NCBI GenBank assembly: GCA_018820765.1
Contig: JAHJNN010000003.1
Location: 62,001-126,000 of the forward strand
From: Gammaproteobacteria bacterium
GTDB taxonomy: Bacteria > Pseudomonadota > Gammaproteobacteria > Burkholderiales > Thiobacillaceae
Direction of reading: 5' to 3'
Length of the DNA: 64,000 nt
The position numbers and the translations under genes are program-made. Positions 1-64,000 of this stretch are shown in pieces. Positions within the stretch are counted from its first letter, which is position 1. The number at the start of each line of letters is the position of its first letter. The notes below the pieces were generated by a model. It was not told where the DNA came from. It worked only from the letters and a program-made list of their open reading frames with translations, and made no database searches.

Positions 1-183
1 ATCCGCATGGTGCGGCCCGGCCTCTATCTCGGCCGCGCCTACATGGATCACGCCTTCGTCCTCAACTTCGTGCTCGCCAATAAGGCGATGGACAAGGCGG
101 GACGCGCCGAATTCGAAACCGGCCAGGTCAAGGACGAATGCTGGCCCGGCACGCAGACACGCGTTGTCGCCGCCACCCATTGA
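1..183 (+). CDS. C-terminal 60 residues of an unidentified protein (5' end outside window)
   Basis: An open frame runs from the window edge to a TGA at 181-183 and encodes 60 residues beginning IRMVRPGLYLGRAYMDHAF. The codon usage matches its neighbours. The tail has a hydrophobic stretch (AFVLNFVLAN) and ends in VVAATH. I do not recognise the family. The stop lies five bases before the ATG of the downstream amylase-type gene, so the two are probably co-transcribed. Confidence 0.6.
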   Translation: MRMVRPGLYLGRAYMDHAFVLNFVLANKAMDKAGRAEFETGQVKDECWPGTQTRVVAATH

Positions 184-187
184 TGCC

Positions 188-2032
188 ATGCAGACCATCG
201 CCGACATCGACTTCGCCTCGCTCACGCAACAGGCTTTCCATCCCTCGCCTGCCGCATGGGAAGACCAGGTGTTTTATTTCTTTCTGGTCGACCGTTTTTC
301 CGACGGCAACGAGCGCGAATTCATCGACAACGCGGGCCTGCCGGCGGCGGGCGGGGCGACGCCGCGCATGGCCCCGGCCGATCACGGCAGCGCGGTGCAG
401 GATGAAGCCGGCGCCGCCGCCTGGCGCGAGGCCGGCGCGCGTTTCGCCGGCGGCACCCTGAAAGGCGCGGCGGGCAAGATCGGCTACCTCAAGCGGCTGG
501 GCGTGACCGCCTTGTGGATCAGCCCGGTATTCAAACAGCCGCCCTGGACCGAGGCCTATCACGGCTACGGGGTGCAGGATTTTCTCGATGTCGACCCGCG
601 CTTCGGCACCCGGGAAGACCTGCGCGACCTGGTCGCCACCGCGCACGCGAACGGCATCCACGTCATCCTCGACGTCATCCTCAACCATGCGGGGCCGGTG
701 TTTTCCTATGACGCCGACCGCTATCCGCACGCGCACGGCATGGACCCACGCTGGGACGGCCGCCCCTATCGGGTCGGCGGCTGGAACGACGTCAGCGGTC
801 AACCCAGTCTGCCCTGGGGCCAGCCGGTGGCCGACCGCGATGCCGCCGTGTGGCCGCGCGAACTGCAAACGCCGGAGAGCTTTTCCGGCCTCGGGCGGAT
901 CGACAACTGGGACTGGTTTCCCGAATTTCTCGAAGGCGATTTCCTCGACCTGAAAGACATCCGGCTCGGCAGCGGCGCGATCGACCATTTCCGCGTTTCG
1001 CCCGCGCTGCGCGCGCTGACCCGGATCTATCAATACTGGATCGCCTACGCCGACCTCGACGGCTTCCGCGTCGATACGGTCAAGCACATGGACCCCGGCG
1101 CGACGCGCTTCTTCGCCGCCTGCATCCACGAGTTCGCGCAATCGATCGGCAAGGAGCAGTTCGCCCTCATCGGCGAAATCACCGGCGGCCGCGGCAATGC
1201 CTTCGCCCTGCGCGAAGCGACCGGGCTCGACGCCGCGCTCGGCATCGACGACATCCCGGACAAGCTCGAATACCTCGCCAAGGGACGGCGCAACCCGGCG
1301 GATTATTTCAATCTGTTCCGCAACTCCTTCGAAATCGGCAAGGATTCCCACACTTGGTTCCGCAACAAGGTCGTCACGCTCTACGACGATCACGACCAGG
1401 TGCGCAAAGGCAACCAGAAGGCGCGCTTCTGCGCCGGTGGCGAAACCGGGCCAGCCGCCGTCGCCCTCGCGCTGAATGCGCTCACCCTCGGCATCCCCTG
1501 CCTCTACTACGGCTCGGAGCAGGGCTTCGACGGCGCCGGCGACAACGACCGCTACATTCGCGAGGCAATGTTCGGCGGCGACTTCGGCGCCTTCCGCTCG
1601 CGCGGCCGCCATTGCTTCGACGAAACCCACCCGCTCTACACCGAACTCGCCCGCCTGCTGGCCGTGCGCAGACAGCACATCGCCCTGCGCCGCGGTCGGC
1701 AATACCTGCGCGCGATTTCCGGCAACGGCGTCGACTTCGGCGAGCCGCGCATGATCCATGGCGAACTGCGCTCGCTGGTCGCCTGGTCGCGCCTGTTCAA
1801 CGACCGTGAATGGCTGTGCGCGATCAACACCGATCCGCAGCATTCCCGCGCCGCCTGGGTGGGGCTGGATTTCGATCTGCAGCAGCCCGGCCAGCGCCTG
1901 GTGTGCCTGCATGCGTCCGATCCGGCGCAGGTGGGCAGCGAAATTCTCGTCGGCGCGCCCCATCCCGACTGGCGCGCGGTGTGGCTCGACCTGCCTGCCG
2001 CGTCCTGTGCGGTCTACGGCCCCGCACCCTGA
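188..2032 (+). CDS. GH13 alpha-amylase family glycoside hydrolase
   Basis: A 614-residue (beta/alpha)8-barrel enzyme of glycoside hydrolase family 13, expected to act on alpha-glucosidic bonds. The four family signatures are visible: region I DVILNH (162-167), region II GFRVDTVKH with nucleophile Asp296, region III LIGEI with acid/base Glu330, and region IV DDHD with Asp403. A C-terminal beta domain follows. No signal peptide is seen, so a cytoplasmic role in glycogen/trehalose-type metabolism is the default inference. The ATG at 188 is preferred over an in-frame TTG at 164 that overlaps the upstream gene. Exact substrate specificity cannot be told from sequence. It heads a run of genes for heme proteins, an odd pairing. 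Confidence 0.88.
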   Translation: MQTIADIDFASLTQQAFHPSPAAWEDQVFYFFLVDRFSDGNEREFIDNAGLPAAGGATPRMAPADHGSAVQDEAGAAAWREAGARFAGGTLKGAAGKIGYLKRLGVTALWISPVFKQPPWTEAYHGYGVQDFLDVDPRFGTREDLRDLVATAHANGIHVILDVILNHAGPVFSYDADRYPHAHGMDPRWDGRPYRVGGWNDVSGQPSLPWGQPVADRDAAVWPRELQTPESFSGLGRIDNWDWFPEFLEGDFLDLKDIRLGSGAIDHFRVSPALRALTRIYQYWIAYADLDGFRVDTVKHMDPGATRFFAACIHEFAQSIGKEQFALIGEITGGRGNAFALREATGLDAALGIDDIPDKLEYLAKGRRNPADYFNLFRNSFEIGKDSHTWFRNKVVTLYDDHDQVRKGNQKARFCAGGETGPAAVALALNALTLGIPCLYYGSEQGFDGAGDNDRYIREAMFGGDFGAFRSRGRHCFDETHPLYTELARLLAVRRQHIALRRGRQYLRAISGNGVDFGEPRMIHGELRSLVAWSRLFNDREWLCAINTDPQHSRAAWVGLDFDLQQPGQRLVCLHASDPAQVGSEILVGAPHPDWRAVWLDLPAASCAVYGPAP

Positions 2033-2043
2033 GCCTGCTGCAT

Positions 2044-3609
2044 GTGCGCGCCCTCATCCTTGCCTTCCTGCTCATGTGCAGCGAACTGAATCAGGCCGCG
2101 CACGCGCTCGACCCCGACCTGCCGCCGACGGGCCGTTCGCGCTTCGACGAACTGGTCGGCAGCGCGCCGGTGCCGTTTCCCTTCGCCCGTCTGCGGCGCG
2201 CCATCGAAGCGCAGATGCGGCCCGACCCCGGCGGCCTGCCCACCCTGAAAACCACGCTGATTCCGCTCGGGCGCTCGCTGCAGCGCGACGCCGGCGCGCC
2301 GGATTTCTTCCGCTATCCGCGCGTGGTCGCCGCCGCCGACGGCCTCAACAAGAACGGCTACGCGCCGCTGCAGGACCGCCTGTTTCTCGGCTACCACGAG
2401 AAGGGCGAGGTGATCGAGGTCATCAGCTACGCCGATGCGGCGGGCCGCTTCGAATTCCAGGTGGTGCGCGATTACGCGCCGGGCAAGACGCCAAAAGTGT
2501 TCTACGCGCGGCGCAGCCTGTGCCTCGCCTGCCACCAGAACGGCGCCCCCCTCTTCGCCCGCCCGCTGTGGGACGAAACCCCCGCCAACCCGGCGATTGC
2601 CGCTCGCTTGCGTGCAGCACAGCGCGATTTCTACGGCGTAAAACTGACCGGCACCGACATCGCCTACTTCATCGACGCTGCGGCCGACCGCGCCAACTTA
2701 TTCTCGGTTTGGCAAACGCTGTGGCAGCAGGGCTGCAGCGCGGGCGAGCCGGGCGACCGCTGCCGCCTCGAGGCCTTTGCCGCCGCCCTCGATTACGCGC
2801 GCAGCGGCACGCTGCCCGCGCCGGGCATCCTGCCGGCGCTCGACCGCGCCTGGACCGCCCGCTGGCCGCAAGGTCTGGCCATTCCCAATCCCGACCTGCC
2901 CAACCGCGATCCGCTCGCCGCCTTGCAGGACCCGGCCAACGATCCCCTGCTGCTGCGTCCGCCGCTCGAAACCTGGCAGGCGCCGGACAAGACCGCCTTC
3001 GTCGTCGGGCTCGCCGGCATGCTCGACACCGCAGCGGTCAAACAGCTCGGGCGTCGCGATGTGGCCGGCGCACTGGACAAGCTGCGTGCACGCGGCGAAC
3101 TGGCCGCCCGCCCGTTCAGCCACGCTTTGCTGGACAGCCTGCTGGCCGAGCTCGGCACCCCGCGCCGGACCGCTCGCGTCAGCCTGCCCACGGCGCGCGT
3201 GGAACCGCTATCCGCCACCCGCGCGGCCAACCCGCTCGTCGCGCCCTTCCGCACCCACTGCGCCAGTTGCCACGACACCACGTTGCCGCATCCGCCCAAC
3301 TTTCTGCACGGCACGCCCTCCGAGATCGAAGCCAAACTCGATCAGTGCGCCGAGCGCATGTTCGTGCGCCTGAGCATGGCGAGCGTGCCCGAAGCCGCGC
3401 GCAGCAAACCGCCGATGCCGCCGGCCGCGGCGCTCGCCAGCCGCGGCATCGATCCCGCGCATTGGGCTGCATCGCCCGAACTCGATGTGCTGAAACGCCT
3501 GGTCGCCAGCCGCCTACGCGGTCAGGACCCGGCCATTTTGCTGAGTCGGCCCTATGCGCAACTCCGTCTCTGCCTGCCGCAAACCGGCTATGCGGAGCGC
3601 GCGCGATGA
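2044..3609 (+). CDS. Exported protein with two c-type heme motifs
   Basis: A 521-residue protein with an N-terminal signal sequence (RALILAFLLMCSELNQAAHA), so periplasmic. There are two CXXCH heme-attachment motifs, CLACH (Cys160) and CASCH (Cys406). The spacing of about 245 residues suggests two separate cytochrome c domains. I do not recognise a named family. The GTG start at 2044 gives the full signal peptide; an ATG at 2074 would truncate it. The stop overlaps the ATG of the next gene by four bases, implying translational coupling with the two di-heme cytochromes downstream and a shared redox task. Confidence 0.8.
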   Translation: MRALILAFLLMCSELNQAAHALDPDLPPTGRSRFDELVGSAPVPFPFARLRRAIEAQMRPDPGGLPTLKTTLIPLGRSLQRDAGAPDFFRYPRVVAAADGLNKNGYAPLQDRLFLGYHEKGEVIEVISYADAAGRFEFQVVRDYAPGKTPKVFYARRSLCLACHQNGAPLFARPLWDETPANPAIAARLRAAQRDFYGVKLTGTDIAYFIDAAADRANLFSVWQTLWQQGCSAGEPGDRCRLEAFAAALDYARSGTLPAPGILPALDRAWTARWPQGLAIPNPDLPNRDPLAALQDPANDPLLLRPPLETWQAPDKTAFVVGLAGMLDTAAVKQLGRRDVAGALDKLRARGELAARPFSHALLDSLLAELGTPRRTARVSLPTARVEPLSATRAANPLVAPFRTHCASCHDTTLPHPPNFLHGTPSEIEAKLDQCAERMFVRLSMASVPEAARSKPPMPPAAALASRGIDPAHWAASPELDVLKRLVASRLRGQDPAILLSRPYAQLRLCLPQTGYAERAR

Positions 3610-5087
3610 GCACGCCCGACGCCCGCTGCTCGGGCTGCCGCTTTTTTCTGTGGTCGCTGGTCGTGCTGATTCTGCTCGGCGCGCTCGGCGCGGCGATCCG
3701 CTTCCTGCCCGACCGCCCGGTGACCTACGAGGATCCGGTCGAGCATTTCAAATACGGCTCCACCGGCGGCGAGCGCAACATGGGCTTCCCCTACTGGCTG
3801 TTCCAGGTGCTGCCCGAGGTCTGCCCCGACCTGCTGCCGGGCAAGGGCTATGAATCGCTCGGTTTCATTTTCGAGCAAGGGCGCGACCTGCCGGTCGGCA
3901 TGTCGAAGCGGCGGCATATGGGCATCGACCGCGTGTTCCTCAACTGCGCGGTGTGCCACACTGCCACCGTGCGCACCGCACCCGGCGCCAGGCCCATGCT
4001 GGTCGCCGGCATGCCGGCCAACCAGCTCGACCTGATGGGCTTCCAGAAACTCGTCCAGGCCTGCGTCAATGACCGCCGCTTCACGCCCGCGCAGGTGGTG
4101 CCGCGCATCGCGGAAAAAACCGGCAGCCTCGGCCTGCTCGACAAGCACGTCGTTTATCCGCTCGGCATCCACCTCATGCGCGACGGCGTCGCCGGGCTGC
4201 TGGGGCGCCTGCGCTTCATCCATCTGCAGTCCGACTGGGGGCCGGGGCGGGTCGACACCTTCAACTCGGCCAAGGCCATCTTCGGCGTGCCCTTCGAGCA
4301 GCTGTCGCCGGACGAACTCGTCGGCGTGTCGGATTTCCCGGCGATCTGGAACCAGGCCAAGAAGCAGGGCATGCAGCTGCACTGGGACGGCAACAACGAC
4401 CGCGTCGAGGAACGCAATCTGTCGGCCGCCTTCGGCACCGGCGCCACACCGAGACTCATCGACCATGCCGCCATCGCCCGCATCGAGGCGTGGATCGCCA
4501 CCGCCACGCCGCCCGCATTCGACAAGTACTACCCGATCGACGCCATGCTCGCCGCACGCGGCCAGGCCCTCTACCAAAAATCCTGCGCCGCCTGTCACGG
4601 CCAAAACGGCAGCGACTTTTCCGGCGAGTACGTCGGCACCGTCACGCCGATCCGCGAAATCGGCACCGACCGCGGGCGCCTCGATTCCTACACCCTGCAA
4701 CTCGCGCAAAACCAGGGCATGCTGTATTCGGCCCACCCGGATCGCCGCTTCCGCCATTTCCGCAAGACATACGGCTACGCCAACGCCCCGCTCGACGGCA
4801 TCTGGCTGCGCGCCCCCTATCTGCACAACGGCTCGGTGCCCACGCTGTGGGACCTGCTGCAACCCGCGGCGCAACGCCCCCGGCTGTTCTATCGCGGCAA
4901 CGACCTGTACGACCCGAGGCATCTCGGCTTCGTCTCCGACCAGGCCGCGGAAAACGGCAAACGCTTCTTTGCCTTCGACACCACGCTGCCCGGCAACGGC
5001 AACGCCGGCCACGAAGGCGCGGCCTACGGCACCACGCTGCCGGACGCCGACAAGCGGGCGCTGCTGGAATACATGAAAACCTTTTAG
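3606..5087 (+). CDS. Membrane-anchored di-heme cytochrome, MauG/RoxA/CcpA-like
   Basis: A 493-residue protein with one N-terminal membrane anchor (residues about 14-34) and two heme motifs, CAVCH (Cys114) and CAACHG (Cys327). The C-terminal half has the LRAPYLHNGSVPTL segment typical of di-heme cytochrome c peroxidase, MauG and rubber-oxygenase-like (RoxA/LCP-unrelated) proteins. Established knowledge: this superfamily uses one heme for electron transfer and the other for peroxide or oxygen chemistry. The substrate here is unknown. It overlaps the preceding gene by 4 bp (ATGA) and is about 10 bp from its paralogue at 5097. Both share the FKYGS...PYW(L/I)F motif after the anchor. Confidence 0.82.
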   Translation: MSTPDARCSGCRFFLWSLVVLILLGALGAAIRFLPDRPVTYEDPVEHFKYGSTGGERNMGFPYWLFQVLPEVCPDLLPGKGYESLGFIFEQGRDLPVGMSKRRHMGIDRVFLNCAVCHTATVRTAPGARPMLVAGMPANQLDLMGFQKLVQACVNDRRFTPAQVVPRIAEKTGSLGLLDKHVVYPLGIHLMRDGVAGLLGRLRFIHLQSDWGPGRVDTFNSAKAIFGVPFEQLSPDELVGVSDFPAIWNQAKKQGMQLHWDGNNDRVEERNLSAAFGTGATPRLIDHAAIARIEAWIATATPPAFDKYYPIDAMLAARGQALYQKSCAACHGQNGSDFSGEYVGTVTPIREIGTDRGRLDSYTLQLAQNQGMLYSAHPDRRFRHFRKTYGYANAPLDGIWLRAPYLHNGSVPTLWDLLQPAAQRPRLFYRGNDLYDPRHLGFVSDQAAENGKRFFAFDTTLPGNGNAGHEGAAYGTTLPDADKRALLEYMKTF

Positions 5088-5096
5088 GAACCCGCC

Positions 5097-6557
5097 ATGA
5101 AGCCACTCTGCCGCTGCCCGCGCTGGTTGAAAATCACAGGCCTCGTCGTGCTGATCCTCGCCGTCGTCCTGGGCTACGTCGGCTGGGACCGCTTCCTGCG
5201 CGACCACGGCGCGACGCCATTCGACAACCCGGACGAGCGCTTCAAATACGGCTCCTTCGGCGCCGAAAACGACGCCGGCATTCCCTACTGGATTTTCTAC
5301 GTGCTGCCGCGCGTCTTCCCCGACAAGCTGCCCAAGCCCGGCATCGGCTACGCCAGCTTCGGCGTGGTGTGGGAACAGGGCCAGGAGCTGCCGGTTGGGT
5401 TTTCCAAACGGCGCATCGGCTTCGACCGCGTCGCCAACACCTGCGCCGCCTGCCACGTGGCGAGCTACCGCACGCAACCGGAGGAAACATCGACGCTGGT
5501 CGTCACCGGCCCCAACCACACGCTCGATCTCGAAGCCTTTTTCCGTTTCCTGGTCGACTGCGCCAAGGACCCGCGCTTCAGCGCCGACACTCTGATGGCC
5601 GAGATCGACCTCGCCGCCGACCTCGATTTCATCGACCGCCTGGCCTATCGCTATCTCATCATCCCCATCACCAAAAAACGCCTGGTTGAGCGCGAAGGCC
5701 AGTTCGCGTGGATCTACCGCCACGACTTTCCCGAGTGGGGACGCGGGCGCGACGACGCGATGAACCTGACCAAATACTTCATGATCCGCTGGCCGATGGA
5801 CGACAGCTTCGGCCCGACCGACATGCCGTCGGTATGGAACCTGAAGAAATACCAGCCGGAACAAGGGCATCGCATGAATTTCGCCGGAGACTCGCACGAC
5901 CCCTATTCGGTCGTCATCGACTCGGCGCTCGGGCTGATGGGTGCCGAGCCGAAGGACAAGGACGACTTCCTCGGCCACATCGACTGGCTGGTCGATTATC
6001 TGAAGAACAAGCCAGCGCCGAAATATCCCTTCCCCATCGACGCCGTCCGTGCGGCGCACGGCAAGACCGTGTTCGACGCCCACTGCGCGGCCTGCCACGC
6101 CAGTGCGCGCACCGGCACCATCGTTCCGCTTTCCGAAATCGGCACCGACCGCGGCCGCATCGACACCTGGGGTAAACAGGCGGCGATCGAGGCCAACCAG
6201 GTGGTCAGCGACATGGGCATCCAGCGCAAAGGACTGGTCGAAGCCCCGCTGACCGGGTATGTCGCGCAGTTCCTCGACGGCATCTGGCTGCGCGCGCCCT
6301 ACCTGCACAACGGCTCGGTGCCGACCCTTTCAGACCTGCTGACGCCGCCGGCGCAACGCCCGCAAACCTTCTGGCGAGGCTACGACGTCTACGATCCGGT
6401 GCGCGTCGGCTTCGTCGTCCAGGGCCAGGCAGCCGAACGCGCGGGCACGCCGCTCGACACACGGCTGCGCGGCAATGGCAATCAGGGACACCCCTTCGGC
6501 ACCGCCCTGCCGGATGCCGACAAGGCCGCCCTGCTGGAATACCTGAAAACCCTCTGA
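5097..6557 (+). CDS. Second membrane-anchored di-heme cytochrome, paralogue of the upstream gene
   Basis: A 486-residue protein with a TM anchor at about residues 13-31 and heme motifs CAACH (Cys116) and CAACH (Cys330). It aligns end to end with the 3606-5087 product: FKYGS..E, PYWIFYVLPRVFP, ELPVGFSKRRIG, LRAPYLHNGSVPTL and a shared ALLEY(L/M)KT(F/L) terminus. This is a tandem duplication that has diverged substantially, mainly in the central linker. The same MauG/RoxA/CcpA-type redox chemistry in the periplasm is inferred. It begins nine bases after the previous stop, so it belongs to the same operon. Confidence 0.82.
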   Translation: MKPLCRCPRWLKITGLVVLILAVVLGYVGWDRFLRDHGATPFDNPDERFKYGSFGAENDAGIPYWIFYVLPRVFPDKLPKPGIGYASFGVVWEQGQELPVGFSKRRIGFDRVANTCAACHVASYRTQPEETSTLVVTGPNHTLDLEAFFRFLVDCAKDPRFSADTLMAEIDLAADLDFIDRLAYRYLIIPITKKRLVEREGQFAWIYRHDFPEWGRGRDDAMNLTKYFMIRWPMDDSFGPTDMPSVWNLKKYQPEQGHRMNFAGDSHDPYSVVIDSALGLMGAEPKDKDDFLGHIDWLVDYLKNKPAPKYPFPIDAVRAAHGKTVFDAHCAACHASARTGTIVPLSEIGTDRGRIDTWGKQAAIEANQVVSDMGIQRKGLVEAPLTGYVAQFLDGIWLRAPYLHNGSVPTLSDLLTPPAQRPQTFWRGYDVYDPVRVGFVVQGQAAERAGTPLDTRLRGNGNQGHPFGTALPDADKAALLEYLKTL

Positions 6558-6572
6558 CCCGGAAAGCCCGCC

Positions 6573-7688
6573 ATGACTTGCCTTCGCCCCGCCGACCTCC
6601 TGAACCGCCTCAACCCCACCCTGCTCTTGGCCGTGCTGATCGGTTTTGCCGCAGCAGCGGCCCAGGCCGCACCGCACCCGGACACCTGCACCAATGGCTA
6701 CGTCTGGCGCGAGGCCTACCCGGGCGATCATGTCTGCGTCCTCCCCGCCACGCGCGAACAGGCCGCCGAAGACAACCGGCTCGCGGCCACGCGGCGCGAA
6801 CCGCAAGGCGGCGCCTACGGGCCGGACACTTGCAAACCGGGGTTCGTCTGGCGCGAAGCGCGCGCGGACGACCATGTCTGCGTCACCCCCGAGGTGCGTG
6901 CGCAAACCGCGCGCGACACCCTGCTGGCGCACACGCGACGACTGATGCCGCCGGCGGCCAGGAATGGCGCAGCCACCAGCGCGCCGGATAGTGCCAAGAG
7001 CGATGACGCAGTCGACATGAGCCCGCCCGCCGCCAGGCCCAAGGCCCGGGCCAAAAAGAAAATGGCCGCCAGGAAATCCAGCTTCAAGCTGCCTGAGTTC
7101 CCCTGGCCGCCTCCGCCTTATTCCACCCGGTTGAAACTCGACCGCGCCTTGCTGGTGGCCGCGCAGCCCGCCCCGACGAATGGCAGCGTGGCGGCGCGGA
7201 TGGAGCAGGCGCTGGCTGCCAACGGCTACACCCAGATCAGCTACTACGCGGTGCCGGACGGCTTTGCCATGGTCACCCAGGTCGAGCGCATCGAGCCCGA
7301 TGCCGCATCCGCCGCCGTTCAGCGCTGGTCAACGCAGATCGATCCGGTGTCGCTGATCCCGTTCAATCTCGACGCCTACCTCAAGGCGCTGCTGGGAAAA
7401 AACGGCGATAGCTTCCGCGTCATCGTGTTCACCTTCACCCCCACCCCGTTCACCGCCGGCGGTTCGCCCGTTGCACCCGGCGAGGCCATGGCCTGGGTGG
7501 AAAAAGGCGCCACCGCCCTGCCCGCATCCATTGCCGCCCAGGCCTATGGTGCCGACACCGCCTGCACCGCGCTGGTCTACGAATTCAGGATTTCCAGCCT
7601 GGGCGCGATGCTGCAGCGCCCCAGCGAATTCGACGGCCGGCAGCATCTGCAGGCCGCCGGCATCCTGAAAAGGCTGGAGCAGCCGTGA
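6573..7688 (+). CDS. Exported protein with tandem DTC-GYVWREA-DHVCV repeats and an unknown C-terminal domain
   Basis: A 371-residue protein with an N-terminal signal/anchor (LLLAVLIGFAAAAAQAA), hence periplasmic or anchored. Two tandem repeats of about 44 residues follow (about 36-78 and 83-125), each reading DTC..G(Y/F)VWREA...DHVCV.P..R.Q; the paired cysteines suggest one disulfide per repeat. A basic linker (PKARAKKKMAARK) then leads to a domain of about 190 residues beginning PEFPWPPPPYS, which I do not recognise. The stop overlaps the GTG start of the next gene (GTGA), so this is the first gene of a coupled four-gene cluster ending at 11200. Confidence 0.75.
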   Translation: MTCLRPADLLNRLNPTLLLAVLIGFAAAAAQAAPHPDTCTNGYVWREAYPGDHVCVLPATREQAAEDNRLAATRREPQGGAYGPDTCKPGFVWREARADDHVCVTPEVRAQTARDTLLAHTRRLMPPAARNGAATSAPDSAKSDDAVDMSPPAARPKARAKKKMAARKSSFKLPEFPWPPPPYSTRLKLDRALLVAAQPAPTNGSVAARMEQALAANGYTQISYYAVPDGFAMVTQVERIEPDAASAAVQRWSTQIDPVSLIPFNLDAYLKALLGKNGDSFRVIVFTFTPTPFTAGGSPVAPGEAMAWVEKGATALPASIAAQAYGADTACTALVYEFRISSLGAMLQRPSEFDGRQHLQAAGILKRLEQP

Positions 7689-8107
7689 GCCTCACCATGC
7701 AGACCGCACGCAAGCGCCTGGCGCTGCTGTGGTTCGCCGGTGCCGGCGTGTGCTTCGTCGTGTTGCTGTTCATCAGCTTCTTTGCCCGCATCGTCGAGGT
7801 GGACGGCTTGTGGGGATGGTTCCTGCCCGCCGTCGTCCCCAACCTGTCGCTGATCATCGGCGTGCTGGTCTACACCCAGCGCCAGCAGATCCAGCCCGAA
7901 ATGCACGTGGACGCCTTCCTTTACCGCCTCACGCTCGGGCTGTCGCTGCTGTATGTGCTGCTGCTGTTGCTGCCCTTGCTGTTCTTCCCGCTCACCGGCA
8001 AGTCGCTGCCCGAACTGCTCGACATTTCGCGCTTGTGGCTGGCCGCTGTCCAGGCGCTGACCACCGGCGCGATGGGGGCCTTCTTCGTGCGGCAGGACGA
8101 CAAATGA
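7685..8107 (+). CDS. Four-TM inner membrane protein of unknown function
   Basis: A 140-residue, very hydrophobic protein with four predicted membrane spans (about 13-33, 43-62, 84-104, 115-134) and short charged loops. I see no catalytic motif. The GTG at 7685 overlaps the preceding stop (GTGA); an in-frame ATG lies at 7697 and could be the true start. The length and topology do not place it in a family I know. Its position between the repeat protein and the protease-hydrolase argues for a membrane component of the same apparatus. Confidence 0.72.
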   Translation: MSLTMQTARKRLALLWFAGAGVCFVVLLFISFFARIVEVDGLWGWFLPAVVPNLSLIIGVLVYTQRQQIQPEMHVDAFLYRLTLGLSLLYVLLLLLPLLFFPLTGKSLPELLDISRLWLAAVQALTTGAMGAFFVRQDDK

Positions 8108-8146
8108 GCCCGCCCCCCTCTCCACTCACCGACAGGACCGTACACC

Positions 8147-10165
8147 ATGGCCAAGAAAACCGCCTCCGCCCCCGCCGAGCGCCCGCTCAAGACCAGCGCC
8201 GAGAAAGCCACCCGCAAGGTGCTCGACGCTTTCCCCGACCGCATCGACCTGCGCGACTGGTTTTACCAGCCGGCGCTGATCGCGTTGCCCGATTCGCTGG
8301 TCAGCTGTCCGCTCATCAAGCCGGCGATGATCCTCGACCAGGGGCGCGAAGGCGCCTGCACCGGCTTTGCCCTGGCGGCGGTGGTGAACTTCCTGCGCGC
8401 CAGGCGCAGGCAGACCGCGCTGGTCAGCCCGCGCATGCTGTACGAACTGGCGCGGCGCTACGACGAATGGCCGGGCGAGGCCTACGAGGGCTCCTCCGCG
8501 CGCGGCGCGATCAAGGCCTGGTCCAAGCACGGCGTCTGTCTGCGCTCGGCCTGGAAAGACGACCAGCACGGCATGATGCACCTGAGCGACGCCATCATCG
8601 AGCAGGCGATGGCGGCACCGGGCGGCACGTATTACCGCATCCGCCCCTACAACGTGCGCGACATGCACACCGCGCTCAATGAGACCGGCATTCTCTACGC
8701 CACCCTGATGGTGCATTCGGGCTGGGCCGATCCGGGCGGCAGCAAGGGCGACAAGCCGGTACCGGTCACGTATCTGCATCGCGGGCGCACGGCGACGCTC
8801 AAGCTGCCGGTGATCAAGCGCAGCGGCAGCGCCGACGGCGGCCACGCCGTCGCCATCGTCGGCTACACGACGCAGGGTTTCGTCATCCAGAATTCCTGGG
8901 GGCCGGACTGGGGCGCGGGTGGCTTTGCGCTCCTGCCCTACGAGGACTTCCTGATGCACGCCACCGACGTCTGGGTGGCGCAGCTCGGCGTGCCCGTCAC
9001 GATGGACCTGTGGGCGGGCGACAAGACGATCGACACCTCCGGCATCCAGCGCACCAGCCGCACCATCCCGCTGTCCGACATCCGGCCCTACGTCATCGAC
9101 GTCGCCAACAACGGCGAGCTGTCCGATTCCGGCGAGTACTGGACCACCGAGTCCGACATCGAACGCCTGTTTTCCGAAACCATTCCCACCAAGACCCGCG
9201 GCTGGAAGAAACGCCGCATCCTGCTGTATCTGCACGGCGGCCTCAATTCCGAATCGGCGGCGGCCAAGCGCATCGTCGCGATGCGCGACGTCATGCTGGA
9301 AAACGAAATCTATCCGCTGCACATCATGTGGGAGAGCGATTTCCTCTCCAGCGTCGCGGGCCTGTTCAAGGACCTGTTCACCGAAGCCGACAAGCTCGCC
9401 GGCGGCGGCTTCCTGGAAAACCTGACCGAGGCCAAGGACCGTGTGCTCGAACTCACGCTCGCCCGCGCGGGCTTCCGGCTGTGGGGCGAGATGAAGGAGA
9501 ACGCCCGGCTGGCATCCGATCATCCTCACAACAAGGGCGCCATCCAGCTTGTCGCGCAGTATGTCGAGTTGGCCAAGAAGCAGCTGGCCAGCCACGACAA
9601 GGCCGGCTGGGAACTGCATGTCGTCGGCCATTCGGCCGGCAGCATCTTCGCCGCCCACGCCCTGCCGCTTCTGTCCGGTCTGGGCATTCCGCTCAAGAGC
9701 GTGCAGTTCCTCGCTCCCGCCATCCGCACCGACACCTTCAAGCAGCTGCTGCTGCCCGGCCTGGAAGCGGGCCACACCCCGCTGCCCAGCCTGTATGTGC
9801 TGTCCGACAAGCTGGAACTGGGCGACAGCGTCGGGCCCTATGCCAAGTCGCTGCTCTATCTCGTGTCCAACGCCTTCGAAGGCACGCGCGAGGTGCCTAT
9901 ATTGGGAATGAAGGCCTGCATCGAGGCCGACACGGTTCTCGCCCGGCTGTTCGACAAGACCGTCGACGGCCGGCCCGCGCTGGTGGTATCCGAGGGCATT
10001 CCGATCGATCCCGCCAAGGAAGCCGCGGCCATCAAGCAGGGAGCTTCGGTCAGCCACAGCCACGGCGGTTTCGACAACGACTGCGCGACGATGAACTCGG
10101 TGCTCACCCGCGTCCTCGGCAGCGCGCCGAAACGGCTGTTCACCGGGCGCGACCTGCATTACTGA
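8147..10165 (+). CDS. Papain-like (C1) peptidase fused to an alpha/beta hydrolase
   Basis: A 672-residue two-enzyme fusion. The N-terminal half is a C1-type cysteine protease: QGREGACTGFA with nucleophile Cys71, GGHAVAIVGY with His233, and QNSWG with Asn249. After about residue 330 comes an alpha/beta-hydrolase fold: LYLHGGL (oxyanion-type), then GHSAGS with Ser496 as nucleophile; a late SHGGFDN segment may carry the catalytic His. No signal peptide or propeptide is seen, so it may be cytosolic and constitutively folded. It sits third in the 6573-11200 cluster, flanked by membrane proteins. A protease coupled to a lipase/esterase-like domain suggests an effector acting on protein and lipid or acyl substrates, but this is inference. 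Confidence 0.85.
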   Translation: MAKKTASAPAERPLKTSAEKATRKVLDAFPDRIDLRDWFYQPALIALPDSLVSCPLIKPAMILDQGREGACTGFALAAVVNFLRARRRQTALVSPRMLYELARRYDEWPGEAYEGSSARGAIKAWSKHGVCLRSAWKDDQHGMMHLSDAIIEQAMAAPGGTYYRIRPYNVRDMHTALNETGILYATLMVHSGWADPGGSKGDKPVPVTYLHRGRTATLKLPVIKRSGSADGGHAVAIVGYTTQGFVIQNSWGPDWGAGGFALLPYEDFLMHATDVWVAQLGVPVTMDLWAGDKTIDTSGIQRTSRTIPLSDIRPYVIDVANNGELSDSGEYWTTESDIERLFSETIPTKTRGWKKRRILLYLHGGLNSESAAAKRIVAMRDVMLENEIYPLHIMWESDFLSSVAGLFKDLFTEADKLAGGGFLENLTEAKDRVLELTLARAGFRLWGEMKENARLASDHPHNKGAIQLVAQYVELAKKQLASHDKAGWELHVVGHSAGSIFAAHALPLLSGLGIPLKSVQFLAPAIRTDTFKQLLLPGLEAGHTPLPSLYVLSDKLELGDSVGPYAKSLLYLVSNAFEGTREVPILGMKACIEADTVLARLFDKTVDGRPALVVSEGIPIDPAKEAAAIKQGASVSHSHGGFDNDCATMNSVLTRVLGSAPKRLFTGRDLHY

Positions 10166-10183
10166 ACGGATCAGGAACCCCTC

Positions 10184-11200
10184 ATGCCCGCCGACCTTTC
10201 CGCCCTGTTCGATACGCTCCTGGTCATCGCCGGCCTGATCCTGGTGGGCACCGGGCTGGTCATGTTCATCTACAGCAAGACCAGCTCGCAGGCGTCGTCG
10301 GTCGAAGCCTTCGGCATCAAGCTCAACGTCACCCATCCGTCGCTGATCCTGGTGCTGGCCGGCGTCGGACTGATGCTCGCGCCGCGGCTGCTGCCGGGCC
10401 TGCCCGGCAAGGACAAGCAGGAACCCACGGTCATGGCCCAACCCGGCCCGCAGCCCCCCGCGGCTTCGCTCGAGGCCAGTCCGGAGAGGGCTGCCGCGCC
10501 CACCCCGCATCCGGCGCCGTCCCCACCCATCCCGGTTGCGGCGGCGCCCGCTGCGGCCGTCCCAACGAAACCGGCCGCGCGCCCCCGGGTTCAACCCGAC
10601 CGGGCTGAAACCCCGCGCATGGCGGCAGCCACCACCGCTGTCAGAAAACCGGTGGTGGCCGTGGCAGCAGACCGCCCAGCCATCGCCCCGACCCCCGCCG
10701 TTGCCGACGCGCCCGCTGCCGCCGCCAGGCCGGCACGCCCGACGCTGGCCTACGCCGCGCTCGGCCTGCCAAGCCACCACGGCTTCTGGAGCGGCGAAAC
10801 ACGCGCCAGCTACACGCGACGCGTTCAAACCGGCCTGCAGCAGGCAGGGCGCGACGTGTTGCACATGGACGCACGTGGACTGGATTTGAACCAGACTGAG
10901 TTCGATGCCTGGTGGAACGAATCGCGCCAGCATCCGCGCAGCCGCGAGCTGTGCACTTCAGCGCATGCGCCGCGCGCCCTGCTGTCCACCCGGGTGGAAA
11001 CGCCGATGGCGATATCGACCGTCGAAAGCGCCTACTGGCCGGAACTGAAGCTGCGGCTGTTCGACTGCGCCAATCAACGTCTTTACCAGCAGCAGAAAAC
11101 GCTGTCGCCGCAGAATGACGACGCCTGGCCGTTTGCAAATGAATTCAGCAGCGAAGTCGAACGCTTTTTGCGGACGTATCGCGGCGACCTGACAAACTGA
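10184..11200 (+). CDS. Two-TM protein with long Pro/Ala-rich linker and unknown C-terminal domain
   Basis: A 338-residue protein with two membrane spans near the N terminus (about 10-32 and 47-66). A low-complexity Pro/Ala-rich region runs from about 85 to 185, followed by a folded domain of about 150 residues starting TLAYAALGLPS and rich in aromatic residues, with two cysteines (ELCTS, FDCAN). The linker looks like a periplasmic or cytoplasmic spacer that extends the end domain away from the membrane. A Shine-Dalgarno-like AGGA precedes the ATG. It is the last gene of the cluster; the family is not recognised. Confidence 0.72.
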   Translation: MPADLSALFDTLLVIAGLILVGTGLVMFIYSKTSSQASSVEAFGIKLNVTHPSLILVLAGVGLMLAPRLLPGLPGKDKQEPTVMAQPGPQPPAASLEASPERAAAPTPHPAPSPPIPVAAAPAAAVPTKPAARPRVQPDRAETPRMAAATTAVRKPVVAVAADRPAIAPTPAVADAPAAAARPARPTLAYAALGLPSHHGFWSGETRASYTRRVQTGLQQAGRDVLHMDARGLDLNQTEFDAWWNESRQHPRSRELCTSAHAPRALLSTRVETPMAISTVESAYWPELKLRLFDCANQRLYQQQKTLSPQNDDAWPFANEFSSEVERFLRTYRGDLTN

Positions 11201-11204
11201 TCCC

Positions 11205-11594
11205 TCAGACTTCGATAAACTCCAGGGTGTTTGCATCCGGATCATGGCAGAACAGCGCCGAGCGACCGGACTTGCTGGCGGTGTATTTCACCCCCGCCGC
11301 GTCGAGTCGGCTTTTCAGGGCGGCCATATCCGAAACCGCCAGCGCAATGTGGCGATCGCGGCCGCCGTGTTCGGGGCGAACCGATTCCGCATCGGGATTG
11401 GCCAGCTGCATCAGGTGCAGCTGCTGGCCGCCGCCGAGGTTGTACCACTCGCCGGGGTAGGGCAGGTCAGGACGGCTCGGATACGGCGCCAGGCCCAGCA
11501 CCGATTCGTAGAAGACTTTGGCGCGTGCCAGATCGGAAACCAGCAGGCCGGCGTGCAACAGGGCGGCAACGGGGCTTGGGGATAGCTCAGACAC
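11205..11594 (-). CDS. VOC-family (glyoxalase/bleomycin-resistance fold) protein
   Basis: A 129-residue single-domain vicinal-oxygen-chelate protein. Two beta-alpha-beta-beta-beta modules are visible: HAGLLVSDLARAKVFYESVLGL, and a second module beginning DRHIALAVSD. Candidate metal ligands are the first His, the His of DRHIA and the Glu of the terminal EFIEV. Family members include glyoxalase I, dioxygenases and resistance proteins; nothing here fixes the substrate. Its start lies inside the end of the EamA transporter gene (8 bp overlap), so the two are translated from one message. Confidence 0.8.
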   Translation of the reverse strand: MSELSPSPVAALLHAGLLVSDLARAKVFYESVLGLAPYPSRPDLPYPGEWYNLGGGQQLHLMQLANPDAESVRPEHGGRDRHIALAVSDMAALKSRLDAAGVKYTASKSGRSALFCHDPDANTLEFIEV

Positions 11595-12486
11595 GGAGTT
11601 CCCCTTTCCGGTCGTCTTCCATGTGGCCGGAAAACAGGCTGGCGGTGATGATCATGGCGGCGCCGACCCATTCCTGCACGCCCATGCGTTCGTCGGACAG
11701 GAAATAGGCCGCGACGGCCGCGACGACCAGTTCGAACAGGAAGATGACAATGGCCTGGTTGGCCGGCACGCGCGCCAGACCGTATTGCACGGCGTAGGTC
11801 ATGCTGCCGATGGCGAGGCCGACGCCGAGCAGCAGCAGCCATGTGGCGGTTTCGGCACCCGCCATGAAATCGAGTTCGGCCGGCTTGAGCGTCAGGCCGA
11901 TCACTGTCAGCACCGCCACCCCCGCCCAGATCGACACCGCCTTGGCACCTTCGGTCACGCCGTCCAGATGGCGGCTGATGACGTTGCTGGCCGCGAACAT
12001 CACGCCCGCCGACAGCCCCAGCCATTCGGCATAGTTGCGGGGCAACGGCCAGTCGCCGGATTGCCACAACATCGCCAGCGCGCCGCCCGCCGCCAGCGCC
12101 ATCACCGCCCAGCCGGCGCGATTGAGTTTCTCGTGCAGCAGGAAGCGCGCGAACAGCACGGTCCACAAGGGCGACAGATAAAACAGCAGCAGCACCCGCA
12201 CCACTTCGCCTTCCAGCACCGCCAGCACATAGGCCAGATTGGTCCAGCCTGCCGCCAGCCCCAGCGCGGACAGCCACAGCCAGTGCCCGCGCGCGGCGTG
12301 CAGCGCACGGCCATGCAGCCAGCCCAGCAGCAGCAGCGGCGTCGCATAGGAAAACAGGCTCGACGCGATGCCGCCCACCCCGGCCTGATCCAGCAGGCGA
12401 TAGGGATACCAGACCAAGCCCCACAGGGTGGCGGCATAGACCAGGCTGCTGACGGCAAAGGTGCGCTGCAAGGGAATCGACGGCAT
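11587..12486 (-). CDS. EamA/DMT-superfamily transporter
   Basis: A 299-residue integral membrane protein with about ten hydrophobic segments arranged as two five-helix halves, the pattern of EamA (drug/metabolite transporter) exporters. LYAATLWGLVWYPYR at the start and the conserved second-half helix with GVGLAIGSMTYAVQY fit the family. Exported metabolites in this family are amino acids, nucleobases or amines; the substrate cannot be called. It is transcribed divergently from dapC, with only 69 bases between the starts, so the two promoters share that gap. Confidence 0.82.
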   Translation of the reverse strand: MPSIPLQRTFAVSSLVYAATLWGLVWYPYRLLDQAGVGGIASSLFSYATPLLLLGWLHGRALHAARGHWLWLSALGLAAGWTNLAYVLAVLEGEVVRVLLLFYLSPLWTVLFARFLLHEKLNRAGWAVMALAAGGALAMLWQSGDWPLPRNYAEWLGLSAGVMFAASNVISRHLDGVTEGAKAVSIWAGVAVLTVIGLTLKPAELDFMAGAETATWLLLLGVGLAIGSMTYAVQYGLARVPANQAIVIFLFELVVAAVAAYFLSDERMGVQEWVGAAMIITASLFSGHMEDDRKGELRV

Positions 12487-12555
12487 GGGGCTTTATAATG
12501 TTGGGCTTAGAAAAACCACGGCTGAATCAAGCCGGTTATATAACTTGGCATTGCA

Positions 12556-13752
12556 ATGAATCCGCGTCTCGAACAACTCCATCCCTATCCGTTTCAAAAG
12601 TTGCGCGAGCTGTTCGCCGGGGTGACGCCGAATCCCGCGCTCGCACCGATCAACCTGTCGATCGGCGAACCCAGGCATCCCACGCCGCAGTTCATCAAGG
12701 ATGCGCTGGTCGCGGGCCTCGCCGGGCTGGCGAATTATCCCATCACTCAGGGCTCGGATGCGTTGCGTACCGCCATTTCCGCGTGGGCCGAACGGCGCTA
12801 CGGCGTGAAGCTCGACCCGGCGACCGAAGTGCTGCCGGTGAACGGCTCGCGCGAGGCGCTGTTCGCGTTTGCCCAGGCCAGCGTCGATTCCAGCCGCCAC
12901 GGCCGCCGCGTGGTCGTTTCGCCCAACCCCTTCTACCAGATCTACGAAGGCGCCGCGCTGCTGGCCGGCGCCCGCCCCTTCTTCCTCAACACCCTGCCGG
13001 AAAACGATTTCAAGATGGACTGGTCGCGCGTGCCAGACGATTTGTGGGAGCAGGTCAACCTGATTTACGTCTGCTCGCCCGGCAACCCCACCGGCAAGGT
13101 GATGTCGCTGGCCGACTGGAAAGAATTGTTCGAGCTATCCGACCAGCATGGCTTCGTCATCGCGGCCGACGAATGCTATTCGGAAATCTACTTCGAGGAA
13201 GGCAAGCCGCCCTTGGGCGCGCTCACCGCATCGCAACAGCTCGGCCGCGGCTTCAGGAACCTGATCGTGTTCAACTCGCTGTCCAAGCGCTCCAACGTGC
13301 CCGGCCTGCGCTCCGGCATGGTGGCGGGCGACGCCGAGTTGATGAAGGCTTTCCTGCTCTATCGCACCTACCACGGCAGCGCGATGAGCCCGGTGGTGCA
13401 AACCGCCAGCATCGCGGCATGGAACGACGAGGCGCACGTGATCGAGAACCGCCGCCAGTACGCCGAGAAGTTCGCCGCCGTGATGCCGCTCCTGAAGGAC
13501 GTGCTGTCTTTCGATGCGCCCGACGCCGCCTTCTACCTATGGGCGCGCGTGCCGGGCGGCGACGATGCCGCGTTCGCGCGCGGCCTGTATGAAAAACAGC
13601 ACGTCACCGTGCTACCCGGCAGCTTCCTCGCGCGCGACGCCGCCAACGTCAATCCCGGCCAGGGCTTCGTCCGTATCGCCCTGGTCGACGGTCTGGAAGC
13701 CTGCGTCGAAGCAGCCAGGCGCATGGCCAGCTTCGTCAACGACGCCGCGTAA
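12556..13752 (+). CDS. dapC: Succinyldiaminopimelate transaminase
   Basis: A 398-residue fold-type I PLP aminotransferase. It transfers an amino group from glutamate to N-succinyl-2-amino-6-ketopimelate in the succinylase branch of lysine and meso-diaminopimelate synthesis. Visible motifs are NLSIGEP at the start, NGSREALFAFAQ (phosphate-binding), CSPGNPTGK, ADECYSEIYF, and SLSKRSNVPGLRSG holding the PLP lysine. The length is normal for the family. The assignment as dapC rather than another aminotransferase rests on dapD starting 58 bp downstream on the same strand. Cytoplasmic. Confidence 0.9.
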   Translation: MNPRLEQLHPYPFQKLRELFAGVTPNPALAPINLSIGEPRHPTPQFIKDALVAGLAGLANYPITQGSDALRTAISAWAERRYGVKLDPATEVLPVNGSREALFAFAQASVDSSRHGRRVVVSPNPFYQIYEGAALLAGARPFFLNTLPENDFKMDWSRVPDDLWEQVNLIYVCSPGNPTGKVMSLADWKELFELSDQHGFVIAADECYSEIYFEEGKPPLGALTASQQLGRGFRNLIVFNSLSKRSNVPGLRSGMVAGDAELMKAFLLYRTYHGSAMSPVVQTASIAAWNDEAHVIENRRQYAEKFAAVMPLLKDVLSFDAPDAAFYLWARVPGGDDAAFARGLYEKQHVTVLPGSFLARDAANVNPGQGFVRIALVDGLEACVEAARRMASFVNDAA

Positions 13753-13809
13753 GCCTGCCGGCTCCATTCATTTCATTCATTCGTTCACCTTCAACCACAG
13801 GAATCCATC

Positions 13810-14634
13810 ATGCAAGAGCTGCAGAAAATCATCGAAGACGCTTTCGAGCGCCGTGCCGACATCACCCCGCGCAACGCCGACGCCAAGGTGAAGGACGCCG
13901 TCATGTCGGTGATCGACATGCTCGACAAGGGGCAACTGCGCGTCGCTGAGCGCACCGACGGACAGAACTGGACCACCCACCAGTGGATCAAGAAGGCCGT
14001 GCTGCTGTCGTTCCGCCTGGAAGACAACGCCTTCATCAAGGGCGGCTTCACCAACTACTTCGACAAGGTGCCGAGCAAATTCGCCGACTACAACAGCCGC
14101 GACTTCCGCGAAGGCGGCTTCCGCGTCGTGCCGCCCGCGGCCGCGCGCCGCGGCTCCTACATCGCGAAGAACGTCGTGCTGATGCCCTCCTACGTCAACA
14201 TCGGCGCCTACGTCGGCGAAGGCACCATGGTGGACACCTGGGCCACGGTCGGCTCCTGCGCGCAGATCGGCAAGAACGTGCACCTCTCCGGCGGCGTCGG
14301 CATCGGCGGCGTGCTCGAACCGGTGCAGGCCAACCCCACCATCATCGGCGACAACTGCTTCATCGGCGCGCGCTCCGAAGTGGTCGAAGGGGTGATCGTC
14401 GAGGACAACAGCGTCATCTCGATGGGCGTCTACATCGGCCAGTCGACCAAGATCTACGACCGCGAAACCGGCGAAGTCAGCTACGGCCGCGTGCCCGCCG
14501 GCTCGGTGGTGGTGTCCGGCAACCTGCCGTCCAAGGATGGGAGCTATAGTCTGTATTGCGCGGTGATCGTGAAGAAGGTCGACGAGAAGACCCTGTCCAA
14601 GGTCGGCATCAACGAACTCCTGCGCGGGATTTGA
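13810..14634 (+). CDS. dapD: Tetrahydrodipicolinate N-succinyltransferase
   Basis: A 274-residue trimeric left-handed beta-helix acyltransferase. It succinylates 2,3,4,5-tetrahydrodipicolinate with succinyl-CoA, the step before DapC in lysine/diaminopimelate synthesis. Hexapeptide repeats are obvious from about residue 105 ([20 protein letters not shown] onwards). The conserved [11 protein letters not shown] loop and the terminal [12 protein letters not shown] are DapD hallmarks. The length matches the family. It has a good ribosome-binding site (AGGA) and follows dapC directly. A perfect 20-nt palindrome follows the stop. Confidence 0.95.
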
Positions 14635-14639
14635 TCCCC

Positions 14640-14659
14640 CATCCCGCACGTGCGGGATG
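14640..14659. repeat. Perfect 20-nt palindrome after dapD
   Basis: CATCCCGCACGTGCGGGATG is its own reverse complement and would form a strong hairpin. It lies five bases after the dapD stop and 24 bases before the M48 protease start. There is no T-run, so it may be an attenuator or an mRNA stabiliser rather than a full terminator. Confidence 0.6.
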
Positions 14660-14683
14660 CGCGATACGGGAAAAGGAGACGCC

Positions 14684-15460
14684 ATGAAACGCACATTCGT
14701 CGTCACCGCATTGCTCGCCGCCACCCTGGCGGCATGTCAGGAAAACCCGGTATCCGGCCGCACCCAGCTGGTGCTGGTGTCCGAAGAACAAGCCCAGGTC
14801 TCGTCGGCGCAGGCCTACACGCAAACGCTCTCCGAAGCGCAGAAGAAGGGCAGGCTCAGCACCGATGCGGCGCTGAATGCCCGCGTCGAGCGCATCACCA
14901 ACCGGCTGATCGTGCAGGCCGGCTCCATGTATCCCCCCAGCCGCGACTGGAAATGGTCGGTCGCGGTCATCGACGAGCCCACGCTCAACGCCTGGTGCAT
15001 GCCCGGCGGCAAGATGGCGATATACACCGGCATCGTCCGCAAGCTGAATCTCTCCGATGACGAAATCGGCCAGATCATGGGCCACGAAATGGCCCATGCC
15101 CTGCTGGGCCACGGCCGCGAGCGCATGTCGCGGGCGATGGCCACCCAGGGCGGCATTGCACTCGGCTCCATCGTCGCCGGGCGCGACCTCAGCATCCTGG
15201 CGCCGGTGGCCGACATCGCGCTGACCCTGCCCAACAGCCGCGACAACGAATCCGAAGCCGACCGCTACGGCATCGAACTCGCCGCCCGCGCCGGCTACGA
15301 CCCGCGCGCCGCGATCAGGCTGTGGGGGAAAATGGGCGCCGCCAGCGGCAACGGCCCGCCCGTCTTCCTCAGCACCCACCCCTCGCCCGCCAACCGCATC
15401 CAGGCATTGAATGCGCTGGTGCCGCAAATGACGCCCCTCTACGAGAAAGCACGTCGCTGA
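14684..15460 (+). CDS. M48-family metalloprotease lipoprotein (LoiP/YcaL-like)
   Basis: A 258-residue protein with a lipoprotein signal peptide ending in the lipobox LAAC (Cys near residue 20), so it is anchored to an envelope membrane. The zinc site HEMAH is followed by the downstream Glu in NESEADRYG, the standard M48 arrangement. Relatives such as LoiP, YcaL and BepA clear misfolded outer-membrane proteins; that role is inferred. A strong AGGAG sits seven bases before the ATG at 14684; an upstream ATG at 14657 would lie inside the palindrome. Its stop overlaps the next start (TGATG). Confidence 0.88.
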   Translation: MKRTFVVTALLAATLAACQENPVSGRTQLVLVSEEQAQVSSAQAYTQTLSEAQKKGRLSTDAALNARVERITNRLIVQAGSMYPPSRDWKWSVAVIDEPTLNAWCMPGGKMAIYTGIVRKLNLSDDEIGQIMGHEMAHALLGHGRERMSRAMATQGGIALGSIVAGRDLSILAPVADIALTLPNSRDNESEADRYGIELAARAGYDPRAAIRLWGKMGAASGNGPPVFLSTHPSPANRIQALNALVPQMTPLYEKARR

Positions 15461-15798
15461 TGAATACCACCGCAAACGAAAAAACCGCCAGCCTCAAAAC
15501 CCTGACGACGGTCATCTATGCGCTTTACGCACTGGCGCTGTTTGCCGGCGTCAGCGCCATCGTCGCCATCGTGCTGAACTACATCAAGCGCGAGGAGGTC
15601 CAGGGCACCTGGCTGGAAAGCCATTTCCGCTGGCAGATCAGCACCTTCTGGTGGAGCGTGCTGTGGTGTGTCGTCGGCGCCCTCACCTGGATCATCCTGC
15701 TCGGCTGGCTGGTGTGGGGCGTGGCCGCCATCTGGTTCATCTACCGCATCGCCAAGGGCTGGCTCAACCTCAACGACAACAAGCCGATGCCGGTGTAG
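15460..15798 (+). CDS. Small membrane protein, DUF4870/Tic20-like
   Basis: A 112-residue protein with three hydrophobic spans (about 15-40, 62-80, 82-98) and the WFIYRIAKGWLNLND ending typical of DUF4870-type proteins, a family of unknown function. The start overlaps the protease stop (TGATG), implying coupling to the M48 protease. Its TAG stop is supplied by the first bases of the REP repeat that follows, so the repeat abuts or has entered the 3' end. Confidence 0.7.
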   Translation: MNTTANEKTASLKTLTTVIYALYALALFAGVSAIVAIVLNYIKREEVQGTWLESHFRWQISTFWWSVLWCVVGALTWIILLGWLVWGVAAIWFIYRIAKGWLNLNDNKPMPV

Positions 15799-15876
15799 GA
15801 GCACCCGCAAGGGGTAGGCCGTGGTTGTAAGCCGATGAATCGGCAACAACCACGCACCGGCGCCCTCGCCGCGATT
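15795..15876 (+). repeat. REP-like repeat, long type
   Basis: Starts GTAGGAGCACCCGCAAGGGG, then TAGGCCGTGGTTGTAAGCC, a short hairpin, CAACAACCACG and a CCTCGCCGCGATTT end. Related copies occur at 22766, 35415, 44864, 54704 and 56056 in this window. The outer GTAGGAGC and inner GTTGT/ACAAC arms form nested hairpins. Confidence 0.85.
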
Positions 15877-16015
15877 TCGCCCCGCGTGACCACCAAGGCA
15901 TCGGCCGGCGAACCGGCTATATTGGTATCCGATAGGCGTCAGTCACGCGAGGGACGTTCCGCCTGCGGGCTTGGCCCGCAGCGCCCCCTCGTCTTCAACG
16001 ATGGAGGACGAAAAC

Positions 16016-16372
16016 ATGGCTAAACAGACACGCGCCCCGGTCGACGCGCACACGGACCCCGACATTACCTGGCGAGGCGCGTTCAGCCTTGAGCAGCGCG
16101 AAGCAATGATTCGCGACGCCGCCTACTTCCACTACGCGCAGCGTGGCTACGCCCCCGGGCATGACCTGGATGACTGGCTTGCAGCCGAAGCCGAAATCGA
16201 ACGCATCGCGCCCGGGTTGCCGGAATTTCCGCCGGATACCGAGGTGCAGCAGAGCAGCCTTCATGGCGCCGGCAAGGACGAGGAACTGAAGCGGATCGTC
16301 AAGCAGCACCCGCAAAAAGCTATCCCGCAGATCGAGAGCGTCGAGCCGAACCAGGCGCCGTTCAGGGAATAG
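16016..16372 (+). CDS. DUF2934-containing protein
   Basis: A 118-residue soluble protein. The segment IRDAAYFHYAQRGYAPGHDLDDWLAAEAEI (about residues 31-60) is the DUF2934 signature, a short helical motif common in Proteobacteria and of unknown role. The rest is charged and probably disordered, ending APFRE. The ATG at 16016 follows GGAGGACGAAAAC, a clear ribosome-binding site, and is preferred to an ATG at 15971. Confidence 0.8.
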   Translation: MAKQTRAPVDAHTDPDITWRGAFSLEQREAMIRDAAYFHYAQRGYAPGHDLDDWLAAEAEIERIAPGLPEFPPDTEVQQSSLHGAGKDEELKRIVKQHPQKAIPQIESVEPNQAPFRE

Positions 16373-16393
16373 GGCGAACCCGAGCGCAACGCC

Positions 16394-16750
16394 ATGAGTG
16401 CAAACTACCGCCCGGTGGCCGTCCTCATCATCCTGCTCGGATGCCTCGCCGCGGCCGCGGCCTCCCTGGTGCCGTTCTACGGCGTCGCCTATGTCATCGA
16501 CGGCATCGCACTGGCGGCGGTGCTGACGCCCTTCGCGATCTACGGCATGTTCATCGAAAGCCTGCGCGGCCCGTGGCTGCTCGCATCCGGACTCGTCCTG
16601 CTGGGCATCACCCTGGCCGTGGTGATCGACGAGCGCTACCTCGACTACGACGGCTACCGCGACGCCACCCTCTACTGGGTGCCGCTGCTGGCTGTGGCGA
16701 TCGTGCTGCCGATCGCGTACATCTTCGGAAAGCGCGAACCGTATACCTGA
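16394..16750 (+). CDS. Small four-TM membrane protein
   Basis: A 118-residue hydrophobic protein with four likely membrane spans (about 8-28, 33-52, 59-78, 93-111) and no motif I recognise. It begins 21 bases after the DUF2934 gene and ends 13 bases before the phosphodiesterase-like gene, so the three probably form one transcript. Confidence 0.65.
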   Translation: MSANYRPVAVLIILLGCLAAAAASLVPFYGVAYVIDGIALAAVLTPFAIYGMFIESLRGPWLLASGLVLLGITLAVVIDERYLDYDGYRDATLYWVPLLAVAIVLPIAYIFGKREPYT

Positions 16751-16763
16751 ACCTGGACATCGA

Positions 16764-17945
16764 ATGAGCGAGGCTGACCGGCTGGACGACCCCGACCTCA
16801 CCCTGCCCGACTACCAGGGCGGCAGCCTGGTCAACCTGATGAGTTCCATCGCCACCGCGCTGGGCGGCAGCAGCGCCTACGCGCCGGCGACGGCGCTGCC
16901 GCCCGAGGCCCTTGCCGATGCGCGCCATCTGGTGCTGCTGGTGATCGACGGCCTGGGCCACGATTTCCTGCTCGGCCGCGACGGCGCCCTGCGACAGCAC
17001 CTGCGCGGGCAGCTCACCTCGGTCTTTCCTTCCACCACGGCCAGCGCCATCCCCACCTTCCTCACCGGGCAGGCGCCCCAGCAGCACGGGCTGACCGGCT
17101 GGCACATGTATTTCCGCGAGATCGGCGCCATCGCCGCACCGCTGCCCTTCCGCGTCCGTGCCGGCCGCCACAGCCTGCGCCAGGCCGGCGTCACGCCGGC
17201 GACCCTGTTCGGCCTGATCCCGCTGTTCGACCGCCTGCCCCTGCCCTGCCACGTGGTCAGCCCGCAGCAGATCATCCATTCGGATTTCAACGTTGCGCTG
17301 TCCGGCAAGGCGGCGCGCTATGGCTACGACACCCTGGAAGACATGTTCGCCCGCATCGCCGGGCTGCTGCGCAGCGACGCACCGCGCAGCTACGTCCATG
17401 CCTACTGGCCGCAGCTCGACAGCCTGGCGCATGAATACGGCATCGGCAGCCCGCAGGTGGCGGAGGCGTTCGCCGCGCTCGACGCCGGCTTCGCCCGGCT
17501 GCTGGCGGTGGCGCGCGACAGCGGCAGCCGCGTCGTCGTCACCGCCGACCATGGCTTCATCGACACGGACGAGACCATCGACCTCGACGACCATCCCGCC
17601 CTGCGCGACACCCTCCTGCTGCCCCTGTGCGGCGAACCGCGCATGGCCTACGCCTACGTGCGCGCAGGCCGCGAAGCGCAGTTCGAGGCCTACGTCCGCG
17701 GGCAGCTGGCGGACCGGGTCCGGCTGTACAAGAGCGAAGACATCGTGCGACAGGGATGGCTGGGCCCGGGCGCCGCCCACCCGGCCCTGCGCGACCGGCT
17801 CGGCGACTACGTCCTCATCCCCCGCGGCCGCGCCATCCTGCGCGACTGGCTCCAGGGCGAGCCCCGCCACACCCACATCGGCGTGCATGGCGGATTGAGC
17901 GCGGCGGAGATGATCGTGCCGCTCATCGTCGCTCCGCTCCCATAA
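16764..17945 (+). CDS. Alkaline-phosphatase-superfamily phosphodiesterase/pyrophosphatase
   Basis: A 393-residue enzyme of the type I phosphodiesterase/nucleotide pyrophosphatase branch of the alkaline phosphatase superfamily. LLVIDGLGHDFLL gives the first metal Asp. SVFPSTTASAIPTFLTG holds the nucleophilic Thr. Further metal ligands are in YWPQLDSLAHEYG and TADHGFIDTD, with a final THIGVHGG His. These are the two-zinc-site signatures in the right order. No signal peptide is seen. Likely substrates are phosphodiesters or nucleotides; the physiological one is unknown. Confidence 0.85.
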   Translation: MSEADRLDDPDLTLPDYQGGSLVNLMSSIATALGGSSAYAPATALPPEALADARHLVLLVIDGLGHDFLLGRDGALRQHLRGQLTSVFPSTTASAIPTFLTGQAPQQHGLTGWHMYFREIGAIAAPLPFRVRAGRHSLRQAGVTPATLFGLIPLFDRLPLPCHVVSPQQIIHSDFNVALSGKAARYGYDTLEDMFARIAGLLRSDAPRSYVHAYWPQLDSLAHEYGIGSPQVAEAFAALDAGFARLLAVARDSGSRVVVTADHGFIDTDETIDLDDHPALRDTLLLPLCGEPRMAYAYVRAGREAQFEAYVRGQLADRVRLYKSEDIVRQGWLGPGAAHPALRDRLGDYVLIPRGRAILRDWLQGEPRHTHIGVHGGLSAAEMIVPLIVAPLP

Positions 17946-17977
17946 ATTAAAAATGAGTGGCGCTCTAGCAGCGCTGG

Positions 17978-20293
17978 CTACATGCCCGGAAAAGCCAGGT
18001 CCCGCGCGGCGATCCAGTCGACGAAGGCGGCCGCCGCCATCGGCCGGGCAATGAAATAGCCCTGGCCGATATCGCAGCCGATATCGCGCAGCCAGGCCAG
18101 ATCGGCCTCGGTCTCGATGCCTTCGGCCACGACGGCGAAATTCAGCGCGTGGCCCAGCGCAATGGTCGAACGCACGATGGCCGCGTCCTTGGGCGAGCCG
18201 GCCAGCGAGCGGATGAAGCTCTGGTCGATCTTGAGTTCGTGCACGGGCAGCGACTTGACGTAGGCGAGCGAGGCCTGGCCGGCGCCGTAGTCGTCGATCG
18301 ACAGCTTGACGCCAAACGCGGCCAGCTCCTCCAGATGGGCCTGTGCCAGCGTGGGATCCTCCATCAGCGCGCTCTCGGTGATTTCGAGGCAGAGCGCGGC
18401 CGGCGGCAGGCCGTGGCTGGCCACCAGTTCGCGCACCAACACGACCAGGCCGGGGTCGAGCAGGTCGCGCGCCGACAGGTTGGCGGACACCACCAGGTCG
18501 AGCCCCTGCGCGTGCCAGGCGGCGGTCTGCGCCGCCACCTCGGCGAGCAGCCACGGCGTGATTTCGCGGATGAAGCCCGTATGCTCGGCGAAGGGGATGA
18601 AACGCCCCGGCGGCACCAGCCCGCGCTCGGGATGCTGCCAGCGCAGCAGCGCCTCGGCGCCAATCACGCAGCCGCTGGCGAGGTCGAGCTTGGGCTGATA
18701 GTGGAGGATGAATTCGTGCTTCTCCAGCGCGTCGCGCATTTCCCCGATCAGCGACAACTGCTCGGGCAAGGGGCCGGGGCCAACCTCTTCGGCCAGCATG
18801 AAGCCGCATTGCCGCCGCTTGGCTTCGTACATGGCCAGTTCGGCCCGCTGCAGCAGCGCGTTGAGGCCGCTGCCGTCCGCCGGATGGAAAGCGATCCCGA
18901 GGCTGCCGTTGACGTCGAGGCGCTGGCCCCCGACTTCCATCGGCGTGCGCAGCGCCGCAAGCAGCGCCTCGGCGAAGGCCCGCACCGCCGGCCGATCCAT
19001 GCCTTCGAGCAGAAAGGCAAACTCGTCGCCCCACAGCCGGGCCAGCATGGCCCGCGGCGGCAACTGCCCGGCCAGCCGGGCGCCAACCTGGCGCAGCAAC
19101 TGGTCGCCGACCGGATGGCCCAGCGCGTCGTTGATCGCCGCAAAGCGGTCGAGGTCGAGCACCACCACCGCGGCTTCGGCCGTCGGCCCGAGGCTGTCCA
19201 GCCGCTCCTCGATGCGCACCCGGTTGGGCAGCCCGGTCAGCGTGTCCTCGTAGGCCAGCCGGGTGATCTTGCGCTCGCGCGCAGCGATGCCGATGCGCAT
19301 GTTCTCGAAGCTGGCGGCAAGCTGGCCGATTTCGTCCTTCGACTTCACCGCCACCGGATCGCTGTAGTCGCCGGCCGCGATGCGCCGCGCCGTCGCCGCC
19401 AGCGCATTGACCGGCCCGGCAATGCGCCGCGCCAGCCACAGGCTGCCGAGCACGAACAGCACGATGCCGCCGCTGGCGGTGATCAGCAGGGCCTGTTCGA
19501 GTTCCTTGAACACCGCTTCGCTCTTCTCCAGCGAGTGCAGCAGGATCACCCATGCCTGCTGTCCGAGCGGCAGCGCAACGCCCTGATAGTGATCGCCGTC
19601 GAGGACCAGCTCCCCGGACATGTCCTTCACGCCAGGCGCGGCCTGCGCCAGCGCGGCGTGGCGCGACTCGGGCAGCGAGCTGGCCAGCACCCGGCCGGCC
19701 GCTGCGTCAATCAGGCTGACGTCCAGCCCGCTGCTCTGCGCCAAGCCGCGCGCCCAGGCATGGTCGACCGGAAAGCCCATCACGATCCAGGCAATGCGCA
19801 CCGGCGCCAGGATCGGGACCACCACCACCTGATACACCCGGTCATCGGCCATACGCACGAAATCGCTGGCACGGCCATCCGCCTCGGCCGCCTTGAGCAG
19901 ATCAGCGAATGCGAACGCCTCGCCCGGCCGTTGCGCCTGCTGGATGTCGGCGATGACGCGGCCGTCGAGCGCGATCGCCATCATGGCGTGCGCACCGATG
20001 CGCGACCCGTGGTTCTGCAGCACCGAGATCATGGTGGGGCGGTCCTGGGTGGCGATCGCCTCGCGGAAACTGAAATCGCGCGACAGCACCGTGGCGGCGA
20101 GTTCGAGCTGGCGCCGGTTCTGATCGACCAGCGCCTCGAAGCTCATGCGGCCGGCCGTGATCTGCCGCTGCGATTCGACGGCGACGATGTGTTCGCCGCT
20201 GCGCTGGACCAGCAGCAGCATCAACAGCATGACCAGCACCACCAGGCCGACGAAGACGACGGCGATGCGCCGCTCGAGCTTGAGCCAAGGCAT
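17978..20293 (-). CDS. Membrane GGDEF-EAL protein with periplasmic sensor, probable c-di-GMP phosphodiesterase
   Basis: A 771-residue signalling protein. TM1 is at about 10-28, followed by a large periplasmic double-Cache-like sensor, TM2 at about 268-290, and a HAMP domain ([20 protein letters not shown]). A GGDEF domain (about 345-505) and an EAL domain (about 520-765) complete it. The GGDEF signature is degenerate (WGDEF), so cyclase activity is doubtful. The EAL domain has [31 protein letters not shown] and VAEGIET, consistent with active c-di-GMP hydrolysis. Its start is three bases from the stop of the cupredoxin-like gene upstream, so sensing may be tied to that operon. Confidence 0.92.
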
Positions 20294-20296
20294 GCG

Positions 20297-20944
20297 TCAG
20301 TAGCTGCCGGAATCGGCCGGCGGTTTGTGGCGCGGTTCGCGCGGCGCCACGTCGAGGGCGAGTTCGGTGCGCCGCGCAGGCGTGGCGCCGATCACCACCT
20401 CCTGCGCGGCGGCAGCTGTCTTTTGCCGGGGATGCCAGGTGCGCAGCCGGTAGCGGCCGGCGGGCACCTGGGCGATGCGGACAATGCCGTCGGCCCCGGT
20501 CTTGCCGAACCAGGGCGAGTCGACGACCAGCACGTGAGCTTCCATCCAGTCGTGGATGTTGCAGCCCAGCGCCACTTCGCCCGCCTTGTCGAATACCACC
20601 GGCTGCGCCGGCTGGCCGGCGTAGAGCTTGATCTCGAAGGTTTTGGCCGGCGAAAAGGAATACACGTGGTGCTTGAGGGTGTCGCGGTTGGGGAAATTCA
20701 CCGCCGCCCCTTTCTGCACGATGCTCAGATAGGGCACGAATTCGCGGTCACGCTGCTCGATGCTTACCTGCGCTTTCAGCTGCGGTACCCGGCCCGACAC
20801 CGGTTCGAGCACCACGGCGACATCCTCGATCGGCGCACCCGCCTGCGACTGGACCCGAACTTCGAAGCCTGCACCGCCAGCATCCAGCGCGGCCATGCAG
20901 GCCACCGCGGCGACCGCGGCAAAACTGCGCTGCCGCGCCCTCAC
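20297..20944 (-). CDS. Exported cupredoxin-like protein (methylamine-utilization-protein type)
   Basis: A 215-residue protein. It has a signal peptide (about 1-25), then a beta-sandwich domain with HHVYSF and GCNIHDWM, the His/Cys/His/Met set of a type I copper site, and a C-terminal carboxypeptidase-regulatory-like region (IVRIAQVPAGRYRLRTWHP). Annotated relatives are often called methylamine utilization protein, but no mau genes are nearby. The GTG at 20944 overlaps the preceding stop (GTGA) and gives the full signal sequence. Periplasmic. Confidence 0.78.
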   Translation of the reverse strand: MRARQRSFAAVAAVACMAALDAGGAGFEVRVQSQAGAPIEDVAVVLEPVSGRVPQLKAQVSIEQRDREFVPYLSIVQKGAAVNFPNRDTLKHHVYSFSPAKTFEIKLYAGQPAQPVVFDKAGEVALGCNIHDWMEAHVLVVDSPWFGKTGADGIVRIAQVPAGRYRLRTWHPRQKTAAAAQEVVIGATPARRTELALDVAPREPRHKPPADSGSY

Positions 20945-21372
20945 TCGCCGACTTTCAGCGCGGGTGCAATCTGCCAGACCTCGGTGGCCAGTTCGCCATC
21001 GCGATAGACCAGCACGTGCCAAACCTTGATCGTCGTCTTGCCGCCGTATTCGGCGGCCGTTTCCAGCGTGGCGCCCTTGGGATTGGCCTGCTGCACCAGC
21101 TTGCCGAATTTCGCCGGGCGCGGCTGGCCATCGTTCAGCGCCGCGAATTTCTGCCACACCTCGCGAATCGCCGCCTTGCCGCGGTAGCGTCCGTCGAGCG
21201 GGCCGCCGACCCAGTCCATCCAGGCGTCCTCGGTGTAGTCGCGCATCAGCGCCTCGACGTTGCCGGCGGCCACCGCCTGCAAATGGGCTTCCGCCCTTTT
21301 CTCGTCGAGCGGGCCAGCCGTCGCGGCGGTCGCAAAAGCGAGGCAGCACAGCAACGCGAGCGGGTGTTTCAT
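20941..21372 (-). CDS. Exported SnoaL/NTF2-like protein
   Basis: A 143-residue protein with a signal peptide (MKHPLALLCCLAFATAATAG) and an NTF2-like cone fold: AHLQAVAAGNVEALMRDYTEDAWMDWVGG, then YRGKAAIREVWQKF, then a sheet ending ATEVWQIAPALK. This is the SnoaL/DUF4440 pattern, a fold used by isomerases and ligand-binding proteins; the function is unknown. The ATG at 21372 follows an AGGGG element. It overlaps the cupredoxin-like gene by 4 bp. Confidence 0.78.
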   Translation of the reverse strand: MKHPLALLCCLAFATAATAGPLDEKRAEAHLQAVAAGNVEALMRDYTEDAWMDWVGGPLDGRYRGKAAIREVWQKFAALNDGQPRPAKFGKLVQQANPKGATLETAAEYGGKTTIKVWHVLVYRDGELATEVWQIAPALKVGE

Positions 21373-21636
21373 AACGGAACCCCTTTTGCCGAATGGCACC
21401 AATGCAAGTGTTGGTATTCTTGGCCACGCCCATGCTTGCGTCAAGCCGACCGCCCACGCACCCAGGCCGATGTGCACCACACGCAAACTCGCCGTCGAGC
21501 AGACCCCGATTTCATTGTGGTTTGACTGTCACCGCTTGCGCGACAACGCAGCGCTCTCCGCGCAGTGGCTTTCAAGAAAATACGCTCTATATTTTGTTGA
21601 TGGCCGGACACCGGGCCGTGTGAAGGAGTGAATGAA

Positions 21637-22077
21637 ATGAGGAATGCAACGCGTTGGTTTGCATGGATGTGGGTGCTGGCGCTGGGCGTGAGCGTAGCGG
21701 CGACGGCACAGGACACCCGCAAGAAAGCGCCCGAAGGGGCCAGCCTGTACTTCATCTCGCCCGAGAACGGCGCCCGCTCGAAATCCCCGGTCATCGCACG
21801 CTTCGGCCTTGCCGGCATGGGTGTCGCGCCAGCCGGCGTGGCCCGGGAAAAAACCGGCCACCACCATGTGCTCATCGACATCGACGCCAAGACCCTCGAC
21901 ATGAGCAAGCCGCTGCCGAGCAGCGACAGGGTCAAACACTTCGGCGGCGGCCAGACCGAGGCGGCGCTCGACCTCGCGCCGGGCAGACACATGCTGCAAC
22001 TGGTGCTGGGAGACGAGAATCACGTGCCGTTCGACCCACCGCTGATGTCCGAGAAGATCACCATCACGGTCCAGTAA
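21637..22077 (+). CDS. Exported DUF4399 protein
   Basis: A 146-residue secreted protein with a signal peptide of about 24 residues. It has the DUF4399 signatures SLYFISPENGA, GHHHVLIDID and LAPGRHMLQLVLGDENHVPFDPP. The family is of unknown function; the HHH and HMLQL residues suggest metal binding, which is inference. The ATG at 21637 is placed 8 bases after AAGGAG; a GTG at 21628 is a weaker choice. The 264 bases before the gene carry an AT-richer promoter-like stretch around 21580-21600. Confidence 0.82.
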   Translation: MRNATRWFAWMWVLALGVSVAATAQDTRKKAPEGASLYFISPENGARSKSPVIARFGLAGMGVAPAGVAREKTGHHHVLIDIDAKTLDMSKPLPSSDRVKHFGGGQTEAALDLAPGRHMLQLVLGDENHVPFDPPLMSEKITITVQ

Positions 22078-22133
22078 TTCCCGCATGGCGGGCTGTGCCC
22101 GCGCTGGCTTGTTGGCGTAAAGGATGCTCCGCC

Positions 22134-22751
22134 ATGAAAGAGATTCTTCCCGGCGTGTTTCACTGGAAGACCTTCCACAAGGGTATCCAGGCCTACGTCC
22201 ACTCCTACTACATCAATGCCACCGATCCGGCGGTACTGATCGACCCGCGCATTCCGGCGCAAGGCATCGAGTGGTTCGCGGCGCACGGCGCGCCGCAGCA
22301 CGTCTACCTGACCAACCGCCATCACTACCGGCACAGCGGCCGCTTTGTCGCGCGCTACGGCGTGCGGGTCTGGTGCCACAAGGACGGCCTGCACGAATTC
22401 ACCCAGGGCGAGAAGGTCAGGGGCTTCAGCCACGGCAAGGAACTGCCCGGCGGCATCCTGGCCTTGAAAGTGGGCGCGCTGTGCCCCGAGGAAACCGCGC
22501 TGTACCTGCCGCTGAACGGCGGGCTGCTGAGCGTCGGCGATGCGATCGTGCGCGACCGCGGCAAGCTCAGCTTCGTGCCGGACGAATACATGGGCAACAA
22601 CCCGAAAAGCGTCAAGCGCGGCTTGCGCAAGGCGTTTTTCGATCACCTGCGCGAACGCGAATTCGACCACCTGCTGTTCGCCCACGGCGCCCCCTGGATC
22701 GGCGGCGCCAAGCATGCGCTCGGGCAGTTTCTGCAGGGAATTGAACTGTAA
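22134..22751 (+). CDS. Metallo-beta-lactamase-like protein lacking the canonical HxHxDH motif
   Basis: A 205-residue protein with the overall order of an MBL-fold enzyme: GVFHWKTFHKGIQAYVHSYYI, AVLIDPRIP, YLTNRHHYRHSGRF, LLSVGDAIV and HLLFAHGAPWI. The usual HxHxDH is replaced by NRHHYRHSG, and the later Asp and His are present, so metal binding may be altered. Function unknown. It lies 56 bases after the DUF4399 gene with a small CCCGC/GCGGG hairpin between them. Confidence 0.7.
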   Translation: MKEILPGVFHWKTFHKGIQAYVHSYYINATDPAVLIDPRIPAQGIEWFAAHGAPQHVYLTNRHHYRHSGRFVARYGVRVWCHKDGLHEFTQGEKVRGFSHGKELPGGILALKVGALCPEETALYLPLNGGLLSVGDAIVRDRGKLSFVPDEYMGNNPKSVKRGLRKAFFDHLREREFDHLLFAHGAPWIGGAKHALGQFLQGIEL

Positions 22752-22765
22752 GGAAAATGCGCCAT

Positions 22766-22871
22766 ATCGCGCCTTGGAAGGCGGTGCGTGGTTGTTGCCG
22801 CTTCAGCGGCTTACAACCACGGCCTACCCTTTGCGTGTGCTCCCACGTAGGAGCGCCTTCCAAGGCGCGAT
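22766..22871. repeat. Composite REP repeat
   Basis: TCGCGCCTTGGAAGGCG at the left and CGCCTTCCAAGGCGCGATGA at the right are inverted copies. Between them lies GTGGTTGTTGCCGCTTCAGC and the complement of the GGGTAGGCCGTGGTTGT unit. It is a nested hairpin of two REP types in the 160 bp before the SDR-VKOR gene. Confidence 0.8.
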
Positions 22872-22911
22872 GAGGTCGCGAGCACGAACGAGATCCCCAA
22901 GCGAGGGCCGC

Positions 22912-25404
22912 ATGGCTGAAGAAAACCGAAGTCCCGCAGCCGTCAGCACCAGACATCCGGGCCCGCAAAAACCAGTCGTGCTGATGACCGGCGCGAGCGG
23001 CTTTCTCGGCACGCTGTTGAGCAAGGTGCTGGCGGAGAAATACGCGGTGGTCGGGCTGGACCGCGAGTCGGGCCTGCTGGCGCACGCGGAATGCGTGCGC
23101 TGCGACATCACGTCGGACGACAGCGTCGGTGACGCAATCCGCGAGGTGAAGTCCTGCTATGGCGAACGCATCGCCGCGGTGGTGCATCTGGCCGGCTACT
23201 ACGACTTCAGCGGCGAACCCGATCCGCTGTACCGGCAGGTCAACGTCGAAGGAACCCGCCGCCTGCTGCGCGAGCTGCAGACACTCCAGGTCGAGCAGTT
23301 CGTCTACGCGTCCACCATGCTGGTGCACGCGCCCACCGAGCCCGGGATACCGATCAACGAAACCTCGCCCGTCGCGCCGCGCTGGGCGTATCCGCAATCC
23401 AAGCTGGAGACGGAAAGCGTCATCGCGCATGCGCATGGCGCCATTCCCTACGTGCTGCTGCGCATCGCCGGGGTGTACACCGAGGCAGTCCAGCCGCCGA
23501 CGCTGGCGCACCAGATCAGCTGGATCTATGAACGCCAGCTCAAGGGCCGGGTCTTCCCCGGCGAAACCTCGCATGGCCAGTCGTTCGTCCACATCGACGA
23601 CCTGGTGGATGCCGTGGTGCGCACGATCGACCGGCGCGGCGGCTTGCCGCCCGACCTCAAACTGCTGCTGGGCGAGCCGACCACCCTGAGCTACGCGGCG
23701 CTGCAGAACCGGCTCGGCACCCTCATCCACGGCGAGCAATGGGAGACCGAAACCGTGCCCAAGTCGCTGGCCAAACTGGGCGCGCGGCTGCAGGGCAAAC
23801 TGGAAGCGGTGGTGCCGGATGCGATCGACCGCGGCGAGAAACCCTTCGTCAAACCCTTCATGGTCGAACTCGCCGACGATCACTACGAGCTCGACATCTC
23901 GCGCGCGCAGGCCCTGCTGGGGTGGGCGCCGCGCCATGCCCTGCGCGAGGAGCTGTCCGCCATCGTCGCGGCGCTGAAGGCCGATCCGCTCGCCTGGTAC
24001 CAGGCCAACCGCATCCCCGCGCCCGAATGGCTCGAGACGATCACCGAGCACCCGGCCGCCGCGCACGCCTTGCTGGAAAAATACGAGCGCTCGGTGCGCC
24101 TGCAGCACAGCCAGAACCTGTGGGCGCATTTCCTCAACCTGGGCCTCGGCCTGTGGCTGATCGCCAGTCCCCCCATCCTCGGCTATCCGGACTGGCCGAT
24201 GACGCTGAGCGACCTGGCGAGCGGCGTCCTGATCCTGCTCTTCAGCCTGCTGTCGCTGTCGCGGCACATGGCGTGGGCGCGCTTCGCCAATGCGACGGTC
24301 GGCCTGTGGCTGCTGTGCGCGCCGCTCGTATTCTGGGCGCCCACCGCCGCCGGCTATCTCAACGGCACCCTGGTCGGCGCGCTGGTGATCGGCTTTTCCC
24401 TGCTGGTGCGCCCGATGCCGAGCGTCGGCGTGGCGGCGCGCACCACCGGCCCCGACATTCCGCCGGGGTGGCGCTACAGTCCATCCAGCTGGACCCAGCG
24501 TGTCCCCATCATCGCGCTGGCCTTCGTCGGGCTGGTCATCTCGCGCTACCTCGCGGCCTATCAACTGGGCCACATCGACGCCGCCTGGGACCCCTTCTTC
24601 GGCGACGGCACCGAACGCATCATCACCTCCGACGTGTCGAAGGCGTGGCCCGTCCCCGACGCCGGGCTGGGCGCGCTGACCTACATGCTGGAAATCCTCA
24701 CCGGCATCATCGGCGGCCGCGCCCGCTGGCGCACCATGCCCTGGCTGGTGGTGCTGTTCGGCGTGATGATCGTTCCCCTCGGCGCGGTGAGCCTCTTCTT
24801 CATCATCATCCAGCCCATCGTGATCGGCACCTGGTGCAGCCTGTGCCTGCTCGCCGCGGCGGCGATGCTGCTGCAGATTCCCTATTCCGTCGACGAACTG
24901 GTGGCGAGCGGCCAGTTCCTGCTCGACCGGCGGCGGCGCGGCAAGTCGGTCCTGCTCGCCTTCCTGCGCGGCGACACCATGGAAGGCGGCAAGCGCATGC
25001 CGCCGGACGATTTCGAGCGGCCGGCGATGACGGTCGTGAAGGACATACTGGGCGGCGGCGTCAACGTTCCGTGGACACTCGCCCTGAGCGCGGCCCTGGG
25101 CATCGGGCTGATGTGCACCCGGCTCGTGTTCGGCACCGAAGGCGCGCAGGCCGACAGCGACCACCTCCTCGGCGCGCTGGTCGTCACCGTGTCGATCACC
25201 GCGATGGCGGAAGCGGCGCGTCCTGCCCGCTTCGTCAACGTCCTGCTTGCCGTCGCCCTGATGTTCGCCCCCTTCATGTTCGACGGCGGCAGCGGGGTGG
25301 CCGACCTCGCCGGCGTGGCGGCGGGAATCCTGCTGGTCGCGCTGAGCATCCCGCGCGGCCGGATCGACAACCCCTACGGGGGCTGGAGCAAATATCTGGT
25401 TTGA
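22912..25404 (+). CDS. SDR (NAD-dependent epimerase) - SPW - vitamin K epoxide reductase-like fusion
   Basis: An 830-residue multidomain membrane protein. Residues about 20-330 are an extended SDR/epimerase domain with the nucleotide loop TGASGFLG and the catalytic YPQSK (Tyr160, Lys164). From about 400 a series of paired membrane helices follows, including SPW-repeat-like segments. The VKOR-like part has the CxxC WCSLC (Cys642, Cys645), and a further SPW-like region ends at IDNPYGGWSKYLV. VKOR proteins normally oxidise DsbA partners; the loop cysteine pair is not visible here, so disulfide activity is uncertain. It ends TGATG at the ligD start. Confidence 0.82.
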   Translation: MAEENRSPAAVSTRHPGPQKPVVLMTGASGFLGTLLSKVLAEKYAVVGLDRESGLLAHAECVRCDITSDDSVGDAIREVKSCYGERIAAVVHLAGYYDFSGEPDPLYRQVNVEGTRRLLRELQTLQVEQFVYASTMLVHAPTEPGIPINETSPVAPRWAYPQSKLETESVIAHAHGAIPYVLLRIAGVYTEAVQPPTLAHQISWIYERQLKGRVFPGETSHGQSFVHIDDLVDAVVRTIDRRGGLPPDLKLLLGEPTTLSYAALQNRLGTLIHGEQWETETVPKSLAKLGARLQGKLEAVVPDAIDRGEKPFVKPFMVELADDHYELDISRAQALLGWAPRHALREELSAIVAALKADPLAWYQANRIPAPEWLETITEHPAAAHALLEKYERSVRLQHSQNLWAHFLNLGLGLWLIASPPILGYPDWPMTLSDLASGVLILLFSLLSLSRHMAWARFANATVGLWLLCAPLVFWAPTAAGYLNGTLVGALVIGFSLLVRPMPSVGVAARTTGPDIPPGWRYSPSSWTQRVPIIALAFVGLVISRYLAAYQLGHIDAAWDPFFGDGTERIITSDVSKAWPVPDAGLGALTYMLEILTGIIGGRARWRTMPWLVVLFGVMIVPLGAVSLFFIIIQPIVIGTWCSLCLLAAAAMLLQIPYSVDELVASGQFLLDRRRRGKSVLLAFLRGDTMEGGKRMPPDDFERPAMTVVKDILGGGVNVPWTLALSAALGIGLMCTRLVFGTEGAQADSDHLLGALVVTVSITAMAEAARPARFVNVLLAVALMFAPFMFDGGSGVADLAGVAAGILLVALSIPRGRIDNPYGGWSKYLV

Positions 25405-28232
25405 TGGCCGGCTCCAGCCACGATTTCCAGGCTTTCCGAAGGTTCTTCGACGTGCGAGTTCCCGTGACGACACCCCAGGCAACGACCAGGCGCGCTGAGA
25501 AGTCCGGCTCCCGGCGCGCCACGCAGAAACCGGCCGCGCCATCAGACGCGCTGGGCGAGTACGCCGCCAAGCGGGTTTTTTCCGCCACGCCGGAACCGCC
25601 GCCCGCGGGTCTCGAAACGCGAACCGGGCCGCTCCTCTTTGTGGTGCAGCAGCATTCGGCCCGGCAGCTGCATTACGACTTCCGGCTCGAACTCGACGGC
25701 GTGCTGAAATCCTGGGCCGTCCCCAAGGGGCCGTCGCTCGATCCCGAGGTCAAACGCCTGGCCGTGCAGACCGAGGACCATCCCTTCGACTACGCGTCCT
25801 TCGAAGGCGTGATTCCGCCCAGGCAATACGGCGCCGGCGAAGTCATCGTGTGGGATTGCGGGGTCTATGCGCCGGGCGAGGATCATGGCGAATGGTTCGG
25901 CGACCGTGCGGAGGCCGAGCACCGGGTCCGCGCCGCGCTGGAAAAAGGCAAGCTCTCGCTGTTCCTGCGCGGCGAAAAGCTGAAGGGCTCGTTCGCGCTG
26001 GTGCGCAGTGCCGACCGCAAGAACTGGTTGCTGATCAAACATCGCGACGCCTATGCAGGGCAGCAGGATGTGGCCGGACAAGACCGCTCGGTCGTGTCCG
26101 GGATGGCGATCGCAGACCTCAAGCGCCTGCCCGCGCCCGAACCCTTGCCCGCCGCGCGGCTCGCCCCGTCCGGCCGCGCCGAGGCGATGCCAACGAAGCT
26201 TTCGCCCATGCTGGCCGAGCTGGCCGACGCGCCCTTCAGCCACCCGGACTGGCTGTTCGAACCCAAGCTCGACGGCTACCGGGTGCTCGCCTTCGTGCAT
26301 GGCGGCGAGGTGAAGTTGCGCTCGCGCCGCGGCCTCGACCTCACGCCGATCTTCCCCGCCATCGCTGCCGAACTGGCCCGACAGTCCACCGACATGATTC
26401 TCGACGGCGAGGTGCTGGCGCTCGACGCCGCCGGCAGGCCGTCCTTCAACGCGCTGCAGAATCGCTCGCAACTGAAGACGCCGCGCGAGATCGCCGCCGC
26501 CGAACGGACCGCGCCGGCGGTGTTCTATTGCTTCGATCTCCTGCATTTCGCCGGGCTCGATTTGCGCCAGGCAGTGTATTCCGACCGCCGCCGCTATCTC
26601 GCCCAGTGTCTCTTGCCATCGCCCCACGTGCAGCGCGTTCATGCGTCCGACGACGGCGTCGCCCTCTATGCGGCGGCGCTCGCCCAGGGCTTCGAGGGCG
26701 TCATGGCCAAGCGCCGCGACAGCCGCTACGAAGCGGGCCGCCGCTCGGCCGCCTGGCTGAAGATCAAGCCCACGCACAGCGCCGAATTCGTGATCGGCGG
26801 CCACACCCGCGGCAAGGGTGCGCGTGCGCCGCTCGGCGCCCTCCTGCTCGGCTATTGGAAAAAAGGCCAGCTGCACTATGCCGGGCATGTGGGCAGCGGC
26901 CTCGACGAAGCGACGCTGGCCCAGCTGAAACGACGCTTCGCGCCGCTCGAGACCGAGCGGCACCCATTCGCCGAAGCGCCGCCGCTGCACCGCGCCACCA
27001 CCTGGCTGCGGCCCGAAACGGTGGCCGAAGTGAAGTTCGCGGAATGGACCCCGGACGGCTATCTGCGCGCGCCGGTGTTCCTGCGGCTGCGCGAGGACGT
27101 CGATCCGAAGTCGGTGCGGCGCAGCGAGCCGAAGCGCGCCGTGCAGGCATCCCCGCCCGACACCGGGGTGGATGACGTTCTGCGGCAGCTCGACGACAGC
27201 CGTCAGGCATTCACCCTGGCGGTCGGTCCGCACCGCATCCGGCTGACCCATCTCGACCGCGTGTACTGGCCCGCCGACAAGGCGCTCAAGCAGCCGGCGC
27301 TGACCAAGCGCGAACTGCTGCGCTACCTGGCGCAGGTCTCGCCTTATTTCCTGCCGCATCTCGCCGACCGGCCGCTAACCATGGTGCGCATGCCCGAGGG
27401 CATCGGCGGCGAGCGCTTCTTCCAGAAACACTGGGAGCCGCCGCTGCCGGCATTCGCCGAATCCGTCACGGTGTTTTCCGAGAGCCGCGACGAGCGCCAC
27501 GACTACCTCATGTGCAACAACTTGCCGACCCTGCTGTGGCTGGGCCAGTCCGGCACCCTCGAATTCCACGTCTGGCATTCGCGGGCGCAGCCTGGCGCGG
27601 ATGCACCGGGACTCGGCACCGACTATTACAGTTCGACCGCTGCGCTCGAGCGCTCGCTGTTGAACTATCCCGATTATCTGGTGTTCGATCTCGACCCCTA
27701 TCTCTATTCCGGCAATGAGGCCGCCGGCGCCGAGCCCGAGTACAGCGTCGCCGCGTTCGACAAGGGCAAGGAGACGGCTTTCCGGCTGCGCGAAGTGCTG
27801 CAGGCGATGGGACTCGTGCCGCTGGTGAAGACCTCCGGCAAGACCGGCCTGCACGTCTTCGTGCCGATCGAGCGCACGCTCGATTTTGCCGCGGTACGCG
27901 AGGTCGCCGGCCTGGTCGGCCGCCATCTGCTGCGGCAGCACCCCCGGCTCATCACCATGGACTGGAGCATCGCCAAGCGAAGCGGCAAGATCTTCTTTGA
28001 CTACACTATGAATACGCGAACCAAGACGCTCGCCGCCGCCTATTCGCCGCGGGGCGTGCCCGGTGCGCCGGTCTCGATGCCGCTCACCTGGGAAGAACTC
28101 GAGACGGCACAACCGCTGGATTTCAGTCTCACCCATGTCGCCGAGCGCCTGGCGCAAACCGGCGACCCCTGGCGCGACGCCCTCGCCCGCAAGCAGAGCC
28201 TCGAGCGCACGCTGGCGCCGACGAAGGCATAG
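25404..28232 (+). CDS. ligD: NHEJ DNA ligase D (phosphoesterase-ligase-polymerase)
   Basis: A 942-residue multifunctional end-joining enzyme. The order is 3'-phosphoesterase (about 55-215, HYDFRLELDGVLKSWAVPKG), then ATP-dependent ligase (about 265-555, adenylation motif EPKLDG with Lys288), then primase-polymerase (about 600-935, LTHLDRVYWP, DLDPY). This PE-LIG-POL order is that of Pseudomonas LigD. It heals 3' ends, fills gaps and seals double-strand breaks with Ku. The ATG at 25404 overlaps the preceding stop (TGATG); alternative GTG starts near 25452 would remove a disordered leader. ku follows 138 bases downstream, across a repeat. Confidence 0.93.
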   Translation: MAGSSHDFQAFRRFFDVRVPVTTPQATTRRAEKSGSRRATQKPAAPSDALGEYAAKRVFSATPEPPPAGLETRTGPLLFVVQQHSARQLHYDFRLELDGVLKSWAVPKGPSLDPEVKRLAVQTEDHPFDYASFEGVIPPRQYGAGEVIVWDCGVYAPGEDHGEWFGDRAEAEHRVRAALEKGKLSLFLRGEKLKGSFALVRSADRKNWLLIKHRDAYAGQQDVAGQDRSVVSGMAIADLKRLPAPEPLPAARLAPSGRAEAMPTKLSPMLAELADAPFSHPDWLFEPKLDGYRVLAFVHGGEVKLRSRRGLDLTPIFPAIAAELARQSTDMILDGEVLALDAAGRPSFNALQNRSQLKTPREIAAAERTAPAVFYCFDLLHFAGLDLRQAVYSDRRRYLAQCLLPSPHVQRVHASDDGVALYAAALAQGFEGVMAKRRDSRYEAGRRSAAWLKIKPTHSAEFVIGGHTRGKGARAPLGALLLGYWKKGQLHYAGHVGSGLDEATLAQLKRRFAPLETERHPFAEAPPLHRATTWLRPETVAEVKFAEWTPDGYLRAPVFLRLREDVDPKSVRRSEPKRAVQASPPDTGVDDVLRQLDDSRQAFTLAVGPHRIRLTHLDRVYWPADKALKQPALTKRELLRYLAQVSPYFLPHLADRPLTMVRMPEGIGGERFFQKHWEPPLPAFAESVTVFSESRDERHDYLMCNNLPTLLWLGQSGTLEFHVWHSRAQPGADAPGLGTDYYSSTAALERSLLNYPDYLVFDLDPYLYSGNEAAGAEPEYSVAAFDKGKETAFRLREVLQAMGLVPLVKTSGKTGLHVFVPIERTLDFAAVREVAGLVGRHLLRQHPRLITMDWSIAKRSGKIFFDYTMNTRTKTLAAAYSPRGVPGAPVSMPLTWEELETAQPLDFSLTHVAERLAQTGDPWRDALARKQSLERTLAPTKA

Positions 28233-28246
28233 GAAAACCCGTTATT

Positions 28247-28349
28247 CGTCATCGCGAGAAGCGAAGCGACGTGGCGATCCAGTAAGGTCGCTGAATCAAA
28301 AGCCTGGGTTGCCACGCGAGTTTATGCCCTCTGGGTGCTCGCAACGACA
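28247..28349. repeat. Intergenic inverted repeat between ligD and ku
   Basis: Arms CGTCATCGCGAG...GTGGCGATCCAG and CTGGGTTGCCAC...CTCGCAACGACA pair with a few mismatches. The sequence resembles the widespread CGTCATTGCGAG-type bacterial intergenic repeat. It lies between two NHEJ genes that are otherwise adjacent. Confidence 0.7.
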
Positions 28350-28370
28350 GAACAGAGAAGGAGGCCCAAC

Positions 28371-29240
28371 ATGGCAGCACGCTCAATCAGCTCATTGACG
28401 GTTTCGTTCGGCCTGGTGGCGATTCCGGTCAAGCTCTATGTCGCCACCGCCAGCAAGAGCTATTCCTTCAACCTCCTGCACAAGGGCTGCGGCTCGCGCC
28501 TCAAGCAGCAATACCTCTGCATCAAAGAGGACGTCGTGGTGCCCAAGGAGGACATGGTGAAGGGCTACGAATTCGCCAAGGACCAGTACGTGGTGTTCTC
28601 CCCCGACGAGCTGAAGGCACTGGAAGAAGCCGGCTCGCACGCGGTGGAGATCACCGAGTTCGTGCCGATCGAATCGGTCGATCCGATCTTCTTCGACAAG
28701 GCCTACTACCTCGCCCCCGACAAGGGCGGCGCCAAGCCTTACGCGCTGTTCTCGCAGGCGCTGCGCGACACCGATCGCTGCGCGCTGGGCCGCTGGGCCA
28801 GCCACGGCAAGCAGCATATCGTGATGCTGCGCCCCTTCGAGGAAGGGCTCGTCATGCAGCAACTGCTGTACGCCGACGAAGTGCGGGCGATCGATGAGCT
28901 CGAAATCCCCTCGGTCGACGTGAAGGAGGCCGAACTCAAGCTCGCCCACCAGCTGATCGAACAGCAGAGTTCGAAGACGTTCGATCCCACGGCCTACACC
29001 GACGCGGTGCGCGCGCGGATCGAGGCCGCCGTCGAGAAGAAAGTGGAAGGCCAGGAAATTGCCGTGCCCGAAGAGACGGCCGCAGGTGCGCAGATCATCG
29101 ACCTGATGGAAGCGCTGCGCCAAAGCCTCGGCAAAAAGGGGGCCGCGCCCGCCGAGGCGCCCCAGGCGGGAACCCGCAAGCCACCCAAGAAGGCCGCCAC
29201 GGCCCATCCTGCAGCCGGCCGCAAGGCGGCGAAGAAATAA
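28371..29240 (+). CDS. ku: Ku DNA-end-binding protein
   Basis: A 289-residue bacterial Ku homodimer subunit. It encircles broken DNA ends and recruits LigD for non-homologous end joining. The beta-barrel core starts ISSLTVSFGLVAIPVKLY. VPIESVDPIFFDKAYYLAPDKGG and RPFEEGLVMQQLLYADEVR are family signatures. The C-terminal tail is Lys/Ala/Pro-rich (KPPKKAATAHPAAGRKAAKK), which in other Ku proteins adds DNA binding. The ATG at 28371 follows GAAGGAGGCCCAAC. Confidence 0.95.
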   Translation: MAARSISSLTVSFGLVAIPVKLYVATASKSYSFNLLHKGCGSRLKQQYLCIKEDVVVPKEDMVKGYEFAKDQYVVFSPDELKALEEAGSHAVEITEFVPIESVDPIFFDKAYYLAPDKGGAKPYALFSQALRDTDRCALGRWASHGKQHIVMLRPFEEGLVMQQLLYADEVRAIDELEIPSVDVKEAELKLAHQLIEQQSSKTFDPTAYTDAVRARIEAAVEKKVEGQEIAVPEETAAGAQIIDLMEALRQSLGKKGAAPAEAPQAGTRKPPKKAATAHPAAGRKAAKK

Positions 29241-29258
29241 GGTCGCCACGGCTTGCCG

Positions 29259-30080
29259 ATGCACCAGTATGGCGTGCGCACGGTCGAGAAGCTGCTGCAT
29301 CTCCCGCGCAGCACCATCCGCGGCCTGATCCAGGCCGGCTTCGTCACCCCGGCGCGCGGCCCGCGCGGCGCCTTCCTGTTCTCCTTCCAGGACCTGATCG
29401 TGCTGCGCACCGCCTGGGCGCTGACCGAGGCGAAGCTGCCGCCGCGCCGCATCATCCGCTCGCTCAAGCAGCTGCGCACCCAGCTGCCGGACAGCATGCC
29501 GCTGTCCGGATTGCGCATCGTCGCAGTCGGAGACCGCGTCGCGGTGCAGGAAGGCGACACGCGCTGGCAGGCCGACTCCGGGCAGTATCTGCTCGCGCTC
29601 GAGGTCGGCCTGGCCGACGGCGTCCTCAACCTGACCGACCGCCGCGAAGCGGCGCAAGCCCTGGCCGAGGACTGGTTCAGCCGGGGGGCGGTTCTGGAAG
29701 CGCTGGATACCGAGGCGGCGCAAGAGGCGTATGAACAGGCGCTCGCCGCCGACCCAGCGCATGCCGGCGCCGCAACCAACCTCGGCCGGCTGCTCCACGA
29801 AGACGGCCGCCTCGACCAGGCCGAACGCGTCTACCGCGCGTGCTTGAGCGCATGCGGCAGCGACGCCCTGCTGCTCTACAACCTCGGCGTGCTGCTGGAA
29901 GACGCCGGCCGCCCCGACGAGGCCGCGCAATCCTACGAGCGCGCACTCGCCGACGATGCCGGCCTCGCCGATTGCCACTACAACCTCGCCTGCCTCTACC
30001 AGGCGCAAGGCCGGCAGAAAGAAGCCATCCGCCACCTGGCGCAATACCGCAAGCTGACCGGCGAAGACCGGGGTGGGTAG
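29259..30080 (+). CDS. MerR-like HTH protein with TPR repeats
   Basis: A 273-residue protein. The N terminus (VRTVEKLLHLPRSTIRGLIQAGFVTP, then FQDLIVLRTAWALTEAKLPPRRI) resembles a MerR-type winged helix. Residues about 120-270 form three to four TPR units (EAYEQALAADPAHAGAATNLGRL, QAERVYRACL, AAQSYERALADDAGLADCHYNLACLY). A regulator or scaffold role tied to NHEJ is possible because it starts 18 bases after ku, but this is inference. The stop TAG is the first TAG of a GTAGGAGC repeat. An in-frame TTG lies at 29253. Confidence 0.78.
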   Translation: MHQYGVRTVEKLLHLPRSTIRGLIQAGFVTPARGPRGAFLFSFQDLIVLRTAWALTEAKLPPRRIIRSLKQLRTQLPDSMPLSGLRIVAVGDRVAVQEGDTRWQADSGQYLLALEVGLADGVLNLTDRREAAQALAEDWFSRGAVLEALDTEAAQEAYEQALAADPAHAGAATNLGRLLHEDGRLDQAERVYRACLSACGSDALLLYNLGVLLEDAGRPDEAAQSYERALADDAGLADCHYNLACLYQAQGRQKEAIRHLAQYRKLTGEDRGG

Positions 30081-30203
30081 GAGCGCCTTCCAAGACGCGA
30101 TTTACGGGCCATCGTACCTTTCCACCGTAGGAGCGGCGTCCACGCCGCGATCAGCGTTCCGCTGCGATCAACCGGCATTTCGCGCCTTGGAAGGCGCTCC
30201 TAC
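30077..30203. repeat. REP cluster on the 3' side of the RAYT gene
   Basis: Three REP units: GTAGGAGCGCCTTCCAAGAC, GTAGGAGCGGCGTCCACGCC, and the inverted CGCGCCTTGGAAGGCGCTCC. Together with 30677-30754 they bracket the transposase-derived gene on both sides. Confidence 0.85.
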
Positions 30204-30208
30204 AGAGC

Positions 30209-30672
30209 CTACAGCCAGATCGCATCCCACAACGGATAATCCCCCAGCCGTTCGACCAGCCTCGCGCGCAGTGGATTGGCCACGATATACCGGGCCGTGG
30301 CCTGCACGTCCTCTTCTGGCGCAGGGCGTGATCGTGGTAGCCCTCCTGCCATAACGGATCGCCGCCGAGATCGATTCGCTCCTTGATGCAGCGGGCCGTG
30401 TAGCCTTTCAGCGAGGCCATCAGACGGGGCAGATCGAAACGGTCTTCAAGGCTGAGTAGCCAATGGAAATGATCCGGCATCACGACATAGGCTAGGGTTT
30501 CCGTATTTCCGGCCAAGTCATGATGGCGCATGGCGTTGACCACCACCCGCCCCAGATGGAAATCGGCGAACACCGGGCGGCGTTGGTAGCTGACGCTGGT
30601 CAGAAGATAGATCTGATTCGGCTGGGAATGACGCCCTTTCCGCAGATCGCCACCATGGGGCTGTTCAGTCAT
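30209..30672 (-). pseudogene. REP-associated tyrosine transposase (RAYT, Y1_Tnp), frameshifted
   Basis: Reading from ATG 30672 gives TnpA-REP features: LLTSVSYQRRPVFADF, then MPDHFHWLL with the HUH-type His68-Phe69-His70, LKGYTARCIKER, and LWQEGYHDHALR with a candidate nucleophile Tyr112. Just after this, near 30311-30324, the frame is lost. The next frame carries the expected EEDVQATARYIVANPLRARL and ends WDAIWL-stop at 30209. A single missing base explains it. Domesticated or dead single-strand transposases of this kind move REP sequences, and this one lies between inverted REPs. Sequencing error cannot be excluded. Confidence 0.85.
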
Positions 30673-30676
30673 GGTT

Positions 30677-30754
30677 GTAGGAGCGGCGTCCACGCCGCGA
30701 TTTTTCGGCATCTCATAATGCCCCGGAAGATCGCGCCTTGGAAGGCGCTCCTAC
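30677..30754. repeat. REP pair on the 5' side of the RAYT gene
   Basis: GTAGGAGCGGCGTCCACGCC at the left and the inverted CGCCTTGGAAGGCGCTCCTA at the right. The pair includes the last codons of the neighbouring DUF72 gene. Confidence 0.85.
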
Positions 30755-31453
30755 GGGTGCCGCCAATTCCAGAAACCGCTGCGCCAGTTGCGGACCCCTG
30801 CCCGCCTCCTCGTGCTTGAAGAACACGAACGCCTCCTGCCAGTCCTGCTGCCGCACCCGCTTCGCCCACATCGACAGCGCCGCATCGTCGTAGTCGGGTC
30901 GGCGCAGTCGCAGGTAACCCCAGTCGGCGGTCGCGACGACTGGTATCTCGAGATCGCCCTCGGCGTCTGCGATGCACAGCGCCGCCCGATGCTCGCGCAG
31001 CAGCGCGAACACCTCGTCGTCGAACCACGAGGCGTGACGGAACTCGAACGCCGCGCGGGTTTGCGGCGGCAGCAGGGCGAGAAATGCGTCCAGGCGCGGC
31101 ACGTCCTTCTTCAGGTTCGGCGGCAGCTGGAACAGCAGCGCACCGAGGCGCGACTGCAAGGTGGCCGCGACGTCGAGCAGGTACCCGACGTCCTCGTCCG
31201 CATCCACGAGCCGACGCTGGTGGGTGATCCGTTGCGGCGCCTTCAGGACGAAGCGGAAATCGGCGGGCACCTCGCCCGTCCAGGTCTCCAGCAGCGGCGC
31301 TGTGGGCATGCGATAGAAGGTGTTGTTGATTTCGACCGTGCGGAAATGCTCGCCGTAGAAATGAAGCATGCGTTTCGCGGGCAGGTCGCGCGGATAGAAG
31401 CTGCCCTTCCATTCCTTGTAGGCATAGCCGCTGGTGCCGACGTAGAGCTCCAT
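30713..31453 (-). CDS. DUF72 family protein
   Basis: A 246-residue TIM-barrel-like protein of the DUF72 family (YecE-like), function unknown. Family markers are LYVGTSGYAYKEWKGSFYP at the start, VEINNTFYRMP, FVLKAPQRITH, FEFRHASWF and YLRLRRPDY near the end. The ATG at 31453 gives the family's standard N terminus; a longer frame upstream is not family-like. The last dozen residues (VGAPSKARSSGAL) are a reading of the REP repeat, so the natural end has been replaced or extended. Confidence 0.88.
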   Translation of the reverse strand: MELYVGTSGYAYKEWKGSFYPRDLPAKRMLHFYGEHFRTVEINNTFYRMPTAPLLETWTGEVPADFRFVLKAPQRITHQRRLVDADEDVGYLLDVAATLQSRLGALLFQLPPNLKKDVPRLDAFLALLPPQTRAAFEFRHASWFDDEVFALLREHRAALCIADAEGDLEIPVVATADWGYLRLRRPDYDDAALSMWAKRVRQQDWQEAFVFFKHEEAGRGPQLAQRFLELAAPVGAPSKARSSGAL

Positions 31454-31619
31454 GGGCGGTGCGGGACGACGGTCAGGGGTGCGAAAAGCCGCGGCAGACG
31501 TGCAGGCCGAACCGGCCCGGACCATGGGCGACGGCCCGCAGGACGAGCGGGTGTTGCGTCGATTCGCTCATGGCATGCCCCTTCGTCGTGCACAAAAAAA
31601 CAGTATAGGCACGCACTTT

Positions 31620-32348
31620 TCAGCGCACGTGATCGAGCGCAATGGTCGCCTTCAGCGGATAGTGGTCGGAAGCCATCCGCGCGACGCGCCCGGCGTGGGT
31701 CTGCACGCCGACCAGGGCGGTCCGCGGACGCACCCAGACGCGATCGAGCGCCAGCAGCGGGAACCAGGTCGGAAACGTGCGCTGCGACGGCGGGCAACCG
31801 AGCAGGCCATGCAGCCAGCGCAAGGGCCGCCCGATGGGCAGCCATTCGTTGATGTCGCCCAGCGCAACGACGAGTTCGCCCGGCTCGAGAGGGTGCAGCA
31901 GCTTGAGCAGCAGTTTGACCTGGTAGCGGCGCTCCGCCGGACGCAAGCCGAGATGGGTCACGATGACGCGCACGCGGTGGCCGTCGACGTCGAGGTCGAC
32001 GTCCAGGGCGCCGCGCGGCTCGCGGCTGGCGAAGGAAATGTCGTGGCGGCGGACCGCCAGCACCGGCCGGCGGGTGAGCAGCGCATTGCCGTAGTCGCCG
32101 TCGTGCCGCAGGATGGTCGATCCCGCCAGCGCTTCCATGCCGGTGGCGTGCGCCAGGTAGTCGAGCTGCTTCGACTCGGCATGCGATCCGGCGCGGGAAT
32201 CCACTTCCTGCAGCCCGATGGCGTCGCAATCCAGGTCGCGGATGACCGAGGCGATGCGCTGGGCATCGCGCCGGCGGTCCATTCCCACGCATTGGTGGAT
32301 GTTGTACGACGCCACCGAGAAGCGGCGTCCCTGATCGCTAACTCGCAT
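31620..32348 (-). CDS. Endonuclease/exonuclease/phosphatase (EEP) family protein
   Basis: A 242-residue EEP-fold metal-dependent hydrolase. ASYNIHQC supplies the first Asn, LQEVD the metal Glu, VIVTHLGL the His, LGDINEW the catalytic Asp-Asn pair, and SDHYPL the final Asp-His. Relatives cleave phosphodiesters in DNA, RNA, phosphoinositides or sphingomyelin. It overlaps the end of the phospholipase D-VTT gene by 11 bp. That coupling favours a lipid or phosphate-ester substrate at the membrane, which is inference. Confidence 0.87.
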   Translation of the reverse strand: MRVSDQGRRFSVASYNIHQCVGMDRRRDAQRIASVIRDLDCDAIGLQEVDSRAGSHAESKQLDYLAHATGMEALAGSTILRHDGDYGNALLTRRPVLAVRRHDISFASREPRGALDVDLDVDGHRVRVIVTHLGLRPAERRYQVKLLLKLLHPLEPGELVVALGDINEWLPIGRPLRWLHGLLGCPPSQRTFPTWFPLLALDRVWVRPRTALVGVQTHAGRVARMASDHYPLKATIALDHVR

Positions 32349-34464
32349 CGGCCAGCGCTTTCCCGTCTGCATCGATTCGCCGGCGCAGCCACCTGCGCAG
32401 GGCGAAAAATGCCAGCACCACCGCGCTCACGCTGATGGCGATCAGACCGTAGTTGATGTCGCCCGGATCGCGCAGAGCGCTGTGCAGCTGGCCGCCGAAC
32501 ACGGTGGCGACCAGGGTGCCCGGGAGAATCCCGATCGCGGTGCCGAGGACATAGTGGCTGACCCGGATATGGGCCGCCCCGGCCACCATGTTGACCACGA
32601 TGAAGGGCGCCACCGGCACCAGCCGGATGGCAATGACCGAGAGCAGACCACGGCGGCGCAGCTCGCGCGAAAGCCGGTTCAAACGCCGGCCGGCGACGCG
32701 CCGGATGAGGTCGCGGCTCAGCCAGCGGCCGGCGGAATACGTCAGCAGCGCCGCCGCCAGCATCCCCGTCATGGCGTACGCGAATCCCAGCAGCGGCCCG
32801 TATGCCAGCACCGCCGCGAGCGTGATCAGCGGCCGCGGAAACATCGTGAGCGTCGCCAGCGTGTAGGCCGCGATGACGAAGAACGGCCCCGCGGGCTCGT
32901 TGACTAGCAGGGTCGCCCAGGTGTTGACGGCCTCCGGCGTCACGTAGTCGGAGAGCGGCGTCCAGCGCCATGCGGCGAACAGGCCGGTCAGGACGAGCAG
33001 CGCCAGCAGCCATCCGGCGAGCGGGTGGCCGGACCTGGCGGCGGTGCCGTCCGGTGCGAACCGGGTGATCAGCTGCTCGGCCGCGACCGGGCTTTCAAGG
33101 TCCGCCAGCTCGGCAATGGGCGCCAGCGAAACGGGCCACTCGTCGCTCTGCGCGAGCGGCACCAGCCGGCGCTCCCTGTGCGCCATGGCGGAGATCGCCG
33201 CCACCGCCGAGCCTTCCCGCTCGAAGGCTGCCGCGACCTCCGCCGCGCTGGCATCGAGGTGCTCCGCCAGCAGGCGGTTGCGGAAGCCCGCGATCGCGCA
33301 GCGCGCGGCGTCCGAGCCATCGGCCTCGACGGTCAGGTCGCACTCCGTGTCGAAGCCCATCGAGCGGTTGTTGAGATTGGCCGACCCGACGCGGGCCAAC
33401 TCGTCGTCCACGATGCACAGCTTGGCGTGAACGTTGATCGAGCGATTCCCGAGATCCGGCACCACCGGGTAATAGACGTGCAGGCGGCCGAAGCGGTCGG
33501 CCCGGCGCAGGCGGGCGAGCAGCTGCGCCCGCAGCGTCCCCATGGTCGGTCCCTCCAGCCAGCCGTCCGACGAGCGGCGCAGGACGATGACGATCTCCGG
33601 GCAGTCTTCGCTCCGCAGCCGCGCCTCGAGCGCCGCGCCGATCCGCGACGAGGTGAAATACTGGTTCTCGATATAGATCAGGCGCTTGGCCGACGAAAGC
33701 ATGTCGACGTACAGCGCTTCCACCTCGCGCACCTCGGGGCGGCCGTCGTAGGCCGGCTCGGTGCGCGAAATGGCGACCGCAACCTGGCTCAGATCGGGCA
33801 CCAGTTCGTCCGGCCAGGGATCGCCGCCATTTCGCACCGGCGCCAGCTTTTCGCCGGTGGCGCGCCGCCAGCGTTCGCGCGCCAGGTCGCCGAGCGCACG
33901 CGCGGCGTCGCCGTCGACGGCGATCATCACGTCGTGCACCGGCGGATAAGGCATGTCGCCCCTCAGCCGGCGCGGATCGTCGGCCTGATGCTGCGGCGTG
34001 TCCCAGCGGTCTGCCGCGAGGTCCATGCCGCCGGAAAACGCCACGGCGTCGTCGATCACGATGACCTTCTGGTGCTGCGATCCGCCGGTCGGGAAATTGC
34101 GGTCGAAGCGAAGATGGATATGGCGCCGCGGCTGCCAGCCCAGCCCGAAGATCGGCGGGGTCTCGCGGTCGATGGCGTAGATCATGGGGAAGTCCCAGTC
34201 CAGGATATGGATTTGCAGGCCGCGCTTGCGCTTGACCAGAAAATCCAGGAAATCCCCCAGGATGGGAGGCACGCCCGGTGGCGCCTCGTCGTACCACAGC
34301 CGCGCCCTGCTGTTGAAATCCCAGCCCACGATCAGAATCGATCGTTGCGCGCGCAACGCCGCGCGTGCGAAGGCGTCGAAGTACGCCGCACCGTCGACCA
34401 CAAACGCGGCGCGGTCCGCGCGGGTGCGGCGCCAGCAGTTTTTCCCCTCAAGCAGCATGCTCAT
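32338..34464 (-). CDS. Phospholipase D-type enzyme fused to a VTT/DedA membrane domain
   Basis: A 708-residue fusion. The N-terminal 470 residues hold two HKD motifs, HQKVIVIDDAVAFSGGMD and HAKLCIVDDELARVGSANL, the two halves of a PLD/cardiolipin-synthase active site. The C-terminal 220 residues are membrane-embedded with a VTT (SNARE-associated/DedA) core: FPRPLITLAAVLAYGPLLGF, IRLVPVAPFIVVNMVAGA and GTAIGILPGTLV. PLD enzymes move phosphatidyl groups and DedA proteins act as lipid scramblases, so the fusion could couple phospholipid synthesis or remodelling to flipping. The start is either of two nearby ATGs (34464 or 34458). Confidence 0.9.
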   Translation of the reverse strand: MSMLLEGKNCWRRTRADRAAFVVDGAAYFDAFARAALRAQRSILIVGWDFNSRARLWYDEAPPGVPPILGDFLDFLVKRKRGLQIHILDWDFPMIYAIDRETPPIFGLGWQPRRHIHLRFDRNFPTGGSQHQKVIVIDDAVAFSGGMDLAADRWDTPQHQADDPRRLRGDMPYPPVHDVMIAVDGDAARALGDLARERWRRATGEKLAPVRNGGDPWPDELVPDLSQVAVAISRTEPAYDGRPEVREVEALYVDMLSSAKRLIYIENQYFTSSRIGAALEARLRSEDCPEIVIVLRRSSDGWLEGPTMGTLRAQLLARLRRADRFGRLHVYYPVVPDLGNRSINVHAKLCIVDDELARVGSANLNNRSMGFDTECDLTVEADGSDAARCAIAGFRNRLLAEHLDASAAEVAAAFEREGSAVAAISAMAHRERRLVPLAQSDEWPVSLAPIAELADLESPVAAEQLITRFAPDGTAARSGHPLAGWLLALLVLTGLFAAWRWTPLSDYVTPEAVNTWATLLVNEPAGPFFVIAAYTLATLTMFPRPLITLAAVLAYGPLLGFAYAMTGMLAAALLTYSAGRWLSRDLIRRVAGRRLNRLSRELRRRGLLSVIAIRLVPVAPFIVVNMVAGAAHIRVSHYVLGTAIGILPGTLVATVFGGQLHSALRDPGDINYGLIAISVSAVVLAFFALRRWLRRRIDADGKALADAS

Positions 34465-34579
34465 GGCTCAGCGGCGAGCGATTCGCGCGCCGTCCCCTCC
34501 GGTCAAAGACAAGCCCGGGCGTGAAAATTGACACGCCCTCGCCCCAAGCCTCGCGAGCCGCCAGCGAGGAATCAGGCGC

Positions 34580-35116
34580 TCAGAGCGTATGCACCACCTC
34601 GCCGCTCGTGTGCTCCAGCACATCCAGGGCGCGTTCCTCCTCGTCGTGGTCGACCGGATGCACGACCACGGCCCAGCGGCCCTCCTCCACGGCTTCTTCC
34701 ACCTTGGTGTCGAGCAGCGCGCGGTCGGGCCGCATGCTGACCAGGCCGCCCAGCATCATGCCGCCGACTGCGCCGAACGCCGCTGCCACGCTGACAGTCA
34801 TGTAGGGGCTCGCCGCCGCCCAGCCCACCCCGCCGAGGACCAGCGCGCCACCGCCCAGAAGCCCCACGATCAGTCCGATGATCCCGAGCGCAACGTGCGT
34901 CTTGATCAGGGTGTGGACAATGCCCGCCTCTTCCGGCTCCAGCTTGCGCTCCACGCCCGGAACGCCGGGCCCCAGCACCTTGACGCGTTTCTCCGGAAGA
35001 TGCGCGTCGCGCACGACATGCTCCGCTGCGTCACGCGCATCCTGGGCCTGGCCGAACAATGCCGCCACGGTGGTGAGGGAGCGCTCGCCGAACAACAATG
35101 AATGAGTCGTCATCAT
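34580..35116 (-). CDS. Membrane protein with glycine-rich central hairpin, stress-protein-like
   Basis: A 178-residue protein. There is an N-terminal soluble part (TVAALFGQAQDARDAAEHVV), two adjacent Gly/Ala-rich membrane spans (about 73-100 and 106-127), and a C-terminal soluble part (RWAVVVHPVDHDEEERALDVLEH). The soluble halves look like the two strands and helices seen in 'general stress protein 17M'/DUF1269-type proteins that sense or alter membrane state. The call is by overall layout only. AAGGAGGAAAC precedes the paired ATG codons. Confidence 0.6.
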   Translation of the reverse strand: MMTTHSLLFGERSLTTVAALFGQAQDARDAAEHVVRDAHLPEKRVKVLGPGVPGVERKLEPEEAGIVHTLIKTHVALGIIGLIVGLLGGGALVLGGVGWAAASPYMTVSVAAAFGAVGGMMLGGLVSMRPDRALLDTKVEEAVEEGRWAVVVHPVDHDEEERALDVLEHTSGEVVHTL

Positions 35117-35344
35117 GTTTCCTCCTTACAAAGGCCAAATATCCATTCCGCCCGCCGGCAGGAATCCGCCGGCGGCGCCGCGCATTTCTTGTCCTTGTGT
35201 GGTTTATGGTTCCCTGCCCTTCGACCGGCTGCTGCAGTGTTGGGGTTGCCAGCGCGTTGGGGGATGATCCATCGAGTATAGGATCGCTTGCGAAAGACGG
35301 CAGTTCCGAGACGTCACATTGCCTGTAGGACGCGTCTGAAAACC
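35117..35344. other. Intergenic region, no gene seen
   Basis: This is the leader of the gene at 34580-35116 on the minus strand, with its ribosome-binding site at about 35117-35127. The remaining bases are a non-coding mix ending at the outer edge of palindromic element A. No tRNA, small ORF or clear promoter was convincing. Confidence 0.5.
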
Positions 35345-35563
35345 AGTGTCGTGAATCAGAAATAGCGGGACAAATAAAACGGATGGGTTTTTTCGCAGGG
35401 CAAGGCGCGAGGAGAGCGTGGTTGTTGCCGATTTATCGGCTTTACAACCACGGCCTACCCCTTGCGGGTGGGCGACATAGTTCGGTCTATGGCAACGACG
35501 AGCAACACCGCCATGCGGAAAAAGACACCGTTTTATGTTTCGATATTTCTGATTCACGACACT
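35345..35563. mobile_element. Palindromic element A with perfect 20-bp terminal inverted repeats
   Basis: Ends AGTGTCGTGAATCAGAAATA and its exact reverse complement (35544-35563) bound a 219-bp non-coding element. A second inner inverted pair is imperfect (AAATAAAACGG / CCGTTTTAT). The core keeps GCAAGGCGCGAGGA and GCAACGACGAGCAAC (35492-35506), also found in element B. A REP unit at 35415-35472 splits the two core motifs. The right end includes the stop codon of the transaldolase-transketolase gene. No transposase is present, so it is MITE-like. Confidence 0.8.
35415..35472 (-). repeat. REP repeat nested inside element A
   Basis: CGTGGTTGTTGCCGATTTAT, then GGCTTTACAACCACGGCCTA and CCCCTTGCGGGTG match the long REP type in inverted orientation. 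It sits between the two conserved core motifs of element A, a nested insertion. Confidence 0.8.
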
Positions 35564-38528
35564 AAGCGCGCAAACGCCTCGCGTCGGGATGGTTCACCAG
35601 CTCCAGCACCTGCTGCACGATGGCATGACGGGAAATCCCGTGACGCTCGAGCAGCGCTTCGGCGGGGCCGGAACGGGGCTCACTGTTGATCGCCAGAAAG
35701 CGCAAGGGAATCGGCCAGTCGTGGGCGCGCGCCACGGCGTCGCCCAGGCCGCCGTCCGCCCAGTGGTCCTCCACCACCAGCAGACCACGTGTCTCCACCG
35801 CCGCCTTGACCAGGGTGGCCACATCCAGCGGCTTCACCGAATAGGCGTCGATCACGCGCAGCGAAATCCCCTGCTGTTTCAAAACCTCGTGGGCGGCGAG
35901 CGCCTCGTGCACTGTCACGCCGGCCGCCACCACCGTGCACTGGTCGTCGCGCGAGGCGCGCAGCACCTTGCTGCCGCCCACCGGAAAGCTCTCGTCGTTG
36001 CCGTAGATCACCGGCGTCTTGCCGCGGCTGGTGCGCAAATAGACGATGCCTTCGCTGCGCGCCGCCTGCTCGGTCAGGCGCTCGGCGCTCACCGCGTCGC
36101 AGGGATACAGCACCGTGCTGTGCGCCAGCGCGCGGAACATGGCGAGATCCTCCAGCCCCATCTGCGAGGGGCCGTCTTCGCCGATCGACACCCCGGCGTG
36201 GCTGCCGCAGAAGACCAGGTGCTGCGGCCGGCTGTGGCCGGCCATGCGGATGAAGTCGTAGGCGCGCGAGAGGAAGCAGGCGAAGGTCGAGGCGAACGGA
36301 ATTTTTCCGCAGGCGGCCAAGCCGAGCGCCGCGCCCACCATGTTCTGCTCGGCGATCCAGCACTCGAAAAAGCGATCGGGAAACGCTTCGGCAAAGAACT
36401 CCGAACGGGTGGAATTCTTCACGTCGCCGTCCAGCGCCACGATGTCCGGGTTCAGCGCGCCCAGCTTCTTCAGCGCATGGCCGTAGGCTTCGCGGGTGGC
36501 CACCTCCGCGCCGGACGTGTAGTGCACTTCGATGCTGCCCGGCGTTCCCGCAATCGCCGCTTCGAACGGACCGGTACGCCGGGGCGTGACGCGGGGCGGC
36601 GCCTGCACGTCGCCGATCTCGTCCAGCGCCTGCTGCAGCCGCTCGCGCTCGACCGGCTTGCCGTGCCAGCCGCCGGCGCCTTCGAGGAAGGACACGCCGC
36701 GACCCTTCACGGTGCACGCGAGGATGGCCGTCGGCCCGCCCTCGCGGGCGCGTTCCAGCGCGTCCAGCACCGCGTCCATGTCGTGGCCGTGGATCTCGAT
36801 GGCGCGCCAGCCGAAGGATTCGAAACGGCGCGCCAGCACCGCGGTGTCGTGGCCGTAGGGCGCGGGCCCCGACTGGCCGAGGCCGTTGACGTCGACGATC
36901 GCGACCAGATTCGCCAGCTTGTTGAGCGAGGCGAACTGCGCCGCCTCCCACACCGAGCCCTCGGAGCACTCGCCGTCGCCGAGCAGGCAAAACACCCGCG
37001 CATCGATGCCGTCGAGACGGTTGGCGAGCGCCATGCCGTTGGCCGCCGACAGGCCCTGCCCCAATGAGCCGGTCGCGACCTTGATCCAGGGGTTGTTCGG
37101 CGTCGGGTGGCCCTCCAGCGTACTGTCGATGCGGCGCAGGCTCATCGGATCCTCCTCGATGGCGCCGGCCGCCGCCAGCGCCGCCCACAGGATGGGCGCG
37201 GCGTGGCCTTTCGACAGCACGAAGCGGTCCACATTGCGCGCTTGCGGATCCGCGGGGTCCCAGCGCATTTCGTGAAAGAACAGTGCCGCCACGATCTCGG
37301 CGCAGGACAGGCAGGACGTCGGGTGGCCGGACCCCGCCGCCGTGGTCATGCGCAGCACCTGGCGCCGCAGCAGGCGCGCCGCCTCGGGCAGCGTCTCCGC
37401 CCCCTCGCGCCGCTGCAGCCGGCGGCCCTTGTCCTCGATCAGGCGGGTCAGCGCATCGGAGGGGTCGATGAATTTCTGCACCCCTTCGTTCTCCAGTTGC
37501 GTCGCCAGCTGGGCGAAGTCGATGCCGAGCGCAGCGAGCGATTCCATCGTCTGGCGCGCCGCGTCGACGCCGTCTTCCAGGGTCGTCGCCACCTGGCCGT
37601 GATCGGCAAAGGCCGCGATGGTGTCGTCCGGCAGGGTGTTGACGGTGTGCGGCCCGATCAGCGGCTCGACGTACATGACGTCGCGGTAGTCCGGATTCTT
37701 GGTGCTGGTGCTGGCCCACAGCAGGCGCTGCACTTGGGCGCCCGCGGCCTCCAGCTTCTGCCAGCGCTCACCCGCCACCATGTGCTTGAAGCGCTGATAG
37801 GCGAGCTTGGCATTGGCGATGGCGACCTTGCCCAGCAGCTGCCGCGCCTGTGCCTCGTGCGCGGTGCCGAAACGATGGGCCAGCAAGGCATCCGCCAGGA
37901 TGTCGATGCGGCTGAGGAAAAAGCTCGCTACCGAGGCGATGCCGGCCACCGGCTTGCCGGCCTCGAGGCGGCGCTCCAGCGCGCGCAGCCAGGCCTCGGC
38001 CACGGCTTCGTAACGCGGCACCGAAAACAGCAGCGTGGTGTTGATGTTGATCCCCTCGAACAGGCACTGCTCGATCGCCGGCAGGCCGGCCAGCGTGCCG
38101 GGAATTTTGATGAACAGGTTGGGCCGGTCCACCGCCGCGTGCAGCCGCCGCGCCTCCTCGATGCTGGCCTGGGTGTCGTGCGCCAGATGCGGCGACACCT
38201 CCAGGCTGACGTAGCCGTCGACGCCGTCGCTCTCGTCGTAGACCGGACGCAGCACGTCGCAGGCGTCGCGCACGTCGCTCACCATCACAGCCTCGTGGAC
38301 TTCCGCCGCGGTGCGGCCGGCGGCGAAGGCGTCGCGGATTTCGTCGTCGTAGTCGCGGCTGCCGCTGATTGCCTTGTGGAAAATCGCCGGGTTCGAGGTG
38401 ATGCCGCGCAGGCCTTCCTCACGCACGCGCCGCTCGAGTTCGCCGTCGGCGATCTTGTGGCGGGTGAGGTTGTCCAGCCAGTAGCTTTGCCCGTGCGCCA
38501 CCAGCTGGAGCAGTGAACTTTCCTTCAT
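35562..38528 (-). CDS. Bifunctional transaldolase-transketolase fusion
   Basis: A 988-residue fusion of two non-oxidative pentose phosphate enzymes. Residues about 1-370 are transaldolase (GITSNPAIFHKAI, LFIKIPGTLAGLPAIEQ with the Schiff-base Lys, YVEPLIGPHTVNTLP). Residues about 385-988 are transketolase, with TPP-binding GDGECSEGSVWEAAQFA and the second-half GEDGPSQMGLEDLAMFRALA with the catalytic Glu and cofactor His neighbourhood. Both reactions exchange C2 or C3 units between sugar phosphates, so fusion may channel intermediates. The transketolase part is slightly short but its key motifs are intact. Cytoplasmic. Confidence 0.93.
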   Translation of the reverse strand: MKESSLLQLVAHGQSYWLDNLTRHKIADGELERRVREEGLRGITSNPAIFHKAISGSRDYDDEIRDAFAAGRTAAEVHEAVMVSDVRDACDVLRPVYDESDGVDGYVSLEVSPHLAHDTQASIEEARRLHAAVDRPNLFIKIPGTLAGLPAIEQCLFEGININTTLLFSVPRYEAVAEAWLRALERRLEAGKPVAGIASVASFFLSRIDILADALLAHRFGTAHEAQARQLLGKVAIANAKLAYQRFKHMVAGERWQKLEAAGAQVQRLLWASTSTKNPDYRDVMYVEPLIGPHTVNTLPDDTIAAFADHGQVATTLEDGVDAARQTMESLAALGIDFAQLATQLENEGVQKFIDPSDALTRLIEDKGRRLQRREGAETLPEAARLLRRQVLRMTTAAGSGHPTSCLSCAEIVAALFFHEMRWDPADPQARNVDRFVLSKGHAAPILWAALAAAGAIEEDPMSLRRIDSTLEGHPTPNNPWIKVATGSLGQGLSAANGMALANRLDGIDARVFCLLGDGECSEGSVWEAAQFASLNKLANLVAIVDVNGLGQSGPAPYGHDTAVLARRFESFGWRAIEIHGHDMDAVLDALERAREGGPTAILACTVKGRGVSFLEGAGGWHGKPVERERLQQALDEIGDVQAPPRVTPRRTGPFEAAIAGTPGSIEVHYTSGAEVATREAYGHALKKLGALNPDIVALDGDVKNSTRSEFFAEAFPDRFFECWIAEQNMVGAALGLAACGKIPFASTFACFLSRAYDFIRMAGHSRPQHLVFCGSHAGVSIGEDGPSQMGLEDLAMFRALAHSTVLYPCDAVSAERLTEQAARSEGIVYLRTSRGKTPVIYGNDESFPVGGSKVLRASRDDQCTVVAAGVTVHEALAAHEVLKQQGISLRVIDAYSVKPLDVATLVKAAVETRGLLVVEDHWADGGLGDAVARAHDWPIPLRFLAINSEPRSGPAEALLERHGISRHAIVQQVLELVNHPDARRLRA

Positions 38529-38725
38529 TGGCGTCTCCTTGACGGCTGCCGCCGACTGTCTCGACGGGGCGTGTCAGAACGAAGGCGGCGTTGCCGCTGT
38601 TGATCAGCCAGGTTGCAGCGCCGCTCTGAGGAAAAACGTGCACGCGTCATCGGATGCGCCTGCACGCCAAATGTCCGTTCACTATAGACCGGAAAACGGC
38701 GGGTCCGGAAAGACATGCGGCGCGC

Positions 38726-39721
38726 TCAGCCAACCTCCCCGGCGGCGGTCTTGCCGCGAAACAAGCGGTAGGTGTGCAGCGTATACCCCAGCACGAAGGG
38801 CATCAGAATCAGCACGCCCGCCAGGATGAAGCCCAGGGTGGCGGGCGGCGAGGCCGCGTCCCACAGCGTGAATGCCCGCGGCACGATGTAGGGCCACAGG
38901 CTGTAGGCGAATCCCGCAAGGGCGAGCAGGAACAGGGCCACGCACAACAGGAACGGGACAAGTTCCCGCCGCCGCTGGCCCAGCATGCGCCACAGCGCCA
39001 CGCCCGCCATCACGCTGGCCAGCGGCAAGGGAGCGAGCCAGGCGACCGCCGGGAAGCTGAACCAGCGCTCGGCGACGGCGGGCTGGCCGAGCGGGGTCCA
39101 GACGCTGACCACGGCGAAAAACAGCAGCAGGACGAGGGTGAGCAGCCGGGCGAGACGGTAGCAGCGGGCCTGCAGCGCGCCCCCGGTCTTGAGGATGAGC
39201 CAGGCGGCACCCAGCAGCGCATAGCCTGCGGCCACCGCGATGCCGGTCATCAGGCTGAAGGGGGTGAGCCACTCCCAGGGTCCGCCGGCGTGGCGCCGTC
39301 CATTCACCTGCAGGCCGTGGACGAGGCTGCCCAGCATGGCGCCCTGGCAGAACGCGGCGAGCAGCGAGCCGGCGCACAGGCTGGTCGTCCACAAGCCCTT
39401 CCAGCGCGCCTCCGGCCGATACTCGAAGGCGACGCCGCGCAGCACCAGCGCGACGAGCATCAGGCTGATCGGCACGTACCATGCGCTAAGCAGAATCCCG
39501 TAGGCCACGGGAAAGGCGGCGAACAGGACCACCCCGCCCAGCACCAGCCAGGTTTCGTTGCCGTCCCACACCGGCTCCACGCTTGCGATCATCAGCTCGC
39601 GTTCGTGCGCATCGCGGGCAAAGGGCAAGAGGATGCCGATCCCCAGGTCGAAGCCGTCGAGGACGACGTACATCACCACGCTGAAGCCGAGGACAAGATA
39701 TGCGATCAGGGCATAGTCCAT
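38726..39721 (-). CDS. cydB: Cytochrome bd-type quinol oxidase subunit II
   Basis: A 331-residue integral membrane protein with about eight to nine helices, partner of CydA in the bd-type terminal oxidase that reduces O2 to water with quinol. The N terminus MDYALIAYLVLGFSVVMYVVLDGFDLGIG and EPVWDGNETWLVLGG are CydB/CioB signatures. Its ribosome-binding site (AAGGA) lies within the end arm of palindromic element B, which separates it from DUF427 and cydA upstream. No CydX-type peptide is seen next to it. Confidence 0.92.
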   Translation of the reverse strand: MDYALIAYLVLGFSVVMYVVLDGFDLGIGILLPFARDAHERELMIASVEPVWDGNETWLVLGGVVLFAAFPVAYGILLSAWYVPISLMLVALVLRGVAFEYRPEARWKGLWTTSLCAGSLLAAFCQGAMLGSLVHGLQVNGRRHAGGPWEWLTPFSLMTGIAVAAGYALLGAAWLILKTGGALQARCYRLARLLTLVLLLFFAVVSVWTPLGQPAVAERWFSFPAVAWLAPLPLASVMAGVALWRMLGQRRRELVPFLLCVALFLLALAGFAYSLWPYIVPRAFTLWDAASPPATLGFILAGVLILMPFVLGYTLHTYRLFRGKTAAGEVG

Positions 39722-39724
39722 TGA

Positions 39725-39960
39725 TCCTTGATTCCTCAGTTGGACGTGCCCGAGTGTGGGGTTTTCGAGTTGGCTGGCAAGGCGCGAGGAAGCGCATGGC
39801 CGCCCCCTGCAACGACGAGCAACGCAGCCAGGCGGCTCGAAAACCGTGCAATCGGGTGCGTAGCGGTCTCAGCCGAGGGATGAATGCCGTCGAAGCTGAA
39901 ACATTCAGCATTTACCAGAGTTTCCAAGGGACAGGAAGCGGTCAACTGGGGAATCAAGGA
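39725..39960. mobile_element. Palindromic element B, relative of element A, between DUF427 and cydB
   Basis: Outer arms 39725-39742 (TCCTTGATTCCTCAGTTG) and 39943-39960 (reverse complement with one mismatch) bound 236 bp without a gene. An inner pair GGTTTTCGAG / CTCGAAAACC flanks GCAAGGCGCGAGGA and GCAACGACGAGCAAC (39809-39823). The shared core makes it the same family as element A despite different outer arms. The left arm carries the cydB ribosome-binding site on the minus strand. Confidence 0.75.
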
Positions 39961-40353
39961 TTATGCAGCGGTCACGACCGTATCGACCTTGTCCGGGTAG
40001 AACGCGAGGTGGTCCTTGATCTCGAGCATCTCGTCGTACGGCTGCTCGTAGGTCCACACCGCGTTTTCCGGCCCCTCCTTCAACGAGTAGTACGACGCCT
40101 GCCCCTTGAACGGGCAATCGGTGTGGTGGTCGCTGCGGACGAGGCGCTCCATCTTCACGTCCTTGCGCGGGATGTAGTAGACGACGGGCGCCACCACGTG
40201 GCCGACGTGCGTCTCCTCAAGCCGGACCGCGTCGGTCGTGTCGGCGACGACGTCGCCCTTGAAGCGGATCTGGACATGCTCGCCCGCTGCCGGCCGGGTC
40301 GTGATGCGATGGTCGGGATAGGCCTTGAATCCCGGGGCAGGGTTTGCGCTCAT
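39961..40353 (-). CDS. DUF427 domain protein
   Basis: A 130-residue DUF427 protein. Markers are VRLEETHVGHVVAPVVYYIPRKDV, DHHTDCPFKGQASYYSL and AWTYEQPYDEMLEIKDHLAFYPDKV. The family has a compact beta fold and no settled biochemical role. It lies between cydA (61 bp away) and cydB (separated by element B) on the same strand, so it is read within the oxidase operon. Its start follows AAGGAGAAGCCC. Confidence 0.88.
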   Translation of the reverse strand: MSANPAPGFKAYPDHRITTRPAAGEHVQIRFKGDVVADTTDAVRLEETHVGHVVAPVVYYIPRKDVKMERLVRSDHHTDCPFKGQASYYSLKEGPENAVWTYEQPYDEMLEIKDHLAFYPDKVDTVVTAA

Positions 40354-40414
40354 GGGCTTCTCCTTGCGAAACGCGTTCAGCCACTATAGATCGCGCCTTG
40401 GCGAGATCAATGCG

Positions 40415-41776
40415 TCAGCGGTACCAGGCGGTGCGCCGCGTCACCCGCACCTGCTCCGGCACCGCACGCTCCGGCCCGTGCACGACCAGGCGCCCGAAGA
40501 AAAACAGGAAGACCGGCAGCAGCACCGCGTAGAGCAGCAGATACAGCGCGAGCGAGAACGCCACCGTGCCCGCCGCGAGCGGCGTGGCGGCCTCGGCCGT
40601 GGTCATCATGCCCTGCACCACCCAGGGCTGGCGCCCCACTTCGGTGGCGACCCAGCCAGCGACCACCGCCACCAGGCCCAGCGGGCTGCAGACGACGCAC
40701 AGGCGCAGGAAGCCGGGCCGGCTGTAGAGCATTCCGCGCAGCCGCAGCACCAACCCCGCCACCGCCACGGCAAACAGAAAAAAACCGATCCCCACCATCA
40801 GGCGAAAGGCAAAGAACACGGTCGGCACATGCGGCCGTTCTACCGCTGCAACCTGGTCCAGGCCGAGCACCACGCCGTCCGGATCGTGCTTCAGAAGCAC
40901 ACTGGTCATGTACGGGATCTCCAGCGCATAACGATTGGCCGCGGCATTCATGTCCGGCAGCGCGAACACCACGAAAGGCGCGGCAGACCGCGTCTGCCAC
41001 AGCGCTTCCATCGCCGCCACTTTCATCGGCTGGTCGCGCTGCACCTGCAGGCCGTGCAGGTCGCCGAGCACAATCTGGCCGGCGCTGAACACCAGCGCCG
41101 CCGCCATCGCCAGCGAAAAGGCGCGGTGCGACGTTTCCTCCTGCCCGCGCCGCAACAGCCGCCAGGCGCTGACCCCCGCCACCACGTAGGCGCCGGTCAG
41201 CAGCGACGCGGTCAGCATGTGCGCCAGGCGATAGGGAAAGGACGGGTTGAACACCACCTGCCACCAGTCCGCCGGCGAGAACACGCCGCCTTCCAGCGTG
41301 AAGCCCGCCGGCGTGTGTATCCAGGAATTGGCGGCGAGGATCCAGAACGCCGACAGCACGGTGCCGAGCGCCACCATGCAGGTGGCAAACAGGTGCAGGC
41401 GCACGCCCACCCGCCCCCAGCCGAGCAGCATCACCGGCAGAAAGCCCGCTTCGAGGAAGAAGGCCATCAGCACCTCGTAGGCGAGCAAGGGCCCCAGCAC
41501 GTTGCCGGTGGCATGGGAGAACGGCGCGAAATTGGTGCCGAACTCGAACGACAGCACGACGCCGGTGACCACGCCCATGCCGAACGCCAGCCCGAACAGC
41601 TTGGCCCAGAAGCGGAACAACCGCACGTAGACTTCCCGGCCGGTGCGCAGCCACAGCCCTTCCAGCAGCACCAGGAAAGGCGCCAGCCCCAGGGTCAGGG
41701 TGGGGAAGAGAATATGGAAGCCGAGGGTCAACGCGAACTGCAGGCGGGACAGGAAAATCGCGTCGAAGAATTCCAT
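40415..41776 (-). CDS. cydA: Cytochrome bd-type quinol oxidase subunit I, short Q-loop (CioA-like)
   Basis: A 453-residue heme-binding subunit with nine or so helices. LQFALTLGFHILFPTLTLG carries the first heme His, the Q-loop is of the short type, and GRQPWVVQGMMTT is the conserved segment before the last helices. Short Q-loop enzymes include cyanide-insensitive oxidases. Together with CydB it gives high-affinity O2 reduction, useful at low oxygen. The ATG at 41776 matches the family N terminus (MEFFDAIFLSRLQFALTL); a longer upstream frame is not conserved. Confidence 0.93.
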   Translation of the reverse strand: MEFFDAIFLSRLQFALTLGFHILFPTLTLGLAPFLVLLEGLWLRTGREVYVRLFRFWAKLFGLAFGMGVVTGVVLSFEFGTNFAPFSHATGNVLGPLLAYEVLMAFFLEAGFLPVMLLGWGRVGVRLHLFATCMVALGTVLSAFWILAANSWIHTPAGFTLEGGVFSPADWWQVVFNPSFPYRLAHMLTASLLTGAYVVAGVSAWRLLRRGQEETSHRAFSLAMAAALVFSAGQIVLGDLHGLQVQRDQPMKVAAMEALWQTRSAAPFVVFALPDMNAAANRYALEIPYMTSVLLKHDPDGVVLGLDQVAAVERPHVPTVFFAFRLMVGIGFFLFAVAVAGLVLRLRGMLYSRPGFLRLCVVCSPLGLVAVVAGWVATEVGRQPWVVQGMMTTAEAATPLAAGTVAFSLALYLLLYAVLLPVFLFFFGRLVVHGPERAVPEQVRVTRRTAWYR

Positions 41777-41799
41777 CGCCGAAACGCCGGGCGCTGCGC

Positions 41800-42108
41800 C
41801 TACTTCGGCAAGGGCCGGTTCCAGGGCGGGCGCTTGATGAACCAGCGTGCGAACAGGAAGGCCGGCGCGAATACCGCCGCAAGGAACAGCAGCGCCCACC
41901 CCGGCTCGGCGAGCGCGGCAGCCCACGCCGTTCTCGCCGCGATCCCCGAAAGCAGGAAAAACAGCGTGGCGCTGACCACCGAAAACAGCATGGCGAACAG
42001 CAGGAAGGCCGCCAGCGCCGGCGTGTCGGGGTGCCTGGCGCGGCGCGCGTAGGGAAAGGCGAGCGCCAGCAGGACGAGCCAGATTGCCAAAGCCACTGTC
42101 GCGGTCAT
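41800..42108 (-). CDS. Small membrane protein upstream of cydA
   Basis: A 102-residue protein with three membrane spans (about 3-20, 32-54, 70-90), ending RWFIKRPPWNRPLPK. It starts the cyd transcription unit, 23 bases before cydA, so an accessory or assembly role in the oxidase is possible. I know no family for it. Confidence 0.65.
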   Translation of the reverse strand: MTATVALAIWLVLLALAFPYARRARHPDTPALAAFLLFAMLFSVVSATLFFLLSGIAARTAWAAALAEPGWALLFLAAVFAPAFLFARWFIKRPPWNRPLPK

Positions 42109-42140
42109 GGGATGTCTCCTCGCGGCGCGCTGGGCTCGGG

Positions 42141-42467
42141 CTACGCCATCTGCGGCGGGATCAGCGTCAGCACCGGGCCCGGACTGCGCAGCTGCACCCG
42201 ATAGCCACCGCGCTTCAGCGGCTCGGCCAGCCCAGCCAGCGCTTCCAGCCCGGCGAGGCCCGCCAGCGTCGCGATCAGTTCGGTTCCGCCCGTCTCCTCC
42301 ACCGTTTCCGGCTCGGCCGCATCCGCCCCTGGATGCAAACGGCTGAACAGGGCATGGTGCACGTTCGCCGGCAAGGCGATGTCCACTTTCGCGGAACGCC
42401 GCATGGCCTCAATGGCCTGGGCGGCGGTTTCGTGCCCGCCCCACATCAGTCTCATCACTTCAGTCAT
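42141..42467 (-). CDS. Hypothetical 108-residue protein
   Basis: A frame from ATG 42467 (MTEVMRLMWGGHETAAQAIEAM) to 42141. It has an amphipathic N-terminal helix, then an Ala/Leu/Gly-rich segment (ATLAGLAGLEALAGLAEPLK) and a VQLRSPGPVLTLIPPQMA end. No family recognised. It precedes the cyd genes on the same strand and diverges from ftsH, with 166 bases between the two starts. Confidence 0.5.
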   Translation of the reverse strand: MTEVMRLMWGGHETAAQAIEAMRRSAKVDIALPANVHHALFSRLHPGADAAEPETVEETGGTELIATLAGLAGLEALAGLAEPLKRGGYRVQLRSPGPVLTLIPPQMA

Positions 42468-42633
42468 GGCCTGGATTCCCCCGGATTGCGCCGCCTCATT
42501 GGTTATAGGACATGCTGGCTGCGCCTCGCCGCGCGCGGGTGGCCGCGCCCATTTCCTAGAATGGAAGAAGCCTTGCGGGGAGCGCACGCGGGGCGTCGAC
42601 GATCACTCTTCTTCTGATCCAGCGCGGGAACGC

Positions 42634-44535
42634 ATGCCTGACAACACGCAACAGCGATTACCGGCCAGCCCTGGCGGCGAAACCCCCAACCCCAGGCTCT
42701 GGCTGTGGTTCCTGGTCGCCATGCTGCTCGCCTTCTACTGGTCGGCGCTCAGCCAGCAGCCGGACACGCAGCCCGTCGCCTACAGCGAGTTCAAGGCGCT
42801 GGTGCGCGCCGACAAGGTGGCCGGCGTGACGTTTGCCGGGCGCCAGCTGACCGGCACGTATGTCGAAGGCGAACGCAAGGCGGGGCAGCCCGCCAGCTTC
42901 AGCACCCTGCTTCCCGAAATCGACGATCCGGAACTGCTGCAGCTGCTGGAGACGCACCAGGTGACCGTGAACGCGAGAAGCGCCGAGCCGGTGTGGTGGT
43001 TGCGGATCCTCTTCTCCATGCTGCCGTGGGTGCTCATCCTGGGCCTCATCTTCTACTTCTCCAGCAAGATGCAGGAGCGCCTGCTGAAAGGCGGCGGACC
43101 CGGCGGCATCTTCGGCTTCGGCCAGTCGCGCGCCAAACGCTTCGAAGTGACGGCGACGCAAGTCTCGTTCGACGACGTGGCCGGCGTCGACAACGCCAAG
43201 CGCGACCTGGAGGAAATCGTCGAGTTTCTGAAAGACCCGCAGCGCTTCCGCAAGCTGGGCGCCAAGATCCCGCGCGGGATCCTGCTCATGGGCCCGCCCG
43301 GCACCGGCAAGACGCTCCTGGCGAAGGCGCTGGCCGGCGAAGCCGGGGTGCCCTTCTACAGCATCAGCGGCTCCGAGTTCATCGAGATGTTCGTCGGCGT
43401 AGGCGCGGCGCGCGTGCGCGACATGTTCGAAAGCGCGCGCAAGGACGCGCCGGCGGTCATCTTCATCGACGAAATCGATTCCGTCGGACGCGTGCGCGGC
43501 ACCGGCCTCGGCGGCGGCCACGACGAGCGCGAGCAGACCCTGAACCAGATCCTCGGCGAGATGGACGGCTTCCAGCCCCACGAAGCGGTGGTGGTGCTGG
43601 CCGCCACCAACCGCCCCGACGTGCTCGACCCCGCCCTCCTGCGTCCCGGCCGCTTCGACCGCAAGGTGGTGCTGGAGCTGCCGGGCAAGGACGCGCGGCG
43701 CAGGATCCTGCTGATCCACAGCCGCCACGTGCCGCTGGCGGACGACGTCGACCTCGAGCGGGTGGCGTCCCGCACCGTCGGGTTTTCCGGCGCCGACCTG
43801 GAGAATCTGGTCAACGAGGCCGCGCTGCAGGCGGCCCGCGACAACAAGGAGCGGGTGAACATGGCGGACTTTTCGCACGCCCGCGACAAGATCGTGCTGG
43901 GCGCCGAGCGCGAAGCCCTGGCCAGCGAGGACGAGAAGAAGCTGGTGGCCACCCACGAGTCGGGGCACGCCCTCGCCGCGAGCCTGCTGCCGCACGCCGA
44001 TCCGCTCGACAAGGTCACCATCATCCCCCACGGCCTCGCGCTGGGCGCCACCGAACAGCTGCCCGAGGAAGAACTGCACAACCTGCGCTACAGCTATCTG
44101 CTCGACCGCATCGGCGTCATGCTCGCCGGCCGCGTGGCCGAGCAGGTGGTGTTCGGCGAAGTCAGCAGCGGCGCCGAAAACGACCTCAAGCAGGCCACCC
44201 GCCTGGCGCGGCGCATGGTCAGCCAGTGGGGCATGAGCGAAAAGCTGGGGCCGGCCGCCTTTCCGCGCGGCGAGGAGCACCCCTTTCTCGGCCGCGAAAT
44301 CGCGCAGCCGAACGACTTCAGCGAACAGACCGCGCAGCTCATCGATGAGGAAGTGCGGGCGCTGACCCGCCAGTGCGAACAAAGCGTGCGCGAGCTGCTG
44401 GAGCAGCACCGCGCACAGCTGGAAACGCTGGCACAGGCCCTGCTGGAACGCGAATCGCTCAGCGCCGACGAGGTGGCGGCGCTGCTCGAAGACCCTGTGG
44501 AATCGCCGCAAGCGGCTGAAAGGAGTGCGCGATGA
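42634..44535 (+). CDS. ftsH: FtsH-type AAA+ zinc metalloprotease
   Basis: A 633-residue membrane AAA protease. TM1 is at about 24-42, followed by a periplasmic domain, TM2 at about 130-150, and an AAA module with Walker A GPPGTGKT (220-227), Walker B VIFIDEID, the second-region-of-homology arginines, and zinc site HESGH (441-445) with the later Asp ligand in [14 protein letters not shown]. FtsH degrades membrane and short-lived cytosolic proteins. The N-terminal part is divergent and there is no rrmJ/ftsJ neighbour, so it is probably a second, accessory FtsH. It is coupled by a 4-bp overlap (ATGA) to a coiled-coil gene. Confidence 0.92.
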
Positions 44536-44858
44536 ATGCCAAGGCGTTTGATCTCGAACGGCTCCGCGCGGAGCTGAAACTGTGGGATGCCGAGATGGCG
44601 CATCTCGAGGAGAAAGTCAGCACGCTGGAACCCCAGGCCCAGTCCGCGATGCAGTCCGAAGCGCACGACATGCTGCAGGCGATGCTGGAGGAGGAGCTGG
44701 TCAGGCTGCGGCAGTTGCGGAACGAGGCCGAGCAGGAACTGCAACGGATGGAGCAGGCCGGCGAAGCCGAATGGAAAATCCAGGGCGAGCGCGCCGAGCG
44801 GGCGCTGGGCCGTCTGGGGGACGCGTTCGAACTGTCGCGTTCACGTTTCGGGGAATAG
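44532..44858 (+). CDS. Coiled-coil protein coupled to ftsH
   Basis: A 108-residue, highly charged, nearly all-helical protein with strong heptad character (LERLRAELKLWDAEMAHLEEKVSTL and EEELVRLRQLRNEAEQEL). No family motif. The start codon overlaps the ftsH stop, so the two products are made together; an adaptor or oligomerisation partner of the protease is a reasonable inference. Confidence 0.7.
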   Translation: MNAKAFDLERLRAELKLWDAEMAHLEEKVSTLEPQAQSAMQSEAHDMLQAMLEEELVRLRQLRNEAEQELQRMEQAGEAEWKIQGERAERALGRLGDAFELSRSRFGE

Positions 44859-44863
44859 GGGTT

Positions 44864-45179
44864 GTAGGAGCACCCGCAAGGGGTAGGCCGTCGCTGTAAG
44901 GCCGCTAAAGCGGCAACAACGACGCTCGCCCACCCCCGGGCCGCTGATGTGGTGATCGCGACGGTGCGAAAATCGCGGCGAGGGCGCCGCTCCTACAGGG
45001 GAGGTTTGTGCGCTTTTGTGGGAGGCCCGCCCTCGGGCCGATTGCGGGCGGGCGCGCGATGCGGGCATTCGCGGCGGAGACGAGGGTGCGAAAAATCGCG
45101 GCGAGGGCGACGGTGCGTGGTTGTAAGCCGATTAATCGGCTTTACAACCACGGCCTACCCCTTGCGGGTGCTCCTACAA
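44864..45179. repeat. REP cluster, about 315 bp, no gene
   Basis: A long REP unit (44864 to about 44930), an inverted CTCGCCGCGATTTTCGC-type unit (44971-44997), a GC-rich spacer with GCCCGCCCTCGGGCCGATTG, and a second long unit in inverted orientation ending CTCCTAC at 45177. The spacer plus flanking units reappear inverted at 56056-56209, so a composite array has been copied. Confidence 0.8.
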
Positions 45180-45731
45180 GCCGATTGCGGGCTCTCTGCA
45201 GTGCACGGTGTCGCCTACGCGGATCACCCCGCCCGCCAGGATGCGCGCATTCATGCCGCCGTGGCCGCGCATGGCGTTGTAGCCGCTGGGGCCCAGGACG
45301 GCTTCCATGCGCGAGCAGGGGTCACAATGCCCGGTCAGTTCCAGCACGACCGACTCACCGATGCGCAACACCAGCGGGCGGTCGCGGAACAGGGCATGCG
45401 CGGCCAGCAGGTTCAGCCCCGACACCACCAGATTGCGCCGCAGCCACGCGGCATCGAGCTGCGCCCGCCCGGTCAGCGCCGCCACCACCGGCAGGTGCTC
45501 GGCCTGGATCAGCGTCACCTGGCGCTTGCCGCCTTCGACCCGGCTGCGCGACGGCTGCGCGTAGTGGTCGCCGTCCAGCCCGCATGCGGCAATCGCCGTG
45601 ACCGATTCCACCGCCACCACCTCGCCACGTCGCTCGGGGCGCAGGTAGATCGACTCGATGCGGCCCGGGCGGGGAAAGCGGGTCGTCAGTTCGCGCAGGT
45701 CGGCCCCATCGCATTCGGCGGAATTCGCCAC
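45174..45731 (-). CDS. MOSC domain protein
   Basis: A 185-residue protein with the MOSC fold: [16 protein letters not shown] at the start, [12 protein letters not shown], then [32 protein letters not shown] with the conserved Cys, and [17 protein letters not shown] at the end. MOSC domains bind pyranopterin/sulfur carriers; relatives such as YiiM detoxify N-hydroxylated compounds. I chose the GTG at 45731 because AAGGA sits six bases ahead; an ATG 39 bases upstream (45770) is also open. Confidence 0.8.
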
Positions 45732-45789
45732 ATTCTTTCCTTTATTTGTGAAACAAGCCGGCATCGCCACCTACCCGCCCGCGTGCTAT

Positions 45790-45812
45790 ATTCTGGCCAG
45801 ACTGGACAGAAT
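45790..45812. promoter_or_regulatory. Palindromic operator before the Phd-PIN pair
   Basis: ATTCTGGCCAG, one base, CTGGACAGAAT: ten of eleven positions pair. It lies 15 bases upstream of the antitoxin ATG, overlapping the likely promoter. Phd/YefM-type antitoxins bind such sites to repress their own operon. Confidence 0.6.
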
Positions 45813-45827
45813 AGACCGGAGGTCGTC

Positions 45828-46082
45828 ATGCACAGCGAATGGCAATTGCAGGAAGCGAAAAACAATCTTAGCCAGCTCATCAAGCAAGCCACAAGCGGCG
45901 ATGCACAGGTGGTCACGGTGCACGGCAAGCCGACAGCGGTGGTGGTCTCGGCCGAAGAATACGCCAGGCTGACCCGTCCTCGCCGAGGCAAGCTCTCTTC
46001 CGCGCTGCTGCGTCCTGACATCGCGGGAGAAGACCTGGACTTCGCCCGCAGCCGGGATACCGGCCGCGATGTTGCCCTATGA
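45828..46082 (+). CDS. Phd/YefM-family antitoxin
   Basis: An 84-residue antitoxin. WQLQEAKNNLSQLIKQATSGDAQVVTVHGKPTAVVVSAEEYARL is the Phd/YefM DNA-binding domain; the C-terminal 25 residues (DIAGEDLDFARSRDTGRDVAL) would fold over the toxin. It neutralises the downstream PIN nuclease and represses the operon. GGAGG precedes the ATG. The stop overlaps the toxin start by four bases. Confidence 0.92.
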   Translation: MHSEWQLQEAKNNLSQLIKQATSGDAQVVTVHGKPTAVVVSAEEYARLTRPRRGKLSSALLRPDIAGEDLDFARSRDTGRDVAL

Positions 46083-46501
46083 GCTGGCTGCTGGATACCT
46101 GCGTCCTCTCCGAATACGTCAAGAAGGCGCCCGCGCCGCCCGTGATTGCCTGGCTGGACGAACAGGATGAAGCCAGCCTGTTCATCAGTGTGATTGCTTT
46201 GGGCGAGATCGAGAAAGGCATTCTCAAGCTCCGTGCCGTCGACCCCCGCCGCAGCCAGAAGCTCACCGCCTGGCTGGGCAAGCTGGAACAACGCTTCGCC
46301 GGGCGCATCCTGCCGCTCGACGGCGCCGTCCTTCACGCCTGGGCGCAGCTCGCTGCCCAGGCCGAACTGGCGGGCCGGCCCCAGCCCGTCATGGACGGCC
46401 TCGTCATGGCCACCGCGCAATGCCACGGCCTGACCGTGGTCACCCGCAACGTGCAGGATTTCAACCTGTTTCCTCAGGTGTTCAATCCCTGGGCCTTGTA
46501 A
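46079..46501 (+). CDS. PIN-domain ribonuclease toxin (VapC-like)
   Basis: A 140-residue PIN nuclease. The acidic metal site is visible: LLDT (Asp6), LGEIEKG (Glu43), PVMDGLVMATA (Asp near 105) and a final TRNVQDF. VapC toxins cut tRNA or rRNA to arrest growth when the antitoxin is lost. Pairing with a Phd-type rather than VapB-type antitoxin is a common mixed arrangement. It overlaps the antitoxin by 4 bp. Confidence 0.92.
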   Translation: MSWLLDTCVLSEYVKKAPAPPVIAWLDEQDEASLFISVIALGEIEKGILKLRAVDPRRSQKLTAWLGKLEQRFAGRILPLDGAVLHAWAQLAAQAELAGRPQPVMDGLVMATAQCHGLTVVTRNVQDFNLFPQVFNPWAL

Positions 46502-46506
46502 CACGT

Positions 46507-46574
46507 CGTCACCCCGGCGGAAGCGGGGTCCAGGTGTTTGATTTAACTGGATTCCGGCTTGCACCGGAATGACG
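46507..46574. repeat. Short intergenic inverted repeat
   Basis: CGTCACCCCGGCGGAAGCGG with GTCCAG, and CTGGATTCCGGC with GGAATGACG pair as imperfect arms around an AT-rich loop. It matches the common CGTCATTCCGGC-type proteobacterial repeat. It follows the PIN toxin stop closely. Confidence 0.7.
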
Positions 46575-46593
46575 ATTAGGACCCGCCCTGCCC

Positions 46594-46686
46594 TCAACCC
46601 GTCAGCCGCAGGATCAGCCAGGTCAGGCCGCCGATGACGGCGAGGCAGAGCAGGCAGGCGAGCAGGATCCTGACGAATTTCGGCAT
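46594..46686 (-). CDS. Possible 30-residue single-TM protein
   Basis: A short frame on the minus strand encodes MPKFVRILLACLLCLAVIGG and then TWLILRLTG: a basic start, one clean membrane span and a stop. It lies 21 bases after the nitroreductase-like gene on the same strand. The ribosome-binding site is weak. Coding status is uncertain. Confidence 0.35.
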   Translation of the reverse strand: MPKFVRILLACLLCLAVIGGLTWLILRLTG

Positions 46687-46707
46687 CCGCCGGCGTCGTT
46701 CCTGCCG

Positions 46708-47325
46708 CTACGCGCCGTCGGGCGGATGGCCCACGGACTGCGCGAGGATGATGCGCTGGTGGCTATCCAGCCCCAGGGCTTCGCCGAGCGCTTCGCGGTC
46801 GATCAGGCCGCGCACGACCACCGCCAGGCCCGCCGACGCGCAAAAGAGATCCACGTTCTGGGCCACGAAGCCGGCATCGGTTGCGCTGTAGAACGCCCGG
46901 TCCTCGGCGCTGGCGTCGATCATGCGGTCGAGGTCAGCCACGTACACCAGATCCACCGGCGCCGTGGCCGCAAAGTCCTGCACGCCCGTCAGGCAGCGGA
47001 TGTCGCTGGCCACCACGCTGTTCAGCGTGTGGGTCGGCGGATCGTAGCGATACGCGCCTTCTGCCGTCATCACGTAGACATCGATCTCGCGCCAGTCGTG
47101 TGCCGAAGGCGCGGTGCGCTGGCCCGAATCCGGCCGGTTCACCCCGCTGGCCGCCCACAGCAGATTCGACAGCACATGGGGCAGCAGCGGCTTGCTGCCG
47201 AATTCGCGCGCGGAATGCCGCGCCTTCAGAGCCTGCATCAAAGGCCAGCCGCCTTCCATCTCGGGCGGCGGCAGCTTGATCGCTCCGGTTGGGTCCGCCA
47301 GTCCTGTTCCCGTCATGCTCATCAT
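46708..47325 (-). CDS. Nitroreductase-family (SagB/ThcOx-like) protein
   Basis: A 205-residue flavin-fold protein: LMQALKARHSAREFGSKPLLPHVLSNLLWAASGVNRP is the typical start with the FMN-binding RHS-R, followed by RTAPSAHDWREIDVYVM. FVAQNVDLFCASAGLAVVVRG and QRIILAQSVGHP end the fold. It fits the nitroreductase superfamily; the substrate is unknown. The first residues contain several Met codons (47325, 47322, 47316), so the exact start is open. Confidence 0.82.
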   Translation of the reverse strand: MMSMTGTGLADPTGAIKLPPPEMEGGWPLMQALKARHSAREFGSKPLLPHVLSNLLWAASGVNRPDSGQRTAPSAHDWREIDVYVMTAEGAYRYDPPTHTLNSVVASDIRCLTGVQDFAATAPVDLVYVADLDRMIDASAEDRAFYSATDAGFVAQNVDLFCASAGLAVVVRGLIDREALGEALGLDSHQRIILAQSVGHPPDGA

Positions 47326-47488
47326 CCATACCCCCGCGTTTCGCCAGTTCCCCTGCCGGTGTCTCCCTTGCTGCGAACTCCAGTCCTTATCAATCTAGAC
47401 CGCTGGCCCCCCGGGGCAAGCCCGCCCCAAGACGCCCGGCGCGAAATCTTCTAGGGTTAAACCAGACTGGCAACCAAGGGGAACGACG

Positions 47489-47764
47489 ATGGCCGTTGTG
47501 AATATTGGTCACTACTACGCCGAGTGGATGCCTTCCGGCTCGCGCGACAAGGTCGGCTGCGGACGCATCATCCTGCGCAGCGCCACGCGGCTGACGGAAC
47601 TGTTCCGCCTGACCAACCTGAGTTCGGAGGACTACCGCAACCTGCTCCACATGCTGCAGACCGAAAAGCCGGTGTTCTGGGACAGCGAGGCGGGCTGGCT
47701 GCGCACCGCACACCCGCAGATGCACGATGCGGAGCCGGTGGGGGAACAGGAAGGCAAACCATAA
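47489..47764 (+). CDS. Hypothetical 91-residue protein
   Basis: A small soluble protein starting MAVVNIGHYYAEWMPSGSRD, with an internal helix region SSEDYRNLLHMLQTEK. Codon usage is like the neighbours and AAGGGGAACGACG precedes the ATG. No family recognised. A strong stem-loop begins six bases after the stop. Confidence 0.55.
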   Translation: MAVVNIGHYYAEWMPSGSRDKVGCGRIILRSATRLTELFRLTNLSSEDYRNLLHMLQTEKPVFWDSEAGWLRTAHPQMHDAEPVGEQEGKP

Positions 47765-47769
47765 GCAAG

Positions 47770-47811
47770 CCGGCCGATCATGGACGTCAATGAACGCTCA
47801 TGATCGGCCGG
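47770..47811 (+). terminator. Long stem-loop after the 91-residue gene
   Basis: CCGGCCGATCATG (47770-47782) and CATGATCGGCCGG (47799-47811) form a perfect 13-bp stem with a 16-base loop. No T-run follows, so it may be a Rho-assisted or mRNA-end hairpin rather than a textbook intrinsic terminator. Confidence 0.5.
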
Positions 47812-47884
47812 AGATGCGCTCATCCAGGGCTCGGCATCCCTCGCCGGCCACTGGAATAGCCGTGTTCAGAAGCGATATGCTCTG

Positions 47885-49342
47885 CTACGCAGTCAGTAGC
47901 TGGTAGAGCGTGGTGACGCCATTTACGCCGATCTTGTCTGCTCCATCGGCCGGCGACCAATTGCGGTTGGAACCCAGGTATGAGCGTGAATCAAGTTCAA
48001 GCAGCCCGATGATGACCTCCGCCACAAATCGTGCGCCAACCGGTCCCAAGCCCTCGCCTTTCATAAACGTCTTCTTGCCCTGAGCGTTCTCGTCCATGCG
48101 TCCAATCGCTCCACCTTCGGCAAGGATATAAAGCCAGAACGGGGTCGCCTTGGGCAAGCCGAGCTTTTTGCCTGCGTCGCGAACCTTCTCGATCATGTCG
48201 GTTGTAATCTCGTCTGCGCCGGCGGCAATCATCGCTGCGGCAATCTGCTCGCCAGACGGGAGCAAGAAGCTTTGCGCCCGCAGCAGGTTGCGCGTGGCGA
48301 GCGATCGTTCAAACGCTGGCGTGGTAGGCGGCATGAAAGGCAGATCGAGAAGCAGCTTGGCCAATTTCGTATCCACCTGGCCGGCGCGTTCGAACAGGCC
48401 ATTGCCGCTGTCCAGAATGGCCTCCCATTCAACGACCTCGTTCGGACTGGTTACGGGCTTGAATCCCGTTCCAAGTGTGGTTCCGAACACATCATGCTTG
48501 GGCCCGCCCGGCTTGATGCTGAACTTCTGCGGAATCATGGTGTGGCCAAACCGATAGGCCGCCGCAGCAAATTCGATGGGAATAAAAGGCTCATGCGCAC
48601 ATATATGCTCGGGGCGGTAGACTTTCCTTCCGTTCGCAAGAATGTCATCCACAATCCAGTTGCCGCAGATCGTGCGCAAAAAATCGTTCACAACAACCCA
48701 CTGGTAGTGCCAGGTAACAATTCGGTGGGCTTCGTTATAGAGCTGCGCGCCGCTGGGTGCGTTGGGCTTTGCGGCAACCAGATCCATCACCGTATTGTGA
48801 AAACGCAAGAACCCGAGCTGCAGCTGCGAAATGATCCGGTTCTCGTCGTTTCGAAAATCGCCAATAATCGCGGTGTTCTTGGGCGTTCTCGGCAAATCGT
48901 TATGCTTGAGGTCATTGGGATTGGCGGGGTCGGCATAGTCGGCGCCCGTCAGCAGTTTTCCCGCTCCGTCATAAAGATAGCGATGTGCCTCAGGGCCGTC
49001 TCCATACACGCAATCGAGGTCCAGCGTGGGGGTCCGTACATTCTCCGTGTTTTGCGGGTCATTGGTGGCGGTAAACGACGAGCTATCGTCCAGCGTGATG
49101 TCGTGGTCGATAAACTGCCCGAAGAAAATCATGCCCGCAGGTACATTGCCGGTCAGATTGGGGGCGCCCTTGTCTTCCATCTTGCCGCCCGCCTTGCCGA
49201 TTTCATGAAGAATCAGCGGATCGACGTACAGCGGCGGCAGATTTGAAAATAGTCGCGCAAAGCGGCCGGGGCGAAACGGGCCTATCTCACATAGATGTTC
49301 AAGGCCCTTGAAAGGGAGCATACCGTGATGCTTGCTTGCCAT
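47885..49342 (-). CDS. Animal-type heme peroxidase (peroxidasin/cyclooxygenase superfamily)
   Basis: A 485-residue protein of the animal heme peroxidase superfamily. GQFIDHDIT holds the distal Gln and His, a later YRFGHTMIP supplies the proximal heme His, and LRFHNTVMD is a conserved helix. Bacterial members oxidise halides, phenols or fatty acids with peroxide. No signal peptide is seen. The ATG at 49342 follows AAGGAGACAGAC. Base composition is clearly less GC-rich than neighbours, suggesting transfer. Confidence 0.85.
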   Translation of the reverse strand: MASKHHGMLPFKGLEHLCEIGPFRPGRFARLFSNLPPLYVDPLILHEIGKAGGKMEDKGAPNLTGNVPAGMIFFGQFIDHDITLDDSSSFTATNDPQNTENVRTPTLDLDCVYGDGPEAHRYLYDGAGKLLTGADYADPANPNDLKHNDLPRTPKNTAIIGDFRNDENRIISQLQLGFLRFHNTVMDLVAAKPNAPSGAQLYNEAHRIVTWHYQWVVVNDFLRTICGNWIVDDILANGRKVYRPEHICAHEPFIPIEFAAAAYRFGHTMIPQKFSIKPGGPKHDVFGTTLGTGFKPVTSPNEVVEWEAILDSGNGLFERAGQVDTKLAKLLLDLPFMPPTTPAFERSLATRNLLRAQSFLLPSGEQIAAAMIAAGADEITTDMIEKVRDAGKKLGLPKATPFWLYILAEGGAIGRMDENAQGKKTFMKGEGLGPVGARFVAEVIIGLLELDSRSYLGSNRNWSPADGADKIGVNGVTTLYQLLTA

Positions 49343-49670
49343 GTCTGTCTCCTTAAGCTTAAAAACCACAGGGATTCGGGTTTGCCGTTGGAGTCATACA
49401 TCGAACTTTTTTTGATAAAGCCCCCCATCCACGGCCCGCGTAAACTTAGAGCAATGGTTTCAAGATTCATATACAACTTTAGTTGTAGGCTCGAGGGGCG
49501 CCCCCGCTCCGACCAGCCCCCCCGCCGCCCGAACACCAGCAAAGCGGGCCCCAGCAGCCGGCCGTCGGGGCTGGAATAAAGCGTTTCATGATGCGGGTTC
49601 CCTGATCTACCGGATATGAGCGGAAGTGCTCCAGGAAATTTTGCGCCGAACTCGGTTATTAACAGCCCGA
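49343..49670. other. Intergenic region, 328 bp, no gene seen
   Basis: This is the 5' side of the peroxidase gene (AT-rich, with a likely promoter around 49390-49480, including ACAACTTTAGTTGT at about 49473) and then a GC-rich stretch of C-runs running up to the 3' end of the Mrr-type gene at 49671. Frames through it have no family-like content. Confidence 0.45.
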
Positions 49671-50528
49671 TCAGGCCGGCCGCTTGCCCGTGCAGTCGGG
49701 GTAGCGCGAGCAGCCCCAGAATTCCTTCCCCGCGTTCGCGCCGCGCGTGGCGGTGCGCTTGACCATCCTGTTCTGGCAAACCGGGCAGAACGGCACGCCT
49801 GTCGTCACGTAAAGCAGGGACGCCGGAGCCACCTTGTCGGGCACCCTCACCCCGCGTATCAGCGCATGCAGCGCCTTGCCGTCCAGCAGCTCGATGTTGC
49901 GGCCGACGGCAAACGCCCGGGCCTCGTCCGTGAACGTGCCCGACGTCACCACGAACCCGCCGCTGGCGCCGTTGGCAGCCATCACGCCGTAGAGTTCGCG
50001 CACCGTGGTCACCCCCACCTTCAGGGCGCGCCACTGCTTGCACTGCACCAGAGAGATCTCGCCATCCTTCTTCAGCGCCAGATCGATCCCGCCATCGGCG
50101 GCGCTGCCGCCCGTCTCGGTCACCGAGTAGCCCTTGCGCCGGAACGCCTCGCCCACCAGGGCCTCGAACTGCTTCCAGCTCATTTCATTGAGCGCGCCCC
50201 GATGGGGGCTGGCCGCCACCTGCGCATGCAATGCACGGCGCGTGTAGCGCCCATAGGCCGACATCGCGGCGCCCAGCAGAAAAATGAACGGCAACAGATA
50301 CTGGCCGACACCGGCCAGCGACTTGAAAAGATTCTGGCCGACGAACGCGCCCATCTTTCCGGGCTGGGCGAGTGCCGTCACTTCGCTGGTCGCCATGCCA
50401 TGCAGCCAGAAATACGCAGCGATCGCGAACGCGACGCCTGCCCACCAGGGAAGCTTGCTGGTGATGTCGATCAAGTCTTCAAAGAGGCTTTGTTTGCGGC
50501 GGGCCAATTGATCCTCCTGAGGTTTCAA
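49671..50528 (-). CDS. Membrane-anchored Mrr-type restriction endonuclease with topoisomerase-type zinc finger
   Basis: A 285-residue protein. Two N-terminal membrane spans lie at about 28-45 and 76-92. An Mrr_cat/RE-like nuclease domain (about 110-225) has WKQFEALVGEAFRRKGY, GGIDLALKKDG and SLVQCKQW, giving the D-(Q)xK catalytic core. A C4 zinc ribbon ends it (CPVCQNRMVKRT...FWGCSRYPDC). Mrr-type enzymes cut modified DNA; membrane attachment is seen in some members. A role in defence or DNA uptake control is inferred from the neighbourhood. Confidence 0.87.
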   Translation of the reverse strand: MKPQEDQLARRKQSLFEDLIDITSKLPWWAGVAFAIAAYFWLHGMATSEVTALAQPGKMGAFVGQNLFKSLAGVGQYLLPFIFLLGAAMSAYGRYTRRALHAQVAASPHRGALNEMSWKQFEALVGEAFRRKGYSVTETGGSAADGGIDLALKKDGEISLVQCKQWRALKVGVTTVRELYGVMAANGASGGFVVTSGTFTDEARAFAVGRNIELLDGKALHALIRGVRVPDKVAPASLLYVTTGVPFCPVCQNRMVKRTATRGANAGKEFWGCSRYPDCTGKRPA

Positions 50529-50605
50529 AAGTGATGGTCATGGGCGGCTTTGGGGCCGTTCTGAACACGTCATCATCATTATTATTCAGGTTTTCCGGGC
50601 TTGGC

Positions 50606-51577
50606 TCACGGATTTCTCCGGTTGATCAGGTTCACCACCACGCGGGTGAGAACGTCCTTCTCGTCGGGTCTGCTTTCGGCGATGAGCAGGGTCATGGCAA
50701 CCAGCGCATTGTCGGCGACACGCTTGCCGCCATCGGCACGGTACAACGCCCGGTTCTTTTCCAGAAACCACAGGAAGAGCGCTGCCGCGATGCGCTTGTT
50801 GCCGTCGACGAAGTGGTGGTTCTTGACCAGAAAATACAGCAAGTGGGCGGCCTTTTCCTCCAGGCTGGGATAGACCTCGGACCCGCCGAAGGTCTGCATC
50901 ACGGCTGAAAGCGAGCCCTCCAATCCGTCGTCTTTTTCCCGCCCGAACAAACCCGTGGCGCCGAAGCGCTCCCCCATGCGGACGATCACCTGACGCGCCT
51001 CGTCCAGATCGAGCGCCGCCACCGGACCCGCGGACACTTCGCCCAATCGCACCCGCTGGTGGTCGTAATCGTCCAGCACTTCCAGTGCATAGGCGTAATC
51101 GGCCACCACGTTCAGCAGCGCCGTCGCCTCATCCCCTTCCAATGGGCGGCGCCTGGCCACATCGGCAATCAGGCGCACCGCCTGATTGAGTTCCTTCAGC
51201 CGCCGCTCATGCACGGTGTAGCCCTGCACCAGATGCTGGCGCAGCACGTTGGTGGCCCAGATGCGGAACTGAGTGCCGCGCAGGGAATTCACCCGGTAGC
51301 CGACCGAAATAATCATGTCCAGGTTGTAAGAGTCCATTTGGCGGACTTTTCCGTCGGCGGCAACCTGTGCATTTTTTGCACAGGTTGTTTCCCGTTGAAG
51401 TTCTCCGGTGGCATAGATATTGCCGATATGGCGGACGATCACCGTACGATCGCGCCCAAAAAGCTCTGCCATCTGGTGGGCATCAAGCCACACCGACTCC
51501 CGCTCCAGCCGCACATCCAGCGCCGGCCCGCCGGCGTCCGTCTGGTACAGAACGATTTCACCCAGCCCTGTGCTCAT
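50606..51577 (-). CDS. RhuM-Fic/DOC fusion protein
   Basis: A 323-residue fusion. The N-terminal about 200 residues are a RhuM (virulence) domain: SVWLDAHQMAELFGRDRTVIVRHIGNI and YNLDMIISVGYRVNSLRGTQFRIWA. The C-terminal part is a Fic/Doc domain with HHFVDGNKR (254-262), close to the Doc signature HxFxDGNKR. Doc-type enzymes phosphorylate EF-Tu, Fic enzymes AMPylate targets; the GNK ending favours the Doc form. No antitoxin gene is adjacent, so it may be self-controlled. Confidence 0.88.
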   Translation of the reverse strand: MSTGLGEIVLYQTDAGGPALDVRLERESVWLDAHQMAELFGRDRTVIVRHIGNIYATGELQRETTCAKNAQVAADGKVRQMDSYNLDMIISVGYRVNSLRGTQFRIWATNVLRQHLVQGYTVHERRLKELNQAVRLIADVARRRPLEGDEATALLNVVADYAYALEVLDDYDHQRVRLGEVSAGPVAALDLDEARQVIVRMGERFGATGLFGREKDDGLEGSLSAVMQTFGGSEVYPSLEEKAAHLLYFLVKNHHFVDGNKRIAAALFLWFLEKNRALYRADGGKRVADNALVAMTLLIAESRPDEKDVLTRVVVNLINRRNP

Positions 51578-51651
51578 CGTGATGCCTCCTGATAGAAACC
51601 ATCGTTGAATGGCTGCTGCTCAAGCACGCCCCTTCTCGCCGCAGGCCGCGC

Positions 51652-52254
51652 TCACAAGGCCCTGCCGCTACGGATCACGCCGACGGCGATGCCTTCGATC
51701 ACCAGTTCCTGGCGCTTGAGGTCGACGACGATGGGTTCGAAGTCGGGGTTTTCCGGCAGGAGCTGCACGGTGTGGCCGCGCTTCTGGAAGCGCTTCACCG
51801 TGACCTCATCGCCGATGCGCGCCACCACCACCTGCCCCGCCTTCGCCTCGGCGCTGCGATGCACGGCGAGCAGGTCGCCGTCGAGGATGCCGGCGTCCTT
51901 CATGCTCATGCCGTGCACCTTGAGCAGGTAGTCCGCGCGCGGCGAGAACAGGGCGGCGTCGAACTGGTAGTGCCGCTCGATGTTTTCCTGCGCCAGGATC
52001 GGGCTGCCGGCGGCCACCCGGCCCACCAGCGGCAGACCGCCGCCGCCCTTCAAGCGAATGCCGCGCGACATGCCCGGCACCAGGTCGAGCACGCCTTTTT
52101 TCGCCAGCACCTTCAGGTGCGCTTCGGCCGCGTTGGGCGAACTGAAGCCGAAGTGCTGCGCGATCTCCACACGCGTCGGCGGCAGGCCGGTGCTTTCGAT
52201 CCACTCGCGGATGAGGTTCAGGATTTCTTCCTGGCGGGGGGTCAGGTCTCGCAT
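51652..52254 (-). CDS. lexA: LexA repressor
   Basis: A 200-residue SOS repressor. The N-terminal winged helix [20 protein letters not shown] to [17 protein letters not shown] binds LexA boxes. The self-cleavage site is Ala-Gly in RVAAGSPI, the catalytic Ser is in GMSMKDAGI, and the Lys is in DEVTVKRF. It represses DNA-damage genes and its own promoter. Two abutting LexA boxes lie 18 bases upstream of the ATG at 52254. A longer frame upstream reads through the operator and is not the start. Confidence 0.96.
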
Positions 52255-52271
52255 GGGGCTTCCTCCAAATA

Positions 52272-52303
52272 CTGTATGCATGTACAGTTGTATTTGTATA
52301 CAG
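52272..52303. promoter_or_regulatory. Two abutting LexA boxes between lexA and a divergent gene
   Basis: CTGTATGCATGTACAG (52272-52287) is an exact CTG-N10-CAG box. Directly adjoining, TTGTATTTGTATACAG (52288-52303) is a one-mismatch box. They lie between the divergent starts of lexA (52254) and the 84-residue gene (52370), so LexA should control both. Confidence 0.88.
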
Positions 52304-52369
52304 TATAAATTCCGAATCCGAAAAACGCCAAGCGCGGGCGAAACGCCGCGCCGGCACCAGGAGAACCTC

Positions 52370-52624
52370 ATGATGAAACTCAGCAAGATCAGCCCCTTCG
52401 CCTACAGCCGCATGAAGCAGCGCGGGATTTCCATCGACGCCCTCAACGATCTGCTCGCCCGCGGCCAGGTGGAAAGGCAGTTCGACGGCGCGCAGGTGGT
52501 GTACCTGGACAGCCCCATCCCCGGCCCGGCCTGGGTCGGCCGCCCGCAGCCGCGGCTGTATGCGGTGGTGGATGCGGGGGGCGAAGTGCTGACGGTGGAG
52601 CGGCGGGTGCGGCGCAGGGGGTAG
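52370..52624 (+). CDS. 84-residue LexA-controlled hypothetical protein
   Basis: A small protein, [20 protein letters not shown] at the start and [20 protein letters not shown] at the end, with the layout of a DUF4258-like fold (helix with YSRMKQRG, then sheet). Function unknown; DUF4258-type proteins often occur in toxin-antitoxin contexts. CAGGAG precedes paired ATG codons (52370 and 52373). It shares the LexA-box intergenic region with lexA and is therefore a likely SOS gene. Confidence 0.7.
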
Positions 52625-52646
52625 GCGTTCAGCCTCGGCCGAAATT

Positions 52647-52707
52647 GTAGGAGCGGCGCCCTCGCCGCGATTGGCGCGCGTAATCGCGGCGAGGGCGCCG
52701 CTCCTAC
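52647..52707. repeat. Palindromic REP pair
   Basis: GTAGGAGCGGCGCCCTCGCC with GCGATT at the left and AATCGC with GGCGAGGGCGCCGCTCCTAC at the right are exact reverse complements around a 9-base loop. It is the cleanest REP doublet in the window. Confidence 0.88.
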
Positions 52708-52790
52708 ACGACGTGCGCCGTATCATGCGCGGGCAGGTAGTATTACGCCTCTGCCTCGCAGCGGGCCGCGCATGCGCCGCCCCAGTACCG

Positions 52791-54695
52791 ATGAACCGAA
52801 CGCTCCAACAACGCCGCTCCCGCTTTACGTCGTCTCCCGACCTCGCTCCCGCCACCCCGGCGCTGCAGGATTGCATCGCGCGCCACCAGGCCGTTGTCCC
52901 CGGCCTGGCCGAGCTGGGCGCGTCCCTTGCCGCATCGCACGACGCGAGCGCCCTCGATGCGCTGATCGACCTTTACGAGCAGTGCACCCCCTTGCTGGAA
53001 AAAGCCATGTGGTCCGGCGAAGCGGACTTCCATCCGCTGCTGGCGAGCTACCAGGCGCTGTTCCGCGAGCAGGAGGCGCTGATCCGGCAGCGCTGCGAGC
53101 ATGATCAAACCCGCGATGATCGCCACCGCTTCATCCTCAGCATCCCGGTGGCGGATCGCCCGCCACACCTGCGCGCCTGCCTGGAAAGCATCTACCAGGT
53201 GTGCACGCTGTTCGACTACGGCGGCCACGCGTCCGGCGTGTGGGACAAGATCCAGGTCGTCGTCAGCGAGGACAGCCGTGACGAAGCCAACGTCCGCCGG
53301 CATATCGAGCTGGTCGAGGAATACCGGCAGAAAGGCCTGCAGGTGGTCCACTTTTGCCTGGACGAGCAGTACGCGCTGCTGCACACGCTGCCGCCGCACA
53401 CGCGCGAACGGCTGGGCAAGCTGCTCACCACCCAGCCGCGCGACCGCTTCTACCTCAAAGGCCAGGCCGCCAACCGCAACCTCAGCTACCTGAAGTGCCT
53501 GCAGCTCACCGCAGACACGCGCAACACGCTGTATTACCTGATCGACAGCGACCAGTCGCTGTGCGTGAACCGGCAGACCGCGTCCGGTGAAGAGGCGGTG
53601 GTGGCGCTGAACTACTTCCACGCCATCGACAAGATCTTTCGCACCACCGACACCCTCATGCTCACCGGCAAGATGGTGGGCGACCCGCCGGTGTCGCCGG
53701 CGGTGATGGCGGCGAATTTTCTGGACGACGTGACCGCTTTCTTCACCCGCCTGGCTACCCTGCCCGCCGAGCAGGCCTGCCAGTTTCACGACCTGCCCAG
53801 GCAGCCGGTGGGCGACGCCGCCTATCACGACATGGCCAGGCTGTTCGGATTTGAGAACCAGCCGGCGACCTTCCCCTATGCCTGCCGGCTCGCCGGTGCG
53901 CACGACCACCACGCGTGCCTGGCGGATTTTGCCCAGCGGCTCAACGCCTTCTTCTTCGGCGAGCACCTCACGCGCAAGACCCGGTTTGCCTACGGCAGCG
54001 GCTTCACCGAGCTTGCCCCCGCGCGCACCGTGTATCCCGGCAACTACATCGTCAACCACGCCGGGCTGAAATACGTCATCCCCTTCGGCCACCTGCGCCT
54101 GCGCATGTCCGGCCCGACCGCCGGGCGGCTCATCGCCGCCGAGATCAAGGAACGCTTCGCCTCCTTCAACATGCCCAACCTGCACCGCCGCACCACCGAG
54201 GCGGGCCCCGGCGACGACTTCCGCCCCGGCGTGGACGTGGGCGAAGCCAGCGTGGATGTATCCAACGAATTCGAGCGCCAGTTCTTCGGCGACCTGATGC
54301 TGTTTTCCACCGAAGCGCTGGTCAAACAAGCCGACGTGACCCAACCCTTTGCCCAGAACGTGATCGAAGCCGTCGTCGCGCAGAAAGAAGCCGAGCTGCT
54401 CGCGCTGTACCAGCAGAAGCACGACGCCATCGCCGAGCGCAACCGGCAGTTGAACGACCTCGTCTTCAACGCCGGCCATTGGTGGCTGCACGCCGCTGAG
54501 CATGCGCCCGGCCTCGCCCATGCGCTGCGGCAAGTGCGCGCCTTCATCGACAACATCGACCGCAATTTTGGCGAACAGGCGCTGGCCTGGCGCCAGATCC
54601 AGTCCGCCGAACATCGCGCCCGGCGCAAGCGGCAGATCGTCGAGGCCTTGATGAATTACCGCGCCGAGCGGGATGCGTGGGACAGCCTGTTCTGA
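52791..54695 (+). CDS. Glycosyltransferase-like protein of unknown specificity
   Basis: A 634-residue protein with a GT-A-like core: HRFILSIPVADRPPHLRACL (a nucleotide-sugar-binding beta-alpha start), IQVVVSEDSRDE, and LYYLIDSDQSLCV, where DSD resembles a DxD metal motif. An N-terminal helical region and a C-terminal helical domain with coiled-coil character (about 530-634) flank it. Assignment to glycosyltransferases is by motif layout only. ATG 52791 is the first start after the REP. Nearby genes include a sulfotransferase-like protein, consistent with surface-carbohydrate modification. Confidence 0.62.
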   Translation: MNRTLQQRRSRFTSSPDLAPATPALQDCIARHQAVVPGLAELGASLAASHDASALDALIDLYEQCTPLLEKAMWSGEADFHPLLASYQALFREQEALIRQRCEHDQTRDDRHRFILSIPVADRPPHLRACLESIYQVCTLFDYGGHASGVWDKIQVVVSEDSRDEANVRRHIELVEEYRQKGLQVVHFCLDEQYALLHTLPPHTRERLGKLLTTQPRDRFYLKGQAANRNLSYLKCLQLTADTRNTLYYLIDSDQSLCVNRQTASGEEAVVALNYFHAIDKIFRTTDTLMLTGKMVGDPPVSPAVMAANFLDDVTAFFTRLATLPAEQACQFHDLPRQPVGDAAYHDMARLFGFENQPATFPYACRLAGAHDHHACLADFAQRLNAFFFGEHLTRKTRFAYGSGFTELAPARTVYPGNYIVNHAGLKYVIPFGHLRLRMSGPTAGRLIAAEIKERFASFNMPNLHRRTTEAGPGDDFRPGVDVGEASVDVSNEFERQFFGDLMLFSTEALVKQADVTQPFAQNVIEAVVAQKEAELLALYQQKHDAIAERNRQLNDLVFNAGHWWLHAAEHAPGLAHALRQVRAFIDNIDRNFGEQALAWRQIQSAEHRARRKRQIVEALMNYRAERDAWDSLF

Positions 54696-54703
54696 CGGCT
54701 CTC

Positions 54704-54766
54704 GTAGGAGCACCCGCAAGGGGTAGGCCGTGGTTGTAAGCCGATCAATCGGCAACAACCACGCAC
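54704..54766 (+). repeat. REP-like repeat, long type
   Basis: GTAGGAGCACCCGCAAGGGG, then TAGGCCGTGGTTGTAAGCC, a CGATCAATCG hairpin tip and CAACAACCACGCAC; nearly identical to the copy at 15795. It follows the glycosyltransferase-like gene. Confidence 0.88.
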
Positions 54767-54781
54767 TGACGTCCACCCCAC

Positions 54782-54836
54782 AATGCGCAATATCGCGCAA
54801 CTTTATTTATTAAATAGTTGCGCGATATTGCGCATT
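54782..54836. promoter_or_regulatory. 21-bp perfect inverted repeat before the class II fic gene
   Basis: Arms at 54782-54802 (AATGCGCAATATCGCGCAAC plus T) and 54816-54836 are exact reverse complements around a 13-base AT-rich spacer. It ends 40 bases before the fic ATG. The core GCGCAATATCGC recurs at 59648-59659 near the FicTA pair. Likely an operator for the winged-helix domain of the Fic protein. Confidence 0.75.
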
Positions 54837-54876
54837 ATCAGAAAATTCCTTATCCAACAACAGCCTGACAACAACC

Positions 54877-56004
54877 ATGCTGTCCTTCCAACCGAGTGTC
54901 ACACTCGAGAAAACCCTCAAAAAGCTGCAAGCCGCGTTGGTGAATGCCGCCTCCGGGCTGGGTTCGCTCTCGGAGGGCGAGGCGCATTATCTGAATCGCT
55001 GCGCCCTGATCAGCAATGTGGGCGCCTCCACGCGGATCGAAAACGCACTGCTCACCGATGCCGAGGTGGAATGGGTGGACACCACGCTCTCGGTAGATGG
55101 GCGCACCACAGCGTTCGAGCAGCACAAGGATTTCATCCTCGACAAGCTTTCCAAGGATCGTGAGCGCAGCGTGGAAGAGGTGGTGGGCTGCCGCGAAGTG
55201 TTGGCGACGATCTACGCGCAGGCGCGGGATTTCATTCCGCTCACCGAAATGGTGATACGCGGCTTGCATCATGACTTGCTCAAGTTTTATCCGCAGGCCT
55301 CGCCCTATGCAGGCGCGTACAAAACCACGTCCAACCGCGTAATTTCCAAAAATCACGCCACGGGCGAAGTGCGCACCGTGCTCGACCCGGCCGCGCCCGG
55401 CATCGCCACCGAAACCGCAATGGCCGACCTGGTAGCGTGGTACAACGCCAATCGGAACGAATCGCCCTGGCCGCTGTTGGCGGCAACGGAATTCGTGTTT
55501 CGGTTTCTGGCGATTCATCCTTTCCAGGATGGGAATGGGCGCATCGGACGCGCGCTGTTTCTCCTCGCGCTGTTGCAATCGGACGATGAGCACCTTGCGG
55601 CAGTGATGCCCTATGTCGCGCTGGACCGGCGCATCGAGCAGAACCGCGCAAAGTACTACGCGGTACTGCACGAAGTGTCTCAAGGCACGTTTCAAGCCGA
55701 CCCGACGCGCTATCGCTACGAACCGCTGGCCAGGTTCTTCCTGAAAATGCTGGAAGACGCCTTGCGCGACGTGGAGCACACCCGCGCACGTTATGTGCGT
55801 CTGCAAAAGCTGTCGGAAACGGCGTCGGCCGTGCTGCAAAGTTTCAAATCGCGACCGGAGCAACGCTTGCAGGTGAACGACATCGTAAGCGCGACACAAC
55901 TGCCGCGCCGGACCGTGCAGTACGCCTTGAAGACGCTGACCGATCAGGGCTTCCTGCAGCGCCTGGGACAAGGTGCGGGGGTGAGGTACCAGTTGGTGTT
56001 CTAA
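54877..56004 (+). CDS. Class II Fic protein (AMP-transferase) with C-terminal winged helix
   Basis: A 375-residue Fic protein. The inhibitory motif STRIEN (Ser51 to Asn56; [S/T]xxxE[G/N]) is in the N-terminal helix, making it self-inhibited. The catalytic loop HPFQDGNGRIGR starts at His214. The C terminus (LQVNDIVSATQLPRRTVQYALKTLTDQGFLQRL) is a winged helix that could bind the large palindrome 40 bases upstream. Fic enzymes transfer AMP to target proteins. The start chosen is the ATG giving MLSFQPSVTLEKTL. Confidence 0.9.
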   Translation: MLSFQPSVTLEKTLKKLQAALVNAASGLGSLSEGEAHYLNRCALISNVGASTRIENALLTDAEVEWVDTTLSVDGRTTAFEQHKDFILDKLSKDRERSVEEVVGCREVLATIYAQARDFIPLTEMVIRGLHHDLLKFYPQASPYAGAYKTTSNRVISKNHATGEVRTVLDPAAPGIATETAMADLVAWYNANRNESPWPLLAATEFVFRFLAIHPFQDGNGRIGRALFLLALLQSDDEHLAAVMPYVALDRRIEQNRAKYYAVLHEVSQGTFQADPTRYRYEPLARFFLKMLEDALRDVEHTRARYVRLQKLSETASAVLQSFKSRPEQRLQVNDIVSATQLPRRTVQYALKTLTDQGFLQRLGQGAGVRYQLVF

Positions 56005-56055
56005 ACAGCCCCGCGCTCCGCGGGGAGAGAAGGTGCCTTCGCGCCATGCCCTCTC

Positions 56056-56209
56056 GTAGGAGCGGCGTCCTCGCCGCGATTTTCGGACCATTGTCTCCGC
56101 CGCGGATGCCCGCATAGCGCGCGCCCGCAATCGGCCCGAGGGCGGGCGAGCGTCGCTGTTGCCGCTTTAGCGGCCTTACAGCGACGGCCTACCCCTTGCG
56201 GGTGCTCCA
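56056..56209. repeat. Composite REP repeat
   Basis: GTAGGAGCGGCGTCCTCGCC at the left, a GC-rich spacer with CGCAATCGGCCCGAGGGCGG, then an inverted long REP ending GCGGGTGCTCC. The spacer and units are the reverse complement of the cluster at 44864-45179. Confidence 0.82.
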
Positions 56210-56217
56210 CAACACAC

Positions 56218-56964
56218 CTAAACCGCGACCGAATCCACCGCCCCCGCAATCATCAACTCCCGGCATTCCCGATACGCCTCCCGCGCCGCACTCAACGCCT
56301 CCTCCGGAATCGCGATATGCGAATAATCCATCCTGGTCCGGTCGATGCGTCCGCTCCGAACCCGCTCCGACGTATCGCCCCTGCGCGCCATCCCCGTCTG
56401 GCTGAACACCTCATACCGCTCGCTCAACGGAGAATCCAACTCCAGCCAGTCCGTTAGCCTGGGCAGCAGCCGCTCCGGCGCGGCTTGCAGCAGCTCCGCA
56501 TCGAAGTAGCAGTAGCCCCGATCGGCCGTGCGGCAAAAGTCCGCCAGCGCTTTCACCCGCGCCGCGTAGTAGTTGGCCGCCTCGACCGGCGAGGCATACA
56601 GATCCGGGTCCGGCTTCTGCGCGAACAGATGCACGATGCTCTTGATCGTGTGCTCCGGCTCCGCCAGGGAAACCAGGATCTTGAGTTCGGCCGCGCCCAG
56701 CCGCTCGGGCTTCAGCGCATAGTCGTTGTGCAGCAGCTTGTCGAAAAGATAGCGGCTGTCTGCCTTCAGCACATCGCCCTGCCGGAACATCTCCAACTGC
56801 CTGTCCAGCGCGGCGGCATCCTCATAGCTGATGTGCATTTCGTAGTAGCCATTGATCTGCGGGTGCGAGCCGAGGATATGCCCCGCCAGGCTGGTGTAGG
56901 CGCGCATGTGGCTCAGTAGGAAGATGCGGGCGTAGGGATCAGATGAAACGCTCAAGGAATTCAT
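56218..56964 (-). CDS. Sulfotransferase-like protein
   Basis: A 248-residue protein. RIFLLSHMRAYTSLAGHILGSHPQINGYYEMH at the N terminus resembles the PAPS 5'-phosphosulfate loop and following helix of sulfotransferases. YCYFDAELLQAAPERLLPRLTDWLELD and the RTRMDYSHI end support that fold. It may sulfate a cell-surface glycan or lipid; the substrate is unknown. Part of its start is duplicated at 58655-58733. Confidence 0.7.
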   Translation of the reverse strand: MNSLSVSSDPYARIFLLSHMRAYTSLAGHILGSHPQINGYYEMHISYEDAAALDRQLEMFRQGDVLKADSRYLFDKLLHNDYALKPERLGAAELKILVSLAEPEHTIKSIVHLFAQKPDPDLYASPVEAANYYAARVKALADFCRTADRGYCYFDAELLQAAPERLLPRLTDWLELDSPLSERYEVFSQTGMARRGDTSERVRSGRIDRTRMDYSHIAIPEEALSAAREAYRECRELMIAGAVDSVAV

Positions 56965-56967
56965 TGC

Positions 56968-57087
56968 TTAACGCACTGCCCCCGGGTCCACCATCTGCAC
57001 CACCAGCTTGAACCATTCCGGTTTGAAGTCATGGCCTTCGTCGATCATGACGGCTTCGTACTGCCCGGCCGGGATCAGCTGACTATC
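56968..57087 (-). pseudogene. Fragment of a superfamily I helicase/NTPase (Walker B region)
   Basis: A 39-residue frame reads QYEAVMIDEGHDFKPEWFKL and then VVQMVDPGAVR-stop. MIDEGHDF is a Walker B of the UvrD-like helicase group. No start or other helicase motifs remain; the nucleotidyltransferase gene abuts it. It is the scar of a lost gene. Confidence 0.75.
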
Positions 57088-57799
57088 CACGCCGCGGATG
57101 ATCCAATTTACCAATTTGCTCGAACCGCAGCGTCAGCAGCTTGACGCGCTCGGCGAGCGATTCGTCCGGAAACACCATTCCGGGCAAGGCGTTCATAAAG
57201 CCGGGCATCGCCAGAAGCGTCCTGCATTGCGCCGCCAAATATTGCCGCAGCTCGGGTGCGGCCGAGGCGACTTCGGAGACAAGCTCCGGCCGCCCATCCA
57301 CCACGTTGACGATATCCTCCAGGTCGTGGCTGCCCAGCACATCGCCCTGGCCCCGATCGAAAAACGCCTCGAATTTTGTGGCCATGAAGGCGGGCGCGCT
57401 GATCAGGCGAATGGTCATCCCCGCCGACAACGCAACCTTCTGGGCCGTTTGCACCGCCACCGGATACCAACGATTGGCAAAACCGAGAATGCCCGGGTCC
57501 ATCGGCATCAGGTCCACTTCCAGATTGTTGAAGCGCCAGCGACAGATTGGCGCGTCCTGTGCCATGTCGCGCTTGAAACCAAGTCGGGCAAACTCTTTTT
57601 CCAGTGCGTGGTAACCGGCCAGTGCCTCCACCCGCGCCACCAGGTCCACATCGTACGTCACCCGCGCCGGCGCGGCGGCAGGGTCGGTCAGCAGCAAGTC
57701 CACCGCACAACCGCCCACAAAGACCAACTGCTCCCGCAGGGTCCCGAGCGCATGCGCGACCAGTTCAAGCTTGGCCACATTCGGATGCAGACGCTTCAT
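57083..57799 (-). CDS. AbiEii-type nucleotidyltransferase
   Basis: A 238-residue MNT/Pol-beta-fold nucleotidyltransferase. LVFVGGCAVDLLL and VTYDVDLVARV (Asp50, Asp52) form the GG-A...DxD core, and VDLMPMDP adds the third acidic residue. This is the AbiEii/AbiGii toxin-type domain, whose members add nucleotides to tRNA acceptor ends. It overlaps its upstream partner (57796) by 4 bp, as in AbiE-type toxin-antitoxin pairs. Confidence 0.85.
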   Translation of the reverse strand: MKRLHPNVAKLELVAHALGTLREQLVFVGGCAVDLLLTDPAAAPARVTYDVDLVARVEALAGYHALEKEFARLGFKRDMAQDAPICRWRFNNLEVDLMPMDPGILGFANRWYPVAVQTAQKVALSAGMTIRLISAPAFMATKFEAFFDRGQGDVLGSHDLEDIVNVVDGRPELVSEVASAAPELRQYLAAQCRTLLAMPGFMNALPGMVFPDESLAERVKLLTLRFEQIGKLDHPRRG

Positions 57800-58332
57800 T
57801 GAAAGAATGGCTCCAGCAACCTCTGCGCGGCCTCACGCTCGCGTGCCTGGCCGCTGCGGATCGCGTCGAATAGCGCGAGCACCGCATACAGGCGCTCGTC
57901 TTTCAGCGCAGCATCGGGCACCGATGGATACAGCGGCACCAAGCTCAACCCACGCACCGTGCCACCGGGGTGCGGCCACACCGGCACCGGGTCGCTGGAC
58001 GGCGCAATGACGCCATTCAACGGCGCAGCGCCATAAGCCGTGGGAACCCCGCGCGTCAGCGTGCCCCACACCGGCGCAAACGCATACTTGGCGCCATGCA
58101 ACACAAACTCCCGCAACTGCGGCTTCAGCACCACCGGACGCCGTTCCTCGAACATCGCGAGCCGCGCCGTGGCCGCCCGCTTCAGCGCGCCATGCACCGC
58201 CGAGACCGCCAGCCCGGTCTGCTCCGCCAGTTCCGTATAGCCCGCGCTGCCGTCGCCACGGCTCAGCAATGCCAGCAGCACATAAAGGTCCTGCGGCTTC
58301 AGCACCACCTGACGGTTGCTTATTTTAGGCAT
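57796..58332 (-). CDS. HTH protein paired with the AbiEii-type toxin, probable antitoxin
   Basis: A 178-residue protein with an N-terminal winged helix (LKPQDLYVLLALLSRGDGSAGYTELAEQTGLAVSAVHGALKRA) and a C-terminal domain that does not resemble a family I know. The stop overlaps the start of the toxin (ATGA). Two inverted operator-like copies sit just upstream of its ATG. Autoregulating antitoxin is the working inference; AbiEi-type antitoxins also combine a winged helix with a second domain. Confidence 0.75.
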   Translation of the reverse strand: MPKISNRQVVLKPQDLYVLLALLSRGDGSAGYTELAEQTGLAVSAVHGALKRAATARLAMFEERRPVVLKPQLREFVLHGAKYAFAPVWGTLTRGVPTAYGAAPLNGVIAPSSDPVPVWPHPGGTVRGLSLVPLYPSVPDAALKDERLYAVLALFDAIRSGQAREREAAQRLLEPFFQ

Positions 58333-58333
58333 A

Positions 58334-58420
58334 TTCTTTATTCACGAAATGAGAAAGACATTTCCCATAATAGTTTTTGCCGATCACCTTGGTCAATATT
58401 CTTATTTCATGAATAGAGAA
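58334..58420. promoter_or_regulatory. Inverted operator pair before the HTH-AbiEii pair
   Basis: TTCTTTATTCACGAAATGAG (with AA, 58334-58355) and, inverted, TTCTTATTTCATGAATAGAG (with AA, 58399-58420) match at 19 of 22 positions. The sites straddle the promoter; the left one touches the ATG of the HTH gene. Confidence 0.65.
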
Positions 58421-58605
58421 TAAGAACAGGCGCCCAATTCTGCCGATTGACCGGTTTGAGTTCCCGAATAAATGCAAACCTTGAGTGTGCGAAATCCCGC
58501 GATCTCAAACCTTGCAGCATTGGGCTCATCAGTGGCGTTCGTCATTCTCGAATAGGCCCACGTGTTTCCGCCGCGCCCGGCTTCTGTGATCTGGAGGTCT
58601 TTGTC

Positions 58606-58643
58606 ATACCCATTTCGGGCATGTTGATGCCCTATTTGGGTAT
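58606..58643. promoter_or_regulatory. Orphan operator-like inverted repeat
   Basis: ATACCCATTTCGGGCAT, four bases (GTTG), ATGCCCTATTTGGGTAT. The outer ATACCCA and inner GGGCAT blocks pair exactly. It has no intact adjacent regulator gene and may be left over from a lost toxin-antitoxin or regulator operon. Confidence 0.5.
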
Positions 58644-58654
58644 ATTCAAGCCCA

Positions 58655-58733
58655 GGTTAGCCACCGTGTAGGCGCGCATATGGCTCAGTAGGAAGATGCG
58701 GGCGTAGGGGGCGGACACTGCGTTAATGAATCC
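58655..58733 (-). pseudogene. Truncated copy of the start of the sulfotransferase-like gene
   Basis: The minus strand reads PYARIFLLSHMRAYT followed by unrelated residues, matching residues 7-21 of the 56218-56964 product almost exactly. The rest of the gene is absent and the original ATG is not intact. It is a partial duplication. Confidence 0.8.
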
Positions 58734-58778
58734 GGGATCAGCGGAACCTTAGCCTCGCCCCCCGGAAGCGCAGAATGC

Positions 58779-59417
58779 TCACGGCGTCTCCGCCTTGTTC
58801 AGGCCGTCGAGGATGATTTGCCGCAGCATGCTGTTGTCTGCGGCGCGGACACAGACGATGGAAGCCTGGATATAGGCGTTGGTTTCGTCCGCCGCTTCAC
58901 CGAGGGTCTGGCTATAGTCGACGGGGCCGTAACCGTTGTACATGGCGATGAGGTCGAAGAACAGGCGGGTGATGCGTCCATTCAGTTCGTAAAACGGGTG
59001 CAGGGCGATGAGCTCGCACTGGTAGTGCGCCATGCGTTCGGCAAACTTTTCCTTCGGCCAGTCGGCGGCCTGTTTGAGATAGTCTTCCTGTTCCATTTGC
59101 CGAAACAGGCGCTGGGACTCTTTTTCCAGAAACTCGGCGCGGCAGAACAGCGAGCCGCCCTTACTCATGTCCACGCTGCGATACTCACCTGCCCAGTCGT
59201 ACAGACTTGCCCAGGTGCGCTGATGCAGAGACTTGAAATAGGCCTCGTCAAAGCGGGTGGCGGGTTGAAGTTCGGCGATGAAAATCTGATAGGCCTGTTG
59301 CAGCAGGCTTGCTTCGATTTCGTGCAGCAGGTCGGCTTCGGTTACACCCAGACGGTTCTTGGGGATATCCGTGCCAGGAATGTAGATGTCACTTTCCAGG
59401 AACTGATACCTGGACAC
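58779..59417 (-). CDS. Fic/Doc-family toxin (class I FicT)
   Basis: A 212-residue Fic protein without its own inhibitory helix. Motifs are ASLYDWAGEYRSVDMSKGG (the flap) and HPFYELNGRITRLFFD from His140. The usual HPFxxGN has Leu145 in place of the Gly before Asn, so phosphate anchoring may be changed. It starts GTG at 59417 and overlaps the antitoxin gene upstream by 29 bp. The pairing fits class I FicTA. Confidence 0.86.
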   Translation of the reverse strand: MSRYQFLESDIYIPGTDIPKNRLGVTEADLLHEIEASLLQQAYQIFIAELQPATRFDEAYFKSLHQRTWASLYDWAGEYRSVDMSKGGSLFCRAEFLEKESQRLFRQMEQEDYLKQAADWPKEKFAERMAHYQCELIALHPFYELNGRITRLFFDLIAMYNGYGPVDYSQTLGEAADETNAYIQASIVCVRAADNSMLRQIILDGLNKAETP

Positions 59418-59547
59418 GCTGCTGTTCCATCAGCGCTTTTGCCTGCGCCTTTGTCTTCACGGATACAGCAGGCTTGCCGCCTTCGATCCGCATGGAAGTT
59501 TGAACGGCCTTGATGACCTTCCTGTTGATAGTGGCTGTGGTCTTCAC
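59389..59547 (-). CDS. Class I Fic antitoxin (FicA/VbhA-like)
   Basis: A 52-residue protein from GTG 59547, preceded by GGAGGG. TSMRIEGGK contains the Fic-inhibitory motif [S/T]xxxE[G/N] (Ser18 to Gly23), whose Glu displaces the ATP gamma-phosphate in the partner. The small size, its place just before the Fic gene and the 29-bp overlap identify it as the cognate antitoxin. A longer upstream reading to 59646 is open but lacks a better start signal. Confidence 0.83.
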   Translation of the reverse strand: MKTTATINRKVIKAVQTSMRIEGGKPAVSVKTKAQAKALMEQQRVQVSVPGK

Positions 59548-59801
59548 GCTTCCCTCCAAGGATTGACCCGCCGGTTTGGCGCCAGGCTGAACCAAATAGC
59601 CTTGGCGGGTGTTAATCATTCTAACAAGCCCCCCAGAAAATACCAACGCGCAATATCGCTTTCATTCAAACACTTATGAGCATTTTTTGCCACGAAATCA
59701 TGCTCGGCATTGTTCCTTAGCTTCGGTAGTTATGAACAAATACCGAAAGAATGGAACGACTCAGGCTGAGATGTCAGGTTGGAAACCAGCCACCCCCGCA
59801 A
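59548..59801. other. Upstream region of FicTA, no gene; shared motif present
   Basis: Contains GCGCAATATCGC at 59648-59659, identical to the core of the palindrome before the class II fic gene. AT-rich bases around 59600-59640 are a plausible promoter for FicA-FicT. No RNA gene recognised. Confidence 0.5.
59648..59659. promoter_or_regulatory. GCGCAATATCGC motif upstream of FicTA
   Basis: The 12-base core shared with both arms of the palindrome at 54782-54836. It lies about 100 bases upstream of the FicA start on the minus strand. One half-site only is present here. Confidence 0.5.
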
Positions 59802-59828
59802 CAAAAAACCCCGGCATGCCGGGGTTTC
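59802..59828 (-). terminator. Intrinsic terminator of the cold-shock gene
   Basis: AACCCCGGCATGCCGGGGTT (59807-59826) is a perfect palindrome, followed on the minus strand by a run of T (A-run at 59803-59808). It lies 23 bases after the csp stop. Confidence 0.88.
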
Positions 59829-59848
59829 TTGATTCAGCCAAAGTGCGT

Positions 59849-60052
59849 TTACGCAGCCTGGATGTTTGCAGCCTGCTTGCCCTTGGGGCCCGGGACGACA
59901 TCGAAGCTGACGCGCTGGTTTTCCTGCAGCGACTTGAAGCCGCCTGCCTGGATCGCCGAGAAGTGCGCGAAGAGATCATCGCCACCGCCGTCCGGCGTAA
60001 TAAAACCAAAGCCCTTGGCGTCGTTGAACCACTTAACAGTACCTGTTTCCAT
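59849..60052 (-). CDS. cspA: Cold-shock protein (CspA family)
   Basis: A 67-residue cold-shock domain protein: [17 protein letters not shown] with RNP1, and DLFAHFSAI with RNP2. It is an RNA chaperone that melts secondary structure. The size is normal. A long leader upstream (60053-60130) is usual for this family, where the 5' UTR regulates translation, though I cannot model it here. Confidence 0.95.
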
Positions 60053-60275
60053 TGTGTATTTCCTTTAATAAACCTGCTTGGGCAACATGCCCGATCCATC
60101 GAATATCAAGGAAAAGTCGACAACCAGAGGTACCGCTAAAACATCTTGAATCCTACAGACGCATGTCTGAGGCCCGTTTGGCGAATAAGTTCAAGTTATT
60201 TTGGGGTGGCGCTTACTGATTGAAGGCCGTCAACGGCTGACACCTCTGTGTGGCCGGCCGACCACTCTGCCAGGC

Positions 60276-60338
60276 TCAATGCAGGCAGCATTTCTTGATT
60301 TTCTTGCCGCTTCCGCAGGGCCGGGATTGGCTAGCTGG
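60276..60338 (-). pseudogene. SEC-C zinc motif remnant
   Basis: On the minus strand, in a different frame from the ASCH gene, the codons read RPCGSGKKIKKCCLH-stop, the classical SEC-C metal-binding tail (CGSGKK-KKCC). It overlaps the last codons of the ASCH gene. It has no start of its own; it is either the tail of a lost gene or the frameshifted end of the ASCH protein. Confidence 0.7.
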
Positions 60339-60771
60339 CCAAAACATTAACCAACTGGTCTTTAGTTAGGTAGCGATAGATTTGCGGTGGATGGAATCCC
60401 TCCAGGCTCTCTCTCAACTCGTCGAGTCCAATCGGCTCATCAAAGAAATCTACCGCTCCAAATTTAATCCCATATGCACTCTTTGCGCCCTCAAAATATC
60501 CCGCGTATTCCGCTTTAGAAATTCCAGCCCATTCACGAACCCGTGGCCACAGTTTTCCCGGCGAAGACGTGAGAACATCTTCCACGATGCCATAGCCAAC
60601 AAGCGCCATGGTTGGCGAGGACTCATAAATAAGGACAAGCTCACCTGTCCCGATATTAGGCCGCGTACGTCGCAATTCGACTCGCTTCGTTCCCACAACT
60701 ATCTGGGCAACATACTGCGGCTTTATTGAGATCAATAATGCGCGCTCGATTGAACCAAGCAACTCTCTCAT
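60331..60771 (-). CDS. ASCH/PUA-like domain protein
   Basis: A 146-residue protein: ALLISIKPQYVAQIVVGTKRVELRRTRPNIGTGELVLIYESSP is the ASCH pattern (K-E-RR...G..v.iYes). ASCH/EVE domains bind RNA or modified bases and cluster with toxin or defence genes. ATG 60771 lies 7 bases after the stop of the GNAT-PIN gene, so it is the third gene of an overlapping operon. A SEC-C-like tail is encoded beyond the stop in another frame. Confidence 0.8.
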   Translation of the reverse strand: MRELLGSIERALLISIKPQYVAQIVVGTKRVELRRTRPNIGTGELVLIYESSPTMALVGYGIVEDVLTSSPGKLWPRVREWAGISKAEYAGYFEGAKSAYGIKFGAVDFFDEPIGLDELRESLEGFHPPQIYRYLTKDQLVNVLAS

Positions 60772-60778
60772 CGTTCTT

Positions 60779-62887
60779 TCAGATCTCGTACAGTTCAAAA
60801 AATGTCTCAGTGTCGATCGCAACAGGCGACCTGATATTCGTATTAACGCCACGACTTCGGAGCACCTCTTGCACCCTTTTCCAAGCCACCGGCCTATTCA
60901 TCTGCTCTGTCTGACTGAAACGCAAGGCCATAATGTCCGAATTGATGTTCTGTCGTGCCGTCGCGTAGACATCTCTCCATTCGTATACCCCTAATCTGCG
61001 ATACGCCCTATATAACTCTTTTGGCTTCCCCACAACGACCTCATCCAATCTCGAGCAAGCCCGAATATGACCAGATCCCTGGATATTCTTTCCCTGACTG
61101 ACATACCAGAGAATCCGCGCTGGGGCTGCTAGCTTGGTGAAGTGGGTCGTGCGGTAATAGACTCCCTCTAGCTGAAGAGCAAGATCAAGATTTGCCCCCA
61201 ACAAATCCTGCCGCGCTAGCTCCTCATCGAACAATTCCCTCGCCCATGAGGGTTGAATCGGAATGATGTAATTCTGAATAGCCAGATCGGTTATTTTCGC
61301 TGGCCATAATGCCGTTTCCACTTTGGCTAGCGAAAACGGATCACTAATCAGGGAATGATTCGAAAGAGTTCGTGAAAGACTCTTGAGGGGAACAACAACG
61401 TCAGAGCGGCCATTGGCCAAATTGGACAATGCCTCTGCCATCTGCCTAGATGTTCCCACCATTGGAAAGCCTGCTCTAATCCAATGTCCATTTGAATGAG
61501 AATATCCAGACTCAGTCAGAGCCCGTTCAACCACCGGCATTAAGAATTTGTCGCATATTTTTGTAATTACCGCTCGCCGCGAGGCAGAACGCCAATGCAT
61601 ATGGGCCGCGAGATAACGCGCAAGAGTGGCGTCCAGGTCCCTTGCATTCAAACGCAGGAGAGGCACCTCCGAAAGCACTTCGTCCACTTCACGCTTGGCA
61701 TACAGTGCCAACACTTCCTCAGTGCCATCACAGACAACATAGCATCGACACTTCTCTGGGTTTCCCAGTAACGCCGTTATCGTTCGCCGGAACGCCGCCG
61801 CTTTCTCCCCGACCGCATTGCCCTGGAAACGCAAAACCAGTCGCTCGACCTCGCCAGGTTTAACCAGCCTGTGCTCAAGCCTTGTCCCCGCGAGGCGGAC
61901 TGGACGATAGTCTGCTTCGCTCTCCATACTATCCAGATGCACGACCAGATCTACGGGCCTCATAACCGTCAGCCCATACTGTTCGTAGAGAACGTCGCCT
62001 CTGCAAATAACGCCAGCATCTCTGGTCACAAAAAACTGTATCCCAGCCGCCAGCGCATAGGCCAACTGCCGAATATCCGATTCGTCTTGAACTGTAATGG
62101 GTGTCTTATAAAGAAAGCGAATCTCTTCAACGAAACGGTCATATTGAGCCAACTCGCTCTGCACCATGGAAAACTGTCCTACCCGCGCCCTCTCTTGTCG
62201 CCGCAAAGATTCATTCTTCTGCCGATCGATCTCGTTAAGAATTTCTGGAGTTACAAATAACTCGACGTTAACCTGCACCCAATCCGCAGCGAGCGCTTTT
62301 GACTCTTCACTCTCGACGTCGTTTCGCTCATCAAGATCAAAAAACACATTGGCGTCCATCACTACAGGCAGTTTCTGGCCACTGCCCATCGCGATTGCGA
62401 GATTTGAAGAGAAGAGATCTGGATGACCGTAGTCCAACCACCAGGTCGTGAGAGGTTTTCTATCCACACCTCGACCAGTTCTGTCATTCATGGCGACAAA
62501 TCCTAGCCGTGGCCATAAAGCAGCGACGGGGAAATCCCTTCGGCAACTTAGACGTATGCCTCGCATCGTCTGGGTCGCGGACTTGAGACCATCAATAAGA
62601 GCTCGTGCAACCCCAGATGACCTCCGCTCGGTTGCTACGCAAAGGTGGACGAGAACTACGACGTTCCGAGATATTCTGTATAAGGCATACCCTACGCATT
62701 GCTCAGAATCATCCTCAGCAATCAATATTTGTCCTTTGGCTGCGTATTCCTGAAACGCGCCAGCAGTAAAGAAGCCAAGTGTGGCGGAATTAGAACGCCA
62801 AAGGCGACTAACCTCAGCAAGCTGATTGCTATCAACATCCAGGCGAAGTTGTCTGACCTCAATCACTGATGCCGTCCGTCTGTTCAA
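60779..62887 (-). CDS. GNAT acetyltransferase - PIN nuclease multidomain protein
   Basis: A 702-residue protein. Residues about 8-140 are a GNAT acetyltransferase (VVLVHLCVATERRSSGVARALIDG, acetyl-CoA loop). Residues about 172-310 are a PIN nuclease (VVMDANVFFDL with Asp178, ILNEIDRQ, FFVTRDAGVI). The remaining about 380 residues form one or more helical/mixed domains I do not recognise. The start is probably TTG 62887 (TTGA overlap with the gene before); GTG 62866 is an alternative. PIN domains cut RNA and GNAT toxins block aminoacyl-tRNA, so both halves point to translation. Confidence 0.82.
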   Translation of the reverse strand: MNRRTASVIEVRQLRLDVDSNQLAEVSRLWRSNSATLGFFTAGAFQEYAAKGQILIAEDDSEQCVGYALYRISRNVVVLVHLCVATERRSSGVARALIDGLKSATQTMRGIRLSCRRDFPVAALWPRLGFVAMNDRTGRGVDRKPLTTWWLDYGHPDLFSSNLAIAMGSGQKLPVVMDANVFFDLDERNDVESEESKALAADWVQVNVELFVTPEILNEIDRQKNESLRRQERARVGQFSMVQSELAQYDRFVEEIRFLYKTPITVQDESDIRQLAYALAAGIQFFVTRDAGVICRGDVLYEQYGLTVMRPVDLVVHLDSMESEADYRPVRLAGTRLEHRLVKPGEVERLVLRFQGNAVGEKAAAFRRTITALLGNPEKCRCYVVCDGTEEVLALYAKREVDEVLSEVPLLRLNARDLDATLARYLAAHMHWRSASRRAVITKICDKFLMPVVERALTESGYSHSNGHWIRAGFPMVGTSRQMAEALSNLANGRSDVVVPLKSLSRTLSNHSLISDPFSLAKVETALWPAKITDLAIQNYIIPIQPSWARELFDEELARQDLLGANLDLALQLEGVYYRTTHFTKLAAPARILWYVSQGKNIQGSGHIRACSRLDEVVVGKPKELYRAYRRLGVYEWRDVYATARQNINSDIMALRFSQTEQMNRPVAWKRVQEVLRSRGVNTNIRSPVAIDTETFFELYEI

Positions 62888-64000
62888 ACTTCAAGATGTT
62901 GTTGTGTTCCACTATTTGCCGGCGGCTTGCGGTATTCCGCGGGTGGTACGCCCAACTGCTTCGCACTCAGAAGCCGACTTTTTAGGATCTGCTCCAGTAG
63001 TGTTTTTTGTTGCGGATAGATTTCCAGTGTCTCTTCCAGAAGTTGGAGCAGCCGCAACAACTCAGAGGTGAATTCAGGTGACCAACCGGATGGTGTGATG
63101 TCATCAAGAGGAGAGGACTTTTTTCCCTTGCGGCACTTCATGCGGTAACCAAGCCAGGATTGCACCACCTTGAGACCTGAAACTTCAAACTCCCATACCG
63201 CCTGAGTAACCGGTTTGAACAGGCCATCTCCGATATGCAGCGTCTGACTTGCCTCGTCGTAACAATATTTCTCCGGCAAGCTTTCCGTGGCTATGGCTTT
63301 AGTACAGCGGGCACGGCCATGTGGCCATGTTTGGCCTTGCGCAAAACGTTCGCCGTAACTATGCAAATAAATGAGCCGCCGCCCGATGGCAACGGCAACT
63401 GCAAACAACTCCTTGTCCAGCGTCAGCGGAACTCGCACCTCGCGGTTCTCTAGTTCTTCGTGAAAGCTCGCCGCGTAGCCGGGATGCGCAAGCACGGTGT
63501 AGAGATAGGCGGCGAAGTCTTCCGCACTGACCACCTTCTCAAACGCCTGCTGCAATACAGCGAGCAAAGTAGGATGCAAGTTTGGGTGTTGGGCTTGTGC
63601 GTCGCGGTAAAGGGGAAGGATTTCCTTGGCGCCAAACGAACCCCGAAAATAATGAAGATCGGGCACACCGGCGCTGATGCTCAAAGCAGGCCCCGTACCG
63701 AGCGTGCTCGATAAGAGACTGGCGAAGTATATTTGCGCGTCCGAATGGCTATGCCAAAGTGGTGGTGAAGGCCGATCAATAAATCTGAAATCGTGAATCA
63801 CAAACTGACGGTCAAATGACCGATAGCCGTACGACATTAGTTGGGGAAGCGGGCTATGCTCATCAGTCTCCGCAATGGGCTGAGGTTTGTCTGAAACCTT
63901 CTTTCCAGTTGGACTGTTTTTGAAGAGATTTGCTTTCTCAGGCTTAGAAATTGCGTACAGACGCCGTATGCGCTCACATAGCACATCGCTGGTAGAACCG
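62884..64000 (-). CDS. C-terminal part of a probable type ISP restriction-modification enzyme (5' end outside window)
   Basis: An open frame continues from the window edge to a stop at 62884 (371 residues seen). LMSYGYRSFDRQFVIHDFRFIDRPSPPLWHS and LPLYRDAQ resemble the C-terminal region of type ISP (LlaBIII/LlaGI-type) single-chain restriction-modification enzymes and related N6-adenine methyltransferases. The methylase and helicase parts would lie beyond 64000. The assignment is by motif memory. Its last bases overlap the start of the GNAT-PIN gene by four. Confidence 0.65.
   Translation of the reverse strand, partial: GSTSDVLCERIRRLYAISKPEKANLFKNSPTGKKVSDKPQPIAETDEHSPLPQLMSYGYRSFDRQFVIHDFRFIDRPSPPLWHSHSDAQIYFASLLSSTLGTGPALSISAGVPDLHYFRGSFGAKEILPLYRDAQAQHPNLHPTLLAVLQQAFEKVVSAEDFAAYLYTVLAHPGYAASFHEELENREVRVPLTLDKELFAVAVAIGRRLIYLHSYGERFAQGQTWPHGRARCTKAIATESLPEKYCYDEASQTLHIGDGLFKPVTQAVWEFEVSGLKVVQSWLGYRMKCRKGKKSSPLDDITPSGWSPEFTSELLRLLQLLEETLEIYPQQKTLLEQILKSRLLSAKQLGVPPAEYRKPPANSGTQQHLEV

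Follow-up and report, generated by a model that had tools for sequence, protein, structure and literature searches.

A protein of 702 amino acids and the small ASCH protein encoded directly after it form a real unit, as supported by the conservation of their pairing. Both genes lie in the window, the whole 64,000-nucleotide stretch of DNA that was analyzed. An ASCH gene is found no more than 0.5 kb downstream of the homologous large gene in 66/67 loci from many phyla. By its predicted domain make-up, the pair looks like a rearranged form of the (PIN)-GNAT-EVE/ASCH systems, which are predicted to act against phage, and not like something new in kind. Operons of (PIN)-GNAT-EVE with ASCH were already described by Bell et al. 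2020 (PMC7641849), after Iyer et al. Such systems are widespread, and according to the section of that paper cited here none of the modules had then been characterized by experiment. A literature search turned up no experiment on toxicity or defence with any (PIN)-GNAT-EVE/ASCH member.

Gene order, pairing and neighbours

The three genes are on the minus strand in the order type ISP-like gene, 702-aa gene, ASCH gene. The 702-aa gene (60779..62887) begins at a TTG (62887-62885) before the type ISP-like gene has ended at its TGA (62886-62884), so that the two genes overlap by 4 bases. Between the end of the 702-aa gene at 60779 and the ATG of the ASCH gene (60331..60771, 146 aa) at 60771 there is a gap of 7 bp. 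A longer ASCH ORF of 173 aa starts at a GTG within the 702-aa gene. Re-checking of the ORF coordinates bore out the ORFs, strand and spacing described in an earlier note on this DNA. The type ISP-like gene and the pair are presumably transcribed jointly in one operon. A promoter scan (L002:1700-8500) returned 1 sigma-70-like match against a shuffle mean of 4.6, fewer than in the shuffles, and this sole match sits inside the type ISP-like gene on the opposite strand.

The low-GC stretch was probably acquired, as the earlier note had proposed. Its GC content is about 0.51 vs about 0.66, and the 3.7-kb stretch had no match in 35/35 other same-genus genomes searched. Two sister genomes carry other types of restriction gene to the left of the same conserved gene. 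No 12-mers were shared as direct repeats between the island borders. Neither the phage records searched nor a plasmid near-match search with the operon DNA gave a match.

A scan of genome contigs with the single protein returned no relatives; relatives were found by scanning with a four-sequence alignment. The 67 loci do not include the partial genes L064, L068, L072, L074, L075 and L076. L040, from the same strain as L037, was left out of the counts and of the 60-member alignment of large proteins (A4), which is also without L020 and L063. L003 and L006-L009 are absent from A4 but included in the 65-sequence analyses. Alignments A5 and A6 comprise 44 of the 60 A4 members, and A7 comprises the window sequence and 40 of 54 eligible partners. 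The 66 ASCH genes consist of 57 recovered by ORF clustering, one present as two ORFs (L034) and eight detected by six-frame search (L030, L045, L052, L055, L056, L063, L070 and L071). ASCH was called as the next ORF in 58 loci, within 25 bp in 46 and with a 4 bp overlap in 16. It begins 121 bp downstream in L055 and 480 bp downstream in L071, where a small GNAT gene lies between the two. The only locus in which no ASCH was found, L020, has a large gene that is cut short. In L079, PIN, GNAT, EVE and ASCH are fused in one chain.

The earlier note had proposed counting ASCH and type ISP neighbours of GNAT-PIN genes. ASCH is such a neighbour in 66/67 loci, but a similar type ISP gene adjoins only 3/67, namely the window, L053 and, on the opposite strand, L052. 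On this count the type ISP enzyme was rejected as a conserved third component. It is an operon neighbour in this genome and not a conserved partner. The C-terminal part of this single-chain restriction-modification enzyme occupies 62884..63999 and the whole gene (62884-66135) encodes 1083 aa. Extending the sequence to window position 66135 revealed the anticipated methylase, an N6 methylase, which shares the chain with a type ISP specificity domain and a PD-(D/E)XK-like motif, as in type ISP enzymes. Among the matches listed, plasmid proteins annotated as type ISP are up to 44% identical to it. The helicase that had also been predicted was not found, either as a Pfam helicase (E up to 0.001) or as a Walker A/DExH pattern. 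A helicase/translocase domain is expected in type ISP enzymes of the LlaGI/LlaBIII type, and the window neighbour differs from them in this respect.

It is very unlikely that the type ISP enzyme, the large protein and ASCH make up one system, a three-part complex or regulated unit. The genes share a strand with the 4-bp overlap, and these three genes lie in the part that matched none of the three sister stretches compared. This idea is opposed by the rarity of adjacent type ISP genes and by the varied neighbours of the pair. Furthermore, the large protein has 4 plasmid matches, none of which is among the type ISP matches listed (40 of 71).

Restriction genes in general adjoin a minority of loci. 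In a motif scan, N6/m5C methylase patterns were present in 10/579 near genes (<5 kb away, with partner ASCHs counted; 10/67 loci) vs 1/380 far genes, which come from the same loci and are not an independent control. Pfam was run on samples of 108/275 eligible near genes (A8) and 112/147 far genes (A9), with the window, L003 and L040 outside both pools. Among the 25 commonest families listed, the near genes yielded N6_Mtase (2/108) and McrBC (4/108) and the far genes HSDR_N (2/112). On these counts any enrichment of restriction genes near the pair is at most weak, and a general link of the pair with restriction genes was rejected.

Domains of the large protein and its partner

The large protein had been described as a GNAT-PIN fusion. 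Both domains are real, with Pfam matches above cut-off to Acetyltransf_7 (GNAT, E 5e-7) and PIN_3 (E 1.5e-7), but residues 331-702, a degenerate GNAT and an EVE-type domain, had been overlooked. The hhalign alignment with nine canonical PIN-GNAT-EVE proteins covers residues 172-698 from end to end (99.7%, E 8.8e-27), with PIN, then GNAT-like, then EVE-type domains in one chain. Assignment of the central and C-terminal domains rests on sequence profiles.

The N-terminal GNAT domain (residues about 43-137; 62477..62761) contains the acetyl-CoA loop RSSGVA, and C115, R116, D118, W125 and F130 are nearly invariant among homologues. Pfam matched GNAT (E <=0.1) in 60/60 large proteins, a whole-protein count in which the position of the match is known for the window protein only. 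An acetyl-CoA loop pattern, strict or relaxed, was present in 49/60 N-terminal domains, and 11/60 fit neither. The PIN domain (residues about 175-290; 62018..62365) has an intact acidic tetrad composed of D178, E215, D271 and D290.

The central domain (61340..61897) gave weak PDB matches, three of four to GNATs, and lines up with the GNAT domain in canonical PIN-GNAT-EVE proteins. Its acetyl-CoA loop is not recognizable. The relaxed pattern fit 0/60 central domains and the strict pattern 1/60 (L047), and Pfam found no match in 2/2 tested. Among the canonical proteins, Acetyltransf_1 was found in 8/8 tested, 5 of them above cut-off, and the relaxed pattern fit 8/9 loops, the ninth (L079) having been missed by loop extraction. 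The strict pattern fails the canonical loops too (0/9), and the case for loss of the central loop is built on the relaxed pattern and Pfam. These comparisons suggest that the N-terminal GNAT is the enzyme and the central GNAT degenerate. The central GNAT has probably lost catalysis and may be kept as a scaffold. The N-terminal GNAT is probably not a copy of the canonical GNAT. Its profile finds 0/9 canonical proteins and 0/60 central domains (E <=0.01), and so this domain more likely came from another GNAT family.

The C-terminal domain (60782..61342) is of the EVE/ASCH type, a PUA-like fold by profile comparison, and hhalign shows its kinship with the partner ASCH (96.9%, E 1.9e-10). A profile made from the partner ASCHs alone finds 11 large proteins at E up to 0.01. 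Tyrosine Y595 is invariant in 65/65 sequences. There was no Pfam EVE match among the families listed, and ASCH matches in the PDB were weak (E 0.18).

PADLOC models call the window pair a candidate PDC-M11 system. M11A models match the large protein over its PIN part and its EVE part (best E 1.4e-18), but these models, 376-501 positions long, match nothing N-terminal of the PIN domain. Since its central GNAT lacks a recognizable acetyl-CoA loop, the pair is filed as a variant of (PIN)-GNAT-EVE + ASCH/PDC-M11. Like those systems it has PIN followed by a GNAT-like and then an EVE-type domain, an adjoining ASCH gene and, in this genome, a restriction gene alongside. Unlike them it has an extra N-terminal GNAT and has lost the central GNAT loop, its ASCH carries no HTH fusion, no AAA_17-like gene was seen beside it, and its restriction neighbour is type ISP-like instead of type I.

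The small gene had been called ASCH, and it matches PADLOC PDC-M11B (E 5e-30) and the Zymomonas ASCH protein (E 4e-16). Its Pfam ASCH match falls below cut-off (E 0.004). Among solved structures its nearest relative is the ASCH ribonuclease of Zymomonas mobilis (PDB 5GUQ, 5GUS), to which it is related over the whole domain (131 residues aligned; partner profile E 2.6e-34). In the cited portions of PMC5615036, the Zymomonas protein binds and cuts single-stranded RNA, with RNA cut and not DNA. K53E and S128A lowered binding, and Y47F lowered both binding and RNA cleavage (PMC5615036). The invariant Y49 and Q130 of the window ASCH correspond to Y47 and Q127 of the Zymomonas protein, whereas K53 and S128 are replaced by M55 and I131. 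The window protein keeps only Y47 of the three mutated residues, together with the modelled Q127.

A toxin-antitoxin arrangement, in which the 702-aa protein would be toxic alone and ASCH would block it by binding or reverse its product, is unlikely. Strict pairing and close spacing fit such an arrangement, and GNAT and PIN are toxin types according to the cited text of PMC7641849. One can imagine an ASCH protein that reverses an acetylation, because the ASCH protein YqfB is described as taking acetyl groups off N4-acetylcytidine (PMC6972931, in the section cited). However, the position of the YqfB nucleophile Thr24, matched by spacing from the motif Lys, is occupied by Glu32, which is invariant in 41/41 aligned partners. 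YqfB-like deacetylation by the partner was rejected because this nucleophile is absent; the Lys-Thr-Glu triad is without the Thr three after the motif Lys. The gene order, toxin first and partner second, is also unfavourable, and the covalent EVE-ASCH fusion in L079 suits a subunit better than a removable antitoxin.

PIN changes and McrBC genes in a cyanobacterial clade

The PIN tetrad is intact in 0/11 members of a cyanobacterial clade vs 45/54 sequences elsewhere, the window included (Fisher p 2e-7, a value that treats the sequences as independent although the 11 form one supported clade). Because they form one clade, the PIN/McrBC contrast is close to a single evolutionary event. Eight of the 11 are without the first Asp, L023 has one change, L025 has two, and the two changed positions of L013 are both D-to-E. 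Outside the clade 9/54 deviate, 7 at the second position and 2 by D-to-E at the fourth. Since the tetrad is changed in 11/11 cyanobacterial and 9/54 other proteins, PIN cutting appears not to be universally required.

An McrB-type AAA gene lies just downstream in 11/11 cyanobacterial loci and an McrC-type gene in 10/11, L007 having the McrB-type gene without McrC. The McrBC domains come from Pfam runs on L006, L007 and L013. The two McrB/McrC gene clusters contained no locus outside the cyanobacteria. In carrying these genes the cyanobacterial loci resemble McrBC modification-dependent restriction; the window pair, in contrast, has no McrBC beside it. GNAT and reader residues stay conserved in the clade while PIN changes. 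This pattern suggests a GNAT-EVE-ASCH core whose nuclease can be exchanged. The variant narrows the question, as it points to the N-terminal GNAT as the enzyme, with EVE and ASCH kept together, and suggests that PIN can decay in a clade with McrBC-type genes beside the pair.

It is possible, if doubtful, that GNAT, EVE and ASCH form a core for acetyl writing and reading that is served by exchangeable nucleases. If true, this would amount to modification-guided defence on acetylated nucleic acid. Most lineages would use PIN, carried on the same chain, and the cyanobacterial clade would use McrBC, encoded downstream. A new GNAT would have been gained at the N-terminus and the old central GNAT retired.

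DNA may also be considered as the target. The GNAT would acetylate or acylate a DNA base, EVE and ASCH would read the mark, and a nuclease, PIN or in cyanobacteria McrBC, would attack wrongly marked DNA, so that the system would resemble restriction-modification with acetyl as the mark. Acetylation of DNA bases is a proposal for which Bell et al. refer to Iyer et al., and EVE domains, like some ASCH domains, are said to read modified bases (both in the cited parts of PMC7641849). The McrBC genes of the cyanobacterial loci belong to DNA modification-dependent restriction, and conservation of GNAT and reader residues beside a changed PIN is in keeping with a DNA target. However, the McrBC link is limited to one clade. 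PIN domains usually cut RNA. In the cited part of PMC5615036, the ASCH relative whose activity is known cleaves RNA and not DNA. We regard the DNA version as rather doubtful.

Proposed action on RNA

We tentatively favour, with somewhat less than even confidence, a two-gene conflict module that acetylates and cuts RNA and halts translation and phage growth. The RNA substrate, trigger, toxicity and defence role that we infer for the pair would be as follows. The EVE-type domain and the ASCH subunit, both PUA-like, would bind nucleic acid jointly as one reader, most likely a tRNA or another structured or modified RNA. Infection or a failed restriction response would supply the right target. The N-terminal GNAT would acetylate the bound RNA, or the amino acid that this RNA carries, and PIN would cut the RNA, stopping translation and phage growth. 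The central GNAT, its catalysis gone, would act as a scaffold. Because it lies in one operon with the type ISP-like enzyme here, the module is probably made together with restriction, and it may act as a second line behind that enzyme. The earlier note had likewise suggested a possible back-up or abortive-infection arm. VapC-type PIN toxins cleave tRNA. According to work cited in the relevant part of PMC7641849, GNAT toxins act by acetylating aminoacyl-tRNA, and RNases of the PIN type are common among toxins.

Bell et al. propose for PIN-GNAT-EVE that PIN degrades acetylated tRNAs made by phage GNAT-EVE proteins and so protects against those proteins (PMC7641849, in the section cited). Such a counter-toxin role is highly improbable for the present pair, as it leaves the extra N-terminal GNAT and the changed-PIN clade unexplained.

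Several observations count against the RNA-acting module: K53 and S128 are not kept, PIN is changed in some lineages, and 11/60 N-terminal GNATs are without the loop pattern. To these are added the missing Pfam EVE match, the weak PDB matches and the rarity of restriction genes nearby. The evidence for it includes the homology to canonical PIN-GNAT-EVE proteins, the kinship of the C-terminal domain with the partner ASCH, the L079 fusion, the RNA-cutting ASCH relative, the intact PIN tetrad, the GNAT matches and loops, the strict pairing, the low-GC stretch and the PDC-M11 call.

Predicted three-gene operon on a lower-GC island

Three minus-strand genes lie in the order that the earlier note stated: the type ISP-like restriction-modification gene (1083 aa; 62884 to 66135, running past the window end), the 702-aa GNAT-PIN gene (60779-62887) and the ASCH gene (60331-60771). 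The first two share 4 bp, and a 7 bp gap precedes the ASCH gene. Extending the sequence past 64000 bore out the expected methylase but not the expected helicase. Pfam identified a type ISP specificity domain as well as the N6 methylase domain; no helicase was found in the whole 1083-aa protein. A PD-(D/E)XK-like motif lies close to its N-terminus.

GC content is about 0.48-0.60 between about 59.5 kb and 66.4 kb, and 0.70 beyond. The 3.7-kb stretch of the operon was matched in 0/35 other genomes of the genus, and the part from about 60.3 to 66.2 kb in window coordinates, which holds all three genes, has no match in the three sister stretches compared. The three-gene stretch was therefore probably acquired, as had been proposed from its lower GC content. 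On its left, at 59801-60190, lie a cspA thermoregulator leader (RF01766, 82.6 bits) and its cold-shock gene, for which other genomes of the genus gave matches. On its right is a patatin-like gene (named by eye), 85-88% conserved in three sister genomes. No direct repeats were found at the island borders. Two of the three sisters carry type I restriction genes to the left of the same patatin-like gene, HsdR-like in one (L128) and HsdR plus HsdM- and HsdS-like ORFs in the other (L129); Pfam covered the HsdR-type proteins and the remaining genes were read by eye. With their other cargo, these genes make a restriction-gene hot spot possible. Also near the island, and named by eye, are a Fic-like gene (54877-56004), a second Fic-like gene (57083-58332) and a putative nucleotidyltransferase and helix-turn-helix pair (58779-59417), the latter two partly matched in sister genomes.

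A long form of the PIN-GNAT-EVE proteins

Pfam placed GNAT and PIN_3 domains within the first 290 residues of the 702-aa protein and had no match C-terminal of residue 290. Two different PADLOC models of PDC-M11A, from the candidate (PIN)-GNAT-EVE and ASCH system, match at 175-327 and 536-697. Homologues came from 4 plasmid records and 68 loci on genome contigs. Acetyltransf_10 was matched in 60/60 aligned full-length proteins, window included (Pfam, E up to 0.1; GNAT positions given for the window protein only).

Because residues 172-698 align with nine canonical PIN-GNAT-EVE proteins (profile-profile comparison, E 8.8e-27), the central domain occupies the place of the canonical GNAT. The acetyl-CoA loop was found in 0/60 central domains by a relaxed pattern and in 1/60 by a strict one; either pattern detects it in 49/60 N-terminal GNATs. 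Judged by these motifs, the loop is lost from the central GNAT-like domain. Pfam recognized a GNAT in 0/2 long-form central domains tested; as a control, it recognized the canonical GNAT in 8/8 proteins, 5 above cut-off. PDB profile matches to the central domain are weak (E 0.06-0.5), and 3/4 are GNATs. Since a profile built from N-terminal GNATs matches neither canonical GNATs nor central domains, the N-terminal GNAT was probably added rather than copied from the canonical one. An hhalign comparison (E 1.9e-10) relates the C-terminal domain to the partner ASCH. Two large-gene copies occur in one assembly of a Verrucomicrobia bin (L030, L062) and in one of Chitinophaga filiformis (L037, L040).

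Passages of Bell et al. 2020 (PMC7641849) describe (PIN)-GNAT-EVE operons that carry ASCH, often with an AAA_17 ATPase, are linked to type I restriction and had none of their modules characterized. The predicted family is thus already in print; the extra N-terminal GNAT and degenerate central GNAT set the long form apart. The terms "second GNAT" and "cyanobacteri-" are absent from the main text of that paper. Full-text literature searches returned no recognizable experiment on such a GNAT-PIN-EVE/ASCH pair. The two-gene module is a new form within this family of predicted defence systems.

The ASCH partner and other neighbors

The window ASCH protein matches PDC-M11B (PADLOC). An ASCH gene stands ≤0.5 kb downstream in 66 of the 67 loci whose large gene encodes 560 aa or more, in phyla ranging from Cyanobacteriota to Bacteroidota and Actinomycetota. 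The large protein and ASCH are a real, conserved two-gene module, here behind a restriction enzyme. Judged from match coordinates, a (PIN)-GNAT-EVE or long-form match lies within about 250 bp in 32 of 40 listed plasmid records (43 found) that carry a relative of the window ASCH. The listed records without one are H11, a Microcystis plasmid whose inspected stretch ends where the record ends, H27, H31, H33, H39, H41, H42 and H43. In one locus (L071:11944-12492) a small stand-alone GNAT-like gene, its loop seemingly intact by eye, separates the large gene from ASCH.

Clustering of 922 proteins around the 67 loci left ASCH as the sole general partner (57 loci by clustering alone). Next commonest were a McrB-type ATPase and a McrC-type nuclease (11 loci each), every one cyanobacterial; the McrC-type set counts the truncated L020 and not L007, and Pfam identification was run on L006, L007 and L013. 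The type ISP-like enzyme is no conserved companion of GNAT-PIN: similar genes are adjacent in just 3/67 loci, window counted. Single loci carry a type III-like pair or Eco57I-like enzymes, and several scanned immediate neighbors are unrelated to restriction. No restriction gene accompanies the pair consistently.

In a canonical relative (L079:1228-3147) PIN, GNAT, EVE and ASCH form one chain of about 640 aa, which directly supports a predicted joint action of EVE and ASCH. Among solved structures, the one closest to the partner ASCH is that of a Zymomonas ASCH protein, for which cleavage of single-stranded RNA has been reported (PMC5615036). For a proposed acetylation of DNA bases, Bell et al. 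refer to Iyer et al. A DNA-directed version of the same module is the main rival reading, and we consider it unlikely. We tentatively favor, at somewhat less than even chances, an RNA-directed module in which a double PUA-like reader (EVE-type plus ASCH) would guide acetylation and cleavage of RNA.

PIN erosion in a cyanobacterial clade

Of the sequences outside the McrB-associated clade, 45/54 have the four PIN acidic positions 178, 215, 271 and 290 (window numbering) intact; of those inside it, 0/11 do. This clade is well supported (100/100), therefore the erosion represents one lineage rather than eleven independent cases. The same 11 sequences retain the GNAT loop, and the EVE reader tyrosine Y595 is retained in 65/65. 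This pattern, mainly, suggests that GNAT, EVE and ASCH may form the core, with an exchangeable nuclease. The second PIN acid (E215 position) is also absent in seven Actinomycetota records (L045, L047, L052, L055, L059, L060 and L070), which lie outside the McrB/McrC clusters.
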